The position numbers were made by a program, and so were the translations under genes. Positions 1 to 64,000 of a DNA stretch of 64,000 nucleotides are shown piece by piece (the first letter of the stretch is position 1; each line of letters opens with the position of its first letter). The notes beneath the pieces were generated by a model. The model ran no database searches and was not told the DNA's origin. It was given only the letters and a program-made list of their open reading frames with translations. This DNA is from Ilex aquifolium (lineage: Eukaryota > Streptophyta > Magnoliopsida > Aquifoliales > Aquifoliaceae): NCBI GenBank assembly GCA_951799425.1, contig OX637393.1, positions 9,432,244 through 9,496,243 on the forward strand, read 5' to 3'.

Positions 1-54
1 GGGTATTCGAAATTGCACAATATTGGAAATTGAGCACCATGGTATTCACTAATG

Positions 55-1080
55 CAGGGGCGGCCCAACAAATCCGGAGGCCCTAGGCGAGAATATGAAA
101 GTGGGCCCTATTAATAGGCAATAATTATTAAAATATATTCATTTAAAAGATATTTTTCTAGTTTTTTGAAATATAAAAATATTGATTAAATTTTTATATT
201 CAAGTTTTGTTAATATATCTTTTTCAATAGATAATATAGCTAATCCATTTAATTTTTCTTGTGACATAGTTGATCGGAGATAAGATTTTATTAATTTAAG
301 TTTCGAAAAACTTCTCTCCGCTGAAGCAACTGTTACTGGTATTATTAACAATATTCTAAAAGCTATACATGCATTTGGAAAACAATCTAATCGTTTTATA
401 TAAGTTAGGGTTTCAGTTGGAGTATTAATTTCAGATTGTAGAACTTTTCTTAATACAGTCAATTCTTGAAATAAATCTAAAACATCAATATCAAAAAATA
501 AGTCATGCTTCAAAAAAGTTTCAAGGTTAAGACAATAACTTTTCAAACTATCATCATCTAAGGATTTTAATGTTTTAAAACAAAATAAAAAACCAAAAAT
601 ATTTTTATATATTTTGAATTGTTCAAATCTACTCTTGATCGAAGAAATAGCTAGATCAACTATAAATAAAAAATACTCAATTCTAAAAGACTCTTCAGCT
701 GATAGTGTTACTGCATTCTTACTTGTATCACCAAATTGTTTTTTCCTAAAAATTTTACGTTTTTCTCGAAATACTGGTTCTATTTCCATTTTAAGTGCAA
801 TCTCTTTTGATGAAATCAAAACAGAGTAAAATCCATTTTCTCTATATGATTCCAAAAAAGAAATAAGTCATTTTAATTGATCAATAGCAACATCAATATG
901 CATGTCTTTGGATTGTAAATTTTTACTAACTGTGTTGACAGCAAATCAATAAAATTTGGACCAATCTATCCAAAATATATATACACATAACTAAAATTCT
1001 TAACAGGGGGCCCCAAAATTTTGCAAAAATTGGGGGCTCTAGGCGGCCAACTAAGTGGCCTAGGCCTAGGGCCGGCCCTG
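55..1080 (-). mobile_element. hAT-family DNA transposon, internally deleted
   Basis: The ends are inverted repeats: CAGGGGCGGCCC at the left, and CAGGGCCGGCCC when the right end is read on the other strand. A perfect 8-bp direct repeat, CACTAATG, flanks the element at 47-54 and 1081-1088, which is the target duplication length of hAT elements. At 1026 bp it is far shorter than an autonomous hAT element, and it keeps only the C-terminal part of a transposase on the minus strand. It is best read as a deletion derivative. If the splicing-factor exon at 2442 belongs to a gene starting left of the window, this insertion sits in that gene's intron. Confidence 0.9.
139..855 (-). pseudogene. hAT transposase, C-terminal dimerisation part
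   Basis: The reading frame encodes 238 residues. Its C-terminal third carries the conserved hAT dimerisation signature: SAERSFSKLK, then YLRSTM, then a block around LNGLAILSIE. This domain mediates transposase dimerisation. The N-terminal BED/TTF zinc finger and most of the RNase-H-like catalytic core are absent, so the product cannot be a complete transposase. The frame is open across the whole retained part, which suggests a fairly young deletion copy. It resembles the plant group of hAT proteins annotated as zinc finger MYM-type protein 1-like, but that subgroup is inferred from memory. Confidence 0.85.
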
Positions 1081-1088
1081 CACTAATG

Positions 1089-2441
1089 TAATTCTTTTTG
1101 AAGTGAAAACAACCTTTCCCATGCTCAAACCCAGTGGTGTGAAAAGCGTGCATAGGCACGATGCAAACACAAGATGCACCTGCCTCGCCTCGATGGGCCT
1201 GAGGCAAGGAGGCAAGGCGACTTCACTGAGGCACGCAGTTGAGTTGCACGAGGCACATGCCTCTTCAGTTGTAAGTTTTTCCCCCCTTCAGTGATATTTT
1301 TAGGCCATTGATCTGTAGAATTTGATATGTACAACATCAGATTACACCTCTAAATGTAAATGTCTAATTTTGAGCCTAATTTTTAAATTCTACTCGTCAA
1401 TCCTTCCAATTATCAGTATTTGTTTTGGGCTCTTGATATCTGTTTGTTGTTTTCCCATCTTTCATCGTCTTTTTGATTCTTTTCTCTATGCATCTCTTTG
1501 ATCTCTCCTGCCCCCTACCACCCCCCCCCCCCCCCCAAAAAAAAAAAAAATTCTAACCAGTCCTTATTTACTGAAATCCACTTCTCTTTTTTAAAAATAC
1601 AAATAATTCATTCTTTTTGTGGATTAATTAAACCCTAATATTGCGAAATTAGCCTTTGGTTCTAAGAAATATATCCCTCAGGTTCTGTCCAACTCTCTTC
1701 CTCTTCTACTTTCTAATGTTGTTTGGGAACTTTTTGAAAACCTTTATTGAAAATTTGAAATCTGATGTTCCAATTAGAGATGGACACTAATAACTCTAGA
1801 AGTTGCATTCCAAACTATTGTTGATGTCTTTGAAATTTGCTGAATTTGATGCGAAACGTTGATTAATTTTGGTAGGAATTTCGCTGAAATTTGGTATATG
1901 CAGTCGATATATGCTTTCATGAGTTGTATATGTCATAGTTGCTTAGTGCTAGCTTTATTATCGATCAGTTGTGTTGATATTTTTAATTAGCTGAAATTTT
2001 ATTCTGGAAGCTGTTTAATTTTGCAAGGAATTTTGATGTAAGTCACTCTAAACTGCTGCTATGAGCTGTATGTGCCTTTATTTTTATTTTGAATTTGCCT
2101 CATTTTGGTTGTCTTTGCAGCGTGATTTGCAATTTTTCCATATTATCTACCATATCCCCCTTCCTTCCATGAAACCTGTGCCTTGCCCCACCCCTAGACA
2201 TGAGCCCTTGGTGCCTCGGTGCGCCTTTTGTAGCCCAATGATGCTAATTAGTCCTTTATATCAGTATTGATCATTGATTGATATGGTCTATCTCCTTTCT
2301 CCCCAAAGCTCAAACCTCAGTTATTAAACTATTTGCTACTCTGGTTGCCTTTTATTCATCTCCTCTGCTTTATGTTTGCTACTCATGTACAAAGAATTTG
2401 ATAAGAGAATGTATTGAGAGTGTTGTGCTTTCTTCTTGAAG
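1089..2441. other. Non-coding stretch, probable last intron of the SPF45-like gene
   Basis: No convincing exon is visible. There are two patches of an AGGC/GCCTCG-rich dispersed repeat (about 1136-1265 and 2165-2240) and a run of C followed by a run of A near 1520-1551. The stretch ends in a pyrimidine-rich tract and an AG directly before the UHM exon, so it is most simply intron sequence. Confidence 0.45.
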
Positions 2442-2738
2442 GTTGGTCCTGGTGAGGTAGATGATGGTCTAGAAGGCGAGGTTGCAGAAGGGTGTACCCA
2501 GTATGGAACATTAACTCGCATCCTAATTTTTGAGATAACAGAACCAAATTTCCCACCTGATGAGGCAGTCAGAATCTTTGTGCAGTATGACACAGTAGAA
2601 GAAGCAACTAAAGCTCTTATTGAACTTGAAGGCCGTTTCTTTAATCGTAGGATCATCCGTGCGTGTTTCTACGACGAGGACAGGTTCAACAAGAATGAGT
2701 TGGCTCCAATGCCAGGAGAAATCCCTGGCTACTCTTGA
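2442..2738 (+). CDS. DRT111: Last exon of a splicing factor 45 / DRT111-like gene (UHM domain)
   Basis: This exon encodes the C-terminal U2AF-homology motif (UHM) of SPF45/DRT111, a spliceosome-associated factor that uses this domain to bind ULM peptides of other splicing factors. The exon opens after a plausible acceptor (TTCTTCTTGAAG) in phase 0 with VGPGEVDD, continues through the RNP-like strand TRILIFEI, and ends with KNELAPMPGEIPGYS and a TGA at 2736-2738. The UHM-specific Arg-X-Phe motif is present as RFF within GRFFNRR. The G-patch and N-terminal region are not in the window, so only the 3' end of the gene, or an isolated gene fragment, is seen. Assignment to the family is firm; whether the locus is functional cannot be told from here. 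Confidence 0.85.
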   Translation, partial: VGPGEVDDGLEGEVAEGCTQYGTLTRILIFEITEPNFPPDEAVRIFVQYDTVEEATKALIELEGRFFNRRIIRACFYDEDRFNKNELAPMPGEIPGYS

Positions 2739-3152
2739 CAAAGTAGTAGGACATTGTGAATCAAATTTTCCTCTTTTTTGAATATTCGGGTTCGATAAGA
2801 ATATGTTGGCCCCGATGTTACAATAAATCACTGACTACCCTTTAAAATTAGAATAATCGAGATTGTAAATCAATTTGCCTTGTTTACTTGTTCAATCACC
2901 ATCCTTTGGCACCCCAAACTGAGCACTGGTATGTTTTGTGGCTTAATTTTGGAGCTCTTTAAGTTTGTCAAATCGCGGTGCGCAGAAAATTGAAGTTCAG
3001 ATGATGATGATGATGATGGATGTTAGGAGATTATTTCTTGAAAAGGCAAGTTACTTGTTCTTATGGGAACAAGTGTGGTTTATGGTTGCTGAATGTGATT
3101 GTTTAGAGTAATTTCAGAAAAAAAACTTGACATTAGGAAAAATATGAGGAAA
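2739..3152. other. 3' flank of the SPF45-like exon
   Basis: This holds the presumed 3' UTR and flank. The sequence at 2768-2835 is an imperfect repeat of the exon's last coding part (GTTCGATAAGAATATGTTGG resembles 2684-2704), suggesting a small local duplication. A short GAT microsatellite lies at 3001-3018. No other gene was seen. Confidence 0.4.
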
Positions 3153-3163
3153 CTAGTTATTCC

Positions 3164-3181
3164 CCGTGCCTGAAGGCACGG
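3164..3181 (-). repeat. Helitron 3' terminal hairpin
   Basis: CCGTGCC, loop TGAA, then GGCACGG: a perfect 7-bp stem with a 4-nt loop. It lies seven bases inside the terminal CTAG, the position where the Helitron termination hairpin is normally found. Confidence 0.85.
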
Positions 3182-3269
3182 AGTAATAAAAAAAATGGTC
3201 AATATATTTGTATTTATACTTAAAATCAAATCACAAACATAGAAGAGAGATAAAAAAATTTAAGCATCC

Positions 3270-4285
3270 ATTGTAGTGTGGTGGTAGTGGTGGTGGGCGA
3301 CAATGGTGATGATGAGAGACTGTGATGGTTATGGTGGGTAAGGCGACGACCGTGGTGGTGGTAGCAGTCGTAGGTGGCAATGGTGATAGTAGTGGTGAGT
3401 TTTGAGTGACGATGATGGTAGTGGCAGCCGTGGGTGGCAATGATGGTGGTGGTGGACAACGGTGATGATGGTTGGTAGTGGTGGTGGTGGGCAGTGATGA
3501 TGGTGGTGGTGGGCGACGATGGTTGCTCCTAAACGACAGTGTGATGGGTGGTGGCTAATTGCGGCGGTGGTAAGCGTGGTGGGGGTAGGTGATAGTGGGT
3601 GGCTGTAGTGGTGGGCGATGACAAGTGGTGGTGGTTGGTGTGGTGGGGTAGGTGACAGTGACTGGTGGCGATGAATGGTGGTGGGTGCTGATGGTGGGCG
3701 ACAGTGGTAGTGGGATGATGGTGGTAATGATAATAAATATAAAAATAAGACGACGATGGTGGTGGGTGGTGGCTATAGACGACGATAGTAGCAATCGATG
3801 GTGGGTGACGATAGTGGCGGTGGGGTAGAGAGGGTGGGGGTGGAGGTGGGGCAGTGACAATGGTGGGGGTGGCGGTGGTTGGTTGGCGATGGTGATGGTA
3901 GTTGTGATGGTCATGGGAGTGGTGGTGGGGCGATGAGGGTGGTAGGGGTGATGGTGGGACAATAACGGTGGTAAGGTGCGACAGCGGTGGTGATGATGGT
4001 ATGGTGCGGTGGTGATGATGGTATGGTGCGGTGGTGGTGGGGTGGTGGAAGTGATGGTGGGACAGTGGTGGTAGGAGTAGTGATGATGGTGGGGTGGTGG
4101 TAAGAGTGGTGGGCGGTGGTGGTAGTGGTTATGGTGGTGGTGGGGCAATGGAAGTGGTGATGGTCGTGGTAAGGTGGTGGCAGCGACGGTGGTGATGGTG
4201 GGTATGGTAGGGTGGCGATAGTGATAGTTGCAGGGTGGTGGGGGTGGGGGTGGTGATGTTAGAGGTAGTGGTGGGGCAGTTCAAA
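3270..4285. repeat. Degenerate GGT/GGC/GAT minisatellite inside the Helitron
   Basis: About 1 kb of purine-rich trinucleotide-like repeats (GGTGGT, GATGGTGGT, GGTGGGCGA variants) with no single clean period. The 21-nt unit GGTGATGATGGTATGGTGCG is duplicated near 3984-4030. The strand bias (G on plus, C on minus) is nearly absolute. Long His- or Pro-rich open frames here are by-products of the repeat. Confidence 0.9.
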
Positions 4286-4513
4286 ACATTATTTTTTTTA
4301 AAGTACTTATGATAAATAATTCTTAAAAGTACTTTTAAAAAGTCACTCCAAACACACACTTTAGCGGCCTATTTTTTATATTAAATTTAGGGTGTTAATA
4401 TTAGCCGTTAGATTAACTTTAAAGTAAAATTTAAAGTGATCTCAACCGCGAATAGCAAAAATCATTTTATTTATCTTTTGAGATTTGAATTGTATTGTAC
4501 TTTATTATATAGA

Positions 4514-5917
4514 TATATGGGCAAATAATACTCTTTTTTGGCTCAATTATAATCCTTTTTTTTTTTTTCACTTTGTCCCATCAATTATCATGTTTTTCAC
4601 ATTTCATCATCAACTATGTGATTAGTTTCACATTATCCTAATTATTAATGTCTGTTACATAGTTTACGGAAAGTTATTTTATTTTGTCCCTTGAATTATG
4701 TGATTAGGCTTTCAAGTGTTTGACGAAACCCATGATCATGGATTTAATCTTTGACCAGCTACGGGCCGAGTTTAAAAACTCGGGACTGAATTTTTCATAC
4801 AAACATGAAATTTGGAATCCCTTTGACTATTTTTTTCAAATCCATCTTGTCGAGCCATCTCATACCCCCTTACCAAACAGTCCCTAATTTCGCTTGGAAT
4901 CCATGTGGCAGATAACTCAAATGCTTCCTCTGCTGAGACCAAAAACCTATTATTGCTACTCCTTTAATGTTTTCTTACCTACTATTATGATGGCAGTAAG
5001 GAAAGCAAAGAGAACAAGAGAGCGTGAAAGCTAAAATTGAAGGGGTTTGATTCAAATGCTTGGGAACTTGGCTCCAATGGTTTCCACTTTCATCTACCTT
5101 TTTTGGTGTCCAAACAATGTCTTTGCTTCGACCCCATGATACAAAGTGGACACTGGACAGTATTGAGTTTGGAATCTACTATGCTGTTAGTGAATTTTTG
5201 CTAATACCCGATGAGTGATGGAGCGAGTCTATTTTTTTACGCATTAATGGTGGATGATGTACTAAGAAAATAATTGAAGAAGATCTGGATTTATGAGGGA
5301 CCCGCCATTGAACAGTACCAAAAAGAATGCTATTAAGGATAAAAAAAAAAAAAAAAAAAACCCAAAAAATATTCCCAAAAATTTGACTAAAAAGGCAAGG
5401 AATTAAGCTTGAAAATAGTGTTGTCATCGTTTTTCAGCTCATTAAAAGACATTCTAACTATGACATCGAAAAATAATTTTTTAATATCATAATACTTTTA
5501 CTTTTCATATAATAAAAACATAACACACAATTTTATTTTATTTTTATTATTTTTTTCAATCAATGAATGTAAATGCCTTGAGCATGAAACTAAGTTGGAT
5601 TCAACGCAGTGTATGTGTGAGCCAACTAACGACATAGGAGGGAGGATGCAAGTTCATAATTTTTACGTTATTGCCTACCATTACCCTAAAAAAATTTCAT
5701 GTATCCCACAAGTGATTCAGAAGGCTTTGTTCCCCTCAATTTGCTAAACAAAATTTGAAGAACTAGAAGACACATTTCTTAATGATAATCGTCAATTAAA
5801 GCAGAAGATTTTGTAATGATACAAAAGATGAAAAATATCTATCAAGAACAAATTACGATAAACAATGCTCTGCAACGCAAATTTGGGATCCCAAATAAAT
5901 AAGAACCATTGAATTAA
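4514..5917. other. Gene-free AT-rich stretch with a dispersed repeat
   Basis: No gene was recognised. The segment at about 4715-4890 recurs with clear similarity at about 35180-35352 (shared words include TGAATTTTTCATACAAACATG and CCCCCTTACCAAACAG), so it is part of a dispersed, probably TIR-type, repeat. A 20-base A run is at 5341-5360. Confidence 0.5.
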
Positions 5918-6288
5918 GGATTTTTTATACTTCGCACATGTCTCGATTTTCACTTTGTACCCTAAAAGATTATTTTTTCTATATTGCACCCTGAATGTTA
6001 TAAAGCAGTTTCAATGTGACCCTCGAACTAACATTTGTTTTAAATTCTGTTAAAAACTGATGCACTTGCCATCGACGTATGTTGCTTTTGGGCAAAAATA
6101 TAAATTCACCATTCATATCCTTAAATTGAATGTGCATCAACTTTTAACATAATTTGAAACAAATATTAATCTGAGTGTCACATTGGAACTAATGTATAAC
6201 ATTCAAAGTACAATAAGAAAAAAAATAATCTTTTAGAGTGCAAATTGAGAATCAAGATATTTTTAGAGTGCAAAGTGCTAAAAAACCC
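5918..6288. mobile_element. Foldback MITE, Mutator type
   Basis: Two arms of about 155 bp face each other. The left arm starts GGATTTTTTATAC and the right arm, read inward, starts GGGTTTTTTAGCAC. They stay alignable through blocks such as AAAAGATTATTTTTT and GATGCAC. Flanking 9-mers TTGAATTAA (5909-5917) and TTTAATTAA (6289-6297) match at 8 of 9 positions, fitting a Mutator-like 9-bp target duplication. There is no coding content. Confidence 0.7.
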
Positions 6289-6618
6289 TTTAATTAATAG
6301 GTCTCATTTAAAAAAGTTGATAACACCCGCTTATCCAATAATATCCATTCATTTGGATTGCAATTTGAGATCTAAATTTGAGTTGCATAACATTTTTTGT
6401 GGACGAAGATTCATCTTAGAGAAAAAAAAAAGTCCAACAACAAAATAATTTTTAGAAACACTATTATATATTTTGTGAATAATTAAGATAAAATAACATT
6501 AAGTTAAGTGTTTTTTATTTATTTTTTGTTTTTTCTTTTGGTTTTGGAGTTGTTCAAATTAAAACTTAAAAAGAGACACAAGCAAAATGGACCTAAACAA
6601 AAGGAGTGCCTGAAAATT

Positions 6619-7441
6619 TCAAGCACGGTGTTGTGGCGAGCCCGCCGGAGTACTCTGGTTCGACGACCTCGCCTCCTGCAAGTACACTTGCTGGTGGTGA
6701 TACGCCGCCGGCACCGCCATCAGGACTGGTCCGCCACCAGCTGCGGCGGTTGTTGAAGGGTGGCGCAGCCCATTTGGGAGCCTTCCGTACATGTACATTG
6801 CAAGAGGATGGTTCGAAGTTGGGTGGTCGTGGGACGAGGAAGATACACCACAATCAATCATGGTGGAAACAGCAGAGGATGCGTATAAACGAGTTGGGTC
6901 ACTGAAACCCTTTATAGAATCTCTGATTGCAATGTGGTGTGGCGACGCCGTGGTTGAGCAGTCCCCACCTCCGCCTCCGCCGCCGATAAAGCTACTAGTC
7001 GGCGTCGGTGTGCCGCTTTTTCTACCAGCACCACAAGCCGAGTACATGTTTGAACCCTGTAAGAGGAGAGAGAAAAAGGGTAAGTCCATGATAAAAAGGC
7101 TAAAATTCTTGGTAATGAAAGATGGAAAAAGTAGGTACAGTGGTGGTGGTGGTGGTGGTGGAGGCGGAGGAGCGGTAGGTGGTGCCATCAGGTTCAACGA
7201 CCCAGCCAGCTTCGACGGCGAGGTGGCGGAGGACCTCATTGATGTCGGCACGAGGGGAGAGGCGGTAGCCACCGTGCTTGCGGAGGCCTTGGAAGATCTT
7301 GGTAGTGATGGACCTCCTCTGTCTCTCTCTCATCTTCGTCTTTTCTTTGTCCATAACACTTCTCACATTATTCCCACTGCTCCCACTACTTCCGCCACCA
7401 TCCTTTCTCTCTCCTTGTACCTGCCCTCCTCCTTCCTTCAT
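6619..7441 (-). CDS. BZR1-domain (BES1/BZR1 family) transcription factor, two exons
   Basis: Exon 1 runs 7441-7139 and exon 2 runs 7056-6619, separated by an 82-bp GT-AG intron, giving about 246 residues. Exon 1 holds the BZR1 DNA-binding domain (DUF822): a basic segment [18 protein letters not shown], then [19 protein letters not shown], then [14 protein letters not shown]. The wording of the domain is closer to the BZR1 domains of beta-amylases BAM7/BAM8 than to BZR1 itself, but no glycosyl hydrolase 14 domain follows within the gene. Exon 2 is low in complexity (Gly, Ser, Thr, Pro rich) with no recognised domain. The ATG at 7441 was chosen because upstream in-frame codons come from a CT microsatellite and lack an ATG. 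Family proteins act in the nucleus and bind E-box or BRRE-type promoter elements; which genes this one controls is unknown. Confidence 0.8.
7057..7138 (-). other. Intron of the BZR1-domain gene
   Basis: Donor GTACCT follows a run of Thr codons and acceptor CTCTTACAG precedes GGTTCAAAC. Both exons are in phase 0 across it. The upstream exon ends in a (CCA)n tract, which in the genome reads as GGT repeats at 7140-7161. Confidence 0.75.
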
Positions 7442-7442
7442 C

Positions 7443-7459
7443 TCTCTCTCTCTCTCAGT
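7443..7459. repeat. CT/GA microsatellite in the BZR1-like 5' leader
   Basis: A TC dinucleotide run lies immediately upstream of the chosen ATG (GA on the sense strand). Such runs are common in plant 5' leaders. Confidence 0.8.
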
Positions 7460-8435
7460 TTGCAAAATTGTGTGTACTAGTACCCTCTCTTAGTGTTTAA
7501 GAGGTAGAAATGTTACATTGAGAGTGGTGTATGAGTTAAAAGGTATGTGATCAAGAGGGTGTGACAGAGTTGGGTGTTTGGGTTGTATTCTTGAGTTACC
7601 TATGAGATTGGTATAGGAAAATGCTATTTCAATCTAAAACATTTACATGATTTATTAATTTAATTGATTAGAATTATTAAATTAGTAATTAGTTTTAATA
7701 AATATTAGGATTCACAAATAAATTACAACTTGTTGTGAGGAAGAAAACAAGTTCCCGTTGTTGAGCAATGGAACAAATAACAATTAAAAAATCCTTACTG
7801 AGAGTGCGTTGCCGAAGTTGTGACATATTAGAAACAATGAAATAATTTTGATAAGAAAAAGTTAAGGGTAAAATTAAAATATAATAGAGTTAGGATTTCA
7901 TTGAAATAAAATATTAAAAATAAAACTTTATTAATATAAAATAAAAATAATTGGACTTAATGGATGTTTGTATAAAAAAATAATTTTTATTGATAATTTT
8001 TCATATTTATTAAGTCGATATTTTTAATGAAAATAATATTGCTTGTGAATATATATATATATATGTTTGGGTTGTATTCTTAAAATTCCTAGTGTGGATA
8101 TGTATGCATTAATACATATGTAATACGGATAAATTATAATATCAAAAAATATTTTTCAATTTTCTAATTTATAGATATTGATTTGTTTAATTTGTAATCT
8201 TTAATTATATGAATCTATTTAATATTACATGTAAAAATTTAAATCCTTAATTTATAAAAAAATAACAACATTTAAGATTAATTTAAATTTTATTTATTTT
8301 AATCTAATTATATAAAATTTATTTCAAAATTTTTTCTCGATTAAAAATATTATTTTTTTTATACGACTCAATATCAATGATTGCATTTCCGTACGGGAGG
8401 ATATGCTTCTGCATGATAGAGGGAGGTAAGAATGG
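7460..8435. other. Gene-free AT-rich sequence upstream of the BZR1-like gene
   Basis: No exon was recognised. The phrase TTGGGTTGTATTCTT occurs twice (near 7577 and 8068). The promoter of the minus-strand BZR1-like gene should lie in its left part, but I see no decisive TATA box. Confidence 0.4.
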
Positions 8436-8710
8436 CTATTTGCATGTAGGTCTCAGAGAGAGAGAGAGAGAGAGATCACGCGGTCTGAGTGGGTTGGGGG
8501 TGTGTGTGTGCGTGTGAGTGGCGGGGGGGAGAAGGGGTTTGCGCGCGGGCCGGCGGTGCAATGGGTGAGGTAGTTGGCATTGGCGGCTGAATATCAGAGT
8601 GATCAGTACTTGATTGTGTGCAGTGCAGGCTGACAGTGAGACAGACACTCATCAGATCTACAGAGAGGAGAAGAAGGAACGATCCTTTTTACCAGTGGGA
8701 AATTTTTTAA
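8436..8710 (+). other. GC-richer leader-like segment with AG and GT microsatellites
   Basis: An AG run (about 8455-8475) and a GT run (about 8501-8518) lie in a locally GC-rich island. It ends AGATCTACAGAGAGGAGAAGA and is followed by AAAGGTGC, which could be a splice donor. This looks like the 5' UTR exon of a plant gene or a captured copy of one, but no coding exon follows within several kilobases. Confidence 0.3.
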
Positions 8711-10760
8711 AGGTGCTTAAGTGATTGACTCTGATTTCTAGTTCTCACATTTGTTAAGGATTAATCAGTTTTTATTTTTTAAGGATATGATTTAACTCAG
8801 TTAAAATCGTAGTGATTAATTGTTGTGTTCAAAGAAATAGTTAATATAAACTTAAATGCTATATAAGAAAAAAAAAAAGAAAAAAAAATCAAGTTAGTAT
8901 TATGGATTTAATTCAACTCATTTCAATTAAAAATTTTACTAATTTCATCAATTCCTATAATTCATCATTAATATAATTTGCCAATGGAAAGATAAAAAAG
9001 AATTCACAACCATCATTCGATTTAGATAATATAATGCACCTACTTTGTCTTTATTAATTTTTAAAAAATATTATATAACCTAAATTTGTATCTCAAATAA
9101 ACGGGAATCATTGAATGAGCGGGTTTCATCAATTTTTTTAATTGAGACCCACTGATCCAATCATTCTTATTAATTTAAAATACACATTTAGGATACAAAT
9201 TTGAGATATATAAGATTGCCCTTAATTTTTTGGGCTAACTTCGTCCGTAGTGAATGACATGACCTTCATCATCTTTTTGGTCTAGCGTTGCCCAAGTGAG
9301 TGATCCATGAGTCCATGACAGTGTATGTATAATTTGATAAAACTAACAGGAAAGAAGCCAAGGTAAAAACTCGAAGTATCCATAAGCTTGAAGTATATAA
9401 GTGTTACCCCTTAGTTAGTTGGCATGACTATTACATGCGGGTACTAGTCCAATGGTGTCCCTTGCCTTAGTTAAATTAGGGGGATATTTGGCCAAACACT
9501 CCCGGTGTGTGAAGATGACTTCCTAAAGACTTGGTCGTGTGTTTAGTTTGATATCAAGGGTGTTCGACAAAAATTTTAGGTGGTATGCAGCGATTGTACC
9601 TCAGACTCCTATCATTATGACTCATCGGTTAAAAAGATGTCTGTTGCTGCCATTATGATTTTGCTCACTAACACTATTATAGAGAAGTGCTCTGCGAAGG
9701 GGTGCTAAGTCACCAACCCTAGCAGCCCCTATGCTTTCTAGCCTTGGCACACCAAAGTAAGACACGACTTCAACAAATACTTGCTATGGGTGTGGGCAAG
9801 ACATTTCAAAATCTGAGACCCGAGATACGAGGTCGATGTTCGATGAAACTCGTCATTGGCGGAAGTTCTATGCATGGCTGAGGAAAGCAACACATGCATG
9901 TGCATATTTGGCACAAGCAAACAATCATGGCTAGCCGTATGAGTCAAATTGTGGTGCATTGCAAGCTTGGAAGACCAAGCCATAAGTTGGGCATAATTTG
10001 ACAAATGGGCAAAGGAAAATCAGATGTTGTGGCCTATCAAGGATGTCAAGTGCACGTCATGTGAGACGGTTTCGAGCAGTTGTTGGCATGTGCACCTCAG
10101 GTGAGACAATTCTGTGTAGTTACTGGCATGTGCTCAACATGCAGGGAAGTTACGAATAGTTGTTGGCTGAGTCAAGCAACAGTTACAACTACTTCAGCCC
10201 TGTTCAGCAAAATTAATCATGATCAACAGATGTTCACCACAATTGTTTGGGGGGGTAAATTTGATTACTGTCTGCAATCCTAACAATTGGGAATGTCAAC
10301 TGCATGACTGAGTTGGTCAAAGCTGGTTGGTGTCAGCATTGCCTAGGCGATTGGGCTTGTAACCGCCATTATATTCTTTATAGATACATGTTGTGATCTG
10401 CAGTGAACCAATAGAGTTTGGTCATGTTTTTGTAAACAAACCCATAGTCGGAATCCTTTAAACTTGTTGAGAAGAAAAATGTTGGGTCATTTGGTTTGTA
10501 ATCTCGTGTGCCTCTATGTGTATTTGATTCTTGCCCATATTCTGTGAGCGATTATGTGTTTAGTTGAGACTGAGTGTTGGATCTCAGTGTCACGACAAGA
10601 CAAAAATTTGTGTGTAATTTGACCTCTATGACAATAAGGATAGTTAGCTCTTATTAGTAAAATAAAGCTCAACAAAATTGAGAGATTAGAGAAAGAACAA
10701 TAACATTTGATCTACTAATAGAGACATAATAATAACAAAGTCCAACAACGTAATTTTTTG
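8711..10760. other. Gene-free stretch, possibly decayed repeat sequence
   Basis: No gene was recognised. Near 10030-10170 a phrase built on CATGTGAGAC / GCAGTTGTTGGCATGTGC is repeated two to three times. The 9240-10640 segment has the mixed composition of old LTR-type DNA, but I could not find paired ends or a target duplication. Confidence 0.3.
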
Positions 10761-11517
10761 TGAAAATTAGCGTTGAGTCCTCTTTAAGGGACTTATAATG
10801 TGTTTAATTAGTCAAAAAAACTTATTTATGGGTAAGTCCGTTTTTAATCTTATTAATAAATAGTTAAGTCCATTATTTTTTTTAAACTCTAAAATACCCT
10901 TCTAATAACTTAAAAAACAATTTTCAACATTAAATCAGTTTCCTAAAGAGTCAACCTTAATTCACACTTAATGGAAGATTTTTTTCCATAAAATCTGAAA
11001 TTCAAATTTAAATTTGACATCACTACTATTTTTTTTTCTCTCTCTCTCTCTCTCATTTTTTTTTTACTGAGTAGACTATGATTTATTTAATATTGAATGT
11101 TGCTATGCATGTTACTATTTTTTTTTTGTGTGCATGTTACTATTTTTTGTTGAGCATGTTATTATTTTTTTGATGAGTATGTTACTATTTTTCTGAAATA
11201 TCAATATTCAATGTTACTTTTTTTTGTTAATCATATTACTATTGTTATTTTTTTAAAATATTAATATTCAATGTTACTATTTTTTTGTGTTTAAATGATA
11301 CTATTTTTTGTATTTGAATGTTACTATTTTTTATTTTTAATGTTATTATATATATGAGATTGAGAAATAAATAGTTCTAGTCTATATATGGATATAGATA
11401 GATATGAGAGAGAGAGAATTTGGACAATAGAGATCAAAATGGACTTAATATTAAACAAATTTCCTTGATGGACTTATCACCAAATAATTCCATAAAAAAG
11501 GACCAACCTCCAAATTT
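10761..11517. mobile_element. Possible TIR element with an internal AT-rich minisatellite
   Basis: The left end AAAATTAGCGTTGAGTCC and the right end, read inward, AAAATTTGGAGGTTGGTCC are similar, and both are followed by a GGACTTAT / GGTGATAAGTCC-like block. No clean target duplication was found. There is no coding content. The interior holds the repeat at 11090-11345. Confidence 0.35.
11090..11345. repeat. Degenerate minisatellite with core ATGTTACTATTTTTT
   Basis: The words ATGTTACTATTTTTTT and ATTCAATGTTACT recur about eight to ten times with spacings of roughly 25-40 bp. The strand bias towards T is strong. Confidence 0.65.
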
Positions 11518-11759
11518 TCCTAGTTTTTTTTGCAACGAGGTAGTTCAAATGATTCAATTTTCTGTTAATATCTTACTGCCTCAAGTTTGATTTCACAAAA
11601 AATGTACTTACTAAGCAAATGCACAAAATTTATGGCTTGTGAGCATGGCATGAAATTAGATGGTTTAATTTTTTTATTAAGTCACCCATTTTATAAACTA
11701 GTAGACCTGATACAACACGATTAATAAATCAATCGGTTATGGATGGAGACAATCAAAAG

Positions 11760-12232
11760 TGATGATGCACAAATTGATTTGCACACCACAGTCAAGCAAT
11801 TGTATAAAATGTAGTAAAATAAGTAGAGAAAGAGAAGCCAAGATTTATAGTGGTTCGGTCAACGTGACCTATGTCCACTTTGAATGGCAAGGGTTGGCGG
11901 TATTTTATTAATTCCGATGTGTAGGGAGAGCGGAGAGTTACAAGCTTAGAGAGGAAAAAAAGAGATTTGCCTGAATGAGTGTGTTGCCCCCCAAGTGTTG
12001 GTGGGGCTTACATTTTATAGTAGTCGCCTCATAATGGGTATTAACTTAGTAGCTGATCCAGCAGTCACAACGGAGCGGGAGTTAAATGGCTTGGCGACCT
12101 CTCCTCTTCTCAACGGGCAAGAGAGTTAAGGTGCACTCCAAAGGACTCGGTCAATAGATGAGGGAAAATTGACTCTCTCCAAGCAGCGAGGGTAAGGCTC
12201 CTGAATGCTCCCTTGGTGGCGTAGCTCCCTGA
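11760..12232 (-). repeat. Left end repeat of the Gypsy element (inverted copy)
   Basis: This segment is the reverse complement of most of the right LTR, from the CATCA terminus inward. Matching landmarks include the CACACCACAGTCAAG block and the GTCGCCTCATAATGGG block. In an ordinary LTR element both LTRs run in the same direction, so this orientation is unexpected. Confidence 0.85.
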
Positions 12233-12239
12233 AGCGCCC

Positions 12240-13240
12240 ACCGAAGAGCATGCCTGAGTTACTGGCGAAGGCCCAGAAATACATGAATGCTGAGGACATC
12301 ACAAGGGCCAGACCAGGTGAGTCTTCCAGAGCTGGGGAGAAAAGAAAAGAGAAAGACAGGGACGACAAAAAGGAGAGTAATAACAAGCGCAACAGAACTG
12401 AGAGGGTACCTGCTAAAGACCGGCTCGGTCCTGCTCCCCAAAGAGATCGACAAGCCTTCACTCCCCTCAGTACCTCTGTCGGGCACATCCTATTACAGAT
12501 TCAGGATGACCCCGCAGTAAAGTGGCCAGGAAGAATGAAGTCTCCCCCAAATCGTAGGAACCCAAACAAATATTGTCGCTTTCATCGTGACCATGGTCAC
12601 GACACCGACGACTGCTATGACCTCAAAAGACAGATTGAGGAGCTCATCCAACGGGGTCACCTACGCCAATATGTTGCCGATAGAGAACGGATACCAGCCC
12701 CACCTCGTAATCAGGAAGACCAACAACCCATCGGGGAAATTCACACCATCTCCGGAGGGCTTGCAGGGGGAGGAGAATCCCTCTCCGCTATGAAGGCTCA
12801 TGCTAGGAAAGCTAGGCACCCTGACGAATTGCACCCATCTAAGGCGTCAAAGCATGGCAACAGCGAGGTCATATCTTTCTTAGACAAAGATTTGGAAGAA
12901 ATCCAGCACCCCCATGATGATCCCTTGGTGCTCACCATGACCGTCGCCAACTTCCAAGTGCGGAGAATTCTCGTGGACAGCGGCAGCTCTGCGGATATCT
13001 TGTTCGCAGAGGCTTATGACAAGCTTAACTTGGGTAGGGAGAGACTGCAGCCTATCAGGTCGCCCCTCATTGGGTTCTCCGGGGAGAAGGTATATCCCCT
13101 AGGGTCCATCACCTTACCAGTCACTGCCGGCACAGCGCCCCGAAGCTCCACGATCATGGTTAATTTCCTGGTGATAGATTGTCCTTCAGCGTACAACATC
13201 ATTCTAGGGTGACCTGCTCTCAACACTCTAAGAGCGGTGC
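12240..13240 (+). pseudogene. Gag (zinc knuckle) and protease region of the Gypsy fossil
   Basis: The gag-like start includes LAKAQKYMNAED. A zinc-knuckle-like motif follows, YCRFHRDHGHDTDDCYDLK, a form typical of Tat-lineage elements, and then the aspartic protease signature VDSGSSADILF. It is a fossil and is described by parts only. Confidence 0.85.
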
Positions 13241-13249
13241 CCTCTACCT

Positions 13250-14960
13250 ACCACCTCATTCTCCGCTTTCCAACCCTGAGCGGAGTCGGAGAGATCCGGG
13301 GGGATCAAGTAGCTGCAAGAGAGTGCTACGTCTCCTCTATGAAGGCAAGGAAGCCACATGAGGCACTGCAAGTGGAGGTCCTCGACCTAAGGGATGACGT
13401 CACTATCGAGAGAGGAGAACCAGTCGAGGAGCTCACCCCAGTGACCTTGGATGTGGAGTATCTAGACAGAAGAGTGTACATTGGCTCTTCCTTTTCTGAA
13501 GACTTGGTCCGCCAGCTCGTAGACTTTTTAAAACGTAACATGGACGTTTTTGCATGGTCACATGCGGACCTGGAGGGCATCGACCCTGAGGTCGCCACCC
13601 ACCGCCTCAATGTCGACCCTCACCATAAGCCTATTCGTCAAAAACTAAGGGGTGCCTCCACTGAAAGGGCCCAAGCAATGGAAAAAGAGGTGGGAAAGTT
13701 GATAGAGAACGGAGCGGTCAAGGAAGTAGCCTATCCTGAGTGGCTCTCAAATGTGGTGATGGTGACTAAAGCTAATGGGAAGTGGCACCTCTGCGTCGAC
13801 TTTACTGAGCTCAACAAGGCATGCCTGAAGGATAGCTACCCACTACCACGAATCGACCTCCTCATCGACGCGATAATAGGACTTGAATTGCTCACCTTCT
13901 TGGATGCATATTCTAGGTATAACCAGATTAGCATGCACCCCTCAGACCAGGAGAAGACATCGTTCATCACTCCAAGAGGGACCTACTGCTATAGGGTCAC
14001 GCCCTTCGGGTTGAAGAACGCATGAGCCACTTATCAACGACTAGTGAATAAGATGTTCCAGTCACAGATTGGGAAAACAGTGGAGGTGTATGTGGACGAC
14101 ATGCTAGTAAAGAGTCTCGCAGCAGCAGATCATATTGACCACCTCCAAGAAACTTTTAACGTTCTCAGGTCATACCACATGAAGTTGAACCCTGAGAAGT
14201 GCGTCTTTGGTGTAGGCTCAGGGAAGTTCCTTGGCTTTATGGTCAACCAGAGAGGAATTGAGGCGAACCCCGACAAAATCAAGGCAATCTTAGATATGAA
14301 GTCGCCGTCCTCAACCAAGGAGCTCCAGCGCTTAAATGGGAGAATTGTAGCACTCAATAGGTTCGTTTCCAAGTCTGCGGACAAATGTTTGCCTTTCTTA
14401 AAAATTCTCTGAAAAACCTTCGAGTGGAGACCTGAAGCGGAGGAAGCCTTCCAAAATCTTAAAGCCTACTTGGCTACACTTCCACTCTTTTCACACGCCG
14501 AATCTGGTGAAACTTTATATCTATACCTTTCTGCTTCCCCATCGGCAGTGAGCTCCGTCCTCATCAGAAACAATGACGGGGTACAAAAGCCAATTTATTA
14601 TGTGAGCAGAGCATACCGGGGAGCGGAAGTCAGATATTCAGAGCTAGAAAAATTAGCACTTGCCATCATTTCAACAGCAAGACGTCTGTGACACTACTTT
14701 TAGAGTCACACTGTTGTTGTAATCACAGATCAGCCTCTAAAAAGAGTCTTGGGAAAACCAGATGTATCCGGAAGACTCCTAAAATGGGTAGTGGAACTAG
14801 GCGAGTTCGATATCCAGTACCAACCAAGGGCGGCTATCAAAGCACAAGCCTTGGCGGATTTTGTTGCTGAGCTTACACCCGTAGAGGAGGTCAATGGACA
14901 TTTCACGCTTCAGACATTGAGACTGGACACCCAAAGCAAGGTGATACCTAACAAGGGCAC
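13250..14960 (+). pseudogene. Reverse transcriptase and RNase H region of the Gypsy fossil
   Basis: Reverse transcriptase landmarks are WLSNVVMVTKANGKWHLCVD, then LDAYSRYNQI, and the catalytic VYVDDMLVK. An RNase H portion with SRAYRGAEVRYSELEK follows. Gypsy order (reverse transcriptase before integrase) is clear. The region is broken. Confidence 0.85.
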
Positions 14961-15335
14961 CTAGGCGCCCAGTCCGGGCGCCCAGACCTCCTTCCTGGGC
15001 GCCCAGACTTCCTCTTCAGGTGCCTAGACACTCCTAGGCGTCCAGAACTCCTTCCCGGGCGCCCAGACCTCCCCTCATGGCGCCCAGACCTCCCCTCATA
15101 GCGCCCCAGATCTCCCCTCCTGGTGCCCAGACTTCCTCTTTAGGCGCCCAGGCACTCTTAAGCTCCCAGACCTCCTCCCCGGGCGCCTAGACTTCCTCCT
15201 TAGGTGCTCAGCCACTCCCAGGCGCTCAGCCTGGCACCCAGGCCTGGTGCCCAGGTCCCTCCTGGCGCCCAGGCTGGAGCCTTGCTAGCCCACCCAGGCT
15301 TCCTGACTCCCGCAGTGCTCTCCGAACTCTCATCT
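14955..15335. repeat. GC-rich tandem repeat built on GGCGCCCAGAC(C/T)TCC
   Basis: Roughly fifteen degenerate copies of a 15-30 bp unit based on GGCGCCCAG followed by ACCTCC or ACTTCC. It sits between the first RNase H and the second RNase H of the Gypsy fossil. The same GGCGCCCA/CTCGCCCA vocabulary returns at 19480-20110 and near 20755-20810 on the other side of the element. Confidence 0.85.
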
Positions 15336-15349
15336 TCGCTACTCTAGAA

Positions 15350-15855
15350 GTTTTACGTGGATGGATCTTCAACCAGTGAAGGAGGTGGAGCTGGCTTAAT
15401 CCTGATCAACCCCGATGGCACTCCCATCAAGTACGCTGTGAAGCTCCACTTCATCGCCTCCAACAATGAGGCAGAATACGAGGCCCTCCTCTCTAGACTA
15501 AGATTGACAATTGAAATGGAGGCTCAACACCTCGTCACTCACAACGACTCTCAGCTAATATTCAACCAAGTAAATGGCGAGTTCAAAGCAAAGGGAACCA
15601 GAATGCAGGAGTACCTCGCCATGGTGAAAACCTTGGTCGCCAAGTTCCAAAACTTTCAAATCACCCACATCCCAAGGGAGGAGAACATGGCCGTTGATGC
15701 GCTAGTCAGACTCGCCTCATCCTCAGAAGCCCCACCAGGACCAACATTCATGGGTCACCAGTTCGAACCAAGCAAGTTGGACGCGAAAGCTACAAGTGTC
15801 AACTGTGCATCTGCTGAGGCAAACTGGATGACCCCAATAAAAACATACCTCTAGG
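15350..15855 (+). pseudogene. Second (archaeal-type) RNase H of the Gypsy fossil
   Basis: The block opens with YVDGSSTSEGGGAGLIL, continues with NNEAEYEALL and ends around HIPREENMAVDAL, the arrangement of the additional RNase H found in Tat-lineage elements. It is separated from the first RNase H by the GC-rich tandem repeat. Confidence 0.85.
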
Positions 15856-15859
15856 AAGG

Positions 15860-17060
15860 TGCATTGCCTGATGACCCTCTGGAAGCCAGGAAGCTCAAGA
15901 TGAAAGCCTCCAAGTTTACTATTTTACAAGATACTCTGTACAAAAAAGGCTACTCCCTGCCGTTATTGCGGTGCCTTTCGCCTGAAGAAGCCGATTATGC
16001 CCTGCGGGAGATCCATGAAGGGATTTGTGGGAATCATTCTGGAGAGCGATCACTCGCCCACAAAGTGCTCAGACAAGGCTACTTCTGGCCTAGAATGATA
16101 AGGGACGCCCAGGAATTTGCCAAGAAGTGTGATAAATGTCAGCGCTTCGCCACTGTGCCCAGACAACCGCCAGAAGAGCTCACAGTCGTCACAAGTCCAT
16201 GACCCTTCTCCAAATGGGGCATCAACATCCTAGGCCTCCTACCTATCAGCAAAGGACAGTGCAAGTTCGTGGTGGTAGTGGTGGACTACTTCACTAAATG
16301 GGCGGAGACAGAACCCTTAGCAAAAATAACAGACGTAAAGGTGAAAGATTTCATCTGGAGAAACCTGGTCTGTCGCTTTGGGATACCCCACGCCATTGTC
16401 AGCGACAATGCCAAGCAGTTCGACAACAAGCTCCTGAACTCCTTCTGCTCCGACCTTCAAATAAAACAACCACATTCTAGCCCGGCGCACCTGCAGGCAA
16501 ACGGGCAGGCAGAGGTCATGGTGAGAACGGTGTTGCGCAACCTCAAGACAAGGCTCGAAAAGGCAAAAGGTCTTTGGGTCGACGAGCTCCCAGGCATATT
16601 ATGGGCCTATCGGACCACACCAAGAACTCCAACCAGAGAAACCCCCTTCTCCCTCACCTTTGGAACTGAGGCAATCATTCCTGTGGAGATCGTGGTGCAT
16701 TCTCTAAGGGTTCAACACCACGACCCTGTCACCAATGAGGAAAGACTCCGCATCAACCTCTACTTGATAGAGGAGGCAAGGGAGATGGCTGTGGTCCGCA
16801 ACGCAGAGTACAAGCGTCGCATGAAAAAATACTACAACACAAGGGTGAAGCCTCGTTCCTTCCAACCAAGAGATTTGGTCCTTAAGAAAGTGATCCTCGC
16901 TACAAAGGATTCACGAGAAGGAAAGTTGGGACCGAACTGGGAAGGACCCTACCTCATAACAGAAGTGGTGAGGCCGGGCACCTACAAGATACAGAGTTCT
17001 GAGGGAAAAGTTTTTCCCCATCCGTGGAATGCCGAACACTTGAAAAGGTACTACCAGTGA
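15860..17060 (+). pseudogene. Integrase region of the Gypsy fossil
   Basis: An H2C2 zinc-binding block (HEGICGNHSGERSLAHK ... CDKCQRF) precedes the catalytic core, which starts VVVVDYFTKWAETEPL and continues VSDNAKQFDN. The C-terminal part ends in a GPY-like segment LGPNWEGPYLITEV. The parts are easily recognised; the element as a whole is broken. Confidence 0.85.
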
Positions 17061-17299
17061 CACCTTGAGAGAGTCAAAGTAGAAAGGTTGGAGACTTTAT
17101 TTTATTTTTTGTACTTTTTTGGGGCTATTACTCGATATTGCTTTACATAAGCAGTGAAGTAAATAAAACAAAATTTCTAGATTTACTCAAAAGATCTTTG
17201 CATTTTTGTATTCAACTTCAAAAGAGCATCAGTGGCAAAAATCAACCACTTTCACAAAAAGTAGGGCTACAATATGCTTTTCTAAAAAAAAAAATATAA

Positions 17300-19560
17300 A
17301 ATCAAAAATCAAAAAGTCCCTAGCACTTTAACTACTCTCATGGTCGTCATCCTCCTCCTCGTCATCACCCTCGGCATCCTCAGAACCTCCATCACTCTCA
17401 TCAGGCGCCTCAGTTGCCACGAAGCCTGAGACATCAATATCGGGGTAGGCAGCATAAATCTTTCCCCGGAGCTCCTCATAGCCATCAATGAAAGCATCAG
17501 CAATACCATCCCTCAGGTCCGCCTCAGCCCGGGAAGCTTTTTCCTGAGCAGCCTTCACCTCTGCCTCTGCGGCAGCCTCTCTGAGCATGGCTCTCTCGCG
17601 GGTCTCCGCAAGCTCAGCCTCGAGCTTGGCTGCCCTCTCATGGGTCGCCGAAAACTCAACCTCTCTGAGCATGACCCTCTCGCGGGTCTCTGCAAGCTCA
17701 GCCTCACTGAGCGTGGCCCTCTCACGGACCTCAACAAGCTCAGCCTCGAGCGTGGCCGCCCTCCCATGGGTCACCGAAAGCTCAACCTCATTGAGCGTGG
17801 CCCTCTCACGGACCTCAACAAGCTCAGCCTTGAGCCTGGCCATCTTCCCATGGCTCGCCGAAAGCTCAGCCTCAAAACCAGTCGCTCTCTCATCAGAAGC
17901 CCTTCCAGCAGCTTCAAGCTCCACGATCCTCCCCTGAACAACTAGAAGTTCATTTTGCACAGCTTCATGGGTGTGCTTCAGCTGGTGAAACATGAGGGTC
18001 CTTGAAAACATACACATAGATGCAACCGAGGCTTGAGGAAAAACAAAAGGCGAAAATATGTTAGAAATGTGTGAAAGGAAGGGAGAAAAGGGAGATAATA
18101 AACCCTTACCTGAGCCCAGCTTTCCAAAAAAGAGTTGAGGATTCCATCGGTGCCCGTGGAACTAAGCTCGTTCACATCCCTGGCACACACAAATTTCCCA
18201 AACCGATCTCTGATGACCCGCATGTTACCCAGCATAGAGATACTCTGGGAAGGCGCCCTAGAAGAAGTTCCCACAGGAGTGAATGAAGGGGGGGGGGCAG
18301 AAGATGAGGCCAGCAGGGGAAACTCCGGAGTAGGAGATGCAACTGAGGGAGTAGGCACCTCTGGAGGAGCCACTGGTCCAAAGGGCGCCCTAGGTACCGC
18401 TAGAGGGGCTGATTGAGAAGAGCTCCCCTCGGGCGGTACCATTGGAGAGGTTACTTGGGAGACCTGGCTCGCCCTCACCATCTCAGGCACCCTCGTCACC
18501 TTGGGAGGAGGAGGACTCCTACCAGAGAGGCAAGACCCAATCGCCTCCCTATCTATTGCTGCAAAGAAATAAAGTGTTACCCAGATGAAAAAACATCAAG
18601 TAAAGAGGGATGGTACAAAATAATCAACTCACCCTTCCTCTTCAAAGAGGAGCCGCCAGACTTCGGGGTAGCACGAACTCCGGACATAAGGACTCCAAAA
18701 TCCTTTTCAGGATAATCCCTCACCGCTTGCAGTTTCCATTCTTGGTCCTTCGGAAACACAGGAGGATATGCAAAAGGAATGATGAAAAAAATAATAATAA
18801 AAAAAATGAAAAATGAAAAGAGCAAAAGAGCAAAAGAGAGAAAGCAAGTGTGAGGCTTACCAAGTTCTTTGGGGGTACCCCATCCTCTTGGTACCAAAGT
18901 CCTATCGGCCTCTGTAGCCCACTCTCCGCCAACAAATAAAAAGCAGCATTTCCAACTATGACAATTGGACCGCAGTCCAGTGATCAGCCTGCCTCTCGTA
19001 GTAAAGTAATACCAACCCCGATTGGGAGCGGGGGTCTCACTCAAAGTATAAACTCCATGAAACTCCTCCGGAGTGGCATCCTCACGGTGCACTTTTCTAC
19101 ACAACACCAAAAAATATAGCAAAACCCTCCATCCATTGGGTGACAGCCGCCCCGGGGTGAGTGAAAAATATTCAAGGATGCAACAGATAGAAGGGGACAT
19201 GGGAAACCTGAGCCCAACCTCAAGCATCTCCTCATAGATGACAATATCTCCGGAAGAGTCATCCGAGGCGGGCTCACCCATCTCAGCCCGACGACATAGC
19301 ACAGTCGGAGGAATATGGTAGGTGGAGACAATCCGCAAAATATCATCGGAATTTAAAGTATTGGAGAGGGTATTTACCTTGGACCCGTCGTCAACTATTT
19401 TGCTTTTGTACTTTTTCTTACGGAGGCCCTGAAGAGTTTGATCTTGAGTAATTACATTCGGAGGGGCTGGATCATCACCAATACAAGTGCCAGGCCCGCC
19501 ACAGGCACCCAGGGCAGCCCCAGCCTCGCCAAAATTCCTCAAATTAGCGCCCAAAAAGGC
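17300..19560 (-). pseudogene. Antisense block of the Gypsy fossil with a PF04195-like domain
   Basis: Minus-strand frames between integrase and the right LTR. The upstream one (about 19550-18580) carries the domain known as putative gypsy-type transposon (PF04195): VIYEEMLEVGLRFP, LSPNGWRVLLYFLVL and GWYYFTTRGRLITGL. Downstream are a Pro/Ser-rich segment (about 18500-17980) and an Ala/Glu-rich predicted coiled coil with repeats of about 20 residues (about 18000-17330), ending in an acidic tail. Antisense ORFs in this position are known from Tat-lineage elements such as Grande. Their function is unknown. Confidence 0.75.
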
Positions 19561-20110
19561 GCCCCGCTGCTCATCTAGCGAGCTGCCCCGCGCGCCTGCA
19601 CCACCATTGGCGCCTCAACACCGACAACACCTCCAATCGGCGCCACAAGGAGAGGCGGCTCCATCCGTGGGTGCCTAGCAGTCCAAGATTCCTCACCGTG
19701 CGCGCCCATCATAGGGGCAGCTTGCCCAATGGACTGGGCTTCTCGCCCACCTTGCTCGCCCACTCCATAGACAGCTCGCCCAACAACACCGGACCCGTCC
19801 CAGGCATGGGCGCCCAAAGCACAAGCTGACCGCCCCTCTTCCTCGCGCGCCAAAGCTGCTCGCCTAGGCTTGTCGTCGCCCAGGCAGTCCGCGCGCCCAG
19901 GCAGACCGCGCGCCTAGACAGCTCGCCCAAGCAGTCCAGATTTGCTCATTTGGCGCCCAGATCAGCACCTTGCTCACCCAAAACAGCCTGCTCATCACCC
20001 AGCTCACCATGCTCGCCCCATATGGCCTGAATAAGCCCCAAAATGGGCACCTAACACCTCTTTCTCGCACACAACAGGTGCGCGCCCAGCAGCGCCCAAT
20101 GGCGCCTCCA
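19480..20110. repeat. GC-rich segment with GGCGCCCA and CTCGCCCA words
   Basis: Interspersed copies of GCGCCCA and GCTCGCCCA at irregular spacing lie upstream of the antisense block. They share vocabulary with the tandem repeat at 14955-15335. Confidence 0.65.
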
Positions 20111-21077
20111 CTCCACCGCTATGGCCACCTTCTCCCAAGCTCCCTCGTCGGTCAATAATGGCTCCTCCTTCTTCGACAATAGTGGGTATTTGTTCTCCTC
20201 TTTCCTCAATCGACATGGCCTCCAAATTCTCAAACTCAAGAATGTCAAGTCTTGGGTCCCCAAAGAATTTTTAGAAGAGTTCACCTTCACACTCGCAAGT
20301 TTCTATGGAGTGGGTGGAGTTTGGGCTCTCAAGAGTTTCAAGAAGAAGTTCAATCCCAAAGTGAATGAATGGGCAAGAATGAAGGAAGCTTTCTATTTAT
20401 ACCTAGGGTTCTTCAAATCCTATTGAAGGAAGAAGCAAAAAGGCCCAATTCCAAAACCAAGGGCTCTTCAAGAATGGAAAAGGGGGAGTAAAGTTAGGAA
20501 TTTATATAGCTAATGGAGTTCTACAGACAAGAGGCCAAAGAGAAAATCGCCAATCAAAAGGGATTTCCTAAAAAAAAAAAAAAAATTGGATTTAAAAAGG
20601 GCTATTTTGACAGTAACTCCAAATGGGACGTATAATATGTCAAAATCGAAGCTCTCGATGAGCCGAGCAAAACTCATTTTCGTTGGCAATGAGCTTTTCA
20701 AAAAAAGGTCAAAAAAAGCCTAGAAAAAAAAATATATATATATTTTAAGCTGCTCGCCTAGGACGCCGCCTACTCGCCCAGAAACTGGTTGCTCGCCCAA
20801 AACCGTGCCCCAGCTCTCTGCTCGCAATTTTAACCGTAATTTTTGCTCCGTTATTCCAAATGGGGCCCATAATATATCAAATCAAAACTCTCGGCGAGCC
20901 CTACAAGACTCACACCCTTTGGCTGTGAATGATGCTGTCAAAAGTCCAAAAGAGGCCAAGAAACAGATGTTTTGACCTACCGAAGTTTGTCCAGTTATGC
21001 CGGTCAGCAAAAAATTCAAACTCAAATTGAATGCCCTCATTTCCAAGTTCCTTATATGCAGGGCATTGAGGGGCAAA
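20111..21077. other. 3' non-coding part of the Gypsy fossil
   Basis: No recognised domain. The phrase CCAAATGGGACGTATAATATGTCAAAATCGAAGCTCTCGA-like occurs twice (about 20618-20660 and 20855-20893), an internal direct repeat. A purine-rich GAGGGGCAAA lies just before the right LTR and could be the polypurine tract. Confidence 0.55.
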
Positions 21078-21654
21078 TGATGAGTCAGACCCAATTCATG
21101 TGGAAATCCCAAACTTAATTAAAGAGCTCAAGCTCATAGAAGACCCAGCAAGCCCTATGAGGTCCAAGTCAGTCGAGCCCATCAGGGAGCTACGCCACCA
21201 AGGGAGTATCCAGGAGTCTTACCCTCGCCGTTTGGAGAGAGTCAACTTTCCCTCATCTATTGACCGAGTTCTTTGGAGTGCACTTTAACTCTCTTGCCCG
21301 TTAAGAAGAGGAGAAGTCGCCAAGCCATTTAACTCCCGCTCCGTTGTGACCGCTGGATCAGCTACTAAGTTAATACCCATTATGAGGCGACTACTATAAA
21401 ATGTAAGCCCCACCAACACTTGGGGGGCAACACACTCATTCAAGAAAATCTCTCTTCTCCCTCTCTAAGTTTGTAACTCTCTGTTCTCCCTACACATCGG
21501 AGTTAATAAAATACCGGCAACCCTTGCCATTCAAAGTGGACGTAGGTCACATTGACCGAACCACTATAAATCTTGTCTTATCTTTCTCTACTTATTTTAC
21601 TACATTTTATACAATTACTTGACTGTGGTGTGCAAATCAATTTGCGCATCATCA
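21078..21654 (+). repeat. Right LTR of the Gypsy element
   Basis: It starts TGATGAGTCAG after a purine-rich tract and ends GCGCATCATCA before the AAAAG duplication, 577 bp in all. A TATA-like CTATAAAATG lies near 21392. It runs in the same direction as the plus-strand coding region. Confidence 0.85.
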
Positions 21655-21659
21655 AAAAG

Positions 21660-21835
21660 AAATACAAAACATGACTCGTTTATATACTATTTATATATAA
21701 TTCATACATGATACTCGTTAGACAAGAATTAATAAACGAATTGGTTTTAATGGAGTATTTTTTTACACGAACCCGCTAAAATTCAACACAAACCCGTCTC
21801 ACTCGACACGATTAAGAGACCTAAAATTGTGTACA
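21660..21835. repeat. Dispersed repeat split by the Gypsy insertion
   Basis: This segment and its left partner (about 11700-11754) together resemble 33868-34115. Shared words include CACGATTAATAAA, TTAGACAAGAATTAATAAACGAATT (compare TTAGATACGAATTAATAAAC) and the GACACGATT-like end. The Gypsy element therefore landed inside an older copy of this family. Confidence 0.65.
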
Positions 21836-22065
21836 CCCCGCTCTCTTCACGGGCGCGACTCCTTTGCTGATAGGAGAGAACAACACTGTGTTGTTAGCCA
21901 AAAATGCCACAGTTCTAATAGTTTCACATAGTACCACGTTGCCCAAAACATAGACCAGCCTATGGTGTCGTTCTACTTTGCATGGTAAATTATTCTTCCC
22001 AAAAAATGATTAAAATTTACAATGCTAAGAAAAAACTTTGTACAACAAATTCCATCAGCTCCTTA

Positions 22066-25000
22066 CGTTATGTTTGATACGTGGTATTAGGCCTTAAAAA
22101 TGGAATGGACATTCCATGGGAATGCCTATTCTAATGTTTGGTTTGCAGGATTTAAAATCCATTCACATTCCAAAGGAATACCTAATCCCACAAATTATGG
22201 AATTAGGCATTACCAAATCCAACATATTCTCCATTCCCAATCCACTCGGTAATAGCCCAATACATCTGGAACCCAATTGCTCAAATGTTTTGTCTCTCAG
22301 TCTGTCTCATCTCATCTTGTCTCCTCTCTCTCTATCTCTCTCTCGCACACTCATCAGATCTGCATCTCTCTCTCGCACACTCTCATTAGATCTGCATCTC
22401 TCTCTTTCTCTGAGATCTGAGACTCCATCTCTGTAGAGGTCCGTTGCTATCAATCTTGGAGCTTCACTCTCAACGAAACAAGGATAAGATTTGTTACAAA
22501 TAACAACTAAGACGAGCTCAAATCTAACACAATTTCAGGTAATTTTTAGATCTAACCTAGAATTTTGCAATTTTCTTCGAAAAAATTTGCTTTATGCGTA
22601 CTTTTTAGCTAACCTAGACCCAAATTTCTATAACAATGTTTTTCGAATTTGTTAACTCGATAGGGTACCATGGGTTTCTTCTTCATTGTGATAGTCCTCA
22701 TAGGCAATTGTCAAGTGCAAATCTAATAGTGTTTATTATCAGTACATCCACACACAAAACGCACCTACTGACCATGAGTTTCTTCTTCATTGGATAATAA
22801 TATTGTTTATTATCAGTGCGACCTGCTGATCAAAGAATTCCTATAGTTTAGGTGTTGGGTATTTTGTCAAATGAAAGACAAAACGCACAAATATGATGTA
22901 GTTGAGTTACTATTGTAAAACTCACTCTCACAGAGAAAAATAATTACCAATTTAATTTTTTGCTCAAAGCTTGATACTTGTTGTCTTGGCCTTGTATTCG
23001 AATGCACCATACAAATTGATACACATAAATATAATTCATTTTTTATTGCTGTTCTTTAGTTGGGTATATATTTGGTTCATCCCTCTGAGCACCCTCAATG
23101 AGGGGAAATCTAACTGGGTAATGAACTTTTGTTTAGCCACTTATGTTATTTATGTGATTTTGTGATTATTCGTACCAATTCTTGTGTTTGACTGGCCATT
23201 GAGTAATTATTTGTATTTTGGGGTTACTAGTTTTTGCATTAATTATGTACAACTCTGTTTATTAGCACTTTAATTTGATTATGTATTGACCTTATTTCAA
23301 TGAGAATAGTTTGAAAAAATGGCATCTTCAAGTCAAGTGGAGTCACGAGGTCCGGGTAAGAATAAGAGGAAGTGGACTGCTGATGAAGATGCTATATTGA
23401 TTGAGACCCTTTTGGAACTAGTTAACTCCAAAACACATCAAGCTGATAATGAGTTTAAACAAGTATTTTGAATGTAATTGATCAATCCTTGCTAGAGAAG
23501 CTGCCGGGCAAAGGAATTAAGGCCAAACCACATATTGAGTCACGAATCTAGGTTTTAAAGAGGAATTTTTTCATTTTTCATGACATGCTTAACGGGATTC
23601 ATACAAGTGGATTTGGATTTGATCACGAAAAAAAAATGTTTGACAGCAAGCTATGATGTATGGGAGGGTTACTTACAGGTATCTATCAAACTTACATTTT
23701 CATTTATCATTTCGAGTTATTGCATAGCTTAGATATGATATTGTTTAGCTACTTGTATCATAGCTTAGATGAATTCAGCTACTGTTGGATTTAATTTTTT
23801 TTTTCTTTTATCTATAATGATTAGGCATTTTAGAAGTTGTAACTGATAACTTCAAAATTATCCTCTCAGCTGGCATATATATAATACACTCATTAGATTC
23901 CCTGATCTTTCTATCATAGTCTTTGTTTGAGCTATTTATTTAATTGGCCTATATATGATGCTTTCTTTTCACCATGATTTGAAAAAGGATTGCTCTCTGA
24001 TCTGGTTATATTCTGCATTCCTTGTTTTGTTATATGCTGACAACTTGCAAACTCAGTGAAGACCAGAACATCCAAATTCATAAGACCATTCATAACCAAT
24101 GCCATGTATCCATTATCTGCTGCATGAATGATATGTAAGAAACACTATATATATATATATGGTTAGCTATAGGGAAGACCCATATTCTATTTAGTATTGT
24201 AGGAGCATTATGAAAAGCTTAGCTATTATTGAATAGGGGTGAGTATGTTGGATGTGTGTTACTACTGACAACAATCTAATTCCTCCACAAAAAAATTGAA
24301 CTCTTGATCCTCTGTTACAATACGTATTGTGAATTGGGGCACCAAAAAACTATGAATTTGACATGTCACAGTGGACATAACCATCTTTTTCTATTTTTTC
24401 ATTACTTATTTAACATAATTGTTTCTTGTATTTGACATATTTTTGCATATTGTATTTGTTTGTATTGTAGAGCCACAAGGGAGCAGAAAAGTTTAGGGAT
24501 AGATATTTTCCTTTTTATGAGGACTTGTCCATTATATTTGGAAAGGACAGGGCGACTGGTAGAGAGGTGCATGACCCGGTTGATGTGGTGGAGGAGTTAG
24601 AGAGAGAAGAAGGAAACATTGAGCATGAGATATTCTTACATGGATCAGATGACATGAATGCATCCATGTCATCTATGCAACGACCATCTGTGCCCGAGGA
24701 GGTTGGGAGTGCGAGGCTAAAGAAAAAAAAGTAGGGGTATGGAGGATATGGTAGTTGAAGGGGTTGATGAGTGCTGCTTCTCAGATTAGCACAGAGATTA
24801 AGGAGGCAACAACTATTTTTGCTCATGCAATTGGTGTTGATGCCGCAGTACGTGACATGAAAAAGAAGATTTACAAAGACTTGTTAATGTTGCCCGACTT
24901 TTCCATGAGTGAGAGGCTCAAAGCCTCGAGTGTCTTAGTTCATGATTCCGATTATACTGAGTTGTTTTTTAGCCTTCCTGAGGTCGAGAGGACAAAGTTA

Positions 25001-25733
25001 GTTAGAGGGATATTGAGGGGGGATTTTTGAGAGATTTATGGGATGATGCATGGTAAATGGAACATATTTTTTGATTTTTTGTCTATGAAACACTTGTGTT
25101 ACTCTTATCTGTTAAGGTTGAGTTTAATTATGTTTTCCATGAAAAAGGTTAATTGGTTAATGATTACATTTTATTGTATTTGTCAAATTTTGAAAATTAA
25201 TTGTATTTGTATAAGATTATCCACATTAAAGAATTATGGTAGAAGGAATAGACACATATTTTGCAGGTTGATCATAGTCATTGTGTGTTGAATGAGTACC
25301 ATTCATGAAGGACTATGTAGGATATTGATGAAAGTATCACATTTCTATTTTTTTTTATTTGTTGTTTATTACTGATTTTTATTATTTTTTAGTGAATTTT
25401 TTCATTATGTGATTCTTTGTGACTTTATTTACGACATATTTAATCTAATTGGTCAAGTTTTAAAATTAACAGAAGTACTCATTATAATGAAGTATACAAT
25501 AAATTGGAAATTTTATGATAAAAAAGTTATTTTAGTTAAATTTCATTTCATTCCAATATAAATTATTTTATCCAAACTTTGGAATGGAATGGACATTCCA
25601 TTCGAAGACTTAATCCTAATTAATTGTCAAACATTAGAATGGTAATACACATTCTATTATATTCTCAAGTTTATTCCATTCTCATGTCCATTTCATTCCT
25701 ACTTAAAGACATTACTGCGTACCAAACGCATCG
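22066..25733 (+). mobile_element. PIF/Harbinger-like element carrying only ORF1
   Basis: The outer ends are imperfect inverted repeats: left CGTTATGTTTGATACGTGGTA, and right, read inward, CGATGCGTTTGGTACGCAGTA. In both arms these are followed by GGAATGGACATTCC-like blocks near 22105 and 25583. The interior encodes a Myb/SANT-like protein of the sort found as ORF1 of PIF/Harbinger elements. No DDE transposase was found, so it would depend on a partner element. The target duplication could not be fixed, so the exact ends are uncertain by a few bases. Confidence 0.65.
23319..25030 (+). pseudogene. Myb/SANT-like DNA-binding protein (PIF/Harbinger ORF1), decayed
   Basis: The ATG at 23319 opens KNKRKWTADEDAILIETLLE, the trihelix-like Myb/SANT start shared by Harbinger ORF1 proteins and plant L10-interacting Myb proteins. 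The continuation EKLPGKGIKAKPHIESR is in another frame after about 23460, and a TAG follows near 23551. A probable intron spans about 23691-24469. The next exon starts SHKGAEKFRDRYFPFYEDL and contains IIFGKDRATG, and the C-terminal helical part runs about 24755-25030. ORF1 proteins help the transposase bind DNA. At least one frameshift and two premature stops indicate a dead copy. Confidence 0.75.
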
Positions 25734-26419
25734 TGTACTTTTCAGCTTCTCATCGTCTCTCACTTGCATAGAATCGATGACCAAGTCCGATTCGTTCAAT
25801 CACCTGTTGGATTAAAGGACTGGTTGGGTTTTTCTTTGGGAAAGAAATTGACTTGCTTAGCTTTTCTTCTTAGAGAAATTCTAGCCTTGATTTTTTTTTC
25901 TAATGCTAAACTCATACCCATACCAAATGAAAAACTTTTTTATAAATTTAAATAAAAGAAGATGCAATATCCAAATTGCACTGATCAAATTTCCTCTCAG
26001 AGGATTCATACTCTGTTCCTTTAGCTCGTTGTCCTCTAATTTGCCGATTATCGTTATCCTTTAAAATAGGAGTTGGAGTTGTCAAGCCAGTCATTATTGC
26101 AGACAACGAACTTGCAGAGTGGCCTTTCGGTGTCGTTGTCTTCTCCTTCACTGGACTTTTGGATTTGCTGAGTGGCCAGCGAAGTCCGCGGTGTGGTTGT
26201 CGCTTGCACGTCTCATGAATGAATCAGATTTTCAGAGGGAAAAAAATAAAAGAAAAGAGATTTTTAAGATAAGTTGAAAATTTTAAGATAAGTTGAAATA
26301 AAATAAAAGAGATTTTTTGAGTATAAAAATAAATTTATCTATCGAAGAAGTTTATACTAAATTAAATTTTTTACTCATTTATTCAAATTTGAGTAAGGAT
26401 ATGAATCACCAAAATAGTC
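25734..26419. other. Gene-free stretch, possible gene fragment on the minus strand
   Basis: An open stretch on the minus strand (about 26205-25950) reads KEKTTTPKGHSASSLSAI and is locally GC-richer than its surroundings. It may be a fragment of a host gene, but I do not recognise it and see no second exon. Confidence 0.3.
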
Positions 26420-26422
26420 TTA

Positions 26423-26593
26423 GAGCATCTCCAAAACGTTAGCTAAACCCTCCATTAGCTATTTTAGATAGTTTTTCCCTAAAATCTGACTCCAACAGAC
26501 TAGTTATCCCACTATCTATTTCTCATAGCCTCCATTTTACTCGCTGGTTGTAGCTAGCCCCCTTCTCCCTCGCTGATGCCAAGTTCCTCTCCA

Positions 26594-26626
<33 letters not shown>

Positions 26627-27356
26627 TAAAGCTCCAAAGCACAAAAGCTCCACCTGCCTCTCTCCGCCTCTCCATTGATTGAACTCGAAGCCACAAGCCA
26701 CACCAGTCGTCGAAGAACCAAGCCACACCAGGCCACCGCTAGCGAAGAACCCCCTTCGCCCCGAAGATCCCACCGAAAACCCCCAGCAAAAGCCCCATCG
26801 AAGACCCCCTTCGCCCTGAAGCTCAGAGATAAATCCTTGATTTTTTATCTTTGATTCAACTCAAAGATCAAGCCGAAGCTCAGGTACCAATTTGATCTTT
26901 GATTTTTCTGATTTTTTTAGCGCAAAAATATATTATTGGTTTTTTTTTGGGTAATTTATTTTCATGGGTTGGTATGTTTGTTGTGGATTTTGTCTTAAAG
27001 TCTTCTTTACTGTATTGTGCTTAATACTCATTTATTTGTTTTTATGTTTTCCATTTTGTTTGCAAATCGCAATTTACTATTCGTTAAAGTAGAAACACAA
27101 GGGAAAAAAAAGAATGAGCTTGTGCTGTTCAGTGCCACAGTAATTTTGACTTTGTCGACAGAACTAGTCGATGAAAAAAAGAAAAATGCATACTACATAG
27201 TATTTTAGATTTTATTATTGAAAGTTAGTTAAAGTGGTTAGTTAAAATAGATAGCGTTGTTGGAGTGAATTTGAAAAAGTGGTTAAATAAAGTAAATAAT
27301 TTAATATTTAAATATATTTTGAGTAGTTATTTTAGATAGTATTATTGGAGAAGCTC
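26423..27356. mobile_element. TIR element with TTA duplication (Harbinger type), promoter-proximal
   Basis: The ends are GAGCATCTCCAA and, read inward from the right, GAGCTTCTCCAA, each followed by a TAGCTATTTTAGATAG-like block. The trinucleotide TTA flanks both sides (26420-26422 and 27357-27359), typical of PIF/Harbinger insertions. The 934-bp interior has TC and CA microsatellites and two similar phrases, CCCCCTTCGCCC(C/T)GAAG, that resemble a gene's 5' leader, but no transposase. It ends about 120 bp before the presumed first exon of the ATP11 gene. Confidence 0.7.
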
Positions 27357-27479
27357 TTACTTGGTCATTTTTGGAAGAAATTAATTAACTGTGATAGTAA
27401 ATATAAGGATATCGTTTACTGGTCTGTTTACGTGGACAACTTGGACTTGCGCGAAGCCATCAAAACGGCGGCGTTTTTT

Positions 27480-27765
27480 GCTACCAGCACACACTGCTGC
27501 TACTGTTACCACCTAAGAGCAGAGGAGCCGCGCCTGCCCCGGCAAAGCAACCACAACCCCCTCTGTTTGTTTCAGTCCCATCCTCAAACTCTCTGGCAAC
27601 CCCCACACCTCGACTCCCTTCTCTCCTCTATCGTCTCAGCTCCGGCGCCGCCCACCGCAAAGCAACCACAAGCCGACACCGGACCACCACCAGCCGAATC
27701 ATCGCCGGCCGTCTTTTCTGGCAATTTGCAGAGCCCGATCCTCTATTTTCGATTCTTCAGTCAAG
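27480..27765 (+). other. Probable 5' UTR exon of the ATP11 gene
   Basis: A C-rich, leader-like segment ends TTCTTCAGTCAAG followed by GTACAT, a usable donor. The next acceptor in the right place, TTGTTGCAG at 31530-31538, lies nine bases before the ATG of the ATP11 coding region. The link is inferred from splice sites and position; a 3.8-kb leader intron would result. Confidence 0.45.
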
Positions 27766-28734
27766 GTACATTCTCTTCGCTTCTCTTCTCTTCTCAGTCC
27801 ATTTTCTATCTATACTACAATTAGACACGAGATCTAAAACACTCAAGTCTCCTCTTCATCTCTAAACCCTGACCGCATCAGCCACGCACAGTGGCTATTT
27901 GATCTGCTAAAGACAGCCACTGGCATACTGCTATCTGCATATTGATCGTTTGTGTATGATTGTAGAGTTGAAGGTTTCTCAATGTTGATCTACTGTATAA
28001 ATTTTTTAGAATATCTTGTAAAATAGAGACTGATAGCAAAAAAAATAGAGACTAATTACATGTCTATTCAAACTTCAAAGGAATTTCACATTCAAATTAC
28101 AAATACAGAACAAGAAAGTCGCAAATATGCAAATCAAGATTGATTGCAAAATCTTTTAACAAAATAGAAAATACAAAAAATATAATTACAGACAAGACAC
28201 AATTTATAATTTTTTTTAAAAAAGAAAGCACTTTAAGAACAAAAAACGAGTGACAAACGCAATGGTACAGTGGAGATATTAAAAAATAATGGGCAGCAAT
28301 GTCGCCAACTCGGATCCCAAACAAATGCACGCCACAGCTTGTCTGGCATTGCACGGAGAATACCATATTCGCCAGTAGTGTCTTTTCCTTTCTTGGTTTT
28401 TCTCTAAATCTCTGGATCGCTGCCGCAATTTCGTCTAGTGAGAATAATTTCAACAGTCGAGAAAAAACGGACTATTTCGAAAACTCGTTAAGTTTATCAT
28501 TTGATGTTATGACCCTGATTCTTTTATGCTTCCAAAATGACACAGTATTTTACTGTACTATGACCCTAATTTTTTAAAAAGAACTAAAATATCACGTAGT
28601 TTTATTAAAAAAATATAAAATGACCCAAACATATGCCAAATTTATTTGAATATATTGGAAATGTGTTCATAATAGTCCACAGAGATCTAGGTCTACACAA
28701 AAGTGATAAGCTTAGTGAGGGCCTTAAAATATGT

Positions 28735-28855
28735 TTGGGGAGTGCAAAATACATACATATATATATGTATGGATATATAGAAACATAGAAATAATGTTTC
28801 AAAAATATTTTAGGGTGGGTCAGTGACCACCCTGGTTGAAGGGTAGCTCCGCCCA
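28735..28855 (-). mobile_element. Possible truncated hAT-MITE end
   Basis: Read on the minus strand, the segment begins ATGGGCGGAGCTACCCTTC and continues GTCACTGACCCACCCTAAAA. This resembles the GGGCGGAGCTA end of the hAT element at 56443-57048. The opposite end and target duplication were not found. Confidence 0.35.
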
Positions 28856-29703
28856 TGTTTATTGTGGTTGAGGGCCCTGATGCCTTTGACTGAAAATTTG
28901 GATAGGTGAATTGGTTACTGTTTGGCTATGTTTTGGGTAGTATCAATGGTCTAGGTTGTTTGGGCGATGGTTATTGCGGCTGTGATGGCAGTGGTGGTGA
29001 TGAGATAGATGATTGACAAATGGAGAGGAACATTCAATTGCTCACAAGTTTTCTGAGATAACTAGTTGGAAAATGTCATTTGAAATTCTTCTTAGTCCCC
29101 ATCAAAATGAAATAAACCTAATTTTGAAGGAAAAATACTTAGGCATATTCATTAATGGGCAGGATTGCAAGGGATGCTTTGGTTTACAGGTAGGGCAACT
29201 AACAACCTTTGCAAGTAGTTGATTCTTTAGTTCACACAACCTCGTGTATTGCTTGTTTAGGGCATATTATCAGGTGGTCGTACTACCTTGGGGTCAAATG
29301 AGCTTTTGTGGGGTTACAGTAATTACAAGCTTACCCAACGCCATACCTGTAGTAGGAGACTTCCAAGTTCCAATTTCTAAAACAATATCCAGTTGTTTTG
29401 AACGTAATTGCGCTTCTTTGTCGCAACAACCATATCTTTAAAGGAAGAATTGGTTATAAGTTTGTCTTTCACTGGTCTTATTTTCAATAGTCCCTTTGTG
29501 GATTAGCAAAACAGGCCATTTAGAATGCGATAAGTTCATATTCTCCGCATTCAACCTCGATTTTATTTCAAATTTCGAGAATGAGCTGGCCAATCCATAC
29601 ATCATGTATTTTACACAGCCATCAAGTATGTATCCCTGGTGTTTGCATCGCCATCATAACCAGAAGTGATAGCTTTAGTGCAAGGCTATATGTAGTTTTA
29701 TGT

Positions 29704-30177
29704 TGAATGGCTTTATACAGTCAGAATGCAAAGCAATCCTGATTTTGTAAGTTTACAAACACGAGAGTAGATAATATATTTTGTTTGTGACATTGTTCCA
29801 TAGATCCATATTGATGCAGGGAGGGAAGGTAGGAAGAAAGAATAGGGATTCCTAAATCCTCGCTAAGTGTAGGTCGGACACACATTATTCTCCACACATG
29901 TGGGGAATTTAAATTCACACTCTACCTACAATATGAGGAATTACAGATTATTTATAGACAAATTCTCCTACCAAAATGAAAACTACTCTTCTACTAACAA
30001 TTTATTGAACCTATCCAAACAATCTGTATGTAAATTATCTAACTCAATCAAAATAACAAATAACCCTAATAAATCTTCAGTGATACTTCTCTGTGGACAA
30101 AAAATTCTGAGTTTTATTCCGCCTTGCTTCCTTGGTTGGTCATGTCGGTCCAACCATGCGATCGCTACACCGTGACA
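29704..30177 (-). mobile_element. Solo LTR (LTR-retrotransposon fossil)
   Basis: The 474-bp segment runs TGAATGG...GTGACA on the plus strand and is bordered by the 5-bp repeat TATGT at 29699-29703 and 30178-30182. On the minus strand it starts TGTCACGG and has a TATAAATA box near 29955, which sets the orientation. There is no internal coding region next to it, so it is read as a solo LTR. The superfamily (Copia or Gypsy) cannot be told. Confidence 0.65.
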
Positions 30178-31547
30178 TATGTATTTCGATTAGTTCATCT
30201 GTTGCAGAATCCTCATTGAGATTCTTCTTCAATGAGACGACTCTTTAATTGTTCACTTGCCTTTAGTTTTGGAATGCATAAATCCCTATTGTAGTTAGTC
30301 GTTCTTTATTTTCTTTTATTTCAGGGATATTTCCTATGTCTATGGTGGATACTGTTGTTCTGCAGCAGATACAAGTTGTGTTTTGTAGCGATACACCTAA
30401 TCTACGTCTTGTACTTGGACAACAAAGGGGAAATGTTACTGGATTTTCCTTAGAGATGGACATCGTGTACGTTGTGTATTTTTGAATGGGACATGGCCAC
30501 CTACCTGTTAGAGAGGAGTTGAAAAGGATTATGTATTCACAAAAAGAAAATGGATATAAATGGAGAGTTGTGGTTTTTAGCTGTTGTGTTGACTGGGCGG
30601 TCTTATTGTTGATGTGCGAAACACTAGTGTTTCACAGTTGGAGAAAGGAGAAAAATTGTCAAGAGTTGGATTGATCCAATAGATAGGATCTCAAGTGCGT
30701 ACATAAAGGGGCTAATCAGTTCTGTATGCTTGTATAAACTAATTGGGCGGAAGATTCAACAATCGGTTTTCCGCAGAGAAAATGTGTGAGTGTGAAACAC
30801 CACTTTAGGTCACAAACGGTAGCACGGGAACATATACTTGATGGTGAATCATGCCATCCTTTACCTGGTAATCAAGAAACTGAACCTTTAGTTGATTCAC
30901 ATACTGGTGGTGATAAATTTAGGCCGACTGTTGAAAATGATAAACCATATGAATGATTCTTGGTTAGATCCTAATGAACAAAACGTGAAGTTCTTCAAAA
31001 TCCTGCAAGAGACCCAGGGTCTGTTGTCTCTCAGCTTGACGAATGACATTTCTTGTCTAACGGGACTTAGTTCAAAATCTCTCACTGGCATTCTTGCTTA
31101 TATCATCATATCACAGCTCAGATAAATGAATTCATTTGCAGAAACAGCACATCATACAAATGGAATTTAATCCTGATAGAGGTCCAACCATGCCTTTAAT
31201 AACGGATTTAAGTCGTTCTATAGTTTCTCCTTGTGTCCATATGTATGGTATTTTCAGCTATTGATATTGTATGCATGAGCTGCTTGGTAAAGTTTTCTCA
31301 ATGGACCATGATGCCCAAAAGATAGTAAAGCTCAGACCACGGGCTAGTACTGGCCCGAACAATGTGGTCTATGAGCTTCATGCCTAGCTAACGTGCAAAG
31401 TCCTGTTGATTTCGTTACCACTGATCAAACCTAATCTCTTTTGAACCCCAATCTGTGTACCCAGTTACATACTTATACTATTCTCTGATATGGGTTTGAA
31501 ATGAAAGATTCAGATTGTTTTACACGTTATTGTTGCAGATACACCCA

Positions 31548-33624
31548 ATGCATCGGTTAGCAACTAGAGTCCCAAGGAGTCTACTGTCCTCAGTGGGAAA
31601 TTCAAGTTATTCTTTTGTCCCAAACCAGCCATTCACTGCCTCCTCCTGGAGAAGAAATTTCCAAAAGTTGCAAGAACATTGTATTCCAGGTGGTTTCAGG
31701 AACTGTGGTTCACTTGGTTTTTATAGGACCTCAAGCTTTGCCACTGGTTTCACTCCGTTGCAGCCAAAGCCATTGGACTCTATTATTGACATCGAGAGGG
31801 CAAAGAATAAATCACCGGAGGATCTCTCTGCGGTTTGGGATGACGTAAGTTCTTATAATTTAGCTTGTGATACCCAATTCATTTGAAGCACTCTAGTCAA
31901 TCTTTTATCCTCTTACTAATATGCTTAAATTAGTCTTATTAAGTTGTGGAAGGAAGAAAAAGTTCATTAATTAGCGAAATTAAAAGTTGAAGGTTATGTT
32001 TTGTGTGATCTCCATTGTTATATTCTGATAACATTGTGTAGTTCTATTGATGGATGCAATATTCGACCATGAGGACTTTATGCATTCGATTTGAACTTTT
32101 CCTTGACTTAGGTATCATAAGTTAATTACTTCTGAGCTGGATCATGTTATGTCAGTATCACTTGGGAAGAGGTCACATTGCTGCATCAATGAACGCAAAA
32201 TTGTATCATATGTTGGAGCATAGGGCAGCAAACTGGTAATCCTTTTTCACAATCTTGCTGTTTGATATATTTCTTCTTTTCTAATTCAAATGTTCTTGCT
32301 TCCAACTTTCTTGTAGCCGGTACTTTGTCATTCCGTTGTGGAGAGGAAGTGGTTATACCACAATGTTTACACAAGGTTTGTTTTCTTGTTGCTTTTTATA
32401 TGAAACATCCTGTGATTGTTAGAGGTTGGAGTTACAGGGAACTTAGCTACTTTGCTGTCAGGAAATTTTCCTGCCTTCCCATTTTTAACCCCGTTGGTGG
32501 ACTAATCTTAAAAGGTGATCTTTTTAACTTTAGCAAGTGATGAGAAACACAGAATCTTGGTACTGACAAAAAAAAAGAACAATATGGTGAATCAAAACCA
32601 TATGTGCTCTGTTTATTTTTGCTTCTTTACGAGGGGTGCCCACATCCTCATATGGCTGCTTGGTAGATGATTGCTCAGGTACCTCGTAGCTCTTCACTTA
32701 TAGTTAGATAATCTAAAGGCTATATAGATTGTTAAGTCTTGTGCTAAGGGGATGACATTCATCCTTCTCCAGATTCCTGCCACGAACTGTGGGTTTTTTT
32801 TTCCCTTTATGTTGTCTTTTGTTCTTTGTCATTTTAAATACTTTTGCTTTTCTAAATTGAAATCAATTGTTATTTTTGTGTTAAATAATTTATGTTTGAA
32901 AGATTAGGCTCAATATTTATCCTATATTTTTTTGTACATTTTTTCTATGTCAATTCATTTAATTCTCATTTTGTTGATGTTCGGTTCAAGGTTTTTTAAG
33001 AATTCTTTTTCAAGAAGATTTTAAATTAATTATTGAATTGAGCATCAGACAGAGATAGGGAAAGAAAATCAACTTTTGCTGCATAGGGGATTTGATCTTT
33101 GCTTTCTTTGTCCTCTTGCTATGATTACGTCGAATAATTATGTAAAGATAAATGCTCGAACACATCTAGATTGGTACCACTCTCGGTTGGGAATTCCTTT
33201 TCTGTGCCTCAGATAATGCCCAGTTAAGAAGCTACATCTATGGTTTATTTATTTATTTTCTTGTGAAAACCCTTTTACCATTTATTTATTAGTCATATGA
33301 TTATCTGAACCATATGCAGTGCAGATGCCGCACGTGCTTTTCACTGGTCTTGAAGATTACAAGGCAAGAGGGACTCAAGCTGCTCCCTACTTCACCCTTT
33401 CTTACTACACAGAGTTTGCAGAAAGCAAGGACATGGTGCTTGTTCGCGGGGATGTCGTTTTCACGAGCAAGCTCACTGATTCAGAGGCGAAATGGCTATT
33501 GGAGACCGTACAGTCTTTTTACCTGAATGATGTTAGGTACAAGCTGGTTGAACGGTTCAACAAAGAAACACGGGAATTCGAGTTCAAGGACGTTTTACAA
33601 GCATTGGAGATGCCCATTTTGTAG
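31548..33624 (+). CDS. ATP11: Mitochondrial F1-ATPase assembly factor, ATP11 family
   Basis: Four coding exons, 31548-31844, 32156-32235, 32317-32375 and 33320-33624, join with consistent GT-AG sites and phases to give 246 residues. The N-terminus MHRLATRVPRSLLSSVGNSS is basic and Ser-rich with no acidic residue, as in a mitochondrial transit peptide. The ATP11 domain follows: DIERAKNKSPEDLSAVWDD, YHLGRGHIAASMNAKL, CRYFVIPLWRGSGYTTMFTQ, then YKARGTQAAPYFTLSYYTE and the C-terminal RFNKETREFEFKDVLQALEM. Atp11/ATPAF1 is a matrix chaperone that binds free F1 beta subunit until the alpha-beta hexamer forms. The family call is firm and all exons are open. A leader intron is likely because an acceptor lies nine bases before the ATG. 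Confidence 0.88.
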
Positions 33625-33867
33625 TTTATTCAAGTAAACAAGATTCTGGCTGAAGAAGAATAAAAGAGAAGGAAGGATTCGGCAAGGTGAATTGGCAGCA
33701 TTTAGAGTTGCAATGCAGGAAGTCTTATGTAAGCTTCGTTGGACAATTTGTCACTAATTTTGGATATGTGGTCTTGAGATTGAATTCTTGTATTTCCTCT
33801 AGGATTATGAGTACACATTGTCACGATATGAAATTAGAGGATTTGAATATTTCTTAAAGTACATGTT
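33625..33867 (+). other. Presumed 3' UTR of the ATP11 gene
   Basis: AT-rich sequence follows the TAG. No strong single polyadenylation signal stands out; AAGAATAAAA at 33655 is one candidate. The dispersed repeat begins just after it. Confidence 0.4.
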
Positions 33868-34130
33868 TTGTAAACAGGTGGACTGGACATAACACGATTA
33901 ATAAACGAATTAGGTACAAGTGAAGTCAATTAAAAGAAATATACAACACGTCTTGTTTATGTAACAGTTATATATGATACGAACACTAATATGATATGAC
34001 ATGATTCGTTAGATACGAATTAATAAACAAATTGAGTATGAGTGAAATATTTTTTGACATGGACCCACAAAAACTTGACATGAATTCACATCACCTAATA
34101 CGATTGACAGACTTACTAGTAAAGGCGTGT
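33868..34130. repeat. Dispersed repeat, ACACGATTAATAAACGAATT family
   Basis: It is similar to the repeat split by the Gypsy element (11700-11754 and 21660-21835), sharing ACACGATTAATAAA, TATATGATACGAACAC-like and GTTAGATACGAATTAATAAAC. It is the uninterrupted copy and so shows what the pre-insertion site looked like. Confidence 0.65.
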
Positions 34131-35957
34131 ATTTTTGGCACAAGAGGCGAAGTCAGTTTATTAGGGTTGGTCATTTATCAATGTAATTTGAAAATGTCAC
34201 AATTTGTAAAAAACAATCTTACATGGACTTTATTTAGTCTCAAATTGTAAAAAACAAAGCTACATATGGACCTTAGTTAGTGACTTTATTATTCTCTACC
34301 ATTATTAATTGGGATTCACCCACTATCAGTTCAATGATTATAATCCATCATATTACCAAATAAGGTTACTAAATTAAATAGAAAAAAACATTTCTCATTT
34401 ATAAATACGAAAAATAAACAAACTGTGGTTAAGAAAAAAATTGTGTAACTCAAAACAACTAGGTAGTCCGTTTTTCTTGTATTGACACTAATAGTGTGTT
34501 TGATAGAATGGATAAAAAAAATGAAGAAAGAAAAATAAGAAAGATATATTTTCTATTCTCAAACGAAAAAGAAATGTTTCCTCTCTCTTTTTGTTTTTTG
34601 GTAAAACTAAGAGAGAAGAAAATCAAAAATAAATTAATTTTTTTATGTTTGACATGAATAAAAAAGTGAAAGGAAAGAAAAAGTACACATCCTTTTTTAT
34701 GATTGTATCCACATTATAAAATTAATATGTACACAATATATCATAAATTAACAAGCTGAATGTGTGCATATTAAGGGATATAAAGATAAATAACTTAATT
34801 TTTAATATACATAATTAATTTTTTAATAAATTATATACATACTTAATTTTGAAAGAATAGCTTTTGATTACTTGAAAAGAAAACTAATTGTTTGGATGAA
34901 TTTTAGGGAGGAGTTTGGATTGACTTCTCCAAACTCTTTCAAACCCAAACCCCTCTTTGCAAATATAAGATTCAACATTTAATCCAGTCAATACTCATAT
35001 TTGGTATGCAACACATACATATGTAGGACTCACGAATATATCATAATTATTAACAATTATTTGTCCTGTAAATGACTATTTTACCCTTAATCAGTCCAAT
35101 TCATACTCATGTTAAAGGGTACAATTGTCTTTTAGATCTTTAACCCCTTACGCATCTTCCTAAACCCACCCATCCCTTATGTTTGACGAAATTCATGATC
35201 ATGAGTTTAATCTTCGAGTCAGGTACGGGCCGTGTTTGAAAACCCGAGACTGAATTTTTCATACAAACATGAGATTTGAGGATTTTTTGAACTATTTTCT
35301 CCAAACACATCTTACCAAGACCCCCGATACCCCCTTACCAAACAGCCCCCAAGTGTCTAACCCTACCTCTCTTTGTCTTTCACCTCACCAGTGTCGTATC
35401 TCTCATTCCGCCTCCTCATCTTTTCAGTTCATTCAAGTCTAGACTTTCATTTACGGGAATTTTCAGCGGTATAAGTGCTGAAAGTTACAATTTTTTAAAA
35501 TTAAGTTATAATTTTTTTGAGGTATAAGTTATAATTTCAAATACATGATTGATCATGGAATGTTAGGATCGATACCGCGTTTTTTATGATTGATTATGGA
35601 TGTTTGTGATCAATCATGACCTTCCTTGAGCATTTAAAATTTTTTCTTTTAAAGTTATAATTTTATTATACAAAATAATAAATTGTGGTACCAATACCAA
35701 ATTTTTTTTTTGAGTACGGCAGAGTTTCCCTTTATTTACATTCTATTTCTTTTATATTTTAAGCAGGTTGGTAACAGGTCGTTTCAACCCAATCACAAGC
35801 CACACATGTATTAAATAGAATAAGTTACATATATAACCTTCAAATTATAATTTTTGTATCAATTAAACCCTTTTTTTTTTGTGTGTCAATTGATCCCCTA
35901 AACTCTTTAATTGTGTCAATTGAGTTATTTTATTTGTCTCCGTTAAAATATGCCACT
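34131..35957. other. Gene-free AT-rich stretch with dispersed repeats
   Basis: No gene was recognised. 35180-35352 is the second copy of the repeat seen at 4715-4890. Purine-rich GAAAGAAAAATAAG blocks lie at 34510-34700. Confidence 0.45.
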
Positions 35958-35965
35958 CACGTGAC

Positions 35966-36294
35966 TAGGGCTGTTAATCGAACGACTCTGAACCGAGCTT
36001 GAAAAACTTGTTTCTTAATCAAGCTTAAAAAATTGTTCAAGTTTGGCTCGTTTAGGAAACGAGTCAAGCCTGAACGAGTCAAAAACAAGTCGAGTTTGAG
36101 CCAAGCCCGAGTATTTGCACATAAACGAGTCGAGCCTGTCGAGTTTGAGACGAAGTTGTAGGACTTGTTTTTTAAACGAGCTTAAAAATTTGTTCAAGTT
36201 CGGGCTTGTTTAGAAAACGAATCGAGCTTGAACGAGCTAAACCCGAGCCGAACTCAAGCCAAGCTCGAGTAGTTTAGTTTGATTAATAGCCCTA
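35966..36294. mobile_element. hAT-type MITE
   Basis: The terminal inverted repeats are TAGGGCTGTTAATC and, inverted, TAGGGCTATTAATC (one mismatch in 14). A perfect 8-bp duplication CACGTGAC lies at 35958-35965 and 36295-36302. The 329-bp interior is made of repeated CGAGC/GAGTCGAG phrases and can fold on itself. There is no coding capacity. Confidence 0.88.
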
Positions 36295-36644
36295 CACGTG
36301 ACTGTATGGTAAAAAAAAAATAAAAAGGATTCAATTGACACAATTAAAAAATTTAGGGGCTGAATTGATATAGAAAAAAGTTTAGGAACTTACTTAACAA
36401 AAGAGTCATAATTAAATATGTCAAATAGGTTATATTCTGATTACTTCTCACAATTAAGTAAATAAGCCAATAAGTTAATTAGTCATATATGAGTCATGAA
36501 TTCAAAATGACACGAAAACAAATATAATATTATACGACTCGATTGTATCTTTATTATTGCTAGATCCCATTAGTGTCAAATGGGATTTAGTAAATTTAAT
36601 GATTATTGATGAAAAATGATAAAATTTAAGATTCAAGAGGCTCC

Positions 36645-37010
36645 AATAGTTAGAGTTGATAATCGAGCAAAGTTTTGAGAGTTTGAGTCGAGTTTATCGT
36701 GCTCGTTTTTTTAAACAAGCTTAAAAAATGGGGTGAGCCTGAGCAAACTTGAATAACTCTATTATTTTATCTATAAACGAATCGAGCCAAGTTTTGAGAG
36801 TTTGAGTCGAGTTTGTCGAGCTCTTTTTTTAAACAAACATAAAAAATGAGGCGAGCTTGAGCAAAGCCTGAATAGCTCTACTATTTTATATATAAACGAA
36901 TCGAACCTTAAAAAAATTGTTCAAACTCTACTCTTTTAAAAAAATGAGTTAAACCCGAAACCGAACCCAAAATAAACCAAGTTCAAATATTTCGACACGA
37001 TTAACAGTAC
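36645..37010. repeat. Relative of the neighbouring MITE with an internal tandem duplication
   Basis: Two adjacent copies of about 125 bp (about 36666-36782 and 36783-36905) share AAGTTTTGAGAGTTTGAGTC, the TTTTTTTAAACAA block and TATAAACGAATCGA. The vocabulary of cgagcttgag/gagtcgag words matches the MITE at 35966-36294. Clear ends or a target duplication were not found. Confidence 0.6.
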
Positions 37011-37354
37011 TATCAATACCCACCGCTTAAAATTTTAAACCTCCCTCGTGTCTCACTTTGACTGGGCAAAAAAAGCGCGCCCTATTTCCAATTGGAGGGA
37101 GGATAAGTATCTTTCTACTCTCTGAATTTAAAACCAAAGACTGAAACACTATGAAATGAATCCTCCGCCTCTATCACTCAAATCAAAATTGAAATCTTCC
37201 CTCAGAAAACAACTTTGAATTCAATCCTCCAAATCCCAATTCTCCCCTCCAAAAAATACCCATTTCCCCACCATTACAAATACCCCTTCTCCTCCCTTTG
37301 CACTCACCCTTCTCTCTCAGTCTCTCTCAAACACACACATACAGAAAGAGAGCA

Positions 37355-37681
37355 ATGGCTATCCTTTCTCTCTCTGAAAACAGTAGAAACAAAGAGAACA
37401 TACCACCTTTCTCATCAGAACAAGATACAACAGTTTCAGCAATACCCATATTTCCAACCAAAAATAAAAGAAGGTTGAGAAAGCCACTTGAGGACATCAC
37501 CAACTTCTTCTACCCAACACCTATCTATTCAAGTCCAATCCCAGAGAACCCATTTCCTCTTGCTTCCTGCTCTTGTTTGGTCTGCAAAACGAATCGACGA
37601 AAAAGGAGAGCTGAGTTTGATCTTTATTCTCCTATGTTGAAGAACACCAGATCTGTTTCTTTGAGGAAGGGTTTTAGATAA
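37355..37681 (+). CDS. Small protein with KEN box and destruction box
   Basis: A single-exon 108-residue frame starts ATGGCTATCCTTTCT. It carries SRNKENIPP, a canonical KEN box followed by the Pro pair often seen after it, at residues 11-18, and RKPLEDITN, which fits the RxxLxxIxN destruction box, at about residues 42-50. Both are recognition degrons of the anaphase-promoting complex. A basic cluster CKTNRRKRRAEFD follows, then a basic C-terminus. The upstream 150 bp is a C- and CT-rich leader typical of plant 5' UTRs. I do not recognise a named family. A cell-cycle-phased protein degraded by APC/C is inferred from the motifs only; the frame has no homologous domain that I can name. Confidence 0.65.
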   Translation: MAILSLSENSRNKENIPPFSSEQDTTVSAIPIFPTKNKRRLRKPLEDITNFFYPTPIYSSPIPENPFPLASCSCLVCKTNRRKRRAEFDLYSPMLKNTRSVSLRKGFR

Positions 37682-38290
37682 AGCCACTCTACTAGTTAGT
37701 TTTTTTTTTTTTTTTTTAAAGTCAGTTCTCTCAGCTGATTTTTCACTTTAATTGTTTGTTCTTCCTCTTCATTTTCTTCCTGGGTCTTGACTGACCATCA
37801 TTTATAATGGAAATTCCTTGAAAATGTTGTTGTTTAAAGATACTAAATACAATTGATATGAATTTCTCTTATGTGTTGGTTCTTGCTGTGGTACTTCATG
37901 TGCAAAATAAGATTGGCATTGAGTTTTTTTTTTTTTTTTTAAATTGTGACATGTTCAAATTTTTTTCAATTCATATTTCCATTAATTTATAAATATGTAT
38001 AGCTAAGTTTGTGTTATGTATAATCTATTTTGATTCATTTATTGTATAATCTATTAAGTTTATCTCTTTATTACCCAAATCCATTCAAATTACACTTAAA
38101 CTCACCAAGTTTGTATCAATTTTGGGTTAGATTTGTAACTTGTATTTGAAATTTTCAGGATATTTGGATTTATAACGGTGATTTTGAAAATTTGACAAAG
38201 TTTGTAACTACTTTGAATTGTAATTTTTTTTTTCAATTGGACTTGTAAGGACCCAATTGTACACTGCCAGATGTTATGCATGCTAAAAAG
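37682..38290. other. 3' flank of the KEN-box gene
   Basis: Presumed 3' UTR and AT-rich spacer with T runs at 37699-37717 and 37924-37940. No gene was seen. Confidence 0.4.
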
Positions 38291-38475
38291 TATGGGTGTC
38301 AATCGTGTTGTGTTTGTGTGACTTACGTGTCGTGTTATTCGTGTTGTGTTTGGGTCAAGTGTGTTCTGAGTATTAAATATTAGTCTAGATTATTATTATG
38401 CATATTTAATAATTGTATCAATTTTATAATCGTGTGTGTCAAATTCGTGTTAACGGGTCAAAGCTGACACCCATA
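38291..38475. mobile_element. Short TIR element (MITE-like)
   Basis: Perfect 11-bp inverted ends TATGGGTGTCA and TGACACCCATA bound 185 bp; if the outer TA pairs are a target duplication, the element proper is 38293-38473. The interior has GTGTCGTGTTATTCGTGTTG-like words related to the ACACGA repeats at 33868 and 57430. It is non-coding. Confidence 0.65.
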
Positions 38476-39150
38476 TTAAAAGGTAATAATTTGTGTAACT
38501 AAACAGTTGGTTTAGTAAGTAAGATGCTAACACTGGTACTGATGCATCATAAGATCCCCATAAAAAAAATTTGTGAGAATAAGATTTGCAACAATCATGT
38601 CACCGGTTCATTCTCAAGAAAATCTAATAGTGAATCACCCAAAATTGAATAAGATTATGGTATTGAAAATTATATGATAACCAACAAGCACATGAACCTA
38701 ATTTATGAAAGTTTGGAACCACTTGAACCCCTCAATTATTTACCAATATATAGTCATTTTTAAACAAATTTACAAATTTATAACAGTTTTAAACTTATTT
38801 ATTAATCTAGAACATTTTTTTGAAAGTGAAATTAACAAATCTGCTTTATCAGAATTTTAAAAAGTGAATTTTTTGACTCTGTTTTCAAAAAGTGCCGTAA
38901 TAAGTGAAAGTAGATTTGTTGACTCCGCATTTTACATGAAAGTGGATTTGTTGAATTCATTTTTAAAAAGTGCCTTAAATTGATAAATAAGTTTAAAATT
39001 GTTGTAGATTGGTAAATTTGTTTAAAAACGGTCGTACATTGATAAATAATTCCATCATCCCCCTACCCCCCCTCCCCAAAAAGGGAAAAAAACAAGGAAA
39101 AAGAGGGAAATATACATGATATTTATTATTTCAGGATGTATGTATCAGAG
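38476..39150. other. Gene-free spacer with a small inverted repeat
   Basis: The segment at about 38735-39055 has arms CAATATATAGTCATTTTTAAAC... and, inverted, ...GTTTAAAAACGGTCGTACATTG, with related GTGGATTTGTTGA phrases repeated inside. It may be another MITE; the target duplication was not resolved. Confidence 0.35.
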
Positions 39151-42100
39151 TTACTGAGGCGTTTCAAGGTCTGGTCTTTGGTCAAGTGCTTCTATTGTTG
39201 AGACATCTGGAAATGCATCTGGGTAAGTTGCTGAAATCTTTGCCTTCAGACTCCTAACAATTCAGAACAAAACCCAAATTATCACTTGCTCATCAATGGT
39301 ATAGATGACCAACAAAAAGGCCAAAGTACATAGGAATTGGGAAAGAGAGTAATCAAACAGACTTGTACATAGCTAACATCCATCAAAAGAATAAAGGAAA
39401 ACAAAGATATAAGATGAAAGTAACAGACTAATTTCAGTGGTCATTGTTCAACACATTGATCATTGGATGACATTAAAGCACCTAATTCGGTGGATTGGCC
39501 AATCGGGCTCGTATACTAGCTTAGAAGGTTTTACACACTGGACAGGAACAAGCTTCAATACCTTTCTAATGGGTGACCTGACTCAGAAATGCCCACTTAA
39601 CATTCATTACATACTATCACCAAACTCAACTAAAAATGCTCATTGAACTTGCTTGATAAACATTCATAACCTTCCAGAACCCAACTTCAATACCACGTTA
39701 AAGCTTGCAACTCACAACTATTGACCATGAGTGAGAGGTCCACATTCCTTGTCTACTAGCTTGTAAGGTCTTACTGATATGAAACAGGTGTGCAACAGAT
39801 AACAAGCTTGAAAGCCACCCTCGCCCCTGCAGCCCCCCACAGCTCCCTCCCTCACCTTGCAGCCACCACACAACCCCTCCCCATACCCCTCCTCAATAGT
39901 TCCCTCCGCCCACCCTACAACGCAGCTTCCTCCCTGTCCAATCCAATCCCTTCCCCACCCACCCCAAAACCCCCTCCCCCTTCCTCTGTCGGCCCAAATC
40001 CCTCTACAAAAGTTAGATTCATGCCTCCAGTTTAAGTACATAAACAATGGGCTCAGAAAGAAGAAGAAGAATTGTTTCAGCTTTGAAGTTTTCTTCAAAA
40101 GTTGCACCAAAAGCTTTTGCTTTTCAATGGTTGAGCATTGGACAAGAGAAGAGCATGCAAATAACTGGATCATATCCACCTTAATATCATTGACGTTGAG
40201 ACATGACAAAATCGTGGGTGAAAACACCACGTGACACTAAACACAAATTGACGAGAGCATAAACCATATGCTGCGTAGAGACCAAGCTTGAAACCTTGAA
40301 TATAGCAAACCAAAGTGCAAGGTTTGTAATACATTTCTTAGTGTATGCTAGGATATTTCCAGATAAATGATAATTCAACAGCCTAACAGGCACCATAATA
40401 ATACAACTCCCATCATAGCAAGTTCTCAAATACTAAGCAATAAATAATCACCTGAGATTAGAATAGTGAAAAAAAAAAAGAAAAAAAGAACTGGAAATGA
40501 CCATACCTCAGCTTCTGGAATATGTAGTCCAGGTCTGATTTCATAGATTTTAAAAGACGCGTGTTTCTCGAAAAATCACTAGAAACCTCAGCAAAGCAAT
40601 GCTTTGAATGCTCATTAAAATGAGAAATGGTTGCATTGCTGTCCTGCAATCTTCCTAATCTGTGATTTGGGGGCACAGAGGAGTAGATAAAAAATACAGA
40701 AGTCCACAGATCAGTCACCAGCTCAAGGCACCATCACAATTAAGGAACTGATGCTGTCAAAATACTGAAGCCAACTTGCTTATCCTAAAAAATCTAAAAT
40801 ATCTTAAGTTAAAAATTTATGAGAACTATTAACCACTGACAGCTCTGCAAGCTTCAGTTACCCGAGAAGAATGTAACAACATATTTAAATAAGAACAATG
40901 TTACGCATACCAAAAATTTTACCAAAAAACATTTTTACCAAATGAGTTGACAAATTCATATCACTCCTCGGCTGATGAATTGATGCTCAAAATGCTTTTG
41001 ATACGACATGGAACCTGCCAACTCATTAGATACAAATGTTTTTGGTAAAACGTTTGGTATGAATATGATGTAGAACAGAGTGTAGGCTTGGATCCATCTT
41101 GACCTTGACAACCCAAATATAATGGACCTTAGATAGATATCCAACTTGAACCCAACTTCTAGAAGTTTCTAAAAAGCTATTAATGTGAGTAGTTGAGAGA
41201 TGTAGTTGGATGATAATAGAGTTATCAGTGTCAGTAGGTGAAGTTGGTAGATATATTTGAAAAATATATTAAATTAGGTAGTTAAGAGATGATAAAGTTA
41301 TTATAAGTGGTTAGATGCATTAAATATAGGTAGGTGGTAGATAGTAGAAAAGCCCTATATAAAGGGTCTTTGTCTAACCATTTGAATCATCCGGGTTTGA
41401 AATCAATAATATTTCTTGAGAGTTTTCTCTTATTTTCTCTGTGGATTCAGAGTGTTTGTGTTTTTTACACTTAGAAACGGTGATTTCCTTGTGTAATAGC
41501 ATTGTACTCTAAAAACTCCCCCACCTGTGGCCTCTACTGTATGGCACATCGACGTGAACAAATCATGTTGTCATAGAGGTATGGAGGTTTTAGTGCGAAA
41601 CTTTGTTTGCTTTGATACCATTTCTAATAATCAACTTGCATCCTAAAAGCTGACATTGTTTGCCCTTTTCTATCAGCTCAAGTTTTCAAAATGGTAGCTT
41701 GTTAATGTGAAACTGAAGCAAGAAGTTCATGCATTTGAACATCATCAACTCACTAGAACTAGTTTCAGGTAAGTTGCCTGCCCATCCATGAGGGAAAGAG
41801 ACAAGAAAATATTTTTATATCCTTTGCTAATAGCTCAACCTTTTGTTCCAGCAAGAAATGAAGACTTGATATTTTAAAATCCCTCAATTCTGGTAGTCAT
41901 TCCCTGTGACCTATTTGTTTGTTAGACAAGGGAGGGTCCGCTACTCCAAGGGTTAGAAAAAGCTTGATATGCATTATTTGGTAACCCTGACAATAATAAG
42001 ATTTTAAAGCATTTGCTCTAAAAGCTTATTATGGTGAGTAACAACAATTATATGCTTGGTAATGGATCAAAAGTAATGCCAACCAATATCAAAAAGAAAT

Positions 42101-43889
42101 TCATAGCAGCCCCCTCCTTAATCTAGTTATCCATCCCTCTTTAGGATTTCAATCTAGTGATCAAAGGTCATTATCCAGTTTAATCTCAGTTTTAGGAAGG
42201 GTGAATTGTGTACTGCTCATCATGGTTCAAGGTCGCGATATTGGCTATCGACTTGAAGAGCTCTGAGACACATCGATCACGGTGCGGTATCGGGCGATAC
42301 GAAAAAAAAAATGTTGAACATGACGAAAAATTTAGGTCATATCGAGGCGTCGTGAAACCGTATCAACCAATTCGGTGACGATATTTCGGCGACTCGAGAT
42401 TGACTCGAATACAACTCGGACGACTCGGCCAAGTTGTGCGAGATTCGGGGTTTATATATATCGTGTAACGGTATCGTCTCCGAAAGTGTCGAGACGGATA
42501 CGATTCGGCCGACTTGTATCGGTATCGGGCGATACTTTGAACCATGCTACTCATGGTTCAAAGTATTAGCCGATACTGATATGAGTTGGTTGAGTCATAT
42601 CCGACTCGACACTTTCGGAGACGATACCGTTACATGATATGTACAAATTCCGAGTCTCGCACAACTCGGCCGAGTCGTCTGAGTTGTATCCAAACCAATT
42701 CCGAGTCGGCGAAATATTGTCACCGAATCAGCCGATACAATTATAGCATATGCATTGCATTATATACCCAAAGTGGCTGCCCTTAAATTTGGATCCATAA
42801 CTGTTAATCTGAGCACTTAATCAGTGCTAGGCAATGAACCCCATTTCGCCATGGTGAAAGGAAGATTTCACCAAACATTTTCTCTTCCAATTAAATTAAA
42901 ACCACTAATTGAAATTCTACAAGCAATTTAAAAAAAGGTATTATAGCATATTGCCAATAGAGAAATAAATACATATAAGCACATATGAGTATAAGGTTAT
43001 CTATCTACATATAATAAATAATTTAGAGGTGAGAGAGCTTGAAAATTATTCCCTCCCCATTTTCTAATTTTCATAGAATTTAAATTTTTTTAATTCAAAA
43101 CTTAAGACTTCCTCCAATCATGGACACTATCACGTCTCATTTGTAACAACTCTTCAACTTCTTCATAACTAACCAAGCTAGTTTATTAATAAAAGGGTTA
43201 ATCTCAAATTACACATTGAAAAGATCTTTTGAACCTCAATTTGCACTCTCAAAGATAAAAAAATTTAATTTGTACTCTCAAAATTAGAAATCTGTATCAA
43301 TAATACTCACGTCAAGCTAACAGTGGTCAGTTTGTCTTTTAAAATTAAATGAATAAATTACACCTAAACCCCTCATACTTGGCACTTAATCACCTAGACC
43401 TCATATTTGAAATATTACACTTACATTCCTCTAGAATCCAAATATGACTAAAACATTTTCCCCAATTGGGCATCCAAATAATTAAATAATGTATTATATT
43501 TGATATAAAGAAACATTATATAAATACTTTCATTATATTGGGCATTTAAATAATAAACTTGATTTTAAACTTTAGAGTACAATTGAGTCACAAAATAAAG
43601 GGTAGTATGAAAATTATAATTTTTTATTAAGATGAAATTATATTTTTTAACAACGACCCTTTACATGTGCACAACCGTCATGAGGTGTAAGAATAATATT
43701 CTATGAGGGGTATAAATGACTAAGTGACAAGCATGAGACACAAACTGGCGGTAGGTAGTTTCAGGTGTGCATTAATATAAATTTTTATTTTTGAGTGTGT
43801 AAATTGAGATTCAAAAGATCTTCTAAGGTACAATTTGCGATTAACTCTTAATAAAATCACTTAATTTACCAAGAAACAAAATGACAAAT

Positions 43890-43921
<32 letters not shown>

Positions 43922-44042
43922 TGTACGTTAGGCGCTGGAATTGATTGAGAGAATCCAAATCCTGGGAACTGAGTAAGGCTTTGAATTGAGAAGAAGCCTC
44001 TACGGACGCGACTCTGATCGACTCTTTCTCTGATTGCTCCAT
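39151..44042 (-). CDS. KXD1: KxDL motif-containing protein (KXD1 homologue), three exons
   Basis: The coding exons are 44042-43927, 40659-40507 and 39250-39151, with GT-AG introns whose phases fit (2, 2), giving 122 residues. Exon 1 reads MEQSEKESIRVASVEASSQF and DLDSLNQFQRL. Exon 2 reads LGRLQDSNATISHFNEHSK and contains the hallmark Lys-x-Asp-Leu in SMKSDLDYIFQKL. Exon 3 reads KAKISATYPDAFPDVSTIE and stops. Animal KXD1 is a subunit of the BLOC-1-related BORC complex that positions lysosomes; the role in plants is not settled. The protein is predicted to be mostly helical coiled coil. Intron 1 is about 3.27 kb and is filled with MITEs; intron 2 is about 1.26 kb. The family call is firm. Confidence 0.88.
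39780..40010. repeat. C-rich low-complexity segment in KXD1 intron 2
   Basis: CCCCTCC, CACCC and CCAATCC words without a fixed period. Pro-rich frames read across it are compositional and are not called as genes. Confidence 0.6.
40906..41061. mobile_element. Short MITE in KXD1 intron 1
   Basis: The ends CATACCAAAAATTTTACC and, inverted, CATACCAAACGTTTTACC match closely. The match continues through ACATTT and AATGAGTTG, giving arms of about 45 bp in a 156-bp element. A target duplication could not be fixed. Confidence 0.6.
42221..42546. mobile_element. TIR element with CATGGTTCAA ends in KXD1 intron 1
   Basis: The inverted ends are CATGGTTCAAGGT and CATGGTTCAAAGT. The flanking octamers CTGCTCAT (42213-42220) and CTACTCAT (42547-42554) match at 7 of 8, consistent with a hAT-type duplication. 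The interior is rich in CGATA and GACTCG words and forms partial foldbacks. Confidence 0.7.
42552..42745. mobile_element. Second, partial copy of the CATGGTTCAA element, inverted
   Basis: It begins CATGGTTCAAAGTATTAGCCGATAC and continues as a reverse-complement relative of the right part of the 42221-42546 element (GACACTTTCGGAGACGATAC and GAGTCTCGCACAACTCGGCC shared). The two copies stand head to head a few bases apart, and the far end is missing. Confidence 0.65.
43195..43847. mobile_element. Mutator-type MITE in KXD1 intron 1
   Basis: A perfect 9-bp duplication TTAATAAAA lies at 43186-43194 and 43848-43856. The inverted ends GGGTTAATCTCAAATT and GAGTTAATCGCAAATT extend inward through AAGATCTTTTGAA to at least 60 bp. 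The 653-bp element has no coding content and ends about 80 bp from the splice donor of exon 1. Confidence 0.88.
43893..43921. repeat. AG/CT microsatellite just inside KXD1 intron 1
   Basis: About fourteen AG units. On the sense strand the intron starts GTACAC and then runs straight into (TC)n, so the donor is separated from the microsatellite by only a few bases. Confidence 0.8.
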
Positions 44043-44777
44043 CTCTCTGGTTTTGCTCCTGCCTCTGGGCTGTGATGGTTTATGTAAGCTACACCACAGA
44101 GACACTAGAGTGTAGGATAGGGACTCTGGAGTGTAGGATAGAAAATTTATGGATAAATTTCATCCAAAGACCCGTGACATTTGACTAAATGACACCAAAT
44201 CATTACAAACATAACACGCAACCTTTGAATTTTAAAACGCACAACAAAAAGACTAATTGTGAGGACATGGTCTCATTATTGCATCGCATATTTACTCGGG
44301 AGTTGTCTACGGTACCCACAAAAATAATTTCAGTATCATATCAATATTTATTATATTTGTAAGTATGTTTATCATTGTTATGTGAGTTTTTATCATTGTT
44401 ATGTGAGTTTTTATCATTATTCTGATACTAAAGAAAAATTGTAAAAATAATTGTCATAACAGTGTTAAAAATATCCACAAATATAATAAATCACTCACAC
44501 AAATGGTAATTTTTTTTGTACCGAAAAAAAAGATAAAAATAGTAACCATAATAGTGGTAAAACATTTACAACAGTAGTAAAAATACCCATAAAAATGATA
44601 AATCATTTACAAAAGTGATAATTTTTTTTGTTGTAAAATGACCAACAAAAATTGTAAAAACACCCATTAAAATAGGAAAATTTAGAGATGCAATACTGAA
44701 TTTTTTTTGTCGATATCGCAGTCAAATCCCTATAATAGATGTTAGAGACCCTAACGAAAAAAGATGATATTAGCTAA
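44043..44777. other. Upstream region of KXD1, gene-free
   Basis: The KXD1 leader and promoter should begin here (sense direction leftward). 44330-44690 carries repeated phrases such as TTTTTATCATTGTTATGTGAG and CCATAAAAATGATAAATCATTTAC, probably a minisatellite or part of a TIR element. No gene was seen. Confidence 0.4.
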
Positions 44778-45999
44778 GGTACTGTTTGATAAAACTGAAA
44801 ACTGAAAATTGAATTATGAATTTTAAGTGCTGAATGTTGAATTTTTTTAATTCACAGACTGTTTGTTATTAATTGAAATTTAAATATTGAATTTAATCAA
44901 ACTGTTTGACACATATAAGCAGCTGAAATCTGAAAATTATTATTATTCTAATTTTGCCATTCTCTTTAACTATATCTCTGCAACTGTCTTATTCCTATCA
45001 CCACCATCACAATGGTGGTGGTAGTAGTGGCGACGATGGTGGTAGTAGTGGTGGCGACATCGATTGTAATAGTGGTGGCAATGACGGTGGCGGTGGTGGT
45101 GGCACAATAGTGGTGGTGATGGTGACGACGATAGTGGTGGTGGTGGTGGTGGTAACAGTAGCGGTAACACAATGCTAGTAGTGACAGTGACATAATGGTA
45201 GTGGTGGTGACGACGACACAATAATGGTGGTGATGGTGGCGGTGATGATGGCGGCGACAATGGTGGTGGTGGTGGCGACAATGATAGTGGTGTTGGTGGC
45301 GGTGGCACAATGGTAGGAGTGGCGGTAGCGATGGTGGTGGTGATGGTAATGGTGGCGGTAACACTATGGTGGTGGTGGTGGCGGCGACACAATGGTAATG
45401 ACGGTGGTGGCGATGGTGGTGATAGTGGTGGTGACAATGGTAATGACAGTGGCAGTGGTGGCGGCGGTGGCACAATAGTGGCGGTGGCGGCGGTGGCGAC
45501 GACAGTGGTGGTGGTGGAGGTGACATAATGATAGTGGTGATGGCGGCGACACAATGGTGGTGACGGTGATGGTGGAGGTGGCAGCGGCAATGGTGGTGAT
45601 GACGACAATGGTGGTGGTGGTGGTGATGGTGACACAATGGTAGTGGTGGCGACAGCGATGGTGGTGGTGACGGTGGCACAATGGTGGTGGTAGTAGTGAT
45701 GGCGGCGGCGGTGGTGGCGATAGTACAATGGTGGTGGTGATAGTGTTGGTGGTGGTGACGATAACACGATAGTGGTGAGGGTATATTTGTCAATTATGAG
45801 AAATTGATAAAATCCTTAGTGAATAATATTTTCAGCATTAAGTGATAAGTATGTGGTTTGCTATTTAAAATTTTAGTCTATTTTTAAGAAGTGTTTAAAA
45901 TATTAAGTAGTATGAGTTTTAGGTTATCAAACGGATTTAATTTATTAAATGCTTAAAGTATTTAGTTTTAAACCTTAAGTGGTGTTATCAAATAGTTCC
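44778..45999. mobile_element. Harbinger/Tourist-type element filled with a GGT minisatellite
   Basis: The ends are GGTACTGTTTGATAA and, inverted, GGAACTATTTGATAA (two mismatches in 15), each bordered by TAA (44775-44777 and 46000-46002), the trinucleotide duplication of PIF/Harbinger MITEs. The arms keep weaker similarity for about 200 bp. Between them lies about 780 bp of GGT/GGC/GAC repeat. No transposase is present. Confidence 0.75.
44997..45780. repeat. Degenerate GGT/GGC/GAC minisatellite
   Basis: It is built of GGTGGTGGT, GGCGACGATGG and the recurrent spacer ACACAATGGT, with an irregular period of roughly 30-90 bp. Its composition resembles the Helitron array at 3270-4285, but it contains the ACAATGG spacer, which that array mostly lacks. 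Very long His-rich frames on the minus strand are by-products of the repeat. Confidence 0.9.
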
Positions 46000-46002
46000 T
46001 AA

Positions 46003-46555
46003 GTAATGCACTGTAGTTCTAAAATTGTCCTCGAATTTAACTAATTCATTAATTAAGTTAAATTTAGTGCCTAATAGAATTCATTTATTTTCAAAATTAA
46101 ATTCATATTAACTAATTTAATTAATTATGTAAAAATTATTCCCTAATAAAGTACAAATCTACTAAATATGACAATTAAACGACATAGGGAAAGTCAAATT
46201 AAATCTTTAATTTTTTTCCTAATTTTCAACTAAATCTAATTAGTTTTTTTTTTCAAATTACTTTTTACTAAAATTACGTTTCAAACCACCACCACCTTAA
46301 CCATCATAAACAGTGAGAAAATATTGAATATAACGGTGATACTGTATCATCATTACTGCATAGTTTCATCAACCAATAACTAATTAATATATGCAAGTGA
46401 ATCCTACTTAATTTAATAACTACTCTATCCATTTAAAAAAAATAAGTACCTTTGGTAAAGAATTAGGGTTCACATTCCGTACTCGTAGATTTGTCCTTAG
46501 ATGGCAATAGTGATGTAGTGTCCATATATGGCTTTTTAATTTTTTACTTTAAACT
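46003..46555. other. Gene-free AT-rich spacer
   Basis: No gene or clear repeat ends were recognised between the Tourist-type element and the large foldback element. Confidence 0.4.
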
Positions 46556-47879
46556 AAGTTAAAGGGGAGAGTCTATGGTACCGCAAACCACTTTTCGGTA
46601 CGGTACCGAAGTGGTTTGTGGTGGGCCATGGTGAAAAAAAAAATGACGGCTAAAAAAACAGTGGTAACCTTACCTTAATATGTGGTAACGGCGGCTGAAA
46701 AACGGTGATAAATTCACCTTAAGATGTAGTAACCTCATCTCACATCTAGGTGGTATTTTTACCTTTATTACTTGTAACTTAACCTTAAATGGTTATAACT
46801 TAACATTAAAGGTAGTCATGATCGATCATGATTAATTAAAGATCGATCCCAATGCCAATTTTTTTTTTGTCATTCCACTCAATTAAGATCTATCATGATT
46901 ATTTAGGATCTATCACAATGCCAAATTTTTTTTTTTTTTTGCTATTCCACTCAATTAAGATCTATCATGATTATCTAGGATCTATCCCAATGCCAAATTT
47001 TTTTATTTTTTTTTGTGATTCTAATCATTTAAGATCGATCCCAATGCCAAATTATTTTTTTTACATTAAATTGACATGTAATTTTATGTTAATTTTATGA
47101 ATTTTAAATTTGTAATTTTGAATGCTAATTTAATACAATTGAATGTTATTTTTGATGAATTGAGTGTTAGTTGGATAAAATAAAAAATTAAAAATAACAT
47201 CAATTTTTAAATTAACATAAAATTAAATTAATTTTAATTTTATGAATTTTTTTTTTTGTAATTTTATGAAATTAATTTTTAATTTTATCCAAATTAACAT
47301 TCAAAATTATAAATTTAAAATTCGTAAAATTAACATTAATTCATAAAATGTTAATTAATTTTATGAAATTACATGTCAATTTAATGTAACTAAATATAGG
47401 ATCGGGACCAGTTCAAGAAAAAAAAAATTCGGCTTGTTGTGATCGATCCTATTTAATTGGAATCACAAGAAATTTAGTTTGGTCCCAATTTTTGGACCAT
47501 CAAATGCATTAAGATCGATTTCATATAGTCATGATCGATTCTAATTGAGTGAAATCACAAAAAAAAATAATAATAATAATTTGGATCGATCATTATTATG
47601 TATGATCGATCCCAATTTCCTCATTCCCCCCATAGGCAAGATGCTCCCCCCCCCCAAGTAAGGTTGTAACAAAAAAAAAATTGATCGATCATGTTAATGT
47701 AGGATCGATCTTAATTATCATTAGTCTGTATGATGGATCCCAATTTCCACATTCCCCCAAAGGCAAGACAACCCCCCCTCCCAGTAAGGTTGTAACATAA
47801 GTACAAGCAAAAAGAAAAAAACAAAATTTAGATCGATTATGTAAATGTTCGATTGATCTTATTTATCATAAAATTTAAA

Positions 47880-48075
47880 ATTATGAATTTTAATTTTAAT
47901 TTTAATTTTATGAATTTTAATTTAATGTTAATTTAATGAATTTTATTTTAATGTTAATTTATGAATTTTAAATTTAATTTTATGAATTTTAATTTTATTT
48001 TAATTTTATGAATTTTAATTTTATTTTAATTTTGTGAATTTTAATTTAATTTTAATTTTATGAATTTTAATTTAA
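47880..48075. repeat. TATGAATTTTAATTTTAATT tandem repeat
   Basis: Simple AT-rich units of about 20-40 bp (TATGAATTTTAATTTAATT variants) lie at the inner edge of the foldback element's left arm. Confidence 0.7.
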
Positions 48076-48089
48076 GGTGAGGTACATAC

Positions 48090-48410
48090 CCTTAAAGGTT
48101 TAGGTTACAACAATTAAAGGTTAGGTAAGGTTATAACAATTAAAAGTAAAATTACTATTTTTGAAAGTGATGTTATAACTCTTAAAGGTTAGGTTACAAC
48201 AATTAAAAGTTAGGTATTAAAGGTTAGGTAAGGTTACAACAATTAAAAGTAAAATTATTATCTTTGAAAGTGGAGTTATAACTCTTAAAGGTTAGGTTAC
48301 AACAATTAAAGGTTAGGTATTAAAAGTTAGGTAAGGTTACAACAATTAAAAGTAAAATTACTATCTTTGAAAGTGGAGTTATAACTCTTAAAGGTTAGGT
48401 TACTACCTTT
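48090..48410. repeat. Three tandem units of about 110 bp in the foldback spacer
   Basis: Each unit contains GGTTAGGTAAGGTTACAACA, AAAAGTAAAATTA(C/T)TAT, GAAAGTGGAGTTATAACTC and TTAAAGGTTAGGTTAC. The units differ by only a few bases, so the amplification is recent relative to the arms. Confidence 0.75.
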
Positions 48411-50059
48411 GGATGTGAAGTTATAACTATTTAAAGTTAAGTTACAAGTAATAAAAGTAAAAGTATCATCTAGATGTGAGATGAGGTTACTATATCTTAA
48501 GGTGGATTTACCACCGTTTTTCAGCCGCCGTTACCACATATTAAGGTAAAGTTACCACCGTTTTCTCGGCCGTCGTTTTTTTTCTTCACCATGGCCCACC
48601 ACAAAACCACCATAGCCCACCACAAACCACTTATGTTACAACCTTACTGGGAGGAGGGGGGGGTCGTCTTGCCTTTGGGGGAATGGGGAAATTGGGATCC
48701 ATCATACAAACTAATGATAATTAAGATCGATCCTACATTAACATGATCGATCAAATTTTTTTTTTGTTACAACCTTACTGGGGGGGGAGCATCTTGCCTA
48801 TGGGGGAATGAGGAAATTGGGATCGATCATACATAAGAATGATCGATCCAAATTATTATTATTTTTTTTTTTTGTGATTTCACTCAATTAGGATCGATCA
48901 TGACTATATGAAATCAATCTTAATGCATTTGATGGTCCAAAAATTGGGATCAAACTAAATTTCTTGTGGTTCCAATTAAATAGGATCGATCACCACTAGC
49001 CGAATTTTTTTTTTCCTGAACTGGTCCCGATCCTATATTTAGTTACATTAAATTGACATGTAATTTCATAAAATTAATTAACATTTTATGAATTAATGTT
49101 AATTTTATGAATTTTAAATTAATGTTAATTTTATGAATTTTATATTTATAATTTTGGATGTTAATTTGAATAAAATTAAAAATTAATTTCATAAAATTAC
49201 AAAAAAAAAAATTCATAAAATTAAAATTAATTTAATTTTAATTTTAATTTAAAAATTAATGTTATTTTTAATTTTTTATTTTATCCAACTAACACTCAAT
49301 TCATCAAAAATAACATTAAATTGACATTCAATTGTATTAAATTAGCATTCAAAATTACAAATTTAAAATTCATAAAATTAACATAACATTACATGTCAAT
49401 TTAATGTAAAAAAAATAATTTGGCATTGGGATCGATCTTAAATGAGTAAAATCACAAAAAAAAAAAAAAAATAATTTGGCATTGGGATAGATCCTAGATA
49501 ATCATGATAGATCTTAATTGAGTGGAATAGCAAAAAAAAAAAAAATTTGGCATTGTGATAGATCCTAAATAATCATGATAGATCTTAATTGAGTGGAATG
49601 ACAAAAAAAAAATTGGCATTGGGATCGATTTTTAATTAATCATGATCGATCATGACTATTAAATGTAACGTTACTACTTGCAAAGACAAAGTTACTACAT
49701 TTGAAAGTGAGGTTATAACTATTTAGGTAAAGTTACAACAATTAAAAGTAAAATTACAATCTTTGAAAGTTAGGTTACTACCTTTAGATGTGAAGTTATA
49801 ACCATTTAAGGTTAAGTTACAAGTAATAAAGGTAAAAGTACCACCTAGATGTGAGATGAGGTTACTACATCTTAAGGTGAATTTACCACCGTTTTTCAGC
49901 CGCCGTTATCACATATTAAGGTAAGGTTACCACTGTTTTTTTAGCCGCCATTTTTTTTTTCACCATGGCCCACCACAAAACCACCATGGCCCACCACAAA
50001 CCACTTCGGTACCGTACCGAAAAGTGGTTTGCGGTACCATAGACTCTCCCAAGTTAAAG

Positions 50060-50399
50060 GGGTTAAAATAGTTATTTTATCAATTTTGTACCAAGTCTGG
50101 TAAAGTTAAAGTTGGGTACTTTTTGACGTGACAAGTTATCGTGTCATTTTTCTAAAGACAAGATTATGGTACATCCCTTTGGATTTTTGATATGGTACCG
50201 AAAATCTTTGATGGCAAAAAATTGAAAAAAACACTACTTATTGGGTGCAGAAATGGACACGTTTAAAGCAAAAGCAGGACAACCGGATTGACCTGTTGCT
50301 CACTTACAATGTACAACAATGATAAATGGAAGATGTATCACAATAATGAGTGAGTTACAAAGATAATGAAATATTTACAATATTACTTGCAAGATTTAC
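50060..50399. other. Non-coding spacer before the GATCGATC arrays
   Basis: AT-rich, with repeated ACAAAGATAATGA-like words that lead into the tandem array. No gene was seen. Confidence 0.4.
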
Positions 50400-51540
50400 A
50401 AAAATAATGAGTACAATAACAAAGATAATGATATTCTTACAAAGTCAGTGGAACCAAGTACAACGGTAAAGAGGTATTTACGACATCAGTAAGAAATGTA
50501 AAAAAGTAATGAGATAAGTACAAAAGTAAATGTATATTTACAACAAAAGTGAAAAAATTTACGAGGATAACATACTCGTAGTCAATGTAATGGATGATGG
50601 ATCAATGTAATATATGATCGATCATAATATATTGATCGATCGAATAAATGTATGATTGATCATTATGTGGTAAGGTGTTGTGTAAGAAAATGAAATTTTG
50701 GGAAAAAAAAAAATAAATTTTGACCGATAATGAATATGAATGATCGATCATATTGACTCAATAATGTGTTTTTACAAAATCATTGCGAGGTTAACGATAT
50801 TACTGGCTAAAAGAACAAAGTTAATGGTATAATTACAACAAGAGTGAGACATTTTGAAAATTAGTGGGAACCAACTACAAAGGTAATAGAATATTTACTA
50901 CATCAGTAAGAAATTTACAATAGCAATTGGGATAGGTACAAACTTAAAGATATATTTACAACCATAGTGGATAAATTTACGAGGATAGTATACTTGTAGT
51001 CAACGTAATGGATCGATCAATGTAATATATGATCGATCATTACATGTTCATCGATCGAATAAACATATGATCGATCAATATGTGGTAATGAGTGGTGTAC
51101 GAAAAAGGAATTTTTGGAAAAAAATAAAAATATATAATTTGATCGATCACGAATATGAATGATCGATCATTTTTAGTCAATAAAGTGTTTTTACAAAATC
51201 ATTGCGAGGTTAACGATATTAGTGGCCAAAGTACAAAATGAATTGTATAATTACAACAAGAGTGACACATTTTGAACATCAGTGGAACCAACTACAAAGA
51301 CAACAGAGTATTTACTACATCAATAAGAAATGTACAATAGTCATGAGAATAAGTACAAAATTAAAGGTATATTTACAACAAAATTGAATAAATTTACGAA
51401 GTTAACATATTCGCAGTCAACGAAATGGATGATCGATCATTGTAATATATGATTGATCATTACATATTGATCGATCGAATAAATGTATGATCGATCAGTA
51501 TGTGGTAATGTGTAGTGTAAAAAAAATAAAAGTAATTGAA
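50400..51540. repeat. Tandem array of about 415-bp units rich in GATCGATC
   Basis: Nearly three copies start near 50436, 50858 and 51271. Each contains a GTGGAACCAA(C/G)TACAA block, a TACTACATCAGTAAGAAAT-like block and TTTACGAGGATAACATACTCG-like blocks, then several GATCGATC words, with ATTGATCGATCGAATAAA in every copy. No open frame is conserved between copies. Confidence 0.8.
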
Positions 51541-52115
51541 TTCGATCGATCAAACGTATATGGTGATCGATCATATTGTTACAGGTCTGTAGTTTGAATC
51601 AGAAGTAATAAAAGTACTGTGGAGGTCTGATCGATCGTGTAAAAAATAGGATAGATCAGTAAATAGTAAGTGAATTTGATCGATCAAAAAATACATATTG
51701 ATCGATCATATTGTTGCAGATTTGAAATGTGAATCAGAAGTAATAAAGTACTGGGGAGAGATGATCGATCGTTAAAAAATTTGATCGATCCATTTAGTAA
51801 GTGAATTCGATCGATCATGTTATTACAGATTTGTAATGTGAATTAGAAGTAATAAAAGTACTGGAAAGATTTGATCTATCGTGAAAAAAATAGGATAGAT
51901 CAATAAGTAGTAAGTGAATTCGATCGATCAAAACTATATATTGATCGATCAAATTGTTGCAGATCTCTAATGTGAATCAGAAGTAAAAAAAATACTGGGG
52001 AAATTTGATCGATCGTTTAAAAAATATGATAGATCAGTAAGTAGTAAGTTAATTGGATAGATCAAAAATTTATATTGATCGATCATACTGTTGCAAATCA
52101 TAAACACTGGGGACA
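51537..52115. repeat. Tandem array of about 110-135 bp units rich in GATCGATC
   Basis: Four to five units begin with TGAATTCGATCGATCA variants (about 51537, 51673, 51803, 51915 and 52049). They contain GTGAATCAGAAGTAAT and TACTGGGGA and end in AGATCAGTAAGTAGTAAG. Two or three GATCGATC palindromes occur per unit. Confidence 0.8.
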
Positions 52116-52650
52116 TCTGATCGATCAAATATATTTAATGATCGATCATTGAGTTACATATGTAGAAGTTGAAGGGGCAAGTGGGATTGCGATCGATCGA
52201 AAATAAATATGATAGATCAGTTATGATGTATTTACTTAAATGCCCGCAAAGAGTAATTAATTGAAGTGTTGTAAGGGGGGCTTTGTAGTAAATAAATATC
52301 GTCTGATACCCAAATAAATCCCCAAATCCTACAAAATTAGCCTTAAATCGCTCGCGCCTACAAAAGCCATTCAAAATCCATTCCAAATCCTACAAAAAAC
52401 CCATTCCAAATTCATTCCAAATCCTACAAAACCCATTCAATATCTCCAAATTCCATAAACCCTAAATCGCCCACCACCCCAAATCCCTTTCATGCGATCG
52501 CGTACACAAATGCGATCGCATACACAAACTACTTCCATTGTGAATCTTCCATTGTGAATCTTCATTCGGAGAAGAGTGAAATTTCCATTGTGAATGTTCG
52601 TTGTGAATCTTTGTTGAAGAAGAGTGAAATTTTCCTTTGGAGCTTTGTTG
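52116..52650 (+). other. Leader-like region before the plant-transposon ORF
   Basis: After the last GATCGATC words the sequence becomes C-rich with short direct repeats: CATTCCAAATCCTACAAAA occurs three times near 52370-52440, TGCGATCGC twice at 52495-52520, and CCATTGTGAATCTTC twice near 52540. It precedes an ATG at 52651. The boundary between repeat and leader is gradual. Confidence 0.45.
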
Positions 52651-53733
52651 ATGTCGGGCGGAGAGACGAAGAAACGGAAGAAGGTGGTTAGCGGGGGGAG
52701 TTCTGGCAATGCGAAACTCTTTGTGGATAAAGATGCTAAGAAGAGGTATGATACATTCATTATTAAACGTCCTCTGTTACTTAAGCGTAGTGTTTACCTC
52801 GATGAGCTAGTAGGCAGTGTGGATTGCCCTGAAATACTTCGGGCTCGAAAATGGGATCCTCTATTTGATGTGAATGTGGAAGATAAAGCATATGTTGATC
52901 TGGTTAAGTTTTTTTATGCAAATGTTCACGAGTACAAGGAGAATAACCTAACAGGTTAGGAAGAAATCCATCACTGTTTCACCTGATCTTATTTCAAATA
53001 TATTAAAAATTGATAGACCAGACATTCCTGAGAATTCCTTTGCTTTCCATATTCAAGTAAGGAACAGGTTCCCGAAATGGCGAAGGTTATTCGAGATAAT
53101 ATTTGTATTGGGAGTGTCCCTTGGGAGAATGAGAAAAGCAAAATTGCTCATATTGACCTTACTCCAACGTATAGGATGTTAAACCTAATTGTTGCCTGTA
53201 ATATACATCCGAGGGGGCATACTGCTGAGATTGGATACGATACGACCCAACTATTATATGCTATTGGTGAACGTGGGGTTATTATTGATCTACCCCTTTA
53301 CATATTCAACCATGTTCGCGAAACATCTATTGTCGAGGATTGTAGGCCATGTCTTCCATTTCCAATATTAATTTCCAAGATTTTGAAGCATAATGGGGTT
53401 GAATTTCAGCAGAATGACAGTTTTATCTATCCCATGAATGCAATGGGTATGGGTACATGTAATAAAAGTGTGTGAGCTATTTTGGGTGTGAAACGGGCCA
53501 AGCGTGTGAAGCAGCCATCCGCGGTGTCTCAGGTTGTGGGTAGTCAAGCTGGGGCTAGTCAAGGTGGTTCTGATGTTGGTACTAGTGAGGTTGGACAAAC
53601 ACTTCAACAAATGGTTGAAAAGTTGGAGGTCCGATTTGAAAAGTTCGAGGATGAAACGAAGGGGTCATTCCAGTGTTCGGAGATAAAATTAGACTATTTT
53701 TATAAGGACTTTAAAGAGTACATCAACAAATGA
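52651..53733 (+). pseudogene. Putative plant transposon protein (PF20167-like), broken
   Basis: The start MSGGETKKRKKVVSGGSSG is followed by KRYDTFIIKRPLL and RARKWDPLFDV, then VDLVKFFYANVHEY. Further on are LTPTYRMLNLIVACNIHPRG, IGERGVIIDLPLYIF and FPILISKILKHNGVEF. This order resembles the plant-specific domain called putative plant transposon protein (Transposase_32, PF20167), whose function is unknown. The final part (about 53480-53733) is Ser/Gly/Gln-rich and then a short coiled coil. The reading frame is interrupted in places. It lies between the GATCGATC arrays and a MULE transposase on the opposite strand, so it is probably cargo or part of the Mutator-type block. The family call rests on recalled similarity. 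Confidence 0.55.
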
Positions 53734-54440
53734 CACATTGGTTTCGTGTTTTTTTTGGTGAATCTTTTGTTGTATAGTAATATTAGACATTTTGGCAAGG
53801 GTGTTGTAGATGTTGGGTGCATGGTTGTTAAATATATTGTTGGCTAGTAGTTATAAACAAATTGAGGTTTGATGGTTTTTGAGTTTTGTTACTGTGAATG
53901 TGAGGTTTGTGTGTTCTTTCATTTTTATTTGATTTAACAATGAAGTAATGCAAAGGATGCAGATAAATTGTACATCTGCACATTAGGTGAGATTAATTGT
54001 AACAACATAATTAGATGTTTAGACATGCTTCCTTCATTTTGTCATTGTCATGTATACAGGAAAGACAGCGTAGTGAAATTGAACCTTCCATGCAACTTAA
54101 GAAAACTGCATTGTGTGGTCAGCTGCCGTAGAGCAAAAGGGTGATTATCCCAGAATATTTCGGTGGCCAGCTGTGTACATGTTAACACTGCAAGAAGTAT
54201 TCAGTGCAGTATGCTAATGAAATTGTGGAATAGTTTGTACCAAATAATTGAAGGCAATGACAAAGCACATGTAGTCGTACTCACCTCCAAAATATTTAAA
54301 GAAGTATTAATCTACTGCCCGTGTACATTTGAATCAAAAGCAGTGATCACTTGCTGTTAAAAAAATAAAAATGGATATCAAAATCATGTTGTTATGTACT
54401 GAATTTCCCAAAGTAATTAAAAGATGATAATGTATGAAAC
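53734..54440. other. Spacer between convergent transposon genes
   Basis: No gene was recognised. It holds the presumed 3' ends of both the plus-strand ORF and the minus-strand transposase. Confidence 0.4.
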
Positions 54441-54446
54441 CTGATA

Positions 54447-56307
54447 TCAGAGGACATTGTAATTGTAAGTAGGATTCCAATGGTTGTCTTCTTGAGTAGA
54501 TGGCATGGGATGTTGGGAGCCACTAGGTTGTGAGAAGGGAATGTCATCATATGGGTCGTCCGCATGACACGTAAGCTGCGGACACTTACGAATAGTGTGT
54601 TCAGTGCCACGACATTTACTACATTGTCGCGGAGCCATTGGAAGGTTCTTCCGTACACGACCCGGATTGCCTTTAGTTGTCACTGTCTTGGGATCGCCGA
54701 CACCAAAATTTCTGTTCGACACAGTGTCATTATCTTTGTCATCAGGCAATTGTGTTGCGTAGTAACACATCCGGCTACACATTGACATTAATCCAGCATA
54801 TCGGCAAGAAATTGATACGGTTCTTGACGTTTGAGGCACAGAGGTTGGTGGGCAAGCTGATTTTGCAGTAATTGTCCATCGCTTTAGAATAGTATTAGGA
54901 GAGAACTCTGTTATGTGTTCAGTTTTCAAAACTGTAATGATGTGTGAGCAAGGAAGTTCAACAGATTGTAATTTCAGGCAATTGCATTTGATGGTGTGAT
55001 TCTGATAATCATATATCACATTCCAACTGGATGTTGGTTTTGTGTACTTTGACAGATAATAACTCGAATGACTACAGTGTTGAATTTTTTGGACCACGAA
55101 GAAGAGTCCTTCAGCCGTTATATGATCCGGCACTTTAAAAAAAATTGACCTGGTATACAGTGATGCAGCGTTGCTCTAAGCAGCGTAGTGAAGTGGTCAA
55201 CACTGGTGTGCTGTTTTCAGAATAATGGTTGTCATAGGCTTCGGTCTCTCGAATTCTTGATACACCCCTATCATACTGTCTAACAAACTCATACAAACGA
55301 AACCCTGTTTTTAGGAAATGATTCAAGTAACCATTCAAGCTTTCTGAGCGTTACGTGCTTTTGATGCCGCCAAAGAAATGACATCGCAAGAATACTTCAG
55401 TCCATTTCCAACGCTTTGTGTACACATCTGATATCCAGTTGTTATCCTCCAGCCCAAATGAATGTACCATTGATTCCCACATAACGTCAAATTCCTCAGG
55501 TGTACATCGGGAGCACATACAATTCTTGAACTCGCGCAGAAAATTTTCAGCATGAATATTTTGAAGCGCATTCCTCTCTAAATGCCAGCTGCATAGTCTG
55601 TGTTTTGCATGTGGAAAAATTCTTTCAATTGTGGCGGCCATGGCCTTGTCCCCATCGGTGACAATTGATATAGGTTTTTTATTATCCATTGCATCAAGAA
55701 ATGTCTCCAACACCCACACATATGTGTTAACTGTCTCATATGAAAGTAATGCACATCCAAAAATGCAAGTAACGTTGTGGTTGTTTACACCTGCAAGTAT
55801 GACAAATGACTTTTTGTACGCATTGGTGCGGTATGTTGTATCGAATACGAAAACATCACCGAAACATGAGTAGTCAACACGGGAAGTATCATCATCAACG
55901 CTGTACCTGAAATAAAATAATGGGTCTAACTCCTCTTTCGCTCTCAAGTATGCTAGTGCACCTTCAGCATCCCCATCGATCATTTCATCTCTTCTTTAGC
56001 TTGCAACAGTGTTGTACAATTCCTTTCGTGTAAAGCCAACATTTTGGTACTCGCCCGCTTGATGCAACATAAAATCTTGTATTTGGCTAGTGCGTATTCC
56101 AACACTGCGAAGTGCTGTTGCTTGCTCTCTGTCTGGGCTTTTCACACCGCGGTGTGACTGAAGGAACGACACACCACTCGGTGGAACCAACAGATGATTA
56201 TGATCCTTCACGAACTCTTTTACTACCTTTATATATAATTTTTTTTTTTTTTGCAAATATTGACAATTATGGGTTACAATAATGTGAAAAAAATTGTCGT
56301 TTGCCAT
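54447..56307 (-). pseudogene. FAR1-like MULE transposase, lightly broken
   Basis: The product is a Mutator-like transposase of the FAR1/Jittery type. The end of the FAR1 DNA-binding region is at 56307-55996 (VKEFVKDHNHLL, then GIRTSQIQDFMLHQAGEYQN). The MULE catalytic region is at 55983-55138 (DYSCFGDVFVFDTTYRTNAY, ISIVTDGDKAM, HAKHRLCSWHLERNA, LNGYLNHFLKTG). The SWIM zinc finger CNCLKLQSVELPCSH and a zinc knuckle CSKCRGTEHTIRKCP are at 55133-54447. In-frame TAA codons occur at 55998-55996 and 55353-55351, and the frame shifts at an A run near 55138. The remaining text is well preserved, so inactivation looks recent. The N-terminal zinc-binding part was not located; a hAT MITE lies 130 bp upstream. 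Confidence 0.85.
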
Positions 56308-56442
56308 ACCTTTACAAATAATTGAATTACTGTAACGAAAACATAATAAAACATTATTCTAATAATTTCAAAGTAAATGACATTCAAAATAGTGGGTATC
56401 ATGTAGGACATACCTGTGAAATTTCCTCTCCTCTCATGCAGT

Positions 56443-57048
56443 CAAGGGCGGAGCTACTTGAGGGCCAGGGGGGGCACATGCCCACCCTCAATTTTTTTTT
56501 AAAAATATTACTTATGTATATTTCAAATAATTTGAAGTATATTTAAGTGTGTCTACTCTATCATTTTTTGTTCTATCAATTAGTATAGTCCCCGTACCTA
56601 AATAATTATGAATTTTTGGACACACTTTGGACACTTGAAGGATACATCTATATAAGTTTTTGACATGTCGAACTCATTTTTTTTAAGCTATAGAGATTCC
56701 AATTAAAAAAAAAAAAGTTATAGAGATTATGACAACTAGGATACTTAATTAAATGAGTAATCAATGACTAATAGTTTGATCATATATATGGAGAAATACT
56801 ATAGTATCTTTTATGCAGTTTGCTTCATTTGTTATGAAGGGTTATAATTAGCCTATCTTTTTGTTTGTTTTTATTTATGTATGCTATATTTATCAAAGTT
56901 TGAACCTTTCGTATTTTATGAATTTTTAAGTATTGAATACAATATAGTAAATTTGAATATATTATTTCATTTTTATTGATTAGAAGAAAAAAATTAATTT
57001 TTTTTAGTAAAGTGCCTACCCTAGATATACTTTTTGGCTCCGCCCCTG
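56443..57048. mobile_element. hAT-type MITE inserted next to the MULE transposase
   Basis: A perfect 8-bp duplication CATGCAGT lies at 56435-56442 and 57049-57056. The ends are CAAGGGCGGAGCTA and, inverted, CAGGGGCGGAGCCA. The 606-bp interior contains GGCACATGCCCACCCT near one end and AAGTGCCTACCCT near the other and no transposase. The ends resemble those of the hAT element at 55-1080 (CAGGGGCGG). Confidence 0.9.
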
Positions 57049-57056
57049 CATGCAGT

Positions 57057-57999
57057 TGTATATATTGAAGCAAGTAGGTGTTGATGGAGTTGGTGCATGG
57101 TGTTTCAATTACATACGGTTACTACAAAATTTGTTCCAAATGGTAATTACAAGCAGGTGAGGTCCATTAAATTCAAGCTGGGATTTGGTGGGAAACTTTT
57201 ATTGATATGTAATAAATTACAATCAAGGTAGTATGACTTGTCATCAGATTTGTAAACTATTTACTACAATTGAGTTCAAATACACTCATAACAGTTGTAA
57301 ATCCTATAGGTGTCACTAATTACAATTTATATATAATTTTTTTTTGGTGGCATTCACAAAAAAATAAAAAAACATACAAATTTTCTTGATAATCGACATT
57401 GTAATTATTAATTTTTTATTATATTAATTTTAAATTTATTAAATGGGTAGGCGAGTATTAAAAGGGTTGACATGACTCACCCGAAAATTCATGCTTATAA
57501 AACGTGTCTGACGGGTTAACCCATTTATCACCCGAACTCGTTAGGATCTATATGAAAATTCGCTTAATTATTGTCGATTTTTGTCGTTTAACTGTGTCGT
57601 ACATGTGTTGCACATCCTAGTAAGTCCGTTAACAAATTAGTTTTAATATGTATACCCATTGGATTAGTTCGCACTTAATTTTGTTACAGTTCTAATTTTG
57701 TTTCATTTTTTATTCAATTAGTCTGATTAATTTATTGCCAATTTTTTTTTTTTTTGTGGTTGAATTAAATTACATGTTATGTTAGTTGGAATATAGTAAT
57801 ATTTTATTTAAAATTTTAAAATCGATAAATATAATAAATTAAATTATCTTGTGTAAATTTATCACCCCATTTATGAAATTTAAAAAAATAAAACACCCTA
57901 AATAATCTCATATTGAAAATTCAAATAAAATATGAAATACCGGCCATTTCCTCCAATCGTTAACCTCTCTTTTTTCCCCCAAAAGTGAAGAACATCTCT
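57057..57999. other. Gene-free stretch with a dispersed repeat
   Basis: The portion at about 57430-57620 carries GGGTTGACATGACTCACC, ACGGGTTAACCCATTTATCACC and CTGTGTCGTACATGTGTTG, relatives of the ACACGA/TGACACCC repeats seen at 33868 and 38291. No gene was seen. Confidence 0.45.
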
Positions 58000-58140
58000 C
58001 TCTCTTAGAACCGAAATTTTTGCGAATCCATTCTCTTCTCCAACTCTCTCTCTTAGAACCGACATTTTCGAACCCATCTGAGGCTCTATCTCTCTCTCTT
58101 AGAACCGACCTTTTCCAACCCATTCTCTATTTCTTTCGAT
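58000..58140 (+). repeat. Triplicated leader-like repeat of about 50 bp
   Basis: TCTCTCTCTTAGAACCGA occurs three times (near 57997, 58047 and 58099). Each copy is followed by (A/C)(A/C)TTTT and then a (G/C)CGAA(T/C)CCATTCT or CCAACCCATTCT block. It looks like an amplified 5' leader, and is followed at 58200-58206 by a possible donor (AAGGTAAGC). Confidence 0.7.
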
Positions 58141-59442
58141 CTCTCTTCCCTCTCTGTCTCCACAACAAGTCGACGAGTGTGTTGGTTGTCTTCATCAAGC
58201 ACCGAAGGTAAGCTCTTTTCTACTTCTCCATGTCTCTCTATTTATCCATATTCTGTCCACCATCTCTCTATTGTTTCCCATTTGAAGACCCCATAAAAAA
58301 TCTATCAACAACCCCCAAACATTCCACCAAATAACCCAGTCAAAAACCCCAAATATCCCCCCTCACGAAAAAATCAACAAAAAACCCACCAAATACCCAA
58401 AAAAATGCCACCGAAAAACCCACAAAATTCCTTTGACTTGCTCTCTTCGTGTTGGATAGTTAGAAGACAACCCAAAAAACCCACAAAATCACTTCTCATT
58501 ATAAGAATACCTAACTCTTTTGATTATGTTTTTTCATCACATTGGTTTTATGAATGTTGATTATCAGAACAATAAATTAGTTTATCTAACTTCTTTGTGC
58601 TATGTAGTGAATGAACCATGCAAGAAATTACATTTTATTAGGTCTCATTTTGCACTTTCTGCGAATATAGTGTGATAGTTTGCTTTATGGTTACATGGTG
58701 TATGTAATATGTATGTACTGAATATTTGGGATATTATATCTATAGAATTTATGTGTACATTTATTATTTATGTGATGATTACCTCTTTCAAGTTTGGATG
58801 GTGTAGGCTGTTTTGGTCATGGAATATGTGACCAAGGCAATAAAAAGATACAACAAGTTGGCTGATATAATATACATGTGTGTAGTTCTTGTGTCTCATT
58901 ATTCAGAGTTCTTCATTTCATTTTGGAATTTATGTTTTTTTGAACTTGTGTTGACGTATATTGTTTTGTTTGACATTGTTCATATCCGTGAATATTGGAT
59001 GCAGAATGTTGATGGAATTAGTTTACATTTTTAATACAACTTCTTTTTCGGGTAACATGATATTTTGTTTATTTATGATAATTTATGTGATTGGTTGGTT
59101 TTCTTAGGTTGTGAAGTTTAATGAATAGTTATGAATTAAAAATGTGAATCATGTACATGAGTGGATATTGTTGTGAATTTTTTTTTTTATTGATTTTGGG
59201 GATGGGTTTTAATTTTATAGCTGTGTTTTATAAGCTTTAGTCATGTTTCATTTAATCTCATGGTTGTGCCATGCCATTTATAATCAAAGCTAATCCAATA
59301 AATGGTGGTTTGTAAGTACCGGTGATTCATATTTGAAGGTCATTTGTGGATGAGTGTATTTACATCTTAAGCAACGACAATGTAAAGAAATTTGATTGTT
59401 CTTACATATTTTTATATGTTATATCTTCACAGTTTGTATTAA
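58141..59442 (+). other. Probable leader intron(s) of the Ulp1-like gene
   Basis: T-rich sequence between a C/T-rich leader and the first recognised coding exon, with a possible donor at 58206. No convincing exon was seen, although a short open stretch near 58820-58880 (AVLVMEYVTKAIKRYNKLAD) might be one. Confidence 0.35.
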
Positions 59443-62400
59443 ATGACAACAAATTGCACTAGGGTAAAGAGGAAACAATTGGTTGGTACTGTCACGGAAG
59501 GGAATCAACGGCGACAAAAACAAGTCGATACTATAGGCGAGACATCTAGAAAAGTATGTTATACATTCTTACATTAAGTTATGTTGACAATTATGCATAC
59601 AAATAATCATTTTGTTCAACTGGACATGTACCGTTCCGTATTAATACTTCCATTACTTTACGTGTACAACATTTTGTGGCGACAAGATGGTCACCAAAAA
59701 GACTGAAAAAATTTGTTACAAATTTAAATGCTGCACAAAAACAAGCCATCATCGAAATTGGTTTGGGGGGATTACTCAGCATACAATGCACATATATTAG
59801 GCATGATTTGTGTGCATGGTTGGCAGAACGATTTGATCCCCAGAAGTGTGCGTTCAACTTGTATGGGAAATGGGCGAAGTTCACCCCCCAAGATGTCACC
59901 TACATACTAGGTTTGCAATTCGCGAGGACAAATGTGGTGACAACGGGTACAAAGGACATCATTAACGATCTTTGTACGTCTATATTTAATGGACAACCGG
60001 AGGTATCTTTGAAACATTTGGCGGAGCGCCTTACTTGAATCACAAATGCATCTGACGAATTTATACGGCTGTCTGTTTTATATATTATTGGTTGTATGTT
60101 TCGTCCAACAATGCGAACAACGCTAAGTGTTGCTGCATTACATTCTGTTGTTGACGTGCCTTCTTTAAGACATACTAATTGGTGCAAGTTTGTATTTGAT
60201 GGAGTCATCGAAGGCATTCAAAAATTTCAAATGTTCCGGACGAGGATCATTGGGTGGCTATTTGGTAGTTCTGATGGTAATTTACTTATAAAAACCATGT
60301 TTGTTAATGTATTTGTGGTATACAATGGGTAAATAGTGTCTTATGGTTTTCAGTTTATTTGGTATGTAGGTTTTATATCTTGAACGAGTTACACCAAGAG
60401 GAGAAACCATAATTCCTTTGGTTTTTCGAGAGGTCCCACGAATTGGACAGTGGGGTGACAACGATGTCAGTAAACGAATGAACACTATCTTGAAGTTAGG
60501 AGGCTTCAATCTCGATGAGGTATACATATTGTTATTTTTTTTCATATGCATTGTTGTATGGTAATGTCTTACATATTATTTGACGCGCATATTTCATTGG
60601 TTTTATGTATGTAGTTGGATGTATTTGTTGATGAGGAGCTAATTGATGATGCACTTGGTACCGCAACCCAGCAAGCAGTGTCTGACGTATATAAATATAT
60701 CATGTAGAATGTCTATATTTCCCAAATCGTTTTATAGAAGATCATGGCGAATATTGCTTTTAGTATGCTTTGTCATTTTTTTTTTAATTTGTGGCTGCAA
60801 ATATTTGACCGTACTGTAAATTATTACGTATGTTTGTTTGTAGGATTTGCGGGTAAGAATTGGAAGACTTGAGGTTCTTGCCGAACGCATGGAAAAAAAG
60901 TTTGATACTTTTGCATCACACTGCACAACATCTTTGTCTGTGATGGAAAAAAAACTGGGTGAGATTGGACATATTGTGTCCCAATTTGTTGATAAATCGG
61001 CGACTGCGAAGGATGTGCCACACGAAATGGGGGAAAATAAAGAGGAAGATGAAATTAATCTCACGAAGGTGTGTATATTATCCGTTTTACTGGTGAAACA
61101 TTATATGTGTATGTTAAATGTATTACCACACCTCTTACTGATGACTTCATGATGTGAATTAACGAATGAGAAATTTATATTGTAGGTCGAATTGGATGAT
61201 CAACAAGCCACAGAGGGACACCACCCAGATGAAGTATGTTTTATTGTGTTTTGTATTAAAAATTCAACATGCGTTTTCAGGTGAGTGGCACTTTGAACGC
61301 CTTATAAGATAAATTGCGTTGTAGATGGTAGATGTGGTGTTCCCACGATTAACCCATATTGATGCTGATTTGGAGCATGCAATCTAATATTACATATTTG
61401 ACAAAAATATGCCATCTGAGTATGTGCTTGTGGATCCTATATTTGACGCTATAACTTATGCTTAACACCTGTTAATTGTATCATTTTCCAATGCAACAGC
61501 GCATAAATTAATGTGTTTTGTTTACGTGTAGTGAGCTTATGGTATCATTTGTTGACCATGATCGAGGCACGAGGGAAGTGTTACAGTCCCTTGCCCCCAA
61601 ACAATGGCTAAGTGGAATTTTTCGTGAATGTTAATTTGTTGATTTTATTGTTGTGACGTTATGAGAAAGAAATTAAAGTATCGTGTCAAAAAATGTGTAA
61701 GGTAATAGATTTGTGTACATGCATAGCTCCACAAACGGGACGATGGTACTTACCTACGGTCTTCTCTGTAAGTACATGTTTTCATTTCTTGTGGATATAT
61801 TTGCATTATGCAATCAACAGTTCGTGTCATGTGGCAAACAATTAAATTATGCGTGTCAATTGATGAATTCATGCAGCGACAAGCCCTTTCAAGTACCATC
61901 ACCCGCAGTAAGGGTGCAAGCACATCTCAAAAAAAAAGCAGAAGTTTAGTCGCCTCACACTCCCTAATTTTAGAACAACTACAAAGGTAGTCTATATTGA
62001 AAATTCCGTTTTCTAATTGTTTTTAAGTTAATCCATGCTGAATAGCAGATACCTCTACCGGATTTTATGAATAAATGTCTATTTGTATGTAGATATATGT
62101 CTCAATGAATGATGAAGCATCACATTGGTATCTACTATTGGTGGATATAGATGAGAAGCAAACATTCCTACTCGATCCTCTACCAACTCCAAAATGAAAT
62201 AGGAATCGCCGGACAAATGCGAATAGAGTTGTAAGCTACTTATGGTTTTCATTAACAAAATAATGTGTCAACAATTTTTGGTGCAATTACACTACAATCT
62301 TGTTTTGTAGATTGAGGTTTTGGACGACATTCTTGCAAATAGGGCTCCTGAATTTAACCACAAATTGGGCAAATGGAAGCTTGTTGAACCAACCTGGATG

Positions 62401-62714
62401 CCCAAACAAGGCAATGGGTTTGATTGTGGACTTTTCGTAGCGAAGATGATGCAAGCATCACATTTGGGGCTAGGTTATACAATCAAGGTGAATAACAATC
62501 ACATTTCGTGCCGACACGATCAAGGTGAATAGCTCTTATTTGCATTGAGTTCGTTGGGTTCTCTCTTGAACGAGCCCTTCCATATTTAAAAATAGGTCAT
62601 AAAGGAAGAAAGTCCGGTTAACATCATTCTTTACAGGTTGATTTCGCAGTCAATCGCCCTATAACTCGATCACAGTTTCGGGACCGTAACAGTAGCCTGT
62701 GGATAAATGTTTGA
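59443..62714 (+). pseudogene. Ulp1-like C48 (SUMO) protease gene of MULE type, multi-exon, probably decayed
   Basis: The start MTTNCTRVKRKQLVGTVTEG sits in an exon ending AGAAAA/GTATGT. Exons follow at about 59676-60330 (WSPKRLKKFVTNLNAAQKQA, KCAFNLYGKWAKF, YIIGCMFRPTMRTTLSVAAL), 60370-60520, 60614-60690, 60841-61070 (coiled coil) and several short ones. The protease end has all four C48 residues: His in SHWYLLLVD (codon 62123), Asp in FLLDPLPT (62174), Gln in PKQGNGFDCG (62407) and Cys in the same motif (62425). The last block ends RNSSLWINV at 62714. Ulp1-family enzymes cut SUMO from proteins. The upstream half resembles the DUF1985-type region that accompanies Ulp1 in Kaonashi-like MULEs. 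In-frame TGA codons at 60036 and 62195 suggest decay unless they fall in introns. Confidence 0.7.
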
Positions 62715-62940
62715 GGGATGCTAAGAAGGACAAGAGCACTCTGTCCCTGATGTTGTTCTTGTTGGTGGATCAACCAGAATTGCCAATGATAAGAAAGAAG
62801 ATGGTGGTCGTGTATGCTGATATGGGTTGGCATAGCTGATTAAGGGTGAATGCCTGTGTTGATGTGGAGTTGTGTTGTGATTTGTGATGGTATGCCTTCT
62901 GTATGTAGTGTTGATTTGTTTGAAATATGTAGTTAATGAA
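62715..62940. other. Short spacer after the Ulp1-like gene
   Basis: GT-rich sequence (TGTTGATTTGTTTG-like words). It could be the Ulp1-like 3' UTR or the beginning of the LINE remnant. Confidence 0.35.
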
Positions 62941-63833
62941 AGATGTTCAGGGGAGTATGGAAGCATGGAAGTGCCTTGGATGGTTTTTTTTTTTTTTTTT
63001 GCTTTCACTTTTTTAAGTATTTTGTTATGTTATGGAGATTGATTTGTCTTTCTTCTTTACTTCTTGTAATGCTGATTTGTCTGATGGGGAACTGTGAATT
63101 GGATCCTGATGGCACTTATATGAGTGCCTTTTTATTTTTGGTGCCCGGCTTATGTTTTTTTTTTTTGGTGACTGGTTTGTGTTATTTAAAAATGGGAGAG
63201 ATGATGATGCATTGGTGTTGCTGCTATGTTGCTGTTATTGTTTCTTGCAGCTGCCGGGTTCTGTGAGCATACATTGTGTTGTGCTGTGTTCTGTGCTGCA
63301 GTTTCTGGGACTCTTGTCAGAAATGCAGCTTCATTGAATGATTGGAGGCTGTGCTTGGCATTGTTTGAGAATGCTGGTTCAAATAAAGGAGATGTTGGGA
63401 TGTTTGGAATATCAGTTGAGGCATATTTTCAGGGAATCAAATATGGGTGCAGACTGTTTAGCCAATAAAGTAGTGCTGGACAGAGGCTCTTCTGATCTGT
63501 GGGGTTCTGTCAGGTTGCCATATGCAGTTAGGATGATGCTGATGCAGGATCTAAGAGGATTCCCTGTGCTGCGTACTAAGAGGAAGTTGGTATGTGATTA
63601 CAAGGAGGATGTAGTTCTTACTTAGAGCAGCAGAAGACTGATGCATTGTAATTGATTTTCTGTTACTCTTGAAACTTCTGATCTCTGTTTTTCTTGTAAT
63701 AGAATTTCTGATTTTTAGCTTGTAACAGTTTTTTCTGTTTTGCTTGTAAACAGTTATCTGTTTTTTGATTCTTGTAATTTTTTGGGATTCAATCTATAAA
63801 ATTATCTCCTTTCTCAAAAAAAAAAAAAAAAAC
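62941..63833 (+). mobile_element. LINE remnant with 3' poly(A) tail
   Basis: An 18-base A run at 63816-63833 closes the segment. Upstream is a T-rich 3' UTR with repeated TTCTGTT(A/T)(C/T)(T/A)CTTGTAA-like words. The coding remnant at 63338-63625 ends in an RNase-H-like (RVT_3-type) block, EYQLRHIFRESNMGADCLAN, as at the C-terminus of plant L1-type LINEs. The reverse transcriptase and endonuclease are missing, consistent with 5' truncation. The left boundary is uncertain because no target duplication was found. Confidence 0.6.
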
Positions 63834-64000
63834 AGTCAGTTCACATTCCAGTCACCAGTCCACATTGTATTTCAATATATAAATACCGCCTACCTATGCA
63901 CATTTCATTCACCAATTTAAACATTGTATTCTAATATATACATCCCGCCTAACAAATCACATTCCAGCTCCCAGACAACATTGTATTCCACTATATACGT
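63834..64000. repeat. Tandem repeat of about 58 bp, running off the window
   Basis: Nearly three copies, each with a CACATT(C/T)CA(G/T)-type start, an (A)ACATTGTATT(T/C)C(A/C)A(A/C)TATATA block and a CCGCCTA block. The array continues beyond the window edge. Confidence 0.65.

What the first reader, a model, noticed from the sequence alone, without database searches (positions are those of the whole stretch)
11760..21654. Gypsy element with oppositely oriented end repeats but an intact target duplication
The left end repeat is the reverse complement of most of the right LTR, yet AAAAG flanks the whole unit exactly and both edges read TGATG...CATCA. A simple later rearrangement of one end would have to preserve the outer edge and the duplication. 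Possible routes are inversion between LTRs of the element, strand switching during cDNA synthesis followed by normal integration, or recombination between two copies. The direct signal is the pair of inverted repeats plus the duplication; the mechanism is inference.
Basis: partly seen in the sequence, partly recalled or inferred. Interest (0 to 1): 0.7.

Follow-up and report, generated by a model that had tools for sequence, protein, structure and literature searches.

The report
Retrotransposon insertion with two U5 ends
A plant retrotransposon copy carries its two end repeats facing opposite ways instead of the same way, yet it entered the chromosome as one clean insertion, which suggests that a miscopied DNA intermediate with two like ends was still accepted by the normal integration machinery.

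Summary
11760-12232 is the reverse complement of 473 nt of the 577-nt right LTR (21078-21654), 94.3% identical. AAAAG flanks the unit (11755-11759, 21655-21659). Both outer edges are U5 ends. The normal 5' LTR, primer-binding site and about 1 kb of leader and gag are absent; the left arm meets gag with a 3-nt TGA overlap.

New evidence: (i) the element sits in an older repeat; in 16 of 16 paralogues inspected (of 38 found) the flanks are continuous, 7 with a single AAAAG at the point, so this is one clean insertion. (ii) The arms are sisters in a 22-row LTR tree (98/95), with 13 changes assigned to each. (iii) The junction occurs once in the genome at up to 3 mismatches; 11 of 11 relatives inspected have a same-direction 5' LTR. 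(iv) Of 189 U5 ends matching one pattern, only this pair faces outward within 25 kb.

Best explanation: a DNA-templated strand switch during reverse transcription made a cDNA with two U5 ends, which integrase inserted. Joining of cDNA pieces or a later two-step switch is not excluded. New variant of a known kind; probably a dead end.

The parts
11755..11759 (.). Left copy of the target duplication, AAAAG
   Evidence: Sequence; single copy in continuous paralogous sites
11760..12232 (-). Left arm: reversed 3' part of the LTR (U5, R, part of U3), outer edge = U5 terminus
   Evidence: 94.3% identical to 21182-21654 over 473 nt; edge compared; division into U3/R/U5 is inferred from a TATA-like motif
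12230..12232 (.). TGA overlap at the LTR/gag junction
   Evidence: Aligned strings of window, 11 relatives and right LTR
12230..13212 (+). 3' part of gag and following open frame; 5' gag, leader and primer-binding site absent
   Evidence: 39 other copies match from 12230 on; 11 of 11 inspected have 977-1082 bp more between the 5' LTR and this point; no Pfam match, label from position and recalled motif
13237..14412 (+). Reverse transcriptase, in two open pieces
   Evidence: PF00078 in 13237-14025 and in 14044-14412, searched apart
15357..15854 (+). RNase H
   Evidence: PF13456
16269..17060 (+). Integrase core
   Evidence: PF00665, 33.1 bits, just over the curated cut-off of 32.6
18577..19554 (-). 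Antisense ORF, PF04195 putative gypsy type transposon
21068..21077 (+). Polypurine-like tract GAGGGGCAAA before the right LTR
   Evidence: Sequence; role inferred from position
21078..21654 (+). Right LTR, complete, 577 nt
   Evidence: Start and end as in relatives (TGATG...CATCATCA)
21655..21659 (.). Right copy of the target duplication, AAAAG

Best explanation
It is a single insertion of an aberrant Ty3/gypsy cDNA in which both ends are U5 ends. During reverse transcription a growing minus strand left its RNA template and continued on minus-strand DNA. Two equivalent readings exist: it stopped in gag and its 3' end re-primed with 3 nt (TCA/TGA) on the U3 part of a minus-strand LTR, its own or that of a sister cDNA; or it stopped in U3 and re-primed on the gag part of another minus strand. 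Either way synthesis ran to the 5' end of the template, which is the tRNA-primed U5 end. The product is a linear cDNA reading U5'-R'-U3'(part) / gag-pol-PPT / U3-R-U5, without 5' LTR, primer-binding site and 5' gag. Integrase processed both U5 ends and inserted it with a normal 5-bp duplication. Both LTR promoters now point outward, so no full-length sense RNA should start in it. Shown: anatomy, single clean insertion, common origin of the arms, unique junction. Inferred: the strand switch, its direction, completion of the second strand, and integrase acting on two U5 ends.
For: U5 termini at both outer edges. AAAAG on both sides; 16 of 16 inspected paralogous sites continuous, 7 of 16 with a single AAAAG there, 14 of 16 without net length change, so no target DNA was lost. 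Arms are sisters in a 22-row LTR tree (98/95), 94.3% identical; by the majority base of 20 other LTRs 13 differences fall on the left arm, 13 on the right, 1 ambiguous. Divergence lies within the range of five normal LTR pairs, 92.8-98.3%. The junction has a 3-nt overlap and no filler. The junction 27-mer occurs once at up to 3 mismatches. 11 of 11 relatives inspected have the LTR in the direction of gag. The closest precedent uses the same logic of duplication plus like outer LTRs (PMC1950507).
Against: No reads were available. A 3-nt overlap arises by chance in about 5% of joins. It is a single case: no second U5-outward pair was found among 189 ends, and one outward pair within 25 kb is not very rare as a count alone (0.27 expected under random placement). 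The arms are less alike than four of the five normal pairs compared, and the next LTR (L032) is not far off at 91.1 and 92.1% over 405 columns. A full duplex of such a cDNA needs an unproven priming step at the left end. A post-insertion two-step event would leave the same sequence.
Confidence: 0.58

Rival explanations
1. Two cDNA pieces of the family (an LTR piece with a U5 end, and a gag-to-U5 piece) were joined by microhomology end joining before integration; integrase then inserted the U5-U5 molecule.
For: Gives the same molecule, with a short overlap and no filler, one clean insertion and a unique junction.
Against: Needs two broken cDNAs of nearly the same sequence in the orientation that leaves both U5 ends outside; the arms are sisters, which a single cDNA explains more simply.
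Confidence: 0.17
2. The copy inserted normally and was rearranged later: a replication fork switched at the terminal TGATGA of the 5' LTR to the reversed U5 end of the 3' LTR, copied 473 nt and switched back into gag; or the 5' LTR inverted on its terminal repeats and a deletion then removed its inner side, the primer-binding site and 5' gag.
For: The U3 start (TGATGAGTC) and the reversed U5 end (TGATGATGC) share TGATGA, which could guide a switch exactly at the edge; the inner junction has 3 nt; the target duplication would be kept.
Against: Needs two events, one of them at the exact terminal base pairs. No other case was seen among 189 ends, though that search would see only U5-outward pairs.
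Confidence: 0.16
3. Assembly artefact: a collapsed or misjoined repeat produced the reversed left end.
For: LTR families are repeated (590 U5 ends at up to 3 mismatches) and no reads could be checked.
Against: The arms differ at 27 positions, so the left arm is not a duplicated string; the left flank runs into a reversed U5 end exactly at the target duplication, and the two flanks together match continuous sites elsewhere. Two errors, one exactly at the edge, would be needed.
Confidence: 0.06
4. Two independent insertions in opposite directions, later fused by a deletion.
For: Solo LTRs and opposite pairs exist; 0.27 outward pairs within 25 kb are expected by chance.
Against: Would need a chance match of the outer 5-mers (p about 0.002), continuous flanks in paralogues and arms that happen to be sisters.
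Confidence: 0.03

Closest known systems
Template-switching complexes of LTR retrotransposons in Triticeae, rice and maize (Sabot and Schulman 2007, PMC1950507; abstract and the whole main section read)
   Same: An abnormal cDNA made during reverse transcription, inserted once by integrase, recognised by a 5-bp target duplication and like outer LTRs
   Different: Those have three same-direction LTRs and two internal regions, with a switch between RNAs at R. Here there are two opposed LTRs, one internal region, a loss of 5' LTR, primer-binding site and 5' gag, and the switch must use DNA of the same polarity as template
Autointegration (deletion and inversion circles) of retroviruses and Ty1 (PMC2644782, passages; PMC12786077, passages)
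   Same: Aberrant retroelement DNA forms that arise before chromosomal integration, inversion forms among them
   Different: Products are circles made by attack of CA ends on internal DNA; here a linear insertion, and the inner junction lies inside U3, not at an LTR end
DIRS-1-type retrotransposons with inverted LTRs (PMC5633606, passages)
   Same: Inverted LTRs around a reverse transcriptase gene
   Different: DIRS-1 encodes a tyrosine recombinase and uses circular intermediates; this element has an integrase core, a target duplication, and relatives with same-direction LTRs
Solo LTRs and ordinary LTR-LTR recombinants
   Same: Derived forms that seem to be present in the same family (L037, L039, L041 look like solo LTRs)
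   Different: These keep one direction and lose the interior (established knowledge)

Membership tests
Ty3/gypsy LTR retrotransposon | Reverse transcriptase, RNase H, then integrase, in that order | tested here: met
   PF00078, PF13456, PF00665 at 13237-14412, 15357-15854, 16269-17060; the integrase match is just over its cut-off
Ty3/gypsy LTR retrotransposon | Short (here 5-bp) target-site duplication | tested here: met
   AAAAG on both sides; continuous paralogous sites
Ty3/gypsy LTR retrotransposon | Direct LTRs, with a primer-binding site after the 5' LTR | tested here: not met
   This copy has an inverted left arm and no primer-binding site. Of 11 relatives inspected, 11 have a same-direction 5' LTR, followed by GTTTGGCGCC in 9 and a version with 1-2 changes in 2. 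So it belongs by descent, not by its end structure
Reverse-transcription template-switch insertion (Sabot and Schulman type) | Single integration with a target duplication | tested here: met
Reverse-transcription template-switch insertion (Sabot and Schulman type) | Outer LTRs more alike to each other than to other copies | tested here: met
   Sisters at 98/95 among 22 rows, all 20 others taken from the top hits
Reverse-transcription template-switch insertion (Sabot and Schulman type) | Third, internal LTR shared by two same-direction cores | tested here: not met
   Two LTR arms only, inverted
DIRS-like element | Inverted terminal repeats as a family trait; tyrosine recombinase instead of integrase | tested here: not met
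   Integrase core present, and no recombinase among the Pfam matches of the 8 ORF pieces tested; relatives have same-direction LTRs
Autointegration product | LTR terminus (CA end) joined to internal element sequence | tested here: not met
   The inner junction lies 104 nt inside the LTR
Product of aberrant reverse transcription | U5-U5 linear cDNA present in virus-like particles | not testable with these tools
   Needs cDNA sequencing

The most novel reading that the evidence does not exclude
U5-U5 cDNAs are a regular, overlooked by-product of LTR-retrotransposon reverse transcription. Because every minus strand has a U5 5' end, DNA-templated self- or sister-priming yields two U5 ends (never two U3 ends), and integrase accepts U5-U5 pairs. 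Such copies would be missed by finders that require direct LTRs, and they would place two outward promoters at the insertion site.
Probability: 0.3. Interest if true: 0.6.

Novelty: new variant of a known kind. Interest (0 to 1): 0.42.

Why it matters
If the reading is right, it is a natural record of an aberrant reverse-transcription product that still integrated, and of an integrase joining two U5 ends instead of one U3 and one U5. It gives a simple signature (inverted LTRs, both U5 ends outward, shared duplication, truncated 5' side, short overlap at the inner junction) that can be counted in any genome, and it predicts that U5-U5 copies exist and U3-U3 copies do not. LTR finders that look for direct repeats would miss it. 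For the host it is probably inert, apart from two outward-facing LTR promoters (inference).

Tried and rejected
Inversion by recombination between the element's own LTRs: rejected, because direct repeats do not invert. Two independent insertions: made unlikely by the continuous empty sites and the arm tree. Autointegration: rejected because the inner junction is not at an LTR end. A propagating lineage with the same left end: not found, since the junction 27-mer occurs once at up to 3 mismatches. A DIRS-like element: rejected on integrase, target duplication and relatives.

Search for more cases: U5 ends followed by A (127 counted; 100 listed; all 127 listed together, 34 + 93) or by C/T (62 of 62 listed). 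Only the window pair faces outward within 25 kb. The pattern allows no mismatch beyond its ambiguity codes, and ends followed by G (the base that begins the primer-binding side in normal 5' LTRs) are left out, so diverged copies and some true cases are missed. A looser pattern counted 590 ends, of which only the first 100 were listed. The one opposite-direction inward cluster (C5, three ends) was looked at: the bases after the U5 ends differ between the two directions, and the two same-direction ends look like a tandem duplicate.

A lead that led nowhere: both parental breakpoints lie at CATCA-like sequence, the pentamer that ends the LTR (21180-21184; gag of relatives reads GATGATGAAGCG or GGTGATGAAGCG). 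This is post hoc and I draw nothing from it.

In one search one printed line ('R_LTR rc upstream of pt') used coordinates two bases off (21180-21182) and printed ATG; the TGA overlap is read from the aligned strings of the same call and, and corresponds to 21182-21184. In one search the LTR start was set at 21090, too far inside; it was corrected to 21078 for the window copy, but the 20 other rows kept the starts, which lie at or inside the part aligned to 21090-21654.

Literature: ten searches (hits 0, 9, 15, 570, 1, 67, 0, 2, 4, 60, of which at most 20 each were listed). In these listings and in the passages read I saw no report of an inverted-LTR (U5-U5) chromosomal insertion with target duplication. 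This covers only open-licence PMC papers and exact words; prior reports, above all older retrovirus work, may well exist. Papers opened: PMC1950507 (abstract and whole main section), PMC2151762, PMC3187697, PMC5633606, PMC8786324, PMC2644782, PMC12786077, PMC5668417 (passages only).

Full report
What is there. The window lies at G000:C3:9432244-9496243 of an 800-Mb assembly of 103 contigs. At 11760-21654 is one Ty3/gypsy element. Reverse transcriptase (in two open pieces), RNase H and integrase core matches follow in that order, with an antisense ORF carrying PF04195 downstream (the integrase match is just over its cut-off). The right LTR is complete, 21078-21654 (577 nt), preceded by a purine tract. 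The left end is not a 5' LTR. It is 473 nt of reversed LTR (11760-12232, against 21182-21654, 94.3%), joined directly to gag. Pfam gave no match for the gag piece, so that label rests on position, DNA identity to relatives and a recalled motif.

The junction. The junction region (150 bases) had 40 scored genome hits, out of 1022 first-look candidates; one is the window itself and the 39 others match only the gag side, from 12230 on. LTR identity ends at 12232. The overlap is TGA, with no added bases. An overlap of three or more occurs by chance in about 5% of random LTR/internal joins, so it fits a switch but does not prove one. In the 11 relatives whose upstream side I inspected (L010-L020, the best 11 of the 39), the LTR has the same direction as gag and ends 977-1082 bp upstream of the homologous point. 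It is followed by a primer-binding-like tract, GTTTGGCGCC in 9 and a version with one or two changes in 2. The window copy lacks all of that. A 27-base junction probe occurs once in the genome with up to 3 mismatches.

One clean insertion. AAAAG flanks the unit exactly. The flanks belong to an older repeat. A probe of the two joined flanks gave 40 scored places (of 1459 candidates): the two window flanks themselves and 38 others, whose matches all run across the insertion point, at 72-78% identity. I inspected the best 16 of these 38. All 16 are continuous; 14 of 16 have no net length change across the point, one has one base less and one has one more; the five bases at the point are AAAAG in 7, AGAAG in 5, AAAAA in 3 and AAAAT in 1. 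This supports the duplication independently and indicates that no host DNA was lost. LTRs of the family that look like solo LTRs have the same edges and flanking bases consistent with 5-bp duplications, although only 3-4 of the 5 left-hand bases were printed (L037, L038, L039, L041).

Common origin of the arms. Among 22 LTR rows (20 loci, all chosen from the 40 hits with the left arm, plus the two arms) the arms are sisters (98/95; one clade in 98% of 200 bootstrap trees). They differ at 27 of 473 positions; by the majority base of the other 20 LTRs, 13 changes fall on the left arm, 13 on the right and 1 is ambiguous. Some of these bases also occur in a few other copies, so 'assigned' is the right word, not 'private'. 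Five normal LTR pairs are 92.8-98.3% identical; the arms are less alike than four of the five. The nearest other LTR, L032, is 91.1 and 92.1% identical to the arms over 405 columns. So the arms were one sequence at a time comparable with the insertion ages of normal copies, and then diverged separately. At a commonly used plant rate (recalled, 1.3e-8 per site per year) 5.7% would be about 2 million years.

How often. Of 189 U5 ends matching an exact ambiguity pattern and followed by A, C or T, only the window pair faces outward within 25 kb. Random placement alone would give 0.27 such pairs, so the count is no evidence by itself; it only says that further cases are not common among the copies this pattern can see. 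By eye, the seven other LTR pairs within 20 kb among the 40 hits are all same-direction.

Mechanism. Both outer edges are U5 termini. The end that every minus-strand cDNA shares is its 5' end, which is U5 (established knowledge of reverse transcription). A growing strand that switches onto minus-strand DNA and runs to its 5' end therefore gains a second U5 terminus. One such switch explains the inverted arm, the exact outer edge, the missing 5' LTR, primer-binding site and 5' gag, the short overlap, the like arms and the normal duplication. Whether the switch was within one cDNA or between two, and whether it began in gag or in U3, cannot be told. Completion of the second strand at the left end would need priming there; a copied primer-tRNA stretch could provide it, but that is speculation. 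Microhomology joining of two cDNA pieces before integration gives the same molecule. A later two-step replication switch using the TGATGA shared by the two LTR termini could also mimic it, but needs a coincidence at the terminal base pairs.

Consequence. Both LTR promoters point outward (TATAAAA at 21395-21401 in the right LTR; motif recognised from general knowledge), so the copy should not make a full-length sense RNA. This agrees with the single occurrence of the junction.

Comparison. The nearest published case that I found is the three-LTR, same-direction template-switch complexes of grasses (PMC1950507, abstract and whole main section read). The diagnostic logic is the same; the geometry and the template differ. 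DIRS elements and autointegration circles are superficially alike but fail defining features. I saw no printed case with this geometry in the listings of ten searches of open-licence papers, which is weak evidence of absence.

Verdict. It is a new variant of a known kind, of moderate interest, resting on a single case without reads.

Noticed in passing
window 14955-15271: Repeats of the type GGGCGCCCAGACCTCC fill part of the gap between the reverse transcriptase and RNase H pieces of the element.
   Followed up: no
window 17328-19554 (- strand): Three antisense ORFs downstream of integrase; one matches PF04195, the other two had no Pfam match; 42-nt-spaced repeats lie at 17573-17908.
   Followed up: partly
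window 46565-50050: A series of 13 inverted-repeat pairs (81-100% complementary, 8 of 13 at 94% or more) outlines a large foldback with arms of roughly 1.2-1.4 kb; possibly a foldback or long-TIR element.
   Followed up: no
window 42360-42738: Inverted repeat with arms of 187 nt, 83% complementary, only 5 nt apart.
   Followed up: no
window 11600-11759 and 21660-21800: Host repeat into which the element inserted; at least 38 other copies, 72-78% identical.
   Followed up: partly
window 12230-12232 and 21180-21184: Both parental breakpoints lie at CATCA/TGATGA-like sequence, the pentamer that also ends the LTR; post hoc.
   Followed up: partly
L060 (C5:37525300-37528200): Two U5 ends 1368 bp apart with the same following bases, apparently a tandem duplicate of an LTR with its flank.
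   Followed up: partly
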